A stretch of 38,137 nt of DNA from a virus. The notes beneath the pieces are model-generated. The model saw nothing but the letters and a program-made list of their open reading frames with translations. It searched no databases and was not told where the DNA came from. Every line of letters starts with the position of its first letter. The first letter of the stretch is position 1. Shown here one piece after another: positions 1 through 38,137 of the stretch. A program made the position numbers and the translations under genes. The stretch covers positions 1 to 38,137 of the IMG/VR virus record IMGVR_UViG_3300017732_000020; one strand, written 5' to 3'.

Positions 1-679
1 CCGTATTAGCAGTTGTGGTTGCAGAGTTAGCAGTTGTAATTGCTGTAGCAGCATCTGTAGCTGCTGAGTTAGCAGTATTTACAGCAGTAGTTGCATTAGT
101 AGAGGCAGTGTTTGCTGTGTTGACTGCAGCTGTAGCGTTAGTTTCAGCAGTGTTAGCCGTGTTAACAGCAGCCGTAGCGTTAGTAGATGCTGTATTAGCA
201 GTAGCTACAGCAGCACTAGCGTTAGTATCAGCAGTGTTTGCAGTAGCAACCGCAGCATCAGATTTAGTATTGGCTGAGTTAGCGGTAGTCACTGCTCCGT
301 TAGCAGTCGTTACAGCAGAGTTAGCTGTGGTTACTGCACCGTTAGCTATAGTGGTAGCTGCTGCGGCTTCAGCATCAGACTCTTGTGTAACGTATAAGTT
401 TTGAGTGAAGTTTTGGTTTAGATCCTCAGCTTTAATGGCGGAGCCAGGGAAGAAAGTAGAGCTAAGAGTATCGATAATAGTATCACGAAAGATACGAATA
501 GCGACACCATTAGCAGGTGCTGTGGTGAATGCCAGCGTTGTAGCGTTAGCAAATGTAAATGCAGTTGTAGCAACTGTGTCAAGTGTTACCTTGACATCAG
601 CTTGTTTCAAATATTCAAATGTAAATGAATAGTTCGTTGTAGAACCATTCCCTGTGTATTCGATAAAAGTGTTAGCCAT
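1..679 (-). CDS. tail fibre protein, N-terminal part (T7 gp17-like), runs off the window
   Basis: The reading frame starts with ATG at 677-679 and stays open to the left edge, so only the first 226 residues are visible. Residues 1-70 resemble the T7 tail-fibre N-terminal domain that docks the fibre to the tail: an opening of the type FIEYTGNGSTTNYSF, then an FTTAPANG segment and IRIFRDT. Residues 110-226 are a low-complexity Ala/Thr/Asn region built of 14-residue repeats, probably a coiled-coil or fibrous shaft. The receptor-binding tip is outside the window. It lies 19 bases after the gp16-like gene, the position of gene 17 in T7. Family assignment comes from sequence resemblance and gene order; the shaft fold is inferred. 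Confidence 0.88.
   Translation of the reverse strand, partial: MANTFIEYTGNGSTTNYSFTFEYLKQADVKVTLDTVATTAFTFANATTLAFTTAPANGVAIRIFRDTIIDTLSSTFFPGSAIKAEDLNQNFTQNLYVTQESDAEAAAATTIANGAVTTANSAVTTANGAVTTANSANTKSDAAVATANTADTNASAAVATANTASTNATAAVNTANTAETNATAAVNTANTASTNATTAVNTANSAATDAATAITTANSATTTANT
2..253 (-). repeat. six tandem 42-bp units in the tail fibre gene
   Basis: Six consecutive in-frame units of 42 bases code for 14-residue variants of AVNTANTASTNATA. The units begin at 253, 211, 169, 127, 85 and 43, and the array continues past the left edge. Fourteen residues equals two heptads with Ala and Val at regular spacing, which fits a trimeric coiled-coil shaft. Confidence 0.85.
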
Positions 680-698
680 TACGCTTTAGTGTTTGTGT

Positions 699-3600
699 TC
701 AATAAGAGAACGCTTCCATCCGATCCAGAAATTCACGTGCTGCATCTTGCTGACCTCTTTGCAAATAAATAGAAACGGTTTCGTTGATAAACTGTTTTTT
801 AGAAATTGCATCACGTTCAGATGACAAGGCAGCAGCAGCATTCATAGCGTTACGTAATTCAAAACGCAGTTTTTTGTGGATACCTTCAAAATTACTTAGG
901 TCAACAGGTAACCCTTGTCTTACAGCTCTCATGTAATTTTTTCTAAACTGTTTTGCGTCAGAAGTACGCATTACACGCTTAATACCTTCTAAAAAGAATT
1001 TTTCACGACCCATAATGTTGGTAATTTCAGACCGTTGTTCAGGTGTATATTCAACGCCGCGGCCATTAGTACGAAGGCTTGGGCGTGCGTCAAACTCAAC
1101 CATTTGCAAGAATTCTTTTTCTTCAGAAATTTTTCCGCTAACTTTCCAAGGCATGTAATTGTTCCAGACACGTGTCATGAAACCTTCAAACATGTTGCCA
1201 GCTTTGTCTGGGTATCCAATTCGGTCACCGTCAATCCAGTCATATTTTTGTGGCATCTGGCTTTTGAGAAACGGCAGGCGGTTGCGTGCCATGTCAAAGG
1301 TAGTTGACTGTACTTCCTTCAGACCAGGGTCCATAAGACGTGAAATCTCGGCCATTTGACTAGACATTGGTGCGTTAGCAGCAACCAAGAAACTGCCAGC
1401 CCAACGATTAATAGCACCGACATCACCACGTGCAACGTCTAAGAATGGTTCTAAACCAGCCATAAATGACTTGTCAGTTACTGATGCTGCAAGAATAAAT
1501 CCAAGTTTACGGAATTGTTCACTGATGTCATTAGGTGTAAGTGAATCCATGTTGTCTGCCACGTCAGCAACCGCAGCAAACCAATTGCTGATAGGGCCAA
1601 GGTTGTCGTAACTTACCCAGTTACCACCAGGCAACCTAATAGAACGCGGTTTCCAGCCAGTCTCACGACGCAATGCTTGCTTTTGTTTGTCAGCAAGACC
1701 ATTGCCAGTGATTCTGTCAGTCATAAACAAGCCAACAGCAGAACTGACCATCAAAGTACCAAGAGCAGTACGACCATAAAGGTCAGCACGAATCTCTCCA
1801 TACTTTTGGAACTTTTGCTCATAGCTCATTTTAGACAAGTCACCGTCCTTTAAACCACGTGACTTAAGGACATTATCAATGTCTTCCTTAGCCATGTCTT
1901 GTGGCTTAAGTTTAAAGTTGTTGTACTCCATCATAAACAAGTTATGTGGGGAGTAAGACTTAGCCAAAATAAGGTCGTTTACAGGTGTTTTGGTAAACAG
2001 CAAAAACGGCTTCATGATGGGGAACCGAGCAACTAAACCAGAAACTGCGTTCGTGGCTTCGTTGTCCACAGACATTGCAATTTCACCAGACGTAAATTTA
2101 ACAACATCATCATTGATAAGACCATCTTCATCAAACATACCTTTGTAGATACGGTCGTAATGTTCTTTAGCTGCTGCTTCAGTAAAGGTCCTTTTACCAT
2201 TATCAGTAACTAGGTCAAATGCTCTGCCACGTGCTTCTGCATGAGCAATCATGGTTTGAGTAAACCCGTCAAGAGCTTGCATAGCACGGTTACCAAAACG
2301 AAGCCAAGGATGATTAGCCAAATCATTCATTTCTTGGATGCGTTCTACAGCAATCATCGGTCCTAGGTCACCTTCAGCTTCTTTGGCTACGGCAATCCTT
2401 TTCAAGATGTCAATTTGATCTTGGTTTTTGACAAAGATATTTTCACGACCAAGGTCAGCAACATTAGGTTCAGTTGCACTGCGTTTAAATACTTCACCCA
2501 TATACTTGAGTGATTCATGCAGCACGTCTAAATCCATACCGTACTGGTAAATAGCACGACGCATCTGTTGTCCCTCGCCAAAGCGAAGACCACCAATCAT
2601 CGCACCTAGTGGCTTCTCAACCAAACCTGCCATGTTACTAATTCCAGCTTTAATTGGAGTAGCAAATGCACTGAGAGTTGAGTTGTAGACGTTAGACCAG
2701 AAACCTTGCAAAACTACTGACTGGGTACCAACATCACCATCAATAAGTGCTTTACGGATAGTGCCTGTAGATTCTTTGAGGAACTTGTTTAGTGACGCCA
2801 TAGTGTTTACCTTTCCATCGGTAAACTCATAGGCCATCAACAAAGCATTAAAATACTCAGGATTTTTTTCTTTGACTTCACGTAACACGTCTGTAGTCAT
2901 CTTTGCATCCATGCGAATCTTGTCGATAGCACGGAGTGTATCGTTGGATTCTTCTTTCATAATCCGGTCGATACGTGATGCATACGCTTGCTGATTAGCT
3001 TTGGATTGAACACTGCCTTCCATCTTAAGGCGGTTCCACATGTTAGTCAGGTTTAGTGCCCGTCCACGTACATATGTAGCCCGTCCACGCATAGCCATCA
3101 AATACTCAAGACGATCGATGAGTTGTTCTGATGCGTTGTCAATAGCAGGTGTGCCATCAGTCAGGCGGATACCTTGTGCAGTGTCAGATACTTGTCCAGA
3201 CAGTGAAGTTGCGAGGTATGTTTCTGCTTTAGCCTGATCCATGTTGACCAGGTCACTCGTATACTTTTTAATTAGTTTGCGGGCAGCTTCCATACCTGTA
3301 GAACTAAGTGTAGTTACACCCATTTCACCAGACTTTTCAGTAAGCTCCTTAGTAAACATTGCCTTCATCTGTTCGATGGGCATGTTCCAATACTTCTCTG
3401 CCATCTCATCACCAACTTTGGCAATTTCTTTAGCAGTAGCGTAGTCACCATTAGGAAACTTGACGTCAATATCAGTGTCCTTAAGTTGCTCACCAATACC
3501 ACGCAAGGTGACATCCATGTCGTAATCAAGGTCCAGACCACGTTTAATTAGTCCGTCAGGTAAAAGACTACCGACACGACCATAAATACTGCCGCCGCCA

Positions 3601-4679
3601 TTTGTAGCAACCTGCCAAGCGTCGATAGCTGCAAGGTTGACATCACCATCAACGGATCGTGCAATAATTTCTTGTTCACCATACAGGTCATGGACACCGT
3701 AAATAGGCTCTGACAAAGCAAGCTCTACGTCTCCACCTGCTTTTTCTACAGCTTTGTTGTAATTGTATTCACCAATGTTATCAAGAGCATTTACACGCTG
3801 TTCTGCAGAAAAGTTGACAGCTTCTTCTGGCGTTAGGTTTTGTTTAGCGTTGTATTTTTCAGTGTAGACACCAGCTTTTTCTGACTTCGGTACGTACGTG
3901 GTACGAAGACCACGGACATTCTTAAGCAACTGCAGACCGCCAATCAGTACGTCAGTACCTATACCAAGGTAGACACCTTCAGTAACGTTCTTTGCACGCT
4001 TAACATCAGCACCATCAGTAGGTAATGTTGCCAAATCTTCAGGAATCCAGCCGTACCAACTAGGCCAATTTTGTTTTAGTGTGCCAGCTAGGTTTTCATC
4101 TGTCTGGTTAATTTCAACGGTGTAGTCAACAAAAGCACCAGTGCCTGCGCTGAATGCCATACCACCGATCTTTTTGACCATTGGATCAACAAGGAACTTG
4201 GCTTTTTTATATCTGCCAGCTATAGTTGCCGCTTTCGCAGCAAGACCGGCTGAGCCAAGGCCACCTAAACCAACAGTAGGAATAATGATGGATGACAAGT
4301 TACGTACAGTTTGAGTGACTTCACTTTCAAACTCAGGTACTTTCGGAATCTCTACACCAGGAACAAGATTTAAAAAATCTACAGCAAAGTCGGTTACACC
4401 AACAACTGGAGCTGCAGCTAACTCACCAGCAAATTCAATTGCTGATTGTTCCTCTTGTTCTTCGTCTTCTCTTTGTTCAGTTTCAGCAGCAACCTGTGGG
4501 TCAGGTCCTACTGGTTCAGGTGTTTGTTCTTTAGTTGTAGGTTGTTGTGGTGAAGCCGTAGCTTCGGGTTGTGCAGTTTCTTGCTGTTGTTTTGCGAGTT
4601 CTTCTTGAGCTTTTTGCTGTTCAATAAACTCGTCATCGATGTCGGGCGTACCCGGCATTCCGCTAAGATAACTATTCAT
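699..4679 (-). CDS. internal virion protein, T7 gp16-like (1326 aa)
   Basis: This is the largest protein in the window and occupies the T7 gene 16 position, after the gp15-like gene (8-nt overlap) and before the tail fibre. In T7 the equivalent is ejected into the cell envelope and helps thread DNA into the host. Residues 1-85 are a disordered Gln/Pro/Glu-rich stretch. They are followed by Ala/Gly-rich hydrophobic stretches (around 85-190) that could contact membrane, and then a long, mostly helical body. I see no lytic transglycosylase signature at the N-terminus, unlike T7 gp16; a possible cell-wall enzyme is instead at the end of the preceding gene. Assignment rests on size, order and composition. 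Confidence 0.8.
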   Translation of the reverse strand: MNSYLSGMPGTPDIDDEFIEQQKAQEELAKQQQETAQPEATASPQQPTTKEQTPEPVGPDPQVAAETEQREDEEQEEQSAIEFAGELAAAPVVGVTDFAVDFLNLVPGVEIPKVPEFESEVTQTVRNLSSIIIPTVGLGGLGSAGLAAKAATIAGRYKKAKFLVDPMVKKIGGMAFSAGTGAFVDYTVEINQTDENLAGTLKQNWPSWYGWIPEDLATLPTDGADVKRAKNVTEGVYLGIGTDVLIGGLQLLKNVRGLRTTYVPKSEKAGVYTEKYNAKQNLTPEEAVNFSAEQRVNALDNIGEYNYNKAVEKAGGDVELALSEPIYGVHDLYGEQEIIARSVDGDVNLAAIDAWQVATNGGGSIYGRVGSLLPDGLIKRGLDLDYDMDVTLRGIGEQLKDTDIDVKFPNGDYATAKEIAKVGDEMAEKYWNMPIEQMKAMFTKELTEKSGEMGVTTLSSTGMEAARKLIKKYTSDLVNMDQAKAETYLATSLSGQVSDTAQGIRLTDGTPAIDNASEQLIDRLEYLMAMRGRATYVRGRALNLTNMWNRLKMEGSVQSKANQQAYASRIDRIMKEESNDTLRAIDKIRMDAKMTTDVLREVKEKNPEYFNALLMAYEFTDGKVNTMASLNKFLKESTGTIRKALIDGDVGTQSVVLQGFWSNVYNSTLSAFATPIKAGISNMAGLVEKPLGAMIGGLRFGEGQQMRRAIYQYGMDLDVLHESLKYMGEVFKRSATEPNVADLGRENIFVKNQDQIDILKRIAVAKEAEGDLGPMIAVERIQEMNDLANHPWLRFGNRAMQALDGFTQTMIAHAEARGRAFDLVTDNGKRTFTEAAAKEHYDRIYKGMFDEDGLINDDVVKFTSGEIAMSVDNEATNAVSGLVARFPIMKPFLLFTKTPVNDLILAKSYSPHNLFMMEYNNFKLKPQDMAKEDIDNVLKSRGLKDGDLSKMSYEQKFQKYGEIRADLYGRTALGTLMVSSAVGLFMTDRITGNGLADKQKQALRRETGWKPRSIRLPGGNWVSYDNLGPISNWFAAVADVADNMDSLTPNDISEQFRKLGFILAASVTDKSFMAGLEPFLDVARGDVGAINRWAGSFLVAANAPMSSQMAEISRLMDPGLKEVQSTTFDMARNRLPFLKSQMPQKYDWIDGDRIGYPDKAGNMFEGFMTRVWNNYMPWKVSGKISEEKEFLQMVEFDARPSLRTNGRGVEYTPEQRSEITNIMGREKFFLEGIKRVMRTSDAKQFRKNYMRAVRQGLPVDLSNFEGIHKKLRFELRNAMNAAAALSSERDAISKKQFINETVSIYLQRGQQDAAREFLDRMEAFSY

Positions 4680-7281
4680 TTTCTAAAGGGTCAAATCCGA
4701 TCAAAGCATTAGCACGTGCAGACCACTCAGCTTCAGCTTCATCGGTGTATGGAAGGTTAAGTGGTGGGGCAACATCAATAGCTACGCCGCGTGAATGTGC
4801 ACTACCAGTATCGTTAGGTCGCAAGTAAGATGTTACACGGTAGCCGTTTTGTTCAAACAAAAGCTTTGCAGCAGCAGCTTGTTGTTGAGTTGCAAACTCG
4901 TAGTGATTATGGTAATTCTTGCCACCATGACCACGAGGTCCGTCACCGTTATCATAGACAATACGTCCGTCAGTTTTGCCACGGATCGTAGGGTCACCAC
5001 TGACATATTGGACAACTTTATACATTGACGAACGGACCGGTGCAGATGCTCCAGTTTGAGTGTCTCCAACGTTTGCACGGCCAGTACGTTCTGGTGTGCG
5101 GAAGGTGTTGCGGATCTGGCTGTAAGGAGTTACTCCAAATTCACTGTAACGCCTTTTCTGCTCTTTATTAAGTGCGTCTACTTGCAGTGTAAGTTTGCCA
5201 TCACCAATGTATGGGGCAATGTCATTCAATACTTGCAGCGGGTTACGGTTAGTTGTTTCAGCAACATAAGCAATTACAGGTGGCATGTTCCACTGCTTTT
5301 CTGTGTAAGTTGTAAGTGCCTTTTCTATTTCCGCATGATTCATTTGTTGTGCAATCAGTTGATAACGCTGTGCAGCTGGTTTCGTGGTATCTCTAAGAAT
5401 ATCTCTAATTTTATTAAGCTGAGTTTTGCCAGTAGTTTGAGCTGTGCTTAGCTGCTGTTTTTGCTGGTCATCTGGTGATTTAATAATAAATTCTTTAAAT
5501 CCACCAGTTGGTGTCAACCCTGTCCGCAGCGCGTTTTCAATGTCAACATTGACTTTTGCCAAAGCTTGATCACGTGCCTTATCGAATGTAGCACCAGGGA
5601 CTGCTGAAAACTGTTGCAAATAAGTTCTATAGTTTTGCTTGAATTTATTTACTGCTAGGGTGTGGTTAACCTCATTCAATGCTCCGTACGTGCTAACATT
5701 GCTAAGAATTTCAGGACTGTTGTTAACAGTGCTTTCAATCATTGACATATGAAGCTGTGTCGTTGTATCTGCAAACAAACTATCAGATTGCTTGGCTAGG
5801 TTCATAGCACGATTTAGTGCCTCAGGGCTTTCATAATGACCACCTAGAACAATGTCCATGGTCAGACGTCCAGTTTTATACAGCTCGTCGTTAGTAGCCT
5901 TTGTTTGACGCCAACGCTGTGCATCAGAAGTGATACGACGTGCATTTTGCAACATCTTAGACTCACGTCCAAAGTAAAGAATAGTGCCACGGCTTTCAAT
6001 ATCTTTGACTTCTGCATCGGTCAAGTCACCGTCACCACCAAGCCTGTTCATTTCATCAACAACCCAAGCATCATATTCAAGCTGCTTTGCTTGTTCCTCT
6101 CTGTTAGCGTCTTGGTTTTGTCTAGTAACAATGCTGTTTTCAATGTCTTCTAATTCAGCAGCAAAGGTTGGAAATGATTCACGCAGTGTTTGTCCATTAG
6201 AACCACTACCTGGATAATCAAGAATTGAATCAATGACACCAGCTTCGAGAGCATAAGCACCACTTTCTTTTGATTTAGTTTCTAAATACTTACGAAGATC
6301 TTCCCGTTTTTGAAAGGAAGGATTTGTACTGTTCCAACGAATTAAACCTGCTACTTGGTCTTGGTTAAAAGCTACAGCAAATGCGTTTTGACGGTCTTGT
6401 GTGAGTTCTTTTTCTTGCAGTGCTCGTCTGTCTTTAAGAAAAAGGTTACGACGGTTACTGACCAATTCGTCTAGTTTCGCGTAGACACCAGCACCTGCAA
6501 GAACTTCAGGACGTGCTTGACCTACAAAGTTGACCTCCATAAACTCACGCTTTGCTTCAGTCAAGAAAGCGTCAAAGTCAGTGATAGGTGCGTTTTGTTC
6601 TAGCTCTTTAGCACGGATCTTTTGTTCAAGAAACTCCGGAAATTTGTTTAGGCTGTTTTGAAATAACTGTTTATGCTGTACCCAACGTTTTGTGTTCCGG
6701 TTTTGGTAGACCGCAAACATGCCATCAATAAGGCTAGTGTCAGCATCAGGTCCAAACATTTCTTGGACACTGTCTTGTGCAGCAAACTCTGAACGTGTTA
6801 GATTGTCGTCCATTTTTTGGTACGACACCATTTGATCATAAGTTACACCAGTCCTTGAAATGACGTCATGAGCAGCAGCAACTTTTTTCTCCTCTTGCTC
6901 CTGCATGTAGTCACCAAGCATACTAAAAGCAGTTTGGCTAAAAGCACTAATGTTGGCTAGATCAGTTTGTCTTGACTTGTTTTCAGCATCCAGATTATCC
7001 ATCTGAATTTTGTAGTCACGATCCAACGCATCCTTATAGGATTGCCGTTGCAATGACTGCATTCGGTAGTTGGTTTCGCGGTTAGCGTCTTCAGCAGAGT
7101 TGACTAGGCGTTGTGCACGCAAGTAAATCTGTTCGTTTTCTTTTGCGAATTCACGAGCACGTTGTACACCACGAACTTGTTTTTCTGTTTGTCGCTCAAT
7201 CTTAGCCGTTTGGTCTGGAACCCGAATTTGGAATTCACTAAAACTTCCTGGCTTAGAATATGTCTTATAATTTTTAGGCAT
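4672..7281 (-). CDS. internal virion protein, T7 gp15-like, with C-terminal peptidase M15-like domain
   Basis: This is an 869-residue protein with a long charged, Gln-rich helical N-terminal region (residues 25-600), in the gene 15 position. The last 120 residues differ: they include YHNHYEF (His791, His793) and then SAHSRGVAID at 827-836. The latter matches the S-x-H-x2-G-x-A-x-D zinc motif of D-Ala-D-Ala carboxypeptidase or endopeptidase families (M15, VanY-like). The usual later ExxH motif is not clear; EAEW is found where it might be expected. A murein-cutting role during DNA entry is an inference. It begins 13 bases after the gp14-like stop and overlaps the gp16-like gene by 8 bases. Confidence 0.78.
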   Translation of the reverse strand: MPKNYKTYSKPGSFSEFQIRVPDQTAKIERQTEKQVRGVQRAREFAKENEQIYLRAQRLVNSAEDANRETNYRMQSLQRQSYKDALDRDYKIQMDNLDAENKSRQTDLANISAFSQTAFSMLGDYMQEQEEKKVAAAHDVISRTGVTYDQMVSYQKMDDNLTRSEFAAQDSVQEMFGPDADTSLIDGMFAVYQNRNTKRWVQHKQLFQNSLNKFPEFLEQKIRAKELEQNAPITDFDAFLTEAKREFMEVNFVGQARPEVLAGAGVYAKLDELVSNRRNLFLKDRRALQEKELTQDRQNAFAVAFNQDQVAGLIRWNSTNPSFQKREDLRKYLETKSKESGAYALEAGVIDSILDYPGSGSNGQTLRESFPTFAAELEDIENSIVTRQNQDANREEQAKQLEYDAWVVDEMNRLGGDGDLTDAEVKDIESRGTILYFGRESKMLQNARRITSDAQRWRQTKATNDELYKTGRLTMDIVLGGHYESPEALNRAMNLAKQSDSLFADTTTQLHMSMIESTVNNSPEILSNVSTYGALNEVNHTLAVNKFKQNYRTYLQQFSAVPGATFDKARDQALAKVNVDIENALRTGLTPTGGFKEFIIKSPDDQQKQQLSTAQTTGKTQLNKIRDILRDTTKPAAQRYQLIAQQMNHAEIEKALTTYTEKQWNMPPVIAYVAETTNRNPLQVLNDIAPYIGDGKLTLQVDALNKEQKRRYSEFGVTPYSQIRNTFRTPERTGRANVGDTQTGASAPVRSSMYKVVQYVSGDPTIRGKTDGRIVYDNGDGPRGHGGKNYHNHYEFATQQQAAAAKLLFEQNGYRVTSYLRPNDTGSAHSRGVAIDVAPPLNLPYTDEAEAEWSARANALIGFDPLENE

Positions 7282-7293
7282 AGTTGAAAGTTT

Positions 7294-8346
7294 TTATCCG
7301 AATCCAGCAACTGTAGAAGCAATTTGCAAGCTATTACGGAAGAAAGCACCGGCCAAGTTAGCTTGATAAGGAATGCTCTTCATTGGTTTAGGACCTTGCT
7401 TCGGCTTGTAAATGTCTTGGTATTGTGGGAACGGCAGTGCAAGTGGTTTAGGCAGCGGTGGTGAGATTTGTGGTTTCAGCATAATGTTAGCCTCAGCGTC
7501 TATGTCAGCCTGCAACCTTTGCATTGCAATTTGACGTCGGTTTAAACTGTCAGCAGCGACTAGGTTGTTTTCACTCAATTCAAGTGCAAGATTGTCCTGC
7601 ATATTTTGCTGACGTGCAACCAAAAGGTCCATATCAACCTGCCCTGTATCCATCATCAGTTCATTGACAATGTCACTCTCTACAGCGTTAGCTTCAGCTT
7701 GAATAGCATTAAGACTTTTAGCAGCAGCCCGTCCAGCTTGACCACGTGCAGCAGCTTGACCTTTAGCTTTGAGAGCAGAGATACCAGCTGTACGCAGTTG
7801 AGAAGTAGCCCCTGCTTTAAGTTTTTTCTTTTTGAGCATCAGACCATGTGCCTGAGTTGTGTAGTTAAGAAGAGTCTCTTGACCACTTAGCTCTAGCTCA
7901 ATCTGCTGCTCCATCAAATTACGGTCTGCCTGAAGATTAGCAAACTCACTAGCAATAAAATTAAAACCTTTTTGTTGAACAGCTTGCTCAACGGATTGGT
8001 TGTAAGACCGCATATCTTGAGAAAACTCAAAATCACGGATTGCCATTGAAGTATTCCAATCCTGCTGACGGCTGTTGGCTTGGAATTGAAGATCGCGCCT
8101 CAGATTTTTTTTAGAAATCTTTTGCCCTTTTACTTCGTACTCAAACCTACGCTCTAGCTCGTCACCTTCATATGCATAGACCTCTTTGTTATATTTATTA
8201 GTTTCATCTGCTACTTTTTTTGCGTGTGCGTTTTGTGTAGATGCACCACCTGTAAAAATGTCGCCAATAGCCTTAAATATATTTAACTCTAAACCAGACT
8301 CTTCAAGCTGTTGATCCAGTATATTTTGTTTTGGGTTAAACATCAA
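7294..8346 (-). CDS. internal virion protein, T7 gp14-like (350 aa)
   Basis: The gene starts with ATGA overlapping the stop of tail tubular protein B. The product is Ala/Gln-rich and strongly helical between residues 60 and 280, with a basic Ala/Gly patch near 185-205 and a Pro-rich stretch around 295-325. In T7 the protein in this position (gp14) is ejected first and forms an outer-membrane pore. No catalytic motif is visible. Identification is by order and composition, since gp14 proteins diverge fast. Confidence 0.72.
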   Translation of the reverse strand: MMFNPKQNILDQQLEESGLELNIFKAIGDIFTGGASTQNAHAKKVADETNKYNKEVYAYEGDELERRFEYEVKGQKISKKNLRRDLQFQANSRQQDWNTSMAIRDFEFSQDMRSYNQSVEQAVQQKGFNFIASEFANLQADRNLMEQQIELELSGQETLLNYTTQAHGLMLKKKKLKAGATSQLRTAGISALKAKGQAAARGQAGRAAAKSLNAIQAEANAVESDIVNELMMDTGQVDMDLLVARQQNMQDNLALELSENNLVAADSLNRRQIAMQRLQADIDAEANIMLKPQISPPLPKPLALPFPQYQDIYKPKQGPKPMKSIPYQANLAGAFFRNSLQIASTVAGFG

Positions 8347-10979
8347 GCCCTCCTATAGAATCGCGGTGTATATTGTCCTTCCCACATCATCGCATTAACG
8401 GCAACTGGAAAAGGTGAGTTATTGAACATTTTTAGTCTAAAGTTTTCAGTGCGTTGATGGATGGGGATAGTAAATACAGTTTCGTTATTAAGAGGTACGT
8501 CGTTAGCAAGATACTGGTTTGCTTCTGCTACAGGTTGAATGTCAAACCATTCATCAATGTAAAACTTGATAGCAGCGTTGTTAGCGGGTGCTGTGGTTAA
8601 GACAATAGTTGTGTCGTTAGTAAAGGTAAAACCCGTCTCATTGACACCGTTGACACTGACTTTGACATCAGACCTGTCAGCAAACTTTAGATCACGTTTG
8701 TTAAAGGTATAGGTAGTCGTAGAACCATCACCAATAAACTCAACATTATATGGCAATCTGCCTTGTTGTTTAACTTTGAAACTCATCATACCTGACAAAC
8801 CAATTGCAAACTTCATACGTGCAATAGTAAGATTAGCTGTAAAATCTGTAATTCTATTGTCAGGTCGGTAGTATGTACGAGGTAGCTCTACATCAAAATT
8901 ATACTTAAATCCAACAATAACATCACCAGCAACGTCTAGAGCGTCTTCACCAGATGCTGTCAAATTTTTGTTGGGAATAATAAAGAAAGTTTCAGTGCTG
9001 GGGGAGTTCGGACCATTTGTATCAGACGCACGTTCAGGTGTAAGGGTGAAGCCTGACTCGACAAATGTACCACTACTTGTATCGCCTTTAATTACAATGA
9101 TAGGTGTCAAAGACGAAACGTCATTGTACGGTATGTAACATTTAGTTTGGTCATTGACAGAATCATAAACAACTGCATTAGATGCAATGTTTTTGTACAG
9201 GTCAATAGAAGGGTTGACCTTTTCACCTTCGTTGTTGACGATAATAGCTTGTTCAGGACTTTGGCTAAGTGCAGCTTTGAGCAGTGTAAACTGGTTACCC
9301 TGTTTAGTCACTGCGTACATAATGTCAGAATCAGGTGCAAGGAACTGAACAGTACCTGGCATTAACCAACTGACCCACGATTGCATTAGGTTGGTTTGCC
9401 CATCGTTGTAGTAACGGAACAGAAACACTTCATTAAGGCTTTGACCACTTAAAGCAATCAAAGAGTTTTGAGGACTAGAAACCATCAAATCAATGCTTGG
9501 TGAAATCCATTCTTTTACGACACGAGAAGTGTCCAAAACTTGTGGGTTTTCTTGCTGACCACGTGTAACCATGCTGAACACACGGCTATAACCAGGTGTC
9601 TTGCTGACAAAGTTGATGTTACTACCAACGTCCACAGGATGTATATTACGATCCATCTGGTAGTTAGAAAGCGTTCTAATTGTTGCCAATCCAGGTGTCA
9701 ACACACCGGTATCAGAAAACAAAATAAATTGTTGATTCTCACTAAACAACACAACACCCTGAGCTGTAGGAATTACAGCACTTAGCGACGTAGGTCGAAT
9801 AGAAGAACAACTAATGTCAATAGGGTCAGAATCAATAACAGTCTGAGCGGTGGTAAAAAAGAAGTTATAAAAATCACCTGATCGACTTAGAATGACATTG
9901 TCACCAGAAATAAAGCCAAGGCGATTGTTATGAAAGAACCCACCTGTAATTTTATTAGCTACAAAACTAGGCTGTGAATTAGTTTCGTCGTCACCTACTT
10001 GCCTGTCAACATAGTTAATTTCTCTGAATATAAACGTGTTAGTAGCTGTGTTGACAAGTTCATGTGGCATTGTGGAATTGTCAAGTCCAATTGAAACTGT
10101 TGGATTGATTGTCTCTTCCCAAAACCCTTCACCGCCAACACCATTGTGTGCTACAAATTTCACCCAATAGTCAGCATCATTTGCACCAGTCAGTACAACT
10201 TTAATAATTCTTCCATGCCTAGATTGGACAGGAAGGTCACTAATGTTTGTAACCTTATCTTCTATTGCTACTAAGTCAAGGTTATTAATACCGCCTTCTG
10301 CATGAATGTCCATGTCAGCAGTGTGGACAAGCTCTAGCTCGTTTGCAAATTTAGTAACAGTAATACCAGCATGGCTGCCAGTCATTGATTCGATGTCTGA
10401 CTTAATTGCATTGAGAACTTCAGTGGAATCACTAGAACTACTTGCAGTAAATGTTGCTGTTTGCGTAGAACCACTAACAGTGATGTCAACTGTATAAACA
10501 GCGCCGTTTATAACAGTACCAAGCACCAGAGACACTGACCTATGTGAATTATAGGATGAGTCAGAAACAGCAGTGTCAGCAATTACGTTGTCTTTGCTGT
10601 TAATAATAATACTGGTGTCCTGGACAGTAATGATTTCATAATTATCTTTAGTTCCGTCTAGGTATCCAGTGCCGTTAGGAAACGTGACTGTAGCTGCAGT
10701 ACCAGTTAATGCGTTCCAAATGTCAATGTTAGTACCTTTGATTACACCAATGTACTCTTCATCGTCGTCACGTTTAATGTAAAACCATTTACCACCATCG
10801 TATGTAGTACCAGTACCTAGGTTAAGAATGTGCTCAAAACCAGGTCGCTTAGTTAATCCATATGTAGCATCAGGAAATCCGTTGTAGCACTCACGGACTT
10901 GACCTGGCAGCATTTTATTATCTGATTGTTTGGACACGCCACCAAGGTAGGTTCCGATCCGCTGAGTGACTGATGCCAT
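8343..10979 (-). CDS. tail tubular protein B (T7 gp12-like nozzle), 878 aa
   Basis: This is the nozzle protein of the short tail. Its N-terminus (VTQRIGTYLGGVSKQSD, then a PDATYGLTKRPGFEHI segment) and the segment around GVVLFSENQQFIL are typical of gp12 proteins. It follows the gp11-like gene directly: the gp11 stop ends at 10980 and this ATG starts at 10979. Residues 748-808 (bases about 8555-8738) look like a copy of the tail-fibre N-terminal domain, sharing GxGSTTxYxF, DVKV, FTF and LTTAPAN with residues 7-66 of the fibre at 679. The length is greater than T7 gp12 (794 aa), partly because of this extra domain. Confidence 0.92.
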   Translation of the reverse strand: MASVTQRIGTYLGGVSKQSDNKMLPGQVRECYNGFPDATYGLTKRPGFEHILNLGTGTTYDGGKWFYIKRDDDEEYIGVIKGTNIDIWNALTGTAATVTFPNGTGYLDGTKDNYEIITVQDTSIIINSKDNVIADTAVSDSSYNSHRSVSLVLGTVINGAVYTVDITVSGSTQTATFTASSSSDSTEVLNAIKSDIESMTGSHAGITVTKFANELELVHTADMDIHAEGGINNLDLVAIEDKVTNISDLPVQSRHGRIIKVVLTGANDADYWVKFVAHNGVGGEGFWEETINPTVSIGLDNSTMPHELVNTATNTFIFREINYVDRQVGDDETNSQPSFVANKITGGFFHNNRLGFISGDNVILSRSGDFYNFFFTTAQTVIDSDPIDISCSSIRPTSLSAVIPTAQGVVLFSENQQFILFSDTGVLTPGLATIRTLSNYQMDRNIHPVDVGSNINFVSKTPGYSRVFSMVTRGQQENPQVLDTSRVVKEWISPSIDLMVSSPQNSLIALSGQSLNEVFLFRYYNDGQTNLMQSWVSWLMPGTVQFLAPDSDIMYAVTKQGNQFTLLKAALSQSPEQAIIVNNEGEKVNPSIDLYKNIASNAVVYDSVNDQTKCYIPYNDVSSLTPIIVIKGDTSSGTFVESGFTLTPERASDTNGPNSPSTETFFIIPNKNLTASGEDALDVAGDVIVGFKYNFDVELPRTYYRPDNRITDFTANLTIARMKFAIGLSGMMSFKVKQQGRLPYNVEFIGDGSTTTYTFNKRDLKFADRSDVKVSVNGVNETGFTFTNDTTIVLTTAPANNAAIKFYIDEWFDIQPVAEANQYLANDVPLNNETVFTIPIHQRTENFRLKMFNNSPFPVAVNAMMWEGQYTPRFYRRA

Positions 10980-11594
10980 TTATCGATAAAGTGCGTTGTA
11001 AGGTTGATAGCTTTGGTAACGATTGGTTTCTCCAGAATGTCCAAAGAACGTATAGTCACCTTGATTGCATTCATATTCCATAGCCATAGCCCTGGTAAAT
11101 GCTTCTTTTTGTTGAAGGATTTGATATTGATTTGCGTCACCAACAATTCGACTTGACGTAATAGATGCAGCACGTGCAGTAATAAAATCTGCAATAGGTT
11201 TAGGCAGATCTACCCAATCAAATAGCCAAACAATGTCACACTCAATGTCTTTCGTAAATGTGTATGTGTGATGTGCCTTGTCGTATAGCTTACCGCTACG
11301 ACGAATAACGTCAAGTTCTACGTTGGCTGCGTTAGTGGTTGTATCAATCTGCAGAATATTATTGGGAATGGCAATTTCGTTGTCATTATTACGAGTCATT
11401 TTATAATGACCCTCTTTGTTAAATGTCCATCCCTCCGCCTGTACTTCCCGTGAGACTTCAAGCAAAGTCTGATAGGCAATCGCAACGTCCGGGTTGGTTT
11501 GATCTAGGGTAGTCACAGGCGCTTGACCACATGACTGCAGAATTTGATTCACAGCGGAAAGTTCTTGCTGCGAGTTAGTGGTAGGAAAAGCCAT
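10980..11594 (-). CDS. tail tubular protein A (T7 gp11-like gatekeeper), 204 aa
   Basis: The start (residues 1-30) has the family pattern AVNQILQSCGQAPV followed by a TNPDVAIAYQTLLEVSREVQ helix and GWTFNKE. The C-terminal half carries the usual ITARAA and AMAMEYE helices. The protein forms the ring between portal and nozzle. It lies downstream of a strong terminator that separates it from the capsid gene, as in T7, where T-phi lies between genes 10 and 11. Confidence 0.92.
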   Translation of the reverse strand: MAFPTTNSQQELSAVNQILQSCGQAPVTTLDQTNPDVAIAYQTLLEVSREVQAEGWTFNKEGHYKMTRNNDNEIAIPNNILQIDTTTNAANVELDVIRRSGKLYDKAHHTYTFTKDIECDIVWLFDWVDLPKPIADFITARAASITSSRIVGDANQYQILQQKEAFTRAMAMEYECNQGDYTFFGHSGETNRYQSYQPYNALYR

Positions 11595-11596
11595 AT

Positions 11597-11628
11597 AAAA
11601 ATAAAAAAAGGGACCCCGAAGGATCCCT
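11597..11628 (-). terminator. rho-independent terminator after the capsid gene
   Basis: On the minus strand the sequence reads AGGGATCC, a TTCG tetraloop, GGGTCCC, then seven T and an AT-rich tail. The stem is about seven pairs with one G.T wobble, capped by a very stable tetraloop. It occupies the place of T7 T-phi, just after gene 10, and should boost capsid mRNA relative to tail mRNA. Confidence 0.92.
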
Positions 11629-11648
11629 GTATAAGTTGATTTAAATAA

Positions 11649-13013
11649 TCAGAATGCAGTAGGTGCAGAAGCGGTACCAGCGTACAGCTCCACAGCACAT
11701 GCAGGGTTCAGGTAGTCAGAGCCCATGGCAAGACGACCCAGGATCACGTCACCTTGGTAGACCACGGAGACGTCACCACTGGTGACCTGGACCTGAGGAC
11801 CAATTGCTTCCACGCAGCCAGCGGCTTCGCGTTGGAAAATCAGACCACAGGAATTAGCGAATTCGGTTTCTTCACCGTACTCGTTGTTGATGCCGGTGAC
11901 ATCGTTAGCAGCATCTTCCAAAGCTTCACCAACGAAGGAGCCGGTGTTACCAGGAGAAGTAGTGCCAGGGTTAGTCGCAGAACCAGTACCGTACTTGGTG
12001 CCATACTGGCTGAAGAACGGAATGTTCATGGACTTGTAGATCTTGATACCAGCAATCTCAACAATGCCCTGGCCGCTTTGCAGCGCAGCGCCTTGCTCGT
12101 CGCGGTTGATCAGACCGTTGTTACCGACCTCTTGGATCAGTGCATAGTATTGGCGAGGGTTCAGAACACCCACGCGACCTTCAGAAGACACACCCTTTTC
12201 GTCCATCGCAGCAGCGGCGTCGAAGAAAGCGGTGGTCAGGTTTTGAGCATTGTAAGCATCAGAAGCGTTAGCAGTGGTGCCAACACGGATCTGGGTGCCG
12301 CCGGGCTCAACAAAACTAGACTTGGTAACCGGGGATGCAGCACGTGCGCCACGGGTGACAGCACGGAAGATAAGACGGTCATACTTTTGGGCCAAAGCGT
12401 AGCCGATCTTACGGCTAATCTCAGAACGCAAATCGTAGTGAGACAGAGTCTCGTCAAGATCATACACGAAAGCCGAGCTGATAAGCAGATCGTCAACCGT
12501 GATGGTCTTTTCAGCCACCGGAGGTGCACCGTCGGAGTTACCGAGGATAGCGTTTCCGGGCGTGTGGAATTCAGCAGTTGTGCGTCCCGTGTAGATGAAC
12601 TGCATAGACTTGCCGTTCTTCAGGGTGCGCTTCATGACCAGGTCACGAGCGATTGCATTGTATTGGAACCCTTTGAACATCTCCATGTTCATCTCTATTT
12701 TTCAATAGAGCACGGACTATATCTTCACCCATAAGGGTGTCGGACGCTATTCATGTATTACGTTCTTCGCTAAGAACACCATGTAGTCTCTGAACCTTCC
12801 TCTAAAGCGTTAGAGGCTTGGCTGCTGATTGCCTTGGGCTAAAGCCTTTAGGTTTCCAGCAATTCATCCAATGATCAATAGAAATTACTTTCTAAGGGGG
12901 CAAGATTATTTACCCGAAAAGAGTTTAAGATAAAGGGCGCGGGCGTCTCCCGCGGAGTTTGATTGACCAGCCCTAGTTAGGGAAGTGGTCAGATCAGAAG
13001 ACTGATGTGCCAT
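11649..13013 (-). CDS. major capsid protein (T7 gp10-like), gene interrupted by a group I intron
   Basis: The mature gene is join(11649..12683, 12912..13013) on the minus strand, 378 codons. Exon 1 (ATG at 13011-13013) codes for 34 residues ending ALYLKLFSG. Exon 2 continues with EMFKGFQYNAIARDLVMKRT, restoring the usual gp10 N-terminal pattern (ALFLKVFGGEV in T7). Without splicing, exon 1 stops after one extra codon (AAA TAA). A downstream ATG at 12692 would give only a truncated 347-residue product missing the N-arm. Later family features are present: HTPG near the E-loop region, TITVDDLLISSAFVYDLDETLSHYD, and a C-terminal AMGSDYLNPACAVEL segment. No Shine-Dalgarno is obvious at 13013. Splicing is predicted, not shown. 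Confidence 0.92.
12684..12911 (-). ncRNA. group I self-splicing intron in the major capsid gene (228 nt, no ORF)
   Basis: Read on the minus strand, exon 1 ends in T (GGGT) and the intron ends in G (position 12684), as group I introns require. The internal guide sequence ATCTTGCCC at 12898-12906 pairs over nine bases with the joined exons GGGT/GAGAT, with only two G.U pairs (P1 plus P10). Core elements can be seen: GGAAACC before P4; CAGCAGCCAAGCC; a P6 hairpin at 12799-12816; GTTCAGAGACTA with GACTA at 12784-12788 pairing with TAGTC at 12715-12719 (P7), the latter in the typical AAGATATAGTCC; a P8 hairpin at 12726-12739; and a GAAA-capped P9 hairpin at 12693-12710. The intron sits between codons (phase 0). 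The subclass is not assigned. Confidence 0.93.
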
Positions 13014-13166
13014 TTGTTAGGTAATAATAGTTGTGTATAAACAGTCTCCAAACGTTTGGAAAAATTTTTGTGGTCTATCCCACCGTCTAGACGGCGAAGG
13101 GTGTCTTCCGTAGAAGGCCAACGCCAATGCAAGGGAGGTCCGACTTTGAGGTGCCTCCCAAGCTTT
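13014..13166 (-). promoter_or_regulatory. capsid leader with several palindromes, probable late promoter or RNA-processing region
   Basis: These 153 bases between the zinc-finger gene and capsid exon 1 hold perfect palindromes CCAAACGTTTGG (13048-13059) and CCGTCTAGACGG (13083-13094). They also hold a GGGAGG/CCTCCC inverted repeat near 13133-13159. The 50 bases before the capsid ATG are AT-rich (TTTATACACAACTATTATT). T7-like phages place a strong promoter or an RNase III site here. I cannot define a promoter consensus. Confidence 0.4.
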
Positions 13167-13313
13167 TTACAGAAGTCCTTTAAGACACTTCTTTTGTTTG
13201 CGACATTGTGGTTTTTTGTCACCACAGTGACCACAACGATTGAAAACTACATCACCAGAATCAGGAGTCATCTTAGTGATAGCAGCCTTAGCAACCTTAG
13301 ATTGATGTGGCAT
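13167..13313 (-). CDS. small zinc-finger-like protein (48 aa)
   Basis: This reading frame of 49 codons starts with ATG at 13311-13313. After a basic N-terminus it carries CGHC at residues 27-30 and further cysteines at 37 and 43 (PQC, KKC), a plausible four-Cys zinc site, and it ends in KCLKGLL. It lies 13 bases after the 39-residue gene upstream and ahead of the capsid leader. The function is unknown. The cysteine spacing and a position in a co-directional gene run argue that it is real. Confidence 0.6.
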   Translation of the reverse strand: MPHQSKVAKAAITKMTPDSGDVVFNRCGHCGDKKPQCRKQKKCLKGLL

Positions 13314-13326
13314 AATAAATTTTTAG

Positions 13327-13446
13327 TTATGTGCAGTTTGCAATGGTGCGCTTAAGGATGTAAGAAACGCCCCGATACTTTAAGACAATTTCTTTTTGCT
13401 TGGCTTGCTGTTCACGGATGCGCTGACGGATTTCGATTTGAGACAT
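13327..13446 (-). CDS. small protein with YRGVSY motif (DUF4278-like), 39 aa
   Basis: Forty codons from ATG at 13444-13446. A charged helical half (QIEIRQRIREQQAKQKEI) is followed by LKYRGVSYILKR, which resembles the YRGV(S/R)Y core of the small DUF4278 proteins common in cyanobacteria and their phages. It begins just after a terminator and may start a new transcription unit with the zinc-finger gene and capsid. The role is unknown. The family match is by eye. Confidence 0.55.
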   Translation of the reverse strand: MSQIEIRQRIREQQAKQKEIVLKYRGVSYILKRTIANCT

Positions 13447-13456
13447 GATTAGTTCA

Positions 13457-13489
13457 GAAAAAACCTACCCCCCGTTCCATGGTTAGGTT
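13457..13489 (-). terminator. probable rho-independent terminator after the secreted barrel-like gene
   Basis: On the minus strand AACCTAACC pairs with GGGTAGGTT (one mismatch) around an eight- to ten-base loop, followed by a run of six T. It lies 44 bases after the stop at 13533 and before the ATG at 13446. Confidence 0.6.
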
Positions 13490-13532
13490 GCCTGCGTCCC
13501 AATAATGGGATGAACGTACGGCTTGACTTTAA

Positions 13533-13877
13533 TCAGAACTCGTAAACAAATCCAATTTTAGTGCCAAAGAGATTGTCAATATCTGAGGTCATAAAAGATG
13601 CCTCAGCATATGCGGACACACTATCGAAGAGATCAGCCGATCCTCCAACTTTGCCTGACAATTCAAGCTCAGTGTCACCATTATCAGGGGCAACGATTGC
13701 AGGCCCTGCCTGAATATACCAGTTGTCCTTTTTGTAACCAACGTGGTTGTCGATGACAGTGACACCATAATCAGAACCGGCAAAACTAGAGTTGGCTTCG
13801 ACGTTCAAATATGGTCCTGCAGTGGCAGGAGCTGTAACAGCAATAAGTGCTGCGGGAAGGAAAGCAATGGGTTTCAT
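13533..13877 (-). CDS. secreted, outer-membrane-barrel-like protein (114 aa)
   Basis: The chosen ATG at 13875-13877 lies one base after the stop of the preceding gene (TAACATG). It gives a clean signal peptide, MKPIAFLPAALIAVTAPATA, cut before GPYLN. The mature part alternates polar and hydrophobic residues (YLNVEANSSF, YGVTVIDNHVGY, WYIQAGPAIV, TKIGFVYEF) and ends in Phe preceded by aromatic residues, like C-terminal strands of outer-membrane beta-barrels. About 94 mature residues is short for a barrel; it could be a porin-like fragment, a virion decoration or a lysis factor. Its place between scaffold and capsid is unusual for a T7-type block. Confidence 0.65.
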   Translation of the reverse strand: MKPIAFLPAALIAVTAPATAGPYLNVEANSSFAGSDYGVTVIDNHVGYKKDNWYIQAGPAIVAPDNGDTELELSGKVGGSADLFDSVSAYAEASFMTSDIDNLFGTKIGFVYEF

Positions 13878-13878
13878 G

Positions 13879-14034
13879 TTAAGCGTAGCGTTTTTTAGCG
13901 GTTTTGGCAGCACGTTTGAAGTTGCCGTCAGTCGGTGCTTTTTTAGAGCCCGGCTTCCTCATCTTCTCCCCACTGCCTGCGGCGATACGACGCCGCTTAG
14001 CGTGGATGTTAGCGTAGAGTCCAGGTTTAGCCAT
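13879..14034 (-). CDS. small basic cyanophage protein (51 aa)
   Basis: This product of the type AKPGLYANIHAKRRRIAAG with EKMRKPGSKKAP is rich in Lys and Arg throughout. Such YANIHAKR-KR-AGSGEKMRKPG proteins recur in cyanophage genomes; I recognise the pattern but know no function. The ATG is at 14032-14034, overlapping the upstream gene by 8 bases, and the stop is one base before the next ATG, so it is translationally coupled on both sides. Nucleic-acid or capsid-interior binding is only a guess from charge. Confidence 0.8.
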   Translation of the reverse strand: MAKPGLYANIHAKRRRIAAGSGEKMRKPGSKKAPTDGNFKRAAKTAKKRYA

Positions 14035-14242
14035 ACTTTTTTTTAGATTTCTTTTTTGCTAAAGGAAGTTGTGGTCCTGTCCGACGAAGAAAAGTATCTT
14101 TTTCGTTAGAGTTGTCAGTGCTTTTGCCTTTGTTGTAGATCTTCTGTTTCTTCTGTGCACCTTTGTGGCCTGGGCCAATATCAAAGGACTGTGAAACAAA
14201 ATTACTATCAAAAGCTTTTTGGTCAACGCGATGCTTTTTCAT
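14027..14242 (-). CDS. small basic hypothetical protein (71 aa)
   Basis: It starts MKKHRVDQKAFDSNF and ends in a Lys-rich AKKKSKKKYG tail. No domain is recognised. Its ATG overlaps the stop of the preceding gene by one base (TGATG) and its end overlaps the next gene by 8 bases. This coupling within a run of basic proteins after the scaffold gene is the main support. Confidence 0.65.
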   Translation of the reverse strand: MKKHRVDQKAFDSNFVSQSFDIGPGHKGAQKKQKIYNKGKSTDNSNEKDTFLRRTGPQLPLAKKKSKKKYG

Positions 14243-14406
14243 CAGCCCATACCCCGACGACGGCGTAGTGCTTTAAAATCAGCACCGTCAATCTTCATTC
14301 TGTTGCCAGCCATGCCAGCAATCTTCTGTTGCTTAGTTGACAGTTTTTTATTTTTCTTTTTAGGGCGACCCACTTTGGAGCCGTATGTTCCAGGTCCGTC
14401 AGGCAT
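14242..14406 (-). CDS. small basic cyanophage protein (54 aa)
   Basis: It starts MPDGPGTYGSKVGRPKKKNK, continues with KQQKIAGMAGNRMKIDG and ends ALRRRRGMG. The PDGPGTYGSKVGRPKKK opening is a recurring cyanophage pattern. The ATG at 14404-14406 lies two bases after the scaffold stop, so coupling to scaffold translation is likely. The function is unknown; the charge suggests DNA contact or a virion role. Confidence 0.75.
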   Translation of the reverse strand: MPDGPGTYGSKVGRPKKKNKKLSTKQQKIAGMAGNRMKIDGADFKALRRRRGMG

Positions 14407-14408
14407 AG

Positions 14409-15164
14409 TTAAAAATCAATGTCAGATAGTTCGAGCTTACGCATAATGTCGTTCCTGTATGCAGCGTCACGCTCGTAACGAGGATCGTTCATAGCATTGA
14501 CAAGTTCAGCTTGACTACGGAAACTATCAGCAGAATCCGTGGCAGCACGTCCTTGTATCAGCTCGCCTTCAGTACCGATTGAATCTTGGTACCGAAGGGC
14601 GAGTGCTTGGATGGCAAAGAAAGCAGCTTCAGTGTTTCCACTGTCCATAATCGCATCATACATATTAATCTCTTGTTCGGAAAAATTATCTTTTGCCCAA
14701 CCAAGTAGATTACCGTATTGCTGGTCACCACCGACCATGCCTTTAAGCTGCGTTGCAGTCTCTTCGGTCATAGGTTCAGCTGCATTTTCTTCCATCTGAC
14801 GACGGTAGTCAAGGTGCATTTGTGCCAGTTCAGTTGGATCTGCATTACTAATTTCGTCCAGGATGTCATCACTAAACTCATTGTTTAGCTCACCTTCCCA
14901 AAGACGATCAAACAAATCACTGTCGATTTCTTCAGTCTGCTGCTCATCTTCTACTTGTTCTTCTGACTCTTCATCATCAGTACCAAGTTTTTTTTGCAGT
15001 TCAAGGTATGCAGACTCAAGTTCTTCTGCGTTCTTATATTTGCCAGCCAGCATTTGTTCATGCTGTGCCTCTAGTTCTTCGCCTACTTGTAGAGATTCTT
15101 GTTCATCTGCATTAAGTTCACCCGGACCATTTTCTTCCGGGATCATAGACATTACTTCAGCCAT
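14409..15164 (-). CDS. capsid assembly scaffolding protein (T7 gp9-like), 251 aa
   Basis: Very acidic and helical, with Glu/Gln-rich stretches (residues 8-30 and 60-85) and the AGKYKNAEELESAYLELQKK helix typical of podovirus scaffolds. The C-terminal third (ADSFRSQAELVNAMNDPRY, then ERDAAYRNDIMRKLELSD) matches the usual scaffold tail, which binds capsid subunits. It lies directly after the portal gene. It should be expelled during maturation. Confidence 0.92.
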   Translation of the reverse strand: MAEVMSMIPEENGPGELNADEQESLQVGEELEAQHEQMLAGKYKNAEELESAYLELQKKLGTDDEESEEQVEDEQQTEEIDSDLFDRLWEGELNNEFSDDILDEISNADPTELAQMHLDYRRQMEENAAEPMTEETATQLKGMVGGDQQYGNLLGWAKDNFSEQEINMYDAIMDSGNTEAAFFAIQALALRYQDSIGTEGELIQGRAATDSADSFRSQAELVNAMNDPRYERDAAYRNDIMRKLELSDIDF

Positions 15165-15166
15165 AG

Positions 15167-16738
15167 TTAGGTGGGTAGATCTTCTTCAGGTGGTTGTTGT
15201 GCCGCTTGTGGATTCTTTGTTGGATCCATCATTGGCGTTTTCAATGCATCAACGCTAAGCTTCTGTTGTTCAAGAAGCATTTGTTGTTGCATTGCTTGCT
15301 GACGTTCACCTTGTACTTCTGCCATAGAACGTACAAGATTCAGTACATCAATACCTTGCGATGCAGCTAAACGTTTGATGACTTCATCAGTGTTAATAAA
15401 TTGTGCAATAGCTTCAGGTCCTACAGTCTGTGCCAGTGTTGTCAAGAACGAACCAAGGCTTTCACGATCTTGGCCGCGGCCTAGTGCATTGACACCTGCA
15501 ACAATAGTAGGTTTGACAATGTTTTTAGGAATGCGTGGGATTTCACCCTTACGCTGTGCTTCACTAAGTTTACGATTTAGGTACGGAACAAGGAAATCAA
15601 CAGTCAGCAAACTGAACAGTCCACCAAGTTGTTTTTCCAATTCCATTTGTGTCATACGTACTTCTTCTGCAGTTGTACGTTCTGACTGTCTGACGTTAAG
15701 AATTAGAAACGCTTCACTAAGACGACGTTCTAATACTTGTGTCATTTCGAATGCAGTTCGAAAGTCTGCAGTCTTACCAACTTGCACAACACCTACATCA
15801 TCAGGACGACCCTGAATGATTGCACCGTTACCTGCAGCAGCAAGGGTGCTAGGTTTAGTTGTACTAGAAGGGCTGACAGTAAATACAACCTTAGCGGCTG
15901 CTGCACTGCCTTCTACCAAAGCTTGGCTAAGACCTTCCAACGATTTAAGGTCACCAATAAATTGACCAACTCTGCCACGTCCATAGCTTTCACCATCGAC
16001 TGTGTTGAATCTAAGGGCAATCCAAGGCGTGTTGTTGAGTGGTGATTTACCTTGTGAACCTCTGATGATTTTGTCAGATACCTCTTGGTGCCAAACAAAA
16101 CGGTTGTTGTCACGCTTGACATGTGTGTAGACATCAATGTCATCAGCGTATGATCCATCTTCACTAACACTTTTTCTGTCAGCAAAAAAATCTTTAGGTA
16201 ATTGATCCCGAAGGATTTGTTTTGAAATACGTTCTTTTGTAATTATTTCAACTACTTGACCGTTGCCGTCCCGATCCACAACGTAGCGATTCAAAGGATA
16301 GACTTTTAATCCATTCTTGCTCATAAAGATCATAGCGTTTCCTGCTACAACCAAATGCAACAAAGCCTGATGCACCGCAACACGGTCATCAGACGCTGCA
16401 ATTGATTCAAGAATAATACGCTCAATCTTTGCAAAAGACAAATCAAGTTCGGATTTAACTTGTGGTCCGAAGTCTTGACCCAGCTGACTTTCATCAAGCT
16501 GCAATTTAAAGAAACTGGTTTGTACAGGGAGTAGAGCCAACATCAACGCAGATGCCAGCGCAACACAACCCTTCGCCCCAACGCTTTGGTAAGGTGTCTT
16601 AAGTTGTTTCATGCCCATGGTATATTCTTCATGACCACGAATCAAGTATGGAAGTGTCAGTTCTGATGCTTGACGTGCTTCTTCAAGAAACTGGGAACGA
16701 TCGCTAGTTAAATAATCATATCGTGTACGTGCTGACAT
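15167..16738 (-). CDS. portal (head-tail connector) protein, T7 gp8-like, 523 aa
   Basis: Family landmarks are clear: YDYLTSDRSQFLEEARQASELTLPYL at the start, the GAKGCVALASALMLALLPVQTSFFKL helix near 55-80, then YGRGRVGQFIGDLKSLEGL and the ERTTAEEVRMTQMELEKQLGG helix. It ends in a Gln/Met-rich helix and a Pro-rich tail. It forms the dodecameric ring through which DNA is packaged. Its ATG overlaps the previous stop by one base and it ends two bases before the scaffold ATG. Confidence 0.95.
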   Translation of the reverse strand: MSARTRYDYLTSDRSQFLEEARQASELTLPYLIRGHEEYTMGMKQLKTPYQSVGAKGCVALASALMLALLPVQTSFFKLQLDESQLGQDFGPQVKSELDLSFAKIERIILESIAASDDRVAVHQALLHLVVAGNAMIFMSKNGLKVYPLNRYVVDRDGNGQVVEIITKERISKQILRDQLPKDFFADRKSVSEDGSYADDIDVYTHVKRDNNRFVWHQEVSDKIIRGSQGKSPLNNTPWIALRFNTVDGESYGRGRVGQFIGDLKSLEGLSQALVEGSAAAAKVVFTVSPSSTTKPSTLAAAGNGAIIQGRPDDVGVVQVGKTADFRTAFEMTQVLERRLSEAFLILNVRQSERTTAEEVRMTQMELEKQLGGLFSLLTVDFLVPYLNRKLSEAQRKGEIPRIPKNIVKPTIVAGVNALGRGQDRESLGSFLTTLAQTVGPEAIAQFINTDEVIKRLAASQGIDVLNLVRSMAEVQGERQQAMQQQMLLEQQKLSVDALKTPMMDPTKNPQAAQQPPEEDLPT

Positions 16739-17550
16739 TATACATTAAGTGAAGAAATTTTCATGAAGCGATCACCAGCCCGACCAAAGGTGCCACGAAG
16801 ACCTCTACGTTGCAGTTGCTGCTGAGTTGCACCACCAGTACCACGATCAGCAAACCTAATTCCCTCTACTTGCTGACGTGGACCCTGTGCTGCCAAAGCC
16901 TGCTGGAAAGAACCTTGCATTTCTTGCATCGCTGCTGCGGCTGCAGCACGTTCTTGCTCCATCTGTGATTTCAAAAATCCTAGTTGATTTTGGAAACCAG
17001 AAGTCAAGCCAGCTATTCGACTATTAAGGTCACCAATTTGACTTTCGAAACCACTCGTATCAAACGCCGGTTGTTGTTGCTCCGCCGGTTGTTGTCCGTC
17101 GTTTTGTGGTGTGTACTCTGGAATATTTGATGTAACAGTATTCCCATCCTGTTTTGATTTTGATCGTTTTTTAGTTTGTGACTTACTCGGTTGACTGCTG
17201 GGTTGATAGGCTAGTGCACGTGCTGCACCACCTTTAATTTTTAGTGGTTCAAATGTAGGTCTTGAAGCAGCAGGATTCCTAACCTGAGTTCGATTAGATC
17301 TACTATCAAACCCTCTAGCTGCTTCTCTGTAATCACCGATGTTTCGGTTCTGAATTCCTTGAAGACTAATACCTTTTTTTGCAGCTTTCTGACCTTCTTC
17401 TTTACTAATCGTACCGTCTGAACTTATCTTGCTGATAAATTTCTGACGCTTGTATTTTTCTGGGTCACTTTTTTTGAGACTTTTACTTTTCTGTGTCCGC
17501 TGATAGTCAGCAATTATGTTGTTAGATGAGTAACGGGTTTTTTTAGCCAT
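16738..17550 (-). CDS. probable virion structural protein upstream of portal (270 aa)
   Basis: The start at 17550 (MAKKTRYSSNN) overlaps the preceding stop by one base (TAATG), which favours it over an in-frame ATG 30 bases upstream. Residues 1-140 are basic and Ser/Lys-rich, then comes a Gln/Pro-rich linker, a coiled-coil segment (FESQIGDLNSRIAGLTSGF to MQEMQGSFQQALAA) and a Gly/Arg-rich tail. This is the location of T7 gp6.7/gp7.3, small virion or tail-assembly proteins. No domain is recognised and the virion role is inferred. Confidence 0.65.
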   Translation of the reverse strand: MAKKTRYSSNNIIADYQRTQKSKSLKKSDPEKYKRQKFISKISSDGTISKEEGQKAAKKGISLQGIQNRNIGDYREAARGFDSRSNRTQVRNPAASRPTFEPLKIKGGAARALAYQPSSQPSKSQTKKRSKSKQDGNTVTSNIPEYTPQNDGQQPAEQQQPAFDTSGFESQIGDLNSRIAGLTSGFQNQLGFLKSQMEQERAAAAAAMQEMQGSFQQALAAQGPRQQVEGIRFADRGTGGATQQQLQRRGLRGTFGRAGDRFMKISSLNV

Positions 17551-17714
17551 TAGTTTTCCTCCATGTATTGAATGATCCACTCAACGACACTGCGTTGACC
17601 AGATCTGTACATAATTTTTTCTATTGTATCGTCAGGTGTTGGATTAGTAGGTGGGAAAGATTCCTCAAGTGCATGGACAAGACCCTGGGAGTTCATCCCC
17701 AGGACTTCAAGCAT
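17550..17714 (-). CDS. conserved-looking small hypothetical protein (54 aa)
   Basis: From ATG at 17712-17714 the product is MLEVLGMNSQGLVHALEESF, then PPTNPTPDDTIEKIMYRSGQ and VVEWIIQYMEEN. It overlaps the ribonucleotide reductase small-subunit gene by 8 bases and the next gene by one. In-frame ATGs at 17729 and 17696 are alternatives. No function is recognised. Confidence 0.6.
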   Translation of the reverse strand: MLEVLGMNSQGLVHALEESFPPTNPTPDDTIEKIMYRSGQRSVVEWIIQYMEEN

Positions 17715-18423
17715 ATTGGGGGAGGTCATTGTTGCTATGTTCAAAGAAAGCTGGAACTCGTGATGCTCGTGTAAAAGTAAGCTCAGGAGCTTTGCCCTCA
17801 TACATCAAACGATCGCTAGAATCCAGCCAAAATTTTTTGTTTAAATATTTATCAGGGTTTGTTGCAGACAGCGGCTGCAGAACCCAGTTTATAGTTGCCT
17901 TCCTGAGACGATCAAGAGAAGGACTGATGTTATACCCCAGCTCGCTATGAACCAAACTATTGGCAGCCACGTGAATTTGTTCATCTCTGCTTATGTCTGC
18001 GGAAACTGTTCGCATTCCAGGGTCACCAACAGCGCGGAAGAGTGGTAGAAGAACGAAGAAAATTGCACGCTCAGCGACCATGGCCTTAGTGATCGTATGA
18101 TCTGGATGCGCTGTCCAAGCATCACGTAACCGTAACGCTTCGGTCTCAGCTTTTTCATTAACCCCGTGAGCATTGGCAATGTAATTAAGTGCGAGATCAT
18201 GTTTTTCCTCGTCTTTGACGTTGGAGAGTAGTAGTTCACGCGCCAACGACGGTACTTCGGTAGCAAGAGCTTCATTAATAAACTCTCCCACAGGCAGTTC
18301 CATATGTCTGATGGCAAGGGCACGTTGTAATACTTCTTGTGCCCCCTCCTTTACTGTACCAGCAGTCGTCTGTACTGGTGTCCATGTTCTTTTTCGTTCG
18401 ATTAGTTTTTGATACGGGTTCAT
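17707..18423 (-). CDS. nrdB: ribonucleotide reductase small (beta) subunit, class I-type, lacking the canonical radical tyrosine
   Basis: A 238-residue ferritin-like protein coupled by an ATGA overlap to the alpha subunit. Metal-ligand motifs are E72-x2-H75 (VKDEEKH) and E148-x2-H151 (SRDEQIH), with a further Glu118 (MVAERA) and an early Glu around 42-51. In E. coli NrdB the radical Tyr122 is four residues after the first ligand His; here that position is Leu79, and the nearest Tyr is at 81. It is far shorter than bacterial NrdB (about 375 aa). Published reannotation of cyanophage reductases as class I with a divergent beta subunit fits this pair. The type of cofactor cannot be told from sequence. 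Confidence 0.82.
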   Translation of the reverse strand: MNPYQKLIERKRTWTPVQTTAGTVKEGAQEVLQRALAIRHMELPVGEFINEALATEVPSLARELLLSNVKDEEKHDLALNYIANAHGVNEKAETEALRLRDAWTAHPDHTITKAMVAERAIFFVLLPLFRAVGDPGMRTVSADISRDEQIHVAANSLVHSELGYNISPSLDRLRKATINWVLQPLSATNPDKYLNKKFWLDSSDRLMYEGKAPELTFTRASRVPAFFEHSNNDLPQYA

Positions 18424-19805
18424 TCTTGACAGTCACATTGTGGTTCATTAGATGACTCCATAAATAGGTCTTCAAGATAATCGTCAATGTCTCCCTGCAA
18501 AGCAGCATAGACATCTGATTTGTCTTGTGTGTCCCCCATTACTTGGAGTGAATAGTAAAGGGAGGTTTGCGAGGAATGTAACCACTCTTCAATAAAGGCT
18601 TCGTCATATGTAACGACATCACTCCAACTGTTGAAGCTATACCCGTGAAGAAGTCCCGTACGGTCAAGCAAAGACATGATGCCATCAGCAACACGTTTAT
18701 AGTTTACCCAACCAACTTCTGATGCAATTTCTACATCACCATATTCATATGTTTGGACACCAAAAGTGCCACTATCTCTGTCTACTGTACGTCCAACAGG
18801 CGGGGCGATTTCTGGTGTGCAAGTATAACCATCAAGATCCTTGCTTCGATAACTGCAGGAGGCAGTAGGTGCAATAGCAAAGGCGCGTACCATATTATGA
18901 GACCTAGCCATTGCTGCGGCAGACTCGATACCAACGACAAACTTAGAAACCAATTCATAGGCTGGTGTGCGTACCACTTCGCCTGCATTGTGCTGGTCCA
19001 AAGCAATGCCAAATTGCTCATAGGTTACTCCGTACCGCCGTAGGAGATTTGCCAATCCAAGCATTCCAAGTCCGACTTGTCGGTCTGTTTCTGACGGTAG
19101 ATATTCTCCTGAATCGCCAACGCCAGTTTTAGCATGGAGGGTACACAGCTCCGACATGCCCTGAACAAAAGCTCCTGGGATTTCGTCGAACTCACAGGCA
19201 CCGAGATTGACGTGCTGCAGCAAGCATGTTCCGCGTGAGGGCAAATACACTTCCAAACAGACGTTGCCTCGGATCCGTGTTCCTTCTTTGTCATACTTTA
19301 CTTTGTTTAACCATACATCTCCAGACTTAATAGCAAAGAGAAGTTTATCTTTAAATGTACATTCTTGCCACCATTCATCAGTAATGTTGATACATCGCTT
19401 GACCCAAGGCAACTCTGATCGTGAGACAGTAATAAACTCAAGAGCATCAGCATGATTGAGATCTAAATGACACACAATCGCACCATTACGATAGGTACCA
19501 CCTCTCCTCAGTATCTCATTTAAGGTGCTGTAGATTTTGGCGAATGATACTGGTCCGCTTGCAACAAGCTTGTCATTTCCTTTTGTTGATTCCGTTCCTT
19601 TGGGTCGCAGTTCCGACAAGTGGACCGCGCAGCCTGCTCCATTTCGTAAAGCATAAGAAGCAAATCTCCAGCTTGCTTCAATTCCATCAGTTCCCTCCAT
19701 AGAATCTTGGACGACAAAAACCGTGCACGACACCGGCAACCTAGACGTTGGGTTATCCAACCAAGATTGGACACGTCCCGTGCGAGAAATAAGTGAGGTG
19801 GTCAT
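18420..19805 (-). CDS. nrdA: ribonucleotide reductase large (alpha) subunit, cyanophage class I type
   Basis: A 461-residue catalytic subunit without an ATP-cone domain. Active-site residues can be placed: Cys27 (VSCTVF) and Cys194 (GTCLLQHVNL) as the redox pair, and N181-x-C183-x-E185 (GNVCLEV) as the radical-loop triad. Tyr417-Tyr418 (SLYYSL) corresponds to the Tyr730-Tyr731 radical path of E. coli NrdA, and a C-terminal CDC at 457-459 serves as thiol relay. The Tyr pair and the adjacent beta subunit support class I rather than the older class II label for cyanophage enzymes. It makes dNTPs for phage replication. It overlaps mazG by four bases (ATGA). Confidence 0.9.
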   Translation of the reverse strand: MTTSLISRTGRVQSWLDNPTSRLPVSCTVFVVQDSMEGTDGIEASWRFASYALRNGAGCAVHLSELRPKGTESTKGNDKLVASGPVSFAKIYSTLNEILRRGGTYRNGAIVCHLDLNHADALEFITVSRSELPWVKRCINITDEWWQECTFKDKLLFAIKSGDVWLNKVKYDKEGTRIRGNVCLEVYLPSRGTCLLQHVNLGACEFDEIPGAFVQGMSELCTLHAKTGVGDSGEYLPSETDRQVGLGMLGLANLLRRYGVTYEQFGIALDQHNAGEVVRTPAYELVSKFVVGIESAAAMARSHNMVRAFAIAPTASCSYRSKDLDGYTCTPEIAPPVGRTVDRDSGTFGVQTYEYGDVEIASEVGWVNYKRVADGIMSLLDRTGLLHGYSFNSWSDVVTYDEAFIEEWLHSSQTSLYYSLQVMGDTQDKSDVYAALQGDIDDYLEDLFMESSNEPQCDCQE

Positions 19806-20173
19806 TCGATAATAAGATCTTGCAAATTAGGTTCTTTATAATTTGGTCCTTTTAGGACCTTCCCGTCAGGACGGTAGATTGGTTTGCCGTGCTCATCAAG
19901 TTTTGACATGTTTGAATCATGGATGCGGCACATTGCTTCGTCAAGATCCCATTCTTGTGATGCAGCAAATTGGTAGCAAACATATACAAGGTCTGCTAGT
20001 TCTTTCAGTTGCTCACAATCATCTTTCATGTGGTAAGCTTCATGGAATTCAGACCATTCTTCATCGATCAAAGATTTCTGAATCGAACGCTGTTCTTTCC
20101 CAGTCATCAAAATATATGCTGAGCGGAACTGTTCGGCCATCGTCATCAGGCTGCGATGAATGTAAGAGTTCAT
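19802..20173 (-). CDS. mazG: MazG-like nucleotide pyrophosphohydrolase (123 aa)
   Basis: The all-alpha NTP-PPase signature is present: E39-x2-E42 in DEEWSEFHEAY and E58-x2-D61 in KELADLVYVCYQF, which bind Mg. The C-terminal part has HDSNMSKLDEHGKPIYR, typical of phage MazG. The start is uncertain: ATG at 20173 overlaps the DUF3310 gene by 113 bases, and ATGs at 20146 or 20140 are alternatives. Family enzymes hydrolyse NTPs or dNTPs. In cyanophages a role in nucleotide recycling or (p)ppGpp control has been proposed. It sits directly before the reductase genes, consistent with nucleotide metabolism. Confidence 0.85.
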   Translation of the reverse strand: MNSYIHRSLMTMAEQFRSAYILMTGKEQRSIQKSLIDEEWSEFHEAYHMKDDCEQLKELADLVYVCYQFAASQEWDLDEAMCRIHDSNMSKLDEHGKPIYRPDGKVLKGPNYKEPNLQDLIIE

Positions 20174-20351
20174 TTTCAAGGTAGTGGATAGCTTTTTTAA
20201 GGTCTTCAACCTTTGTGTCAGGACTTTTGTAACCGGCACGGCAAATATATTTAATAGCATTGCCGAGATGGTAACTGAGTTGTTGATCGCGGATAAAATC
20301 CCATACCTCTATGCTTCCTCGGATGTAGTGAGAAGGGGACGGCTGGGCCAT
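20061..20351 (-). CDS. DUF3310 protein (T7 gp1.7-type family), 96 aa
   Basis: HYIRGSIEVWDFI, then LSYHLGNAIKYICRAG and KVEDLKKAIHYLENEL form the compact DUF3310 pattern found in many phages; T7 gp1.7, a nucleotide kinase, carries a related segment. The last 30 residues are read from DNA shared with the N-terminus of MazG in another frame. It overlaps the NblA-like gene by 43 bases. Biochemical function here is not established. Confidence 0.8.
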   Translation of the reverse strand: MAQPSPSHYIRGSIEVWDFIRDQQLSYHLGNAIKYICRAGYKSPDTKVEDLKKAIHYLENELLHSSQPDDDGRTVPLSIYFDDWERTAFDSEIFDR

Positions 20352-20539
20352 TTTTTTACTAGGTTGGTAACAGTGTTTGCAAGGCAGAAGTTCTGCTTTT
20401 GCAGGGCAAGGTAAACAGTAATAATATCTTTTTTGTCAGCGTCTTTTAACAAGTCTTCAATCTGTCGAAGCTTGAACTGTTGCTCCATCGTCAGTTCGAT
20501 TACTGGCGGTGGCGGGTAGCCATGGTATGACTCGTTCAT
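20309..20539 (-). CDS. nblA: NblA-like phycobilisome degradation adaptor (76 aa)
   Basis: The core IELTMEQQFKLRQIED, then VYLALQKQN and FCLANTVTNLVKKWP follows the NblA layout (ELTLEQ-F-xR-xE, an amphipathic helix, then L..LLKHQW). NblA docks on phycobilisomes and delivers phycobiliproteins to host Clp protease, freeing amino acids. Phage versions are known in freshwater and marine cyanophages. Start choice is open: ATGs at 20551, 20539 and 20488 are in frame. The last would cut off the conserved ELT, so an upstream start is preferred even though it overlaps the exonuclease gene by about 80 bases. A Pro-rich leader (YPPPPV) precedes the core. Confidence 0.75.
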   Translation of the reverse strand: MNESYHGYPPPPVIELTMEQQFKLRQIEDLLKDADKKDIITVYLALQKQNFCLANTVTNLVKKWPSRPLLTTSEEA

Positions 20540-21227
20540 TGATGGCGTCATAGTCAGTATGTTGTAAGATTTTTGCAAGACGTGCATTCATCAAAGCTGT
20601 TTCTTCACCCAATTCTTTGGACTCAAAAGCTTTGACAACTGTGTCCCATGTGTAACCATCTTTGTCTAACAAAGCAATAGCACGTTTAACGCCAATACCA
20701 GGAACGCCGCCATATCCATCTGTTTGGTCACCGGCAAGTGTTTGAATCAAATGCCAACGCATACCTTCCTCCTCTGTAACGTCAATGGTTTCATCAAGGT
20801 TGTATAGTTTGCCAGGGATTTGACGCATGTCTTTGTCTGGGCTGACAATGATGTTGCCAGGTTCAAAGGTTGCGTAGATACCCATAGCATCGTCGGCTTC
20901 TAGTTCAGGGATGCGAACTACTTTGTAACGTTGATCAAGTTTGTTGATAACTCGCCTATAACCACAAGGCTTTTTCCGATTTCGGTGACCCTTGTAATCT
21001 GGGTAAATTTTTTTTCTAAAATTCTTAGAGTCACTAAAAAACAGAATCACTTCTGGCGTGTCCCACATGAAGTGCTGTTTGATCTTTGTCAGTTCACGCT
21101 CAACACTTTTCAGTGCTTCACTAAACCTGCTGATGACAACAATAACGTCGTCACCCCAATCAATTTCATCCTCTGCTGCAGCACAGCATTTGTAGACAAT
21201 AAAGTCAGCGTCAACTAGCAGTTTCAT
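20457..21227 (-). CDS. 5'-3' exonuclease (T7 gp6-like, FEN family), 256 aa
   Basis: Acidic metal-binding residues appear as D6/D8 in LLVDADFIVYK, EADDAMG and the SPDKDM segment. The helix-three-turn-helix DNA-binding motif is GDQTDGYGGVPGIGVKRA. The SKNFRKKIYPDYKGHR segment is the usual arch-region signature. In T7 the enzyme degrades host DNA, removes RNA primers and serves recombination. The C-terminal 27 residues lie in DNA also read as the NblA-like N-terminus. The ATG overlaps the homing endonuclease stop (ATGA). Confidence 0.93.
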   Translation of the reverse strand: MKLLVDADFIVYKCCAAAEDEIDWGDDVIVVISRFSEALKSVERELTKIKQHFMWDTPEVILFFSDSKNFRKKIYPDYKGHRNRKKPCGYRRVINKLDQRYKVVRIPELEADDAMGIYATFEPGNIIVSPDKDMRQIPGKLYNLDETIDVTEEEGMRWHLIQTLAGDQTDGYGGVPGIGVKRAIALLDKDGYTWDTVVKAFESKELGEETALMNARLAKILQHTDYDAINERVIPWLPATASNRTDDGATVQASTD

Positions 21228-21625
21228 TTTTTAGAGTGGTACCAGGCAAAGAATTCGTCGCACTTAGCACGGCGACGTTCGTGCATGTAGGGATAGAAAC
21301 GGATGATCAAATCGTGAATGTCTTTACGTCGGTGCAAAGACCAAAGACCATGAGGTTTGTGGTGTTCTTTGTCTGAAGGGTATTTACGAAGACCACTAAC
21401 TTTTCCGACGCAATTGATAGCTTCGTAAAATGACCACAGAACATCCATGTCAGTCATTTTAACTTTCATCTCCCAACAATCACTTGATTTTTTATAAGTG
21501 AGACAACCTTCACCTTCGAAGATTCCGATAGCCCAGGCATAAGGGTCAGTGAACGTCAGCCCAACTGTATCCTTGCTTGGCTTCTGCTGCGATTGGTATT
21601 CTGAGATTGTAGTATTGTCCTGCAT
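21224..21625 (-). CDS. single-motif LAGLIDADG homing endonuclease (133 aa)
   Basis: WAIGIFEGEGCLTY (residues 31-44) is one LAGLIDADG helix of the GIFEGEGC type. Later segments (WEMKVKMTDMDVLWSFYEAI, GLWSLHRRKDIHDLI) follow the usual beta-sheet and helix order. A single motif means it would act as a homodimer. The ATG at 21625 lies inside the DNA polymerase gene in another frame; the recognisable domain starts about where the polymerase stops (21546). An ATG at 21685 is also in frame. It has no intron of its own nearby, so it is free-standing and presumably cuts a neighbouring replication gene in phages that lack it. Confidence 0.78.
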   Translation of the reverse strand: MQDNTTISEYQSQQKPSKDTVGLTFTDPYAWAIGIFEGEGCLTYKKSSDCWEMKVKMTDMDVLWSFYEAINCVGKVSGLRKYPSDKEHHKPHGLWSLHRRKDIHDLIIRFYPYMHERRRAKCDEFFAWYHSKK

Positions 21626-22826
21626 CTGCTGCAGTACGTTCGAGGCAAGTTGATAAGGAGTTTGCATAATTTGGGTGGGTTTCAAACTGCAGTTCGTCGT
21701 GGATAAATGCGAGCTGATTGCACGGTATATCCAGTTCTTTTGTTGCTGTATCGTTCAGTACCATCCAGCGTTTTGCTAAAACTCCGGACCCTGACTGAAG
21801 CAAATAGTTGAGAGATTTATGTTGACTATCAACCTTAATTGGTCTTCCGTCAATAGAAATTACGTAACCTTTTTTGCTGGCTTTTTTAATATCCGCAAGT
21901 AATTCTGCAAGACCATCAATAGCTAACACAAATGCGTTTCTAATTTCTGTACCTTTTTTCTTTGCAGCTGCGTCTTTTAGGGTAGAGTCAAAAGATTGTC
22001 CGATTTTGACGTCTCCGGCTCCATAAAGGAAGGCGTAGCTAACGGTTTTGACAGCACGTCTGGAGATTCCAATTTTGTCGGCATTAACTTGGTGAATGTC
22101 GCCATTGATGAGAATATCCGCGTAGCGACCCCCGTCATAGCGTGCAAGGTAATGAGCGAGCATCCTAAGTCCAATACCAGCAAGGTCGGCACCAACCATG
22201 ATGTTCCCTGGCGTTGGTTTGAAGAGTTGTCTACAGTCATGATCAGAAGGTACTTGACTTAAATTTGGTTTACGATGTGCACAACGATGTGTGTTAGTTG
22301 CAACTGAGCAGTGATGATGTACTCGACTAGCAGTCGTACATAGCTTGAGCCATGCGTTCGTGCCTTGCGAGATCATCCCCAATTTCTTTGTAATAGTTAG
22401 ACACTTCAGAAAGCCCTCGGCAATCGTAATCCCACTCGAAGCAACTTCCTTGAGTACATTCTCGTCGATTACTGCTTTGCCCGTTTCTGTTCGTAATGTT
22501 GGTTTCCATCCGTAATGTTCTCCCAAGAACCATGCAATGTGGTCCCGTGATGTGGGGTTGAGTTCAGTGATGCGGGTGAATGTTGCTCCGGCGATATACC
22601 CGTAGCGTCTGTTATTTGCCTTAGGAGTGAATTCCGATCTTGGCGCGTAAGCGTGCCCGTCGCGTAATACTGCACAAGTTTCTTCAAGTTCTGCTCTGAG
22701 AGAAGATGACAATTCCCATGCAGCGCGTTCATCAAAATACCATCCATGAAGTTCTTGTTGGGTGAGAAGTTGTGCAACCTGGTGTTCTAATTTTACGAAC
22801 TCAGGTATTTGTGGAAGTGGTCGCAT
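21546..22826 (-). CDS. DNA polymerase, family A polymerase domain (separate frame), 426 aa
   Basis: Catalytic motifs are intact: motif A GADLAGIGLRMLAHYLARYD (Asp214), motif B RRAVKTVSYAFLYGAG (Lys260, Tyr264) and motif C FIHDELQFE (Asp377). Tyr264 is the residue at the E. coli Phe762 position, as in T7 Tyr526. It ends GYSWADVH like T7-type enzymes. It begins PLPQIPEFVKLEHQVAQLL, where the thumb normally follows the exonuclease domain, but the exonuclease lies in a different frame upstream. The ATG at 22824-22826 overlaps that frame by 34 bases and has no Shine-Dalgarno. The insert that holds the thioredoxin-binding loop in T7 is short here (about residues 60-85). Confidence 0.93.
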   Translation of the reverse strand: MRPLPQIPEFVKLEHQVAQLLTQQELHGWYFDERAAWELSSSLRAELEETCAVLRDGHAYAPRSEFTPKANNRRYGYIAGATFTRITELNPTSRDHIAWFLGEHYGWKPTLRTETGKAVIDENVLKEVASSGITIAEGFLKCLTITKKLGMISQGTNAWLKLCTTASRVHHHCSVATNTHRCAHRKPNLSQVPSDHDCRQLFKPTPGNIMVGADLAGIGLRMLAHYLARYDGGRYADILINGDIHQVNADKIGISRRAVKTVSYAFLYGAGDVKIGQSFDSTLKDAAAKKKGTEIRNAFVLAIDGLAELLADIKKASKKGYVISIDGRPIKVDSQHKSLNYLLQSGSGVLAKRWMVLNDTATKELDIPCNQLAFIHDELQFETHPNYANSLSTCLERTAADAGQYYNLRIPIAAEAKQGYSWADVH

Positions 22827-23314
22827 AGTTTGCGAGTGACGTTTACATCTTGTACGCAATAATCTTGCATCTCTTGACTCCAGTCTTGCCAGTCAGTGTT
22901 TTTTCCGAAAGACCCTTTGTATTCTCCCAACCTATACCCGTAGGATTCAAGTGAATGTCTACCGTATAGTTGTAGTGGCATTTGGTCCCAGTTACGGCCT
23001 TGATCAACTTTGATCATGTCTGTGTGATACAGACGCGACAACAACAAAGTGTCTACAACCATGGCGGTTGGTGAGAACCACGAGTAAATCTTGCGAAGAC
23101 AGGGGATGTCGTAACCGATGACATTGTGTCCAACAATGACGTCAGCATCTTCGAGCCTTTGTACACCACGGGTGATCGGCTCAGCGTTACCTTGGTCGTT
23201 GTAAACAATCGTCTCACCAGTTTCCTGCTCATGAATAACAAGACAGTGGATCTTGGTAACATCATTAAGAAGACCGTTGCTTTCTAGATCGAATACTAGA
23301 GTGTTTCCAGACAT
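22793..23314 (-). CDS. DNA polymerase 3'-5' proofreading exonuclease domain (separate frame), 173 aa
   Basis: Exo I (FDLESNG, Asp9/Glu11), Exo II (GHNVIGYD) and Exo III (YCVQDVNVT) residues are all present, so proofreading should be active. The frame stops after HFHKYLSS at 22793. The polymerase domain follows in the -1 frame (about +2) with a 34-base overlap. The start is ATG at 23312-23314; an in-frame ATG at 23338 would add eight residues. T7-type enzymes are normally one chain of 580-700 residues. Possible explanations are true subunit separation, programmed frameshifting or a one-base assembly error. Confidence 0.88.
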   Translation of the reverse strand: MSGNTLVFDLESNGLLNDVTKIHCLVIHEQETGETIVYNDQGNAEPITRGVQRLEDADVIVGHNVIGYDIPCLRKIYSWFSPTAMVVDTLLLSRLYHTDMIKVDQGRNWDQMPLQLYGRHSLESYGYRLGEYKGSFGKNTDWQDWSQEMQDYCVQDVNVTRKLCDHFHKYLSS

Positions 23315-23426
23315 AAGTCTTGTCAACAAATTGTGCACGTTTCACCATTTCAGGTGTGGGTGGGTTAGGTCGTTTAAGTTCAGAAATCTGGAATGTATTC
23401 AGGCTCCGTTGTTGATTTAGTTTCAT
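23265..23426 (-). CDS. possible overlapping small protein between helicase and polymerase (53 aa)
   Basis: An ATG-started frame of 54 codons bridges the primase-helicase 3' end and the exonuclease 5' end in a third frame. Its middle (SELKRPNPPTPEMVKRAQF) covers the short stretch that neither neighbour encodes and looks like natural protein sequence. It overlaps the flanking genes by about 47 and 50 bases. T7 has small genes (4.3-4.7) in this position. No function is known and it may not be translated. Confidence 0.4.
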   Translation of the reverse strand: MKLNQQRSLNTFQISELKRPNPPTPEMVKRAQFVDKTYVWKHSSIRSRKQRSS

Positions 23427-25002
23427 TAAATTTACAGGTGGATAAATCGTAATCTAGTAAACACGCGATGCCAGTTTCGCCAGAATACCGATTTTTAAGG
23501 ACTCGCACTGTCGTAGCATCGTGTTTAGATCCACTCTGCTGGTTTCGTTCGAGTGCAATAACGCTATCTGAGAGCTGAGCAATTGCAGCTGAGCCACGTA
23601 ACTGGCCGAGAGTAACTCTTGCTCCTTCTTCATGGTTTTTATCCGATTGTGTTGTACGGCGGAGATGTGACACCAAAAACATGGCAATACCAGTTCGTTC
23701 CACCAGACTGCGAAGACGAGTCATGGTGATGTCCAGCATTCGCCGCTCGTCACCATCAAGACCAGACAAAAGAATACTTAGGTGATCAAGGAACACAACA
23801 CGAGTCTCTAAACCCGCTGCCATGTACTCAATACGGTTGTAAATGTGATCAGGATCATAACTACCAAAACCGTCAAACAAATGAAGGTTCCAAGTAGCTA
23901 TAGTCTTGTCAAAATAATTTGTCAGGTCTCGTTTGTTGTGCTCTCCAATATGGAGGGATTTTCCGACTGCTGATGACATGAGTCCGAGAGCAGTACGGCG
24001 GTTAGATTCTTCGAGTGCCAAATAACCGACTCGTTCTCCTTTATTAAGAAGGTCAGTTGCAATTGAACGACAGAAGGAGCTTTTTCCGATGCCAGACCCC
24101 GCAGTAATTGTTGTAAGCTCGCCAAACCTGATCCCGTGAAGCTTTGTTTGTAGTCCTTGAAATGGGTAGTCATGGTCAGCTGCTGGTGAGGGGGTGGTTA
24201 CAACTTCTAGTAGGTCTTTGGCATCAATAATGCCATCAGGGGTGTATTGTTGGTGGTTGTAATTACAGACAGCTCTGACAGCTTCTGCATCACCTGCGGC
24301 TAAAGCCTCTGAGGCATCCTTGTAATCGTCTAGAAAGCCTATAAAGACTTTACCAGGTGGAAGTACACCTGCAGCATCCTTTGACGCCTGTACACCGGCA
24401 GAATCGTTGTCAAAAAATAAAACTACTTTGTCGTAGTGTGCAATCCATTCATAGTTATGTTGAATTGCTTTTTTGGCCGCGGCTGCACCGTTAGGGATGC
24501 TGACTACGTCCCAAGGCTGTGCCTCGTAACAAGCCATTGCATCCATTTCACCCTCTGTGATTACAAGCTTTTTTTGTTTGCTTGTAGTCTTGTGGCGAAA
24601 GTTTTGCATACCGAACAAAGTTTTGACTTCCCCTTCGCAACGAAAGTCTTTGTCCTTTGTCCTTACCTTAGCCCCAAGTAACTTTCCATCCACATCATAA
24701 TAATAATGCCGAAGAACTTGTCCATCCTTGTAGGTTTTGAAGAGTTCAGCTGTTTTTTCGCTGATCTTTCGTTGAGCCAACCTTGAAGCTGAACCTTGAA
24801 GATCGACGGCAGACATTGTGTGATTGTGAAAGGACGGCGTGCCACTACCGTGCGTGCGGTGGTGACACTTGTGACAAAACGTGTGGTCATCGGTGTAAAT
24901 CGCGTTGGCGTCAGAGGAACCGCAGTTGGGGCACGAAATGTGCCGTATAAATTCGTTCTCTACATGAGCCACGTTACCGGGATGTTCTTGAAAGAGCACC
25001 AT
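23380..25002 (-). CDS. primase-helicase (T7 gp4-like), 540 aa
   Basis: Order of domains: zinc-binding primase module (Cys24, Cys27, Cys43, Cys46 in CPNCGSSDANAIYTDDHTFC and HKC), TOPRIM (VITEGEMDA with Glu150; FFDNDSAG with Asp198/Asp200), then a RecA-like helicase with Walker A AGSGIGKSS (Lys307) and Walker B VVFLDHLSI (Asp406). The acidic end EPEYIPDF resembles the gp4 tail that contacts polymerase. In T7 an internal start at codon 64 gives helicase-only 4B. Here Met63 (24816) follows the TCACAATCACA leader seen before three early genes, so a two-product arrangement is plausible. Confidence 0.95.
   Translation of the reverse strand: MVLFQEHPGNVAHVENEFIRHISCPNCGSSDANAIYTDDHTFCHKCHHRTHGSGTPSFHNHTMSAVDLQGSASRLAQRKISEKTAELFKTYKDGQVLRHYYYDVDGKLLGAKVRTKDKDFRCEGEVKTLFGMQNFRHKTTSKQKKLVITEGEMDAMACYEAQPWDVVSIPNGAAAAKKAIQHNYEWIAHYDKVVLFFDNDSAGVQASKDAAGVLPPGKVFIGFLDDYKDASEALAAGDAEAVRAVCNYNHQQYTPDGIIDAKDLLEVVTTPSPAADHDYPFQGLQTKLHGIRFGELTTITAGSGIGKSSFCRSIATDLLNKGERVGYLALEESNRRTALGLMSSAVGKSLHIGEHNKRDLTNYFDKTIATWNLHLFDGFGSYDPDHIYNRIEYMAAGLETRVVFLDHLSILLSGLDGDERRMLDITMTRLRSLVERTGIAMFLVSHLRRTTQSDKNHEEGARVTLGQLRGSAAIAQLSDSVIALERNQQSGSKHDATTVRVLKNRYSGETGIACLLDYDLSTCKFNETKSTTEPEYIPDF
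24819..24829 (-). promoter_or_regulatory. TCACAATCACA leader before an internal start of the primase-helicase
   Basis: The same 11-mer precedes three early genes (30855-30865, 30321-30331, 29012-29022). Here it ends two bases before the in-frame ATG of codon 63 (24814-24816). A translation-start or RNA-binding role is inferred from position. Confidence 0.4.
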
Positions 25003-25313
25003 AAAATGCCTATTCGCTCACAGTATTGGGCGTAAGTAGTTTTAGATTTTTTAGATATTGTGTTGTAAGGAGCTTGAAAGACCATGCGAAGGTCAAGGTC
25101 AGGGTTTTGTTCCTTGACTGCTTTAACCTTGCGCCTATCCTTGCTGTCCCAATACCCTTTACATTCCAGGTGCACCCCGTTAGGAAGAATGAAATCTGGT
25201 TTGTAGATGTGGGCAATGGTGTAATTAACCTTGACAGTTTCGTATTGGTACTTGACGTCAAGGTCAACCAACAGGTCAGCTACCTTTTCTTCAAGCCTTG
25301 ACCTGAACGCCAT
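24960..25313 (-). CDS. endonuclease I, Holliday junction resolvase (T7 gp3-like), 117 aa
   Basis: The start AFRSRLEEKVADLL, YKPDFILPNG and HLECKGYWDSKDR carry the catalytic acidic residues and the E-x-K of the family (T7 Glu20, Asp55, Glu65, Lys67). The product acts as a dimer that cuts branched DNA and helps degrade host DNA. It shares one base with the SSB stop and overlaps the primase gene by 43 bases. Confidence 0.93.
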   Translation of the reverse strand: MAFRSRLEEKVADLLVDLDVKYQYETVKVNYTIAHIYKPDFILPNGVHLECKGYWDSKDRRKVKAVKEQNPDLDLRMVFQAPYNTISKKSKTTYAQYCERIGILWCSFKNIPVTWLM

Positions 25314-25885
25314 TAGAAATCATCAAAGGCTTCGCCATTACTGACGTCGTTGACAACGTTAGGCTCGCTTTGCTTGTAACCTTTGGTTTTGCCAAACAAA
25401 TCTGCAACGTCAGTGTCGTCCATATCACCGACATCTGTACCAGCTTCAGATGAAACCGAGACAATCTGAACACCGACTAATTTAAGAGTAGTGCCATAGG
25501 TGACACCATCCTTTAAAACGTATGGCTTTTGGTAAAAGGCAAGCTTGACTTTGCTGCCGCTGTACACCGGGATGTTGTCATCAGTAATAACAGTCCCTTC
25601 AGTGTCTACAATGACAGGTTTGGTCTCGTCTTTCCACGAAAACTTGACTTTGTATTTACCCTGTGCAACTTCCTCCCAAGGTTCAGGCTTGAGGGTAGAA
25701 CGCTTAGGGTTTTTAAGTTTAGACTCAGCCCATGCAAGACTGCCTGGACGATCAGTTTCAAGTTGATCAACCATGTCATTATCGACAATGGCAGAAAGAC
25801 TGAAGCCAAATTTGTTTGGTTTGAGTACAGCTTGAAAGCCTTCAAGAATGACAGGCTCTTCAGTTTTAAAAATGGTGCGGGCCAT
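25313..25885 (-). CDS. single-stranded DNA-binding protein (T7 gp2.5-like), 190 aa
   Basis: The start MARTIFKTEEP overlaps the RNA polymerase stop by one base (TAATG), which favours it over an upstream TTG. The body has an OB-fold-like strand pattern (YKVKFSWKDETKPVIVDTEG, KVKLAFYQKPYVL). The C-terminal tail is acidic and ends in aromatic residues (NGEAFDDF), as gp2.5 needs for contacts with polymerase and helicase. It is slightly shorter than T7 gp2.5 (232 aa). Confidence 0.9.
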   Translation of the reverse strand: MARTIFKTEEPVILEGFQAVLKPNKFGFSLSAIVDNDMVDQLETDRPGSLAWAESKLKNPKRSTLKPEPWEEVAQGKYKVKFSWKDETKPVIVDTEGTVITDDNIPVYSGSKVKLAFYQKPYVLKDGVTYGTTLKLVGVQIVSVSSEAGTDVGDMDDTDVADLFGKTKGYKQSEPNVVNDVSNGEAFDDF

Positions 25886-28224
25886 TAACAAAAAAAGTAG
25901 GTGGAATGAATTACGGTTGACGGTTCTAAGTCACCGATAATTGGAGGTTTTGTTTCTGCACCGATTTGTTGTGCAAATGTTGTGAGGTAGTCATGCTCCG
26001 CAAATAGGTGCATGTATGTCTCACGAACAATGGCTGATAAAACACCCATGTCAGTAGCACGACATAGAACCGAGTCGTGTATGAGGGAAATCGGTGCGTC
26101 GAAACGGAATGTAGATAGACACAAGAGACTTGCATCAAGACTGTGGATAAGATTCGGAGCAGTAGCGTTTTTGTGATGTGCTTTGTCAACTTTGTCGGTG
26201 TCACCCGTAGCAACTTTGACTTGACATCTACCCAGTAATTGAAGATCAATACGCTGGGTTTGATATTTCATAAGACGTTGTGTAACAATAAAACCAGACG
26301 GTGTTACCCATTCGATTTGTTGTTCACCACGATCAATGGCAGCAGCTACTTCCTTTTCAATCCACTTCATTACACGCATCGGACCAGGAACAACCTCGTC
26401 CATAGCATTTCTAACAGCCTTGACTACTGCTGTCAGTTCTTCCTTTTTGACTTCAACACCTTTCTCTTTTAAGGCATCACGAATGTATGACCTATTGGAA
26501 TAAGGCTTAGCGTTGTAAGGAATTGTCATAACTGTTCGCTTGGTTACCTTCCGATCCATAAAAGGTTGGATCCTTTCTGGAACGTCTGGTTTTGCTTGTT
26601 CAGCTATAACTTTGTATGCGTCCTGTGGCTTGTCACCTGGGACAACATTGACTAACTTTGCAGTTGATTTGTCGCGTGCAAGTCCTGCCAAGATTTGTAA
26701 ACCTGAGCATGTTGCGTCTGTGGCAACCATCAAGTTTGTAAACTGACGGTTACAATCTATGACACAAGCATAGTATTCCTCACAAGCTGCAAGGAATTGC
26801 CAAGGTTCATCAGCAGCTTCCCATTCAGGTAAGTTGCCAATTGGATCTGTGGCTACACGTTTAATTAGATCGTGGTTGTTATCAACCCAGACCTGTCTGT
26901 CGTGCATTGTGTCTTTATCAAGACCATATGTTGTGGCAACCTGAAAGGCTAGCCAACGTTCAGACTCTGGGGTGACAAAGGCTGACACATGGAACTTAAG
27001 TAATGACTTTCCAAAGTCTGTGTCTTGTGGTGTCAAGAACGCAGGGATTGGGTAGACCCTGGATCTATAATCAAACGACCAAGGAATAAAGAACTTTTTT
27101 TTGTTCTTAAATACTTTGACAGCATTCATGGTCATCCGTGTCCTACAAGACTTTTGGAATGCTTGTGAATTGAGGTTCATAACCTCTGCTGCACGTCGCC
27201 TGTAATCCTTCCGAGAGTCGTAGTTCTCAGCGATGTCTACAGGCTTTGGTGGCAGTGGTATCTCAACCACAGGAACAAACTTTCCAACAGCTATACCCTT
27301 TGTCATGAGCGTCTCAGCAACACCCACTACAAATTGGTTTAGGGTGTAGGCAACCTTTTGAATCTTGTTCAAAAAAGCTATTGGTGTTTCTCCCTGTATA
27401 CGGGAGGGGTTACCGCGTCGTACCATGTCATAGCCTTTCATGACCTCGTTCAAGATGTATCCACCTTGAGTTTCATTAGACCAATCATTAGGTTCAATGA
27501 GCATCGGCCAAGCAATCGGACTGAATAGTTCAGCCGTTGCCATCACCTGGTCTTTAATGGCTATGAATTCAGGTGTAGGTACAACGTACGTGCGAGTCTT
27601 GCGACCCTCTCGCTGCATGTTTGTCATAAACCAATTGGAAGACAGACATATGCAATCAAGCAGCCAGCCACCTAACCGGATGCGGTTGGCACGTCCCCAC
27701 GTTTTCCAATGTTCGACATCACATCGATTCATCAGAGTCCGTATGACAACCACCTTTTGATGTGTGCCAATAGACTTGTGCCAATAGTTTTCCTTCAGGC
27801 TATGAAGTAACCCTGGCACGTTCGTTTCGTAGTGCCTCATCATGCACTCGTTTTCGATAGCCTTGCCGATGGCGTCTGTGACGCTTGATACAAGATTAGC
27901 TTTCGATTTAGTGCTAAAGACTTTGTCGAACGTGATCTTGCAAGCAATAGCTGCTGCGGCTTCAGGTTCTAAGTCTTTGAGATACTCATAAATCTCTTTG
28001 AAGTTGACACCCGCTTGTCCTTTGATCAAGCGTAGCCGAGTTGCATCAATACGACCCACCACGTGAGGGATAAGGTCCCTAATAGAAGCCACCCCGTAAA
28101 CGGAAGAACTTGCATAGCTTTTTTCCTCAAGGTTGCGTGTGTTTGCATGTAGATGATCTAGCCCTTGTCGGATTTGTTCTCGTTCAAGGGCAATTTGTTG
28201 ATCAATTTCAAATGGTGTCGGCAT
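25885..28224 (-). CDS. single-subunit DNA-directed RNA polymerase (T7 gp1-like), 779 aa
   Basis: Catalytic residues: Asp503 in VATDATCSGLQ (motif A), Lys562 and Tyr570 in TKRTVMTIPYNAKPYSNR (motif B) and Asp717 in SLIHDSVL (motif C). PWSFDYRSRVYP (around 381-392) and NLIHSLDASLL are also family blocks. The specificity-loop region (about 663-685) differs from T7, so promoters will differ. The protein is shorter than T7 RNA polymerase (883 aa), mainly at the N-terminus, and ends STYFFC rather than FAFA. It transcribes middle and late genes. The gene overlaps the small upstream gene by 17 bases. Confidence 0.97.
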   Translation of the reverse strand: MPTPFEIDQQIALEREQIRQGLDHLHANTRNLEEKSYASSSVYGVASIRDLIPHVVGRIDATRLRLIKGQAGVNFKEIYEYLKDLEPEAAAAIACKITFDKVFSTKSKANLVSSVTDAIGKAIENECMMRHYETNVPGLLHSLKENYWHKSIGTHQKVVVIRTLMNRCDVEHWKTWGRANRIRLGGWLLDCICLSSNWFMTNMQREGRKTRTYVVPTPEFIAIKDQVMATAELFSPIAWPMLIEPNDWSNETQGGYILNEVMKGYDMVRRGNPSRIQGETPIAFLNKIQKVAYTLNQFVVGVAETLMTKGIAVGKFVPVVEIPLPPKPVDIAENYDSRKDYRRRAAEVMNLNSQAFQKSCRTRMTMNAVKVFKNKKKFFIPWSFDYRSRVYPIPAFLTPQDTDFGKSLLKFHVSAFVTPESERWLAFQVATTYGLDKDTMHDRQVWVDNNHDLIKRVATDPIGNLPEWEAADEPWQFLAACEEYYACVIDCNRQFTNLMVATDATCSGLQILAGLARDKSTAKLVNVVPGDKPQDAYKVIAEQAKPDVPERIQPFMDRKVTKRTVMTIPYNAKPYSNRSYIRDALKEKGVEVKKEELTAVVKAVRNAMDEVVPGPMRVMKWIEKEVAAAIDRGEQQIEWVTPSGFIVTQRLMKYQTQRIDLQLLGRCQVKVATGDTDKVDKAHHKNATAPNLIHSLDASLLCLSTFRFDAPISLIHDSVLCRATDMGVLSAIVRETYMHLFAEHDYLTTFAQQIGAETKPPIIGDLEPSTVIHSTYFFC
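27389..27407 (-). repeat. 19-bp repeat copy A (inside the RNA polymerase gene), candidate phage promoter
   Basis: On the minus strand CCTCCCGTATACAGGGAGA, identical to 32550-32568. Here it encodes PSRIQGE in the polymerase. It ends like the T7 promoter start region (TATAGGGAGA) and can form a CTCCC/GGGAG hairpin. Codon constraint may explain this copy. Confidence 0.45.
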
Positions 28225-28351
28225 CCTCTGGTAGGTATTTAACTGAGTTCATGTCATCGATTTGTTCGTGCATTAACTCAATAATTTCTTCTTTGTGTGG
28301 ATGTTTATCCAACTCAGTGATGAGCCGTGCAAATTGCAAATCAGTCATCAT
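28208..28351 (-). CDS. small acidic hypothetical protein before RNA polymerase (47 aa)
   Basis: Starting at the double ATG 28346-28351 next to the preceding stop, the product is MMTDLQFARLITELDKHP followed by an acidic helix EEIIELMHEQIDDMN. The frame is open farther upstream (to 28408), but that part only overlaps the previous gene. It ends inside the RNA polymerase gene (17-base overlap). The function is unknown. Confidence 0.55.
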   Translation of the reverse strand: MMTDLQFARLITELDKHPHKEEIIELMHEQIDDMNSVKYLPEDADTI

Positions 28352-28655
28352 CAAACTCCTGTGATAGCTCGGGGTGCACGTAGTACAACGCTTCTTCAGC
28401 ACAGACAATTAACTCGTGCGTTTTGTAGGTCATGTATTGTTTAATCTTGTTTTCAGCGTATGACATGCGTTTGTATACATGTTCAGTGACTTTGCTGTTT
28501 TCAAGATTTGTGGCACGAATGACACATGTAACGTCCACGGGAAGTTCCCAACCAGCAACCTTCCATTCCATAAAATCTTCGTAGAAGATGGATTGAAACA
28601 TACTGGCTGGGGTTTCCTTGTACTTACGCCATTTATTCGGGAAATACTTACTCAT
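28341..28655 (-). CDS. hypothetical early protein (104 aa)
   Basis: Starts MSKYFPNKWRKYKETPA, has a central stretch WELPVDVTCVIRATNLEN and ends in an acidic SQEFDDD. The pattern KWRKYKETP, followed by a region on mRNA-level overlap with both neighbours (8 and 11 bases), indicates a coupled operon gene. No domain is recognised; a host-interaction role would be typical of this region but is not shown. Confidence 0.7.
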   Translation of the reverse strand: MSKYFPNKWRKYKETPASMFQSIFYEDFMEWKVAGWELPVDVTCVIRATNLENSKVTEHVYKRMSYAENKIKQYMTYKTHELIVCAEEALYYVHPELSQEFDDD

Positions 28656-28773
28656 CGATTAACCGTACGTCTAATAGTTCTGAAGCTTTGTCATTGGACA
28701 GTTCTAAGGCGTGCCAGGCGGCATCTTCAGGACTGGCGGCAAGAATGTAAATACTCTCGTCACTTAGACACAC
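28648..28773 (-). CDS. short early protein with probable GTG start (41 aa)
   Basis: The readable part is CLSDESIYILAASPEDAAWHALELSND, split here only by length, ending LLDVRLIDE. It looks like small cyanophage proteins that normally start MKxYEV-LSD. The codons for KSYEV are present just upstream, but no ATG precedes them. The first usable start is GTG at 28771-28773, one base after the previous stop. The frame is open to 29079, so a longer or fused form is possible. Confidence 0.5.
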   Translation of the reverse strand: MCLSDESIYILAASPEDAAWHALELSNDKASELLDVRLIDE

Positions 28774-28774
28774 T

Positions 28775-29002
28775 TCATAACTCTTTAGTTCGGTTCCGAG
28801 TAGCTCGTCTAGCCCGTCGTGGTTTTGGTTTAGCGGGTTCTCCGATATAGGATCCCCGTTCTGCCAAGTCCTTGTAAATGGAGTGCCATTTGTGCTTTTC
28901 GTCGAAGTAATACAACCAACAATGGATTGCATTACGGATGAAAAAGTCTTCATCCAACGCTTTTGCTTTCCCATCGTTAGCTGGTGCATTAGAAGTGGAC
29001 AT
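28775..29002 (-). CDS. small early protein, basic C-terminus (75 aa)
   Basis: Begins MSTSNAPANDGKAKALDEDF, continues FFIRNAIHCWLYYFDEKHKW and ends in an Arg-rich tail (KPKPRRARRATRNRTKEL). The ATG follows a TCACAATCACA leader by nine bases and is the first gene after the 29.2-kb terminator, so it starts the RNA polymerase transcription unit. No function is recognised. Confidence 0.7.
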   Translation of the reverse strand: MSTSNAPANDGKAKALDEDFFIRNAIHCWLYYFDEKHKWHSIYKDLAERGSYIGEPAKPKPRRARRATRNRTKEL

Positions 29003-29011
29003 GTTTTTACA

Positions 29012-29022
29012 TGTGATTGTGA
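29012..29022 (-). promoter_or_regulatory. TCACAATCACA leader element, copy C
   Basis: The 11-mer lies nine bases before the ATG of the 75-residue early gene. It is followed by ACATGTAAAAACATGT, a perfect 6-bp inverted repeat that includes the start codon, which could limit initiation. Confidence 0.4.
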
Positions 29023-29107
29023 AAAGAAGATATTCAATTTTCTAGGTTCTGCAGGAATTGAGCTATGCCCTTCCCGCACTTACAACATAGTGGCTATTGA
29101 CCGTGAG

Positions 29108-29136
29108 TCTATAAATCAATTGTTAAAGTGGCACAA
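29108..29136 (-). promoter_or_regulatory. possible host sigma-70 promoter for the RNA polymerase unit
   Basis: On the minus strand TTGTGC, a 17-base spacer and TATAGA lie between the terminator at 29.2 kb and the ATG at 29002. The -10 is good and the -35 is weak. Some promoter is needed here if the terminator is efficient, since RNA polymerase must be made by the host enzyme first. Confidence 0.35.
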
Positions 29137-29196
29137 GGCAAAAACCTATTTTGTTTGTTTCATGCTTTACAGGTTGTCTTTACATTGTATAGACAC

Positions 29197-29228
29197 AAAA
29201 AAAGACCCCCGCCGACACAGCAGGGGCC
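29197..29228 (-). terminator. rho-independent terminator between early block and RNA polymerase block
   Basis: Minus-strand GGCCCCTGC, a loop, GGCGGGGGTC, then seven T. The stem has at least seven pairs, mostly G-C. It lies 60 bases after the stop at 29290. Confidence 0.88.
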
Positions 29229-29289
29229 AAGTTCTCTCCCAAACCTATACTAGATACGTCCTTGTGTACTGTCTTGTGACACTTCGGGA

Positions 29290-29604
29290 TTAGGTGATCA
29301 TCTTAGTGTTTTCATTAGGTTCTTCATGTGCCTCAGGACCGAAACCCTCAGCAACAATCTGAGCTTTGTTGACAGTTGCAGGTTCAGCCTTAGCGTCCTT
29401 GTCAACAAATGAAGCAAACCAATCACGTAGTGAATCTCCTGTGGGTGTACCTTTAGGCCAAGAAATGAACTTGAGTGCTTTCTTAGTGTCCGTAAAACTA
29501 CAGCTGGTGTGAGGTTTCCAAACTGTGTAAGTGATGGGATGTCCCTCACGGTTGTGTTTGCGCTCAATCCACAAACCAGTCGCTGTGAAGTAATCAGATT
29601 TCAT
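29290..29604 (-). CDS. hypothetical early protein (104 aa)
   Basis: MKSDYFTATGLWIERKHNRE opens a probably beta-rich N-terminal half (HPITYTVWKPHTSCSF). An Ala/Glu-rich flexible tail with EAHEEPNENTKMIT follows. It is the last gene before the terminator at 29.2 kb and overlaps the preceding small gene by 11 bases. The function is unknown. Confidence 0.65.
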   Translation of the reverse strand: MKSDYFTATGLWIERKHNREGHPITYTVWKPHTSCSFTDTKKALKFISWPKGTPTGDSLRDWFASFVDKDAKAEPATVNKAQIVAEGFGPEAHEEPNENTKMIT

Positions 29605-29710
29605 TTACACACTTAATGTGTTTGATGTGTTGATCGACCCACTCCAGTGCTTCGTCCTGTTGCCAGTCAAACCAACAATCACTGACGATCGTGGTTAAGA
29701 CTTCTTCCAT
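29594..29710 (-). CDS. small acidic early protein (38 aa)
   Basis: ATG at 29708-29710; the product MEEVLTTIVSDCWFDWQQDE continues ALEWVDQHIKHIKCVNEI. It is helical and acidic with several Trp. It overlaps the upstream gene by 32 bases and the next by 11, typical for this tightly packed block. It fills a stretch otherwise without a gene. Confidence 0.5.
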   Translation of the reverse strand: MEEVLTTIVSDCWFDWQQDEALEWVDQHIKHIKCVNEI

Positions 29711-29885
29711 GTTTTTGCATTGCCTTAGCTTTGTTTTCAGCTCTTCGGAAACAATCATAAAAACTCCGTTCAAGTGTGGTTAATGGAATGGATGGGTCCT
29801 TGAGTGCAAGCCGTGCACGTTGTTTGGCTTTACTCATGTAATCCTTTGGGTTGTTATACCAATGGTTGAGACGTTCGTTACTCAA
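29679..29885 (-). CDS. small basic early protein (68 aa)
   Basis: MSNERLNHWYNNPKDYMSKA, then KQRARLALKDPSIPLTTLER and a basic C-terminus with KAMQKHGRS. It is strongly basic and likely helical. It overlaps the upstream gene by 8 bases. No family is recognised. Confidence 0.6.
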   Translation of the reverse strand: MSNERLNHWYNNPKDYMSKAKQRARLALKDPSIPLTTLERSFYDCFRRAENKAKAMQKHGRSLNHDRQ

Positions 29886-30057
29886 GCTGCTGTACAGTAG
29901 TGATCTGTACTCTAGACAAAGTTTTAGGTATTTCTACCAATGCCAGGGTTATGGCGTGGTTTGCTGACACAGCTTTGACCGTGACGTGTCCACTTGAACC
30001 TTGTCCCGTGGTGCGAATTTTGCCTGCATACTTGACAAACCATTTGTGAAAATTCAT
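29878..30057 (-). CDS. small early protein (59 aa)
   Basis: From ATG at 30055-30057: MNFHKWFVKYAGKIRTTGQG, then HVTVKAVSANHAITLALVEI. An upstream in-frame ATG at 30078 would add seven residues and overlap the previous stop. The second half looks like a short beta-alpha unit. The function is unknown. Confidence 0.55.
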   Translation of the reverse strand: MNFHKWFVKYAGKIRTTGQGSSGHVTVKAVSANHAITLALVEIPKTLSRVQITTVQQLE

Positions 30058-30070
30058 TTTTGTTGAGCGA

Positions 30071-30316
30071 TCAGCCAATCATTGAAGGTTTGAGACGCTC
30101 ACCATGCATCGTGACTACTGTGAAGCCTAGGGATTCAATCTTTGCGATGTCATGTGGCCGTAGTGTTTTGCTACATGTGAGTCCCTGGAATGTTTCGGCT
30201 TGGTCATTGACTGGATAGGCCAACGGTCTGCCGTACACTTGTTTGATTTCGTAGACAGCGAGGTGCGTGCCGTCACTGACTGATCGGGCGTGTTGTAGTC
30301 GTGTGATTGCGTCCAT
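30071..30316 (-). CDS. small early protein (81 aa)
   Basis: MDAITRLQHARSVSDGTHLA, then VYEIKQVYGRPLAYPVNDQA and ETFQGLTCSKTLRPHDIAKI. The ATG sits in a 24-base leader repeat shared with the gene at 30850. It is probably translated by its own leader, because 15 bases separate it from the previous stop. No domain is recognised. Confidence 0.65.
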   Translation of the reverse strand: MDAITRLQHARSVSDGTHLAVYEIKQVYGRPLAYPVNDQAETFQGLTCSKTLRPHDIAKIESLGFTVVTMHGERLKPSMIG

Positions 30317-30331
30317 GGGATGTGATTGTGA
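30308..30331 (-). repeat. 24-bp leader repeat, copy 2 (spans a start codon)
   Basis: Identical to 30842-30865. It holds TCACAATCACA, then TCCC, ATG and GACGCA, so it carries both the leader element and the first three codons (Met-Asp-Ala) of this gene. Confidence 0.8.
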
Positions 30332-30850
30332 TTATTTGGCAGGGATGCAGCCGTCAGGCACACCGCCAGCCGCGAGAACTTTTTTATCGATCTCTGGAAT
30401 AAATATACCTAGACCAGGATCTTCTCGCTTAATTAACATCGCAGGTGGTTGATTGCCACTTGCATTCATTACATAATCAACAAGTTTTTGATACACCTCA
30501 GGTGGTATATCTTTTGCATTATCATACTCTGTATCATGTTTGCGCCCGTAAAAATAAACACTACGAGAACCACATGAGTCAGTCCAATGCAATTTAAACC
30601 CGTTGTGTTCAAATGATTCAACAATCCCACCATGAGATCGTGAAACAATTACAACTTGCGGCCATGATGTCCTGGCTTTGTGCCATTCGTGGTTTAGTGT
30701 CCAGCTTTGACCTGCTGCCTCTGCTTTCGCAATGCGATCAGCACAGCGTTGCAGGATCTCTGCTTTTGTGTTACCAAACATTGTGCCGTTGCCGATCTTG
30801 ACAGACCAACGTTGTTTCATTCCTTTGAGTGGAATCATGGCTGCGTCCAT
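30332..30850 (-). CDS. hypothetical early protein (172 aa)
   Basis: The ATG at 30850 lies in the 24-base leader repeat; Met11 (MKQRWSVKIGNG) is an alternative. Segments WSVKIGNGTMFGNTKAEILQ, PQVVIVSRSHGG and HWTDSCGSRSVYFYGRKHD suggest a compact alpha/beta fold with several aromatic and Cys residues. It ends GGVPDGCIPAK. It is the largest early protein. No family is recognised; T7-like phages often encode host-takeover inhibitors here. Confidence 0.7.
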   Translation of the reverse strand: MDAAMIPLKGMKQRWSVKIGNGTMFGNTKAEILQRCADRIAKAEAAGQSWTLNHEWHKARTSWPQVVIVSRSHGGIVESFEHNGFKLHWTDSCGSRSVYFYGRKHDTEYDNAKDIPPEVYQKLVDYVMNASGNQPPAMLIKREDPGLGIFIPEIDKKVLAAGGVPDGCIPAK

Positions 30851-30865
30851 GGGATGTGATTGTGA
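30842..30865 (-). repeat. 24-bp leader repeat, copy 1 (spans a start codon)
   Basis: An exact copy of 30308-30331, ahead of the 172-residue gene. The element TCACAATCACA occupies 30855-30865, four bases before the ATG. Confidence 0.8.
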
Positions 30866-30872
30866 AGGTCAG

Positions 30873-30903
30873 AAAATATACCCGGCTTGAAATGTTGCCG
30901 GGT
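30873..30903 (-). terminator. hairpin with T-rich tail between early genes, possible weak terminator
   Basis: Minus-strand ACCCGGC, a ten-base loop, GCCGGGT, then ATATTTTC. The stem is seven perfect pairs but the T-run is short. It may attenuate or act as a processing site before the leader of the 172-residue gene. Confidence 0.5.
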
Positions 30904-30925
30904 TGATGTTACTTAGTGGTAAATG

Positions 30926-31267
30926 TTATGCAACAGGTTTAGCAATAGCTCGGCTTATTAAAATGTTTGCTGCTGCTTTACATGTACAAACACCGGCACT
31001 AAGTGACCACAACTGTCCCGTAGATTTCACCAGTTCGTTGTCAATCCACGGGTAGATTACGCGGGCTGCATCATCCCATCGGTTTAGTGCAATGGTGTTA
31101 AGTGCTGAATCTTCACGATGTGCCTTAACTAATTCTTCAGGGCTGAACTTGCCTGCTATGTATGAAACAATAGGCTCAATTGCAAACTGTTCATAAAATG
31201 CTTGGTGCATAGTGCTGCGCTCTTCGGAGTTACCTTGAAAGGCTAGATACTGTTTACGGGTGATCAT
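30926..31267 (-). CDS. hypothetical early protein (113 aa)
   Basis: MITRKQYLAFQGNSEERSTM, then HQAFYEQFAIEPIVSYIAGK and a C-terminal Cys pair (VCTC). It is helical and overlaps the preceding gene by four bases (ATGA). No domain is recognised. It is the end of the first coupled early cluster, before a hairpin. Confidence 0.7.
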   Translation of the reverse strand: MITRKQYLAFQGNSEERSTMHQAFYEQFAIEPIVSYIAGKFSPEELVKAHREDSALNTIALNRWDDAARVIYPWIDNELVKSTGQLWSLSAGVCTCKAAANILISRAIAKPVA

Positions 31268-31434
31268 GATTCAATGGTGACAATGTGGGCGTAGGATTCA
31301 GAATTGTTTTGCCTGAGTAGCTTGCATTCTTTACGGGCTAGGTCACGATCTTCAAAGGTTTCAAGCGTGATTGTCTTGTAATAACCAATAGAAGAGCCAA
31401 CAAAACGCCGGTCTCTTAGTTCGTAAAGCGTCAT
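31264..31434 (-). CDS. small early protein (56 aa)
   Basis: The ATG at 31432-31434 overlaps the stop of the GTG-started gene (ATGA), which is why it is chosen over the upstream ATG at 31566. The product runs MTLYELRDRRFVGSSIGYYK, TITLETFEDRDLARKECKLL and ends HIVTIES. The pattern is beta-beta-alpha-beta. The function is unknown. Confidence 0.65.
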   Translation of the reverse strand: MTLYELRDRRFVGSSIGYYKTITLETFEDRDLARKECKLLRQNNSESYAHIVTIES

Positions 31435-31550
31435 CGGTTGCACTCCTGGTAGGTTTTGTCGGTGTTGTTGGCACAGCTTAGGGCTGTTGTGTAGTCTGTC
31501 CAGATAGCAAGGGCTACAAGGGCAGTAGATAGGGCGAGCAGTGTTCTCAC
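31431..31550 (-). CDS. small secreted or membrane early protein with GTG start (39 aa)
   Basis: The GTG at 31548-31550 overlaps the previous stop (GTGA), and its TGA overlaps the next ATG. The product MRTLLALSTALVALAIWTDY has a hydrophobic segment at residues 3-17, then a short tail with two Cys (LSCANNTDKTYQEC). It could be a signal peptide plus a small disulfide-bonded domain. Tight coupling on both sides argues for translation. Confidence 0.55.
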   Translation of the reverse strand: MRTLLALSTALVALAIWTDYTTALSCANNTDKTYQECNR

Positions 31551-31747
31551 TGTGCACAGAATGCAAAGGGTAGATCAGGCAGGTCTAGGTTCCGGTCTGA
31601 GTGCTTACGGCGGATGCTGTAGATATGCATGTATCCACGGCATGAGCGACGGAGACGGAGGCGACGGGCTGCAGTGGTGACGTCGACGTATTCAGTGACG
31701 GGACACCAGCCATCATCACAGCCGAAGTATTGAAAGACGCGATACAT
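31547..31747 (-). CDS. first protein of the main early operon (66 aa)
   Basis: MYRVFQYFGCDDGWCPVTEY, then a basic segment (RRLRLRRSCRGYMHIYSIRR) and an acidic or aromatic end. It has four Cys. It follows the strong host promoter at 31.8 kb with a leader of about 45 bases, the position where T7 encodes its earliest takeover protein (gp0.3). No similarity to gp0.3 is seen. Confidence 0.6.
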   Translation of the reverse strand: MYRVFQYFGCDDGWCPVTEYVDVTTAARRLRLRRSCRGYMHIYSIRRKHSDRNLDLPDLPFAFCAQ

Positions 31748-31797
31748 GAGAGGGAGAGCAACACAGGTGAGTTGGTTTGGTCCGGTTGCTTACAGCC

Positions 31798-31826
31798 ATC
31801 ATTGCCCTGACCCTGACCAGTGTCAA
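31798..31826 (-). promoter_or_regulatory. strong host sigma-70-type early promoter
   Basis: Minus-strand TTGACA (31821-31826, a perfect -35), an exact 17-base spacer and AATGAT (-10, four of six). Transcription would start near 31790, about 45 bases before the first early ATG. Confidence 0.75.
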
Positions 31827-31836
31827 CCCTCAGTAC

Positions 31837-31875
31837 GATAAGTCTTGCTTATCACTAATGATAAGGCTGGCTTAT
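31837..31875 (-). promoter_or_regulatory. array of four GATAAG half-sites on alternating strands
   Basis: Half-sites lie at 31837-31842 (GATAAG), 31848-31853 (CTTATC), 31860-31865 (GATAAG) and 31871-31875 (CTTAT). Their spacings of 11, 12 and 11 bases are close to one helical turn. The middle pair extends to a 7-bp inverted repeat (31848-31865). The array sits 11 bases upstream of the -35 box. Confidence 0.55.
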
Positions 31876-32115
31876 GTGCCGCGACAGATTGAGTGAGATT
31901 GAGGGAGGCAGAGTACGGCACGGATCTGATACGGTTTTGTGTAGATATACCCCCTCCCCCTCTGCGTATCTGCATTACACACAGGTACGCGAAGCCTCAA
32001 AACACCAGTAATAGCAAGGGTTTACAGCTGCCAGGACCTGTTCTGGACTGGACAAACTGGACAAACAGGGGGGGTATAGGGGGGTACCGCGGCCACGCCA
32101 TCACGAGGATAGGCT
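31876..32115. other. non-coding stretch with G/C runs and short direct repeats
   Basis: No supported gene. It contains C-runs in TATACCCCCTCCCCC (31937-31951) and the facing G-runs near 32067-32083. It also has a GGACAAACTGGACAAAC direct repeat near 32047-32065. It lies in the region expected to hold a physical genome end. Confidence 0.5.
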
Positions 32116-32235
32116 TCACAAATTTCTGTCATTTTCTTGAGCCTTCTTCTTAGCCCAACACTTAAGACAGGTAACCTCATTAATCGGATAATTAATATTT
32201 ACCGGTACATCTACACCACATTCCTTACATTTCAT
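32116..32235 (-). CDS. very small zinc-ribbon protein (39 aa)
   Basis: The ATG at 32233-32235 follows a good Shine-Dalgarno (GAGGT, seven-base spacing), one of the clearest in the window. The product MKCKECGVDVPVNINYPINE is followed by VTCLKCWAKKKAQEN, so it has two C-x2-C knuckles 17 residues apart, a typical zinc ribbon. An in-frame ATG at 32265 would add ten residues but lacks a Shine-Dalgarno. It lies alone between the terminase gene and the early promoter, so on the linear genome it would be the first gene or sit inside the terminal repeat. A transcription-factor-like role is a guess. Confidence 0.65.
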   Translation of the reverse strand: MKCKECGVDVPVNINYPINEVTCLKCWAKKKAQENDRNL

Positions 32236-32462
32236 GCTTTTTACCTCATCTAATTGAAAGTCCATCTATTTACCGTTAATAGTGTTAATAGTATCCAGGA
32301 TACTGAATCCTTTTAAAAGGATCATCATTAAGCGATGATCGCTTTAAACCTATTCACCCTACTCTAAATACATATTAAAAGTATACTTTAATTATTTATT
32401 TAACCAATCTACTTAAAAGATTCACCCAATGTCCAAAAAGCGGACATTACTAGAATAAGTAA

Positions 32463-32515
32463 AGGGACTGGATTGTCTACTTAGCACCGTAGGTGCGGTA
32501 GACGGTCTAGTCCCT
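32463..32515 (-). terminator. 53-nt nested hairpin after the late operon
   Basis: Three stacked stems: AGGGACT/AGTCCCT, GTCTAC/GTAGAC and GCACC/GGTGC around a three-base loop, with small internal loops. It lies about 135 bases past the large terminase stop. The T-run after it is short (TTTA), so it may be a terminator, an RNase III-like processing site or a packaging structure. Confidence 0.55.
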
Positions 32516-32549
32516 AGCCACAGGAAGAATTGAGTCCACCCTTCTCTCC

Positions 32550-32568
32550 TCTCCCTGTATACGGGAGG
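32550..32568 (-). promoter_or_regulatory. 19-bp repeat copy B, candidate phage RNA polymerase promoter
   Basis: CCTCCCGTATACAGGGAGA on the minus strand, identical to 27389-27407. Only here is it non-coding. The ATACAGGGAGA end resembles the T7 ATAGGGAGA initiation region. A partial match, TTATACAGGGATCC, occurs at the capsid terminator (near 11619-11632). Confidence 0.45.
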
Positions 32569-32650
32569 TCTTAAGATAAGACAGGTTAAGACAGTAGGTT
32601 ATGACTGGATTGTCAGGTTGCGCCTGCGGCGCTTAGAATGGCTAATATAT

Positions 32651-34378
32651 TTAGCGAATTGTCCACTTGTGAACGAATGTTTGTCTAGCTTGTTGTCTTT
32701 GGTCTTTATTGAGACCCAAAACAAGATGATTAGCTGATCCTTGGGGATCTTCAATAGATGCACGAAGTATGTCGTTCCATTCTTCACGTTTTCTTTGGTT
32801 GACAGCTTCTTGAGCCGAGATAGACATACAGTCAGTGAAGTATTTGACACCTTGAGCCAGTGCATCGAGCCGGTCGTCATGCTTGACGGCACCTTTTTCA
32901 CGACACATCCGAGACATCTGGTAGAACAGCATGTAAAGAAGACGTTTTTCGGGTGCTTCGTCTTTGTTCGACTTGTAGTCCCAATCAATGACGTCTTTGT
33001 CAACCACCAATCTGTGTTGGTTCATAATGGGTTCAAGGGCATCAATGATGCGGTCTTCTTTGCGTACGTTGGCACGGACCTCTTCAACGTCTATTGCTTG
33101 TTTAGTTTGTTGAAGGTGTTTTTTAAACAGCTCAGCTACGATGCCATCACCAAAGTTAGTCTCAATAACGAGTTTAGTTACGTTGTACTTTTTACAGTAT
33201 CTTAGAATGTCCAATAGTGTGTTGTCTGAGTATCCATCCTTGTAAGCACACATTTGGTGCAAGTACAAAAAACCATTTCGTTGGGATATAAAAGCTGCAG
33301 CCGTTTCATCTGTTCCTCGACCCGACGGGTCAACACTGCAGATTGTTTCGGCGTAAGGATGCCATTCTCCTTGGAGTTGCATTGGAGAGTAGAAATAATC
33401 TCCAGGAAGACCGACTGTTGGTAATTCTTTGATGACGTTTCTTGGGTCTGAGCACCAGATAACGGAGTCAGGAGCGGTAGTAGGATTAACGGCAGTGACG
33501 ACAAGGTCAGCCATTTTAAGGGGGAATTTTTCACTGTCACTAAGGGATGTATCCAGCATAAACTGGAGAAGGAAATTGGAACGTCCCATAGCTGCTTCAC
33601 GTTCAATAAGGTCATTATCAGCGAAGCGATCAGGGTCAGTAACGTTCCACGGTTCTGCACCGTTGTCTATGTCGGCCACCAGCTGCGGCGCTAAGAGGCC
33701 TTCGTACTGGCTAACCTTCCTAGGGTACCTAGCAGGCCAAATAAAGGGCTTGTAGGACCTCTCAGCTAGCTTAGAATAGACAGTAAAGGATGTTTGAGGG
33801 GTACCAAGGTAACAAATACGGCTATCTGCTTTAGGAGTAAGGATAGATTCAGCTTCTGTACATAGTTGAAGTAGTTTTTCTCGCATGAGTTCGGTCATGG
33901 AGTTACCTGGTACTTCAATGTCATCAAGAATCATTAAGTCAGCACGGCTACCAGTAAGTTGACCAGTAATTCCCACTGATTTAACAGACGGAGCTTGGTG
34001 AGGACTGCAAAGCACATCAAAAGATATGCGGGACCAACGGGCGTCATCAGATTTAGGACGCAAATAAGCCAACCACGGTGTTTCAATGATTAGTTTTTGT
34101 AGGAAGATAGACATGTTGTCAGCACGTTCTTTCGACGCACTGATAATCATTATCTTTTTTTCAGGGTTATTGAAAAGCGTCCACAGAACAAAGGCTCCAG
34201 TAATCCACGATTTTCCCACACCACGGAAAGCTTGTATTTGTAGACGTTTAGGTCCATGTTGAAGATAGTCTGCGATTGCATACTGGGCACGGGTAGGGGA
34301 GGGCAGATCAAGCTGCTGCCACAATGCTTGCAGGAACAGCTTGAAATCATTCTGTAACGCCTCAAGGACGTTGTTCAT
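32651..34378 (-). CDS. terL: terminase large subunit (T7 gp19-like), 575 aa
   Basis: ATPase: Walker A FRGVGKSW (51-58) and Walker B ADLMILDDIE (Asp152, Asp153), preceded by the AQYAIADYLQHGPKR helix. Nuclease: SVDPSGRGTDETAAAF, LVIETNFGDG and HDDRLDALAQGVKYF supply the acidic metal-binding residues. It packages DNA through the portal and cuts concatemers. It is the last late gene; after it comes the region of the genome ends, as in T7. Confidence 0.96.
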   Translation of the reverse strand: MNNVLEALQNDFKLFLQALWQQLDLPSPTRAQYAIADYLQHGPKRLQIQAFRGVGKSWITGAFVLWTLFNNPEKKIMIISASKERADNMSIFLQKLIIETPWLAYLRPKSDDARWSRISFDVLCSPHQAPSVKSVGITGQLTGSRADLMILDDIEVPGNSMTELMREKLLQLCTEAESILTPKADSRICYLGTPQTSFTVYSKLAERSYKPFIWPARYPRKVSQYEGLLAPQLVADIDNGAEPWNVTDPDRFADNDLIEREAAMGRSNFLLQFMLDTSLSDSEKFPLKMADLVVTAVNPTTAPDSVIWCSDPRNVIKELPTVGLPGDYFYSPMQLQGEWHPYAETICSVDPSGRGTDETAAAFISQRNGFLYLHQMCAYKDGYSDNTLLDILRYCKKYNVTKLVIETNFGDGIVAELFKKHLQQTKQAIDVEEVRANVRKEDRIIDALEPIMNQHRLVVDKDVIDWDYKSNKDEAPEKRLLYMLFYQMSRMCREKGAVKHDDRLDALAQGVKYFTDCMSISAQEAVNQRKREEWNDILRASIEDPQGSANHLVLGLNKDQRQQARQTFVHKWTIR

Positions 34379-34978
34379 TTATTTCATTTTGGTGTTGTAG
34401 CGTTTACCACGCCACGTAAATTCTTTTTTACCAGCTTTACGTGCAGCGGCAAAAGCCCGGTCAAAGTTAGAAGCAACAGCTTTACGACTAAGTTCTTTTT
34501 CTTTTTTCTTGTAGTCTTTGCCCATGCTAGACATGGGTTTGCCAGTACCTTTTTTTGAAGAAGATTTACGGCTAGCAAGTGCTTCAGCCACCAATGAAGC
34601 AGCAGCTACAACCTTTGCAGGTAAGTCAGACCGAGGATTAATAAGGGTGCCAACCTTAGCTGCAGTACCAAGTTTCACACCAGGTGTTGGTACTTTTGGT
34701 AAATTACTGGTAGTTTTAGTAGCAGGTGTGTTACGGCTACCAATCAAACCACTAACACGTCGGCTAGGGCCTTGCTGTGGAGGTGTTGCCGGGCCTTGTG
34801 CACCACGAGGTGCGCCTGTGGCGTTGCGGGTCACACCACGACCACGGGTCACACGATCTTTAGAACCAGTGTCACGTGCAGTTTGTGCACCTTTGATGCG
34901 TTGTGGGCGGCGCTTGCTGCTAGTGACTGGAGTTTTAGCGGTTAGACGACCGCGACGATTGTAAGTACGTTTTGCCAT
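34379..34978 (-). CDS. basic, disordered virion-associated candidate (199 aa)
   Basis: A very basic, low-complexity protein: MAKRTYNRRGRLTAKTPVTS, Gly/Pro/Arg-rich middle, then KKEKELSRKAVASNFDRAFA and a C-terminal EFTWRGKRYNTKMK. The FTWRGKRYNTK end looks like a short conserved motif of cyanophage structural proteins. It directly abuts the terminase gene. DNA-binding or a head-interior role is suggested by charge only. Confidence 0.7.
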   Translation of the reverse strand: MAKRTYNRRGRLTAKTPVTSSKRRPQRIKGAQTARDTGSKDRVTRGRGVTRNATGAPRGAQGPATPPQQGPSRRVSGLIGSRNTPATKTTSNLPKVPTPGVKLGTAAKVGTLINPRSDLPAKVVAAASLVAEALASRKSSSKKGTGKPMSSMGKDYKKKEKELSRKAVASNFDRAFAAARKAGKKEFTWRGKRYNTKMK

Positions 34979-35623
34979 TTACTTGCGAATAAATTTGCCG
35001 TTTTTAAAGATCATTAAATTACCAAAAGGTTTTTTATACATATCACCTTCTTTAGGATTTTTTGGAGGGTTCATAGGTATCTTTGGTTTAGAAAACGCTG
35101 TTTTTTGATCACGTCTTCTTCTTGCACTTTGTGCTTCACGTAGGTTGCGCCGCAGACCCCGCTCACGTGGATCTTCTTTAGTCACCTGTGAACGTCCAGA
35201 ACCAGACACACGTTTTTTAACAGTAGGTGACGGTGGATTTGATTTGCGGAAACTACCTTGCACACCAGAACCTTGTGGTTTTGTTTGGGCAGTTACAGTA
35301 GGTTGTGTTTTTTTTGCAGGTTGTGTAGTTGGTTTGCTACTTTTTTGAGTAACAGCTTTTGGCTTGGGGTTAGCTGGGTTGTCACCAGCAGCCTTCATGG
35401 CTTTGTAGGTATCAAAAATCTTTTTTTGTGCTTTGGTAGGACTTTTAAGCTTAGACATATTAGTCTTAGCCCAAGTGTACATAGCAGCAGACAATTTAGA
35501 TTTTGGTGTTGCTGGTGCCTTACTTTGCGACATGTTAGCAATTTTTTGGGCATCAGCTTTTTCTTTTTTGGTAGCTTTTCCAAGACCAAAATCGTTTGGT
35601 TTTTTCTTTTCGTAACGTGCCAT
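34979..35623 (-). CDS. basic, Lys/Pro-rich hypothetical protein (214 aa)
   Basis: MARYEKKKPNDFGLGKATKK, a helical segment (KLSAAMYTWAKTNMSKLKSP), a long disordered Lys/Pro/Gln region, then NPKEGDMYKKPFGNLMIFKN with a KFIRK end. It starts where the HNH gene stops (one-base overlap) and stops where the next gene starts. It is similar in style to its neighbour. No domain is recognised; cyanophages often carry such proteins next to terL. Confidence 0.7.
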   Translation of the reverse strand: MARYEKKKPNDFGLGKATKKEKADAQKIANMSQSKAPATPKSKLSAAMYTWAKTNMSKLKSPTKAQKKIFDTYKAMKAAGDNPANPKPKAVTQKSSKPTTQPAKKTQPTVTAQTKPQGSGVQGSFRKSNPPSPTVKKRVSGSGRSQVTKEDPRERGLRRNLREAQSARRRRDQKTAFSKPKIPMNPPKNPKEGDMYKKPFGNLMIFKNGKFIRK

Positions 35624-35952
35624 TACTTAATGTGTGAATAAATAAGAGTTTCTCTAAGCCGATTGATTCCAAATGTTTGTCTCATCCAAGACAACCAATT
35701 GGTACTTCCTTTTGCCTGATTACAATGTTTGCAGCTAGGTACGAGATTGCTTGTAATATCTTCGCCACCAAAGGTTTTAGGGTGAACGTGATCCAAAGTA
35801 AGTTCGTGTAATTCATAGGTTTCTCCACAGTAAACACATGTGCATCCAAAGTGTTCTTTGATGCTGCGCCTCCAAAGGCGCTTGGCTTCAGAGGACGTCA
35901 TGGTTAATAGGTTTTGTAAGTAGTGATCAGGCGTTGGAAGTAAAGGGGTCAT
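35623..35952 (-). CDS. HNH endonuclease (109 aa)
   Basis: CVYCGE, LTLDHVHPKTFGGED and NLVPSCKHCNQAKGS form a complete HNH motif with a structural zinc (two C-x2-C pairs). It lies two genes upstream of the large terminase. HNH proteins next to terL take part in DNA packaging in some phages, and others are homing enzymes. ATG at 35952 is used; ATG at 35901 (MTSSEAKRLWRR) would remove 17 residues outside the domain. Confidence 0.9.
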   Translation of the reverse strand: MTPLLPTPDHYLQNLLTMTSSEAKRLWRRSIKEHFGCTCVYCGETYELHELTLDHVHPKTFGGEDITSNLVPSCKHCNQAKGSTNWLSWMRQTFGINRLRETLIYSHIK

Positions 35953-35969
35953 GTGAGCGCAGTGAACTG

Positions 35970-36218
35970 CTATGCGTAGCGTTGCTTCATTCGTGGACGG
36001 CGGCGATTAGTAGATGCGTTTTCTGTTTTACCTTTGCCAGGTCCAGTGTGTGAGGCATCTTTACCGTCTCCATTTCCGTATGTACCAAGCTTTTTATTTA
36101 GCTTGTTAGCAGCAGTACGAATCCTGAGTCCCTCTTTAGTTTTGTTGTAGTCACCTTGCTGTTTTAGGCGGCGTTTACGTGCAGCAGGGTTTTGTTTGTA
36201 GTACGTAGATGTTTTCAT
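35970..36218 (-). CDS. small basic cyanophage protein (82 aa)
   Basis: MKTSTYYKQNPAARKRRLKQ, then GDYNKTKEGLRIRTAANKLN, GTYGNGDGKDASHTGPG and a basic tail. The YYK-NP-ARKRRLKQQ...GNGDGKDASH pattern is one I recognise from many cyanophages, both podoviruses and myoviruses, without known function. It overlaps the small terminase gene by four bases (ATGA). Confidence 0.8.
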   Translation of the reverse strand: MKTSTYYKQNPAARKRRLKQQGDYNKTKEGLRIRTAANKLNKKLGTYGNGDGKDASHTGPGKGKTENASTNRRRPRMKQRYA

Positions 36219-36454
36219 CGGCCATGTAGCCTAGATTGTACAAGTTCAGGATCAACTTCAGGCATAATGGCTGCCAACTTTGCTAAGGGGCTGCTTTCCA
36301 TTGCAACACCATTAATGTCGTTGGTTTTAAGCCAATCACAGGCGGCTTTTAGGTCTTGGGTGGTAGCATCACCGGACTTAATCCGGCTAAGAAACTCTTT
36401 AGTGACTAGATTATGCAGTTCGTTAAATTGATCCTCTGTAGCTTTCTTTTTCAT
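36215..36454 (-). CDS. terS: terminase small subunit candidate (T7 gp18-like), 79 aa
   Basis: TEDQFNELHNLVTKEFLSRI, then KSGDATTQDLKAACDWLKTN and an end IMPEVDPELVQSRLHGR. The ...LARIKSGEAT..DL.AA..WLK.N pattern is typical of T7-type DNA maturase A proteins, and the length (T7 gp18: 89 aa) agrees. It would recognise phage DNA and regulate the large terminase. It is separated from terL by four genes, as is common in cyanopodoviruses. Confidence 0.75.
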   Translation of the reverse strand: MKKKATEDQFNELHNLVTKEFLSRIKSGDATTQDLKAACDWLKTNDINGVAMESSPLAKLAAIMPEVDPELVQSRLHGR

Positions 36455-36594
36455 ACGTTGTAGCCTTTGCGTTGCCCCGGCAATTTTGCTTGTTTAATGG
36501 TGGGTGCAATGCCAAGACCAGGATAATATTTAACTGGCGTAGATTTAGCAGGTTTAGCGTCTTTAATTGACGGCCATTTCTTTTTATTAGGCAT
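36451..36594 (-). CDS. small basic hypothetical protein (47 aa)
   Basis: ATG at 36592-36594; the product MPNKKKWPSIKDAKPAKSTP, then KYYPGLGIAPTIKQAKLPGQ and RKGYNV. Its stop overlaps the small terminase ATG (ATGA) and its start overlaps the preceding gene by 8 bases. Coupling on both sides makes it likely real. The function is unknown. Confidence 0.65.
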   Translation of the reverse strand: MPNKKKWPSIKDAKPAKSTPVKYYPGLGIAPTIKQAKLPGQRKGYNV

Positions 36595-36820
36595 TTTTCA
36601 TTACAATTTTGTCAATTTTAGTCTCAATGCGAATCATGTGATCCTCAATTTTTTGGATTGCTGTTGTAAAATCTTCCTTTGGTACGTAGTTAGTTGCTAC
36701 ACGCAGTTCAAAGGTGTCTAAGCGTCGGTCCATTTCTGTGATTCGTCCGTACAGACGATTTGTCAGAGCAGCACCGGCTGCAATTATTGCAACAGCAGCC
36801 GATACAGCTGCTTCAATCAT
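36587..36820 (-). CDS. small membrane protein with coiled coil, holin-like candidate (77 aa)
   Basis: One N-terminal membrane segment (residues 2-20, AAVSAAVAIIAAGAAL) is followed by a charged coiled coil (RITEMDRRLDTFELRVATNY to KIEDHMIRIETKIDKIV). The N-anchored coiled-coil form resembles a short pinholin or a spanin-like tether. T7 places its holin (gp17.5) just before the small terminase (gp18), which matches this location. Lysis function is inferred. Confidence 0.65.
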   Translation of the reverse strand: MIEAAVSAAVAIIAAGAALTNRLYGRITEMDRRLDTFELRVATNYVPKEDFTTAIQKIEDHMIRIETKIDKIVMKNA

Positions 36821-37466
36821 TTTTTATAAGGGAAACAATAGGTACAATGTCGTGACAAAGGACTTCGACACGACTGCCGGGTCTAAAGGTAAACCCGTTT
36901 TTCATAATTTCTGTGCATTTTAAAGCACGAACAAGTTCGTAGTCAAGACGCATCTTTTGTTCATGCTTGCGGGCGATAGCTTTACAGGTTTCTATCATTC
37001 CACCATCTAGTGGAACAGAAAAGTTCAGCTGTACGCCGTAGTTATTGCTGCGTACATACCCCTCGTTATCGAAAGGAATAGTATCGTTGCCCATATAAAA
37101 GGGCGAGAACTGCATGGTTGTTCCATTACAACTACTGTTTGCTGCAAAGTATTGTCTAGACGGTGCTCCATTGTTCTGGAATTGCACCGCCTGATTGGTT
37201 ACATTGCCTGTTGCAGCAGCTACAGGGCTAGATGTATTTTTAACTGTTGGGTCTTCGTTTGCGTAGACTGGTGCTATTGAGAGAAGACCGATAAGGATGT
37301 AGTAACAGTAGATTGCTCGATTGTTTCTGTTACTAGGCTGTCTTGAATCTTTCCTGCTGATCTCGTTACAATCTCTCGGTGAAATTGCTCGCCAGCGGTG
37401 GTGACTGAATATGTTGTAGCGGTGTCTGCGATGTCGCCGCTCGGTGTTACGTTTGTTCCAGACCAT
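36813..37466 (-). CDS. secreted hypothetical protein, start uncertain (open from 37466)
   Basis: A secretion signal reads IYCYYILIGLLSIAPVYA at residues 53-70, cut before NEDPTVKN. The mature region (about 147 residues) has four Cys and segments such as MQFSPFYMGNDTIPF and YGVQLNFSVPLDGGMIETCK. The first 50 residues are Arg/His-rich and lie in DNA that codes for the neighbouring protein in another frame, so they are probably not translated. But no ATG, GTG or TTG lies between them and the signal; an ATC or ATA start just ahead of the signal is possible. The function is unknown; cyanophages carry similar secreted proteins in the lysis region. Confidence 0.6.
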   Translation of the reverse strand: MVWNKRNTERRHRRHRYNIFSHHRWRAISPRDCNEISRKDSRQPSNRNNRAIYCYYILIGLLSIAPVYANEDPTVKNTSSPVAAATGNVTNQAVQFQNNGAPSRQYFAANSSCNGTTMQFSPFYMGNDTIPFDNEGYVRSNNYGVQLNFSVPLDGGMIETCKAIARKHEQKMRLDYELVRALKCTEIMKNGFTFRPGSRVEVLCHDIVPIVSLIKND

Positions 37467-37621
37467 GATGAATAATCACCACCGTAGACATTTGTAGCAA
37501 TGGTTCGGTCAATATCAATGGTGGTAGTTGTTGTTGACTGCATTGAACCTTGCGTAAAGTTAGGGGTTACTTGAGCAGCAGCTGGGCTAGCTAACATCAT
37601 CAACAAAATAAGACGTTTCAT
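37274..37621 (-). CDS. secreted Ser/Thr-rich protein (115 aa)
   Basis: A clear signal peptide, MKRLILLMMLASPAAA, is cut near AQ-VTPN. The mature part is rich in Thr and Ser (SMQSTTTTTIDIDRT, YSVTTAGEQF) and ends TSLSVFSQ. Its ATG overlaps the preceding stop (ATGA). Its last 190 bases overlap the open frame of the next secreted protein. It may be an envelope protein used at lysis or attachment. No family is recognised. Confidence 0.6.
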   Translation of the reverse strand: MKRLILLMMLASPAAAQVTPNFTQGSMQSTTTTTIDIDRTIATNVYGGDYSSWSGTNVTPSGDIADTATTYSVTTAGEQFHREIVTRSAGKIQDSLVTETIEQSTVTTSLSVFSQ

Positions 37622-37914
37622 TCTTCTTTCTTTTTAGAATCAGGAGTTTTAGGATTCGTTTTACTGTTAGATGTAGTCAGTCCAAAAGTTGCTAGTGCAC
37701 CTGTAAAGACAGAAGCTACAAAAGTAATATCACCACCACTTTGTCCTTTTTTAATCATAGGCAAGTCAACATAATTAAGAGTGATAATAAAACCACTCCA
37801 TACGACAACACCTAGACGGACAAAAGTGCCAAGGATCTGTAATTCATCCTCAGTATTTTCCTTAACTTTTTCTAGGAAACCTTTGGTTTCTTCTTTTTTG
37901 TTAGCTTGTTCCAT
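37618..37914 (-). CDS. small membrane protein (98 aa), holin-like candidate
   Basis: An acidic N-terminus (EQANKKEETKGFLEKVKENT), a membrane segment around residues 30-48 (TFVRLGVVVWSGFIITLNYV), a loop and a second segment around 62-82 (ITFVASVFTGALATFGLTT), then a Lys/Pro tail. Two segments with a charged C-terminus is a class II holin layout. It overlaps the upstream gene by 43 bases and the next by four. The function is inferred only from topology and position. Confidence 0.6.
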   Translation of the reverse strand: MEQANKKEETKGFLEKVKENTEDELQILGTFVRLGVVVWSGFIITLNYVDLPMIKKGQSGGDITFVASVFTGALATFGLTTSNSKTNPKTPDSKKKEE

Positions 37915-38137
37915 GCTTGCTTAAATATGGGTTTCATAAGCATCACTAAGTATTTAAACAGTGATGTAGCAGCAAGGGTGGCAGCTACAGAGATGAACGC
38001 TGTAGTTGCTGCTGTAGTCATGATCGTAGTAGTCGGCATTGGGACTTCAATGTCCGTAAATGGGACTTGTATGATCTGAGCTTCAGGTGGAGTAATAGGT
38101 GGGGTTACTGGTTTGGTAGTAGGAGTCTTGGTTTTTC
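37872..38137 (-). CDS. membrane protein, C-terminal part (enters from the right edge)
   Basis: The frame is open from the right edge to TAG at 37872-37874, giving at least 88 residues. A Thr/Pro-rich stretch (KTKTPTTKPVTPPITPPEAQ) precedes IIQVPFTDIEVPMP, a membrane segment (TAATTAFISVAATLAATSLF) and a basic tail (WNKLTKKKKPKVS). The start is outside the window. The same Pro-rich plus single-anchor arrangement occurs in cyanophage proteins of unknown function. Confidence 0.65.
   Translation of the reverse strand, partial: KTKTPTTKPVTPPITPPEAQIIQVPFTDIEVPMPTTTIMTTAATTAFISVAATLAATSLFKYLVMLMKPIFKQAWNKLTKKKKPKVS

Follow-up and report, generated by a model that had tools for sequence, protein, structure and literature searches.

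Why should a phage genome carry the same 19 bases twice, once within the gene for an RNA polymerase (RNAP) and once just beyond the gene for the terminase large subunit (TerL)? In the window, by which we mean the whole stretch of 38,137 nucleotides analysed here, CCTCCCGTATACAGGGAGA occurs exactly at 27389-27407 and at 32550-32568, both on the minus strand, which is the gene strand. The first copy lies inside the ORF 25885-28224(-) for a single-subunit T7-type RNAP of 779 aa (PHROG 414, E=2.7e-223; T7 RNAP chains, E about 1e-58). The second lies outside ORFs of at least 80 aa, 83 nt below its upstream neighbour, the 575-aa TerL ORF 32651-34378(-) (PHROG 38, E=3.3e-117). A search allowing up to three mismatches found no third site in the window, and the whole record gives the same result. 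Among the RNAPs listed, the closest to that of the window come from an uncultured marine phage and from Synechococcus podoviruses such as S-RIP2 (75%), and the window is therefore taken to be a T7-like cyanophage. The initial annotation had proposed that the repeat could be a promoter for the phage's own RNAP. That proposal has gained support from comparison of sequences: the 19-mer is very probably the core of only two strong promoters for the phage-encoded T7-type RNAP, and the RNAP that holds the internal copy presumably reads both.

The two-promoter plan with an intragenic copy is already published for the cyanophage Syn5, whose two promoters, read by its RNAP, are described in PMC3950665. 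In the Syn5 record, the promoter string occurs at 4929, in RNAP codons aligned with the window copy, and again at 44797, only 6 nt downstream of the TerL stop. Because it occupies the same codon and the same place downstream of TerL, the two window copies are positional counterparts of the two published promoters. As in Syn5, there are exactly two copies on the gene strand, one at the homologous RNAP codon (by codon alignment and local translations) and one just after TerL, where the presumed transcription start lies 93 nt after the stop in the window and 10-67 nt after it in 26 other genomes. The arrangement is the same and the sequence is another: both Syn5 copies read ATTGGGCACCCGTAA, whereas the window has TAACCCCTCCCGTAT in the RNAP gene and TAAGACCTCCCGTAT after TerL. 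The promoters of the two phages have in common mainly CCCGTA at -7 to -2, and the Syn5 RNAP is only 38% identical to that of the window.

Numbered by this alignment, the RNAP-internal promoter would extend from -15 to -1 over 27398..27412 (-), within RNAP codons of residues 271-276. Its start would be the A at 27397 (-), since the Syn5 promoter ends in ...CCCGTAA before the initiating base. The TerL-side promoter would cover 32559..32573 (-), with its start at the A of 32558 (-). In both, +1 is probably the first A of ACAGGGAGA. The end of the 19-mer had been read as matching the T7 initiation context, and an exact match was not upheld; GGGAGA probably stands at +4 to +9 and not at +1, because both the codon alignment with Syn5 and the TerL-side 5' hairpin, which starts at the A of ACAGGGAGA, place it there.

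The position of the TerL-side copy resembles that of T7 phiOR, 99 nt downstream of gene 19 in the T7 record. Among the T7 promoters, phiOR and phi1.1A are the nearest parallels. In sequence and number, the window departs from the class of T7 phi promoters, with its T7 consensus and many dispersed copies: the T7 record annotates 17 phi promoters, as against two promoters of another sequence in the window. A host sigma-70 promoter at the TerL-side copy was rejected, as a consensus scan of 28000-33000 listed no site overlapping 32550-32568. The claim of a shorter relative of the repeat at the capsid terminator also failed. This relative, TTATACAGGGATC at 11622-11634, has 3 mismatches in 13, and 11 such sites, including the two exact 19-mer copies, compare with 7.07 expected, which is not significant. 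It covers the first arm of a GGGATCC-TTCG-GGGTCCC tetraloop hairpin together with the 5' flank, and a T run follows the hairpin. The hairpin, at 11603..11634 (-) after the capsid gene, is a probable terminator outside the promoter system, and it was discarded as a third promoter on both grounds.

Occurrence of the pair among relatives

The window was compared with 26 genomes (25 isolates and one metagenomic fosmid genome) by matching each RNAP gene to the 460 bases around the TerL stop and recording the best 24-base match. In 27/27 genomes this match, with 18-24 identical bases, joins one and the same RNAP site to a place at -7 to +78 from the TerL stop. By local translation, the RNAP site has a common peptide context in every genome, even in the four whose RNAP record is frameshifted. 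Relatives thus keep the places of the two copies, and the sequences differ from genome to genome. Control windows were drawn outside the RNAP gene, the TerL region and, in 7B11-B and S-B28, the third copy; they gave 16-21 identical bases, and 23/27 genomes exceed all 40 of their own controls. In the remaining 7B11-B, S-B28, DSL-LC07 and NATL1A-7, the pair does not score above these controls and is recognised by position only. Aligned to the Syn5 start, the two copies of a genome agree at 11-15 of the 15 bases from -15 to -1, but of the five bases further upstream (-20 to -16) they share only 0-4. With up to three mismatches allowed, 24 of the 27 genomes contain two copies and no more. A third, weaker copy was seen about 1.3 kb after TerL in 7B11-B and S-B28, and at 16404 in S-CBP2.

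The exact 19-mer is found in 20 IMG/VR contigs, in the RNAP gene of 18 and after TerL in two (L005 and L010); in 16 of the 18, the RNAP is only about 63-66% identical to that of the window. This sample was chosen by the 19-mer itself, and less biased tests were therefore added. RNAP relatives were taken as the best 80 of at least 599 and the best 80 of 171, that is, the nearer relatives, and one seed peptide for the first of these sets lies just upstream of the promoter site. A scan with the Syn5 RNAP gave 2 loci. Of 35 further IMG/VR loci that combine an RNAP copy with a TerL end, 33 were scored. The match exceeds the locus's own background in 29 of them and is level with it in L204 and L224; no TerL-side copy was found in L182 and L193.

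The internal position is not shared by the outgroups. In T7 and the pelagiphage HTVC011P, the counterpart of the TerL-side copy follows immediately on the RNAP gene (22/24 identical) and is not found inside it (16 and 18 identical). Vibrio phage phiV141 has a copy neither in nor after its RNAP gene (17-18 of 24 identical).

Constraint and co-variation with the polymerase

Constraint on the coding copy was measured in a codon alignment of 102 of 107 RNAP genes; S-TIP37, S-CBP3, NATL1A-7, P-SSP3 and L205 were dropped for a frameshift or stop. Codons 273-277 (three scored columns) form the strongest synonymous-constraint window of the gene, with a codon identity at conserved amino acids of 0.94 against a mean of 0.46 (sd 0.09; 726 windows, 4063 pairs). 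Ile276 is encoded by ATA in 81/81 weighted sequences, and ATA makes up 19% of Ile codons gene-wide. The promoter itself is varied, with 55 distinct sequences from -12 to -1 in the 102 genes. A single-sequence fold of the RNAP reached a mean pLDDT of 35.5, too low to be of use. The alignment-based model reached a usable 82.3, with residues 260-275 below 50 and followed by a helix at 279-289. Since the low pLDDT may reflect promoter-driven variation, the model does no more than suggest a loop at residues 260-275.

These results bear on the caution, voiced in the initial annotation, that the repeat might be due to chance or preserved by nothing but the coding constraint within the RNAP gene. One copy is indeed coding and encodes the conserved residues I-Q-G-E. 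Two copies of the 19-mer, however, compare with 0.02 expected by chance, and two were reached in 0/100 shuffles. The second copy lies outside annotated coding sequence and still matches the first, the codon of Ile276 is fixed beyond what its amino acid demands, and the pattern is repeated in 27/27 genomes with different sequences. On this evidence we reject chance and codon constraint, which we regard as extremely improbable.

RNAP windows of 15 residues were scanned in 74 dereplicated sequences, leaving out the promoter site and removing overall divergence. The stretch that promoter distance follows most closely is residues 654-674 (r 0.35; mean 0.008, sd 0.091 over 721 windows), which correspond to the specificity loop by alignment to T7 RNAP. 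A fixed window at 652-667 gave r 0.17 with a permutation p of 0.0005, the smallest possible. There is a second peak near residues 196-216, which, from the alignment to T7 RNAP, we take to be the intercalating hairpin region. The top pairs by mutual information (66 sequences) are -8/668, -15/68, -5 and -6 with 210 and 205, -4/178, -13/70, -10 and -11 with 660, and -9 with 666. Residues 660, 666 and 668 align with N748, R756 and Q758 of T7 RNAP, which contact -10/-11, -9 and -8, respectively, according to PMC5937735. The co-variation is consistent with T7-like loop contacts at -11 to -8. At the pair -4/178, G occurs with Arg in 45 and T with Ile in 16 of the 66 sequences, and no known T7 contact was matched to it.

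The RNAP of the window carries D660, R666 and Q668 in its specificity loop, and the bases from -11 to -7 are CCCTC in the RNAP copy and ACCTC in the TerL copy (CTC at -9 to -7). Asp660 would read CC at -11/-10, Arg666 the C at -9 and Gln668 the T at -8. In T7, too, the residues aligned with 666 and 668 are Arg and Gln, and the promoter bases at -9 and -8 are C and T. T3 has the promoter core CCCTC at -11 to -7 and the RNAP triad Asp/Arg/Gln, so that core and triad match those of the window, a likeness that we treat as a lead only.

The 66 sequences define a code between residue 668 and base -8: Q/N with T, K/V with A, H/R with C and E with G. This code predicts base -8 in 76 of 77 further P-SSP7-type RNAPs outside the 66, and in 32 of the 33 distinct promoter/residue combinations among them (permutation p 0.0002). 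The 77 are not fully independent of the code, as they include relatives up to 96% identical to P-SSP7, which by its 58% identity met the inclusion limit of the 66-sequence set. Four of the 102 further loci were dropped: L296 for a stop, L005 and L010 for want of an RNAP, and one that has no promoter site. The prediction test left out L302, L286 and L305, which have the names or lengths of the P-SSP7, P-SSP2 and Syn5 records. Loci L001-L020 fit the code in 18/18 cases; they do not vary and therefore test nothing of it.

Base -8 is also coding in the RNAP copy, and the code was therefore retested on the TerL copies. It holds in 46 of the 51 with a coded residue and is broken in 5, and 5 more of the 56 lie outside the code. 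This retest decides against a further reading, in which the co-variation would come from a protein-protein contact of residues 274/275 with 668 rather than from the reading of bases. Bases -8 to -5 do double as codons of residues 274-275, but the TerL-side copies obey the code outside the RNAP gene, and residues 68 and 70 in addition co-vary with -15 and -13. Such a contact was rejected as the cause on the TerL-side copies, and we give it very little credence.

The history of the code was followed on a tree of 164 RNAPs built without the promoter site and specificity loop. There are 42 edges with a change at base -8 and 48 with one at residue 668; 33 edges have both, compared with 6.2 expected. 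Of these joint edges, 31/33 follow the code and 2/33 involve an alignment gap at 668. The switches that follow the code include eleven in which T becomes A as Q becomes K, and nine in which C becomes T as R becomes Q. Base -8 changes without residue 668 on 9/42 edges, and the residue without the base on 15/48. Residue 668 has a co-change fraction of 0.69; the 407 other columns that change at least 10 times reach 0.46 at most. Sequences with a coded residue fit the code in 154/159 cases. The parsimony counts are approximate because one arbitrary resolution was used. Signal and polymerase therefore appear, from these sequence comparisons, to have changed together many times among related virus genomes. 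Asn668 was considered as a promiscuous intermediate and dropped, since the discordant copies differ at -7 and not at -8.

Direct repeats are also typical of DNA sites for recombination, integration or packaging (att, pac or terminase sites), and one copy lies near the genome end beside the terminase gene. Against this, bases -8 to -11 follow the RNAP specificity loop, in a scan that covered the RNAP. The Syn5 copies are called promoters in PMC3950665, where the RNAP-gene copy served as a transcription template. Four linear records were found to have terminal repeats, and in these the TerL-side copy lies outside the repeat, 1.0-1.4 kb short of the right end. A DNA site instead of a promoter is thus a most unlikely explanation, and we retain that of a promoter pair read by the phage RNAP.

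Predicted RNA hairpins at the probable transcript starts

The predicted TerL-side transcript begins with a hairpin at 32520..32558 (-), which has a 10-bp stem from +1 and the conserved loop AAGGGTGGA. A second, terminator-like hairpin follows at 32464..32514 (-), where GGGACT...AGTCCC precedes the T-rich stretch TTTACTT. Both were studied in 58 TerL-side sequences, from the 27 genomes and 31 loci. The 31 were taken from the 33 loci by a copy matching at least 11 of 15 bases, with the occurrence preceding the loop motif chosen where the 15-mer was duplicated; none lacked the loop motif, and L286 duplicates P-SSP2. The loop is GGGTGGA in 48/58 sequences, AGTGGTGC in 9/58 and neither in 1/58. A stem of at least 6 pairs from +1 or +2 is present in 52/58, compared with 669/5400 random sites. 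This hairpin, which would start with the transcript, supports the placing of +1.

Covariation in the stem is seen in two classes of relatives, represented by twelve sequences chosen for equal stem and loop length. In the Syn5 class (six sequences), all cells of the arms pair and 6/8 pairs change on both sides, and 0/500 shuffles reach either value. In the main class (six sequences), all cells pair, as reached by 3/500 shuffles, and 3/8 pairs change on both sides, as reached by 92/500. A search of 31500-32700 against Rfam 15 families gave no match up to E=1. The second hairpin with a T-rich tail follows the first in 52/58 sequences, compared with 134/540 random stretches, and a short transcript may therefore be made at the TerL-side promoter. 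The phi10 transcript of T7 also folds into a hairpin from +1. These features suggest that the TerL-side hairpin either protects mRNA at its 5' end, like that of the phi10 transcript, or belongs to a short RNA.

In the clade of the window, the RNAP-internal transcript possibly has a 5' hairpin of its own at +23 to +43 (27355..27375, -). In 88 distinct RNAPs, a mean of 7.44 of its 8 pairs can form, compared with 5.79 (sd 0.10) after synonymous resampling, a procedure that ignores relatedness. The hairpin is not general: only 4/8 pairs form in 16/18 of L001-L020, and the mean is 5.9 in P-SSP7-type phages. No consensus structure emerged from RNAalifold for the RNAP-side transcript (-0.94). A hairpin at this place fits the synonymous constraint seen on RNAP codons 282-291.

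Proposed transcription from the two promoters and its possible meaning

The order of transcription can be proposed as follows. The host polymerase would read the early region first and make the RNAP. By analogy with Syn5, the RNAP would then start at A27397 in its own gene and read through the replication and virion genes. A second start, at A32558 shortly downstream of TerL, would send transcription towards the genome end; on concatemers, it might continue into the early region and RNAP gene of the next genome. The internal start would give no complete RNAP message, and therefore no feedback on RNAP synthesis.

The T7 end promoters phiOL and phiOR have a role in priming DNA replication or in concatemer processing. 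The promoters of the window could likewise be selected mainly for such a role and not for mRNA. The TerL-side copy is placed like phiOR, and a short structured RNA could arise there. Against this, a single Syn5 promoter transcribes more than 37 kb, as stated in PMC3950665, and where a genome has only two promoters, most of the mRNA must come from the internal one. A main role in replication is thus rather unlikely, though less so than the other alternatives considered, and it is compatible with the preferred reading of both copies as promoters of the phage RNAP.

A broader interpretation is offered tentatively and seems to us possible rather than probable. Cyanopodoviruses may have a re-keyable transcription lock, in which the polymerase gene carries, at one fixed codon, the promoter that its product reads. 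The polymerase, the embedded promoter and the TerL-side promoter would have been re-keyed in step about thirty times. The short structured TerL-side RNA, with its conserved GGGUGGA (or GUGGUGC) loop, would have its own role at the genome end in packaging, replication priming or RNA protection. Re-keying in step, if true, would insulate co-infecting relatives from each other's polymerases. Each such ocean phage would also state the promoter of its own polymerase twice in its genome, and matched polymerase-promoter pairs could therefore be read directly from sequence. The co-evolution of promoter and polymerase would become testable on natural pairs, and many candidate orthogonal polymerases would be at hand. 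An evolutionary question is raised as well: by what path could residue 668 and the -8 bases of both promoters, three sites in all, switch as one and avoid a dead intermediate? What the end-of-genome promoter does might be learned from the conserved 5' hairpin, a lead that can be checked.

The promoter specificity of T7-like RNAPs has reportedly been read from phage genomes, to go by the title of Zhu J. et al. 2025. Among the matches listed, titles and the starts of abstracts showed nothing on the extent of the two-promoter plan across cyanophages, on co-switching or on the hairpin, a weak negative with that study and Zhu et al. 2013, on the Syn5 promoters, outside its scope.

Two other features of the region between the promoters were observed. 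From 31567 to 32549, about 1 kb between the TerL-side promoter and the first early ORF has no gene-strand ORF of at least 80 aa; this stretch may hold the terminal repeat and host promoters. An exact 24-bp direct repeat at 30308-30331 and 30842-30865, 534 bp apart, lies at the ends of ORF 30332-30850, and in L010 the start of that gene occurs twice.
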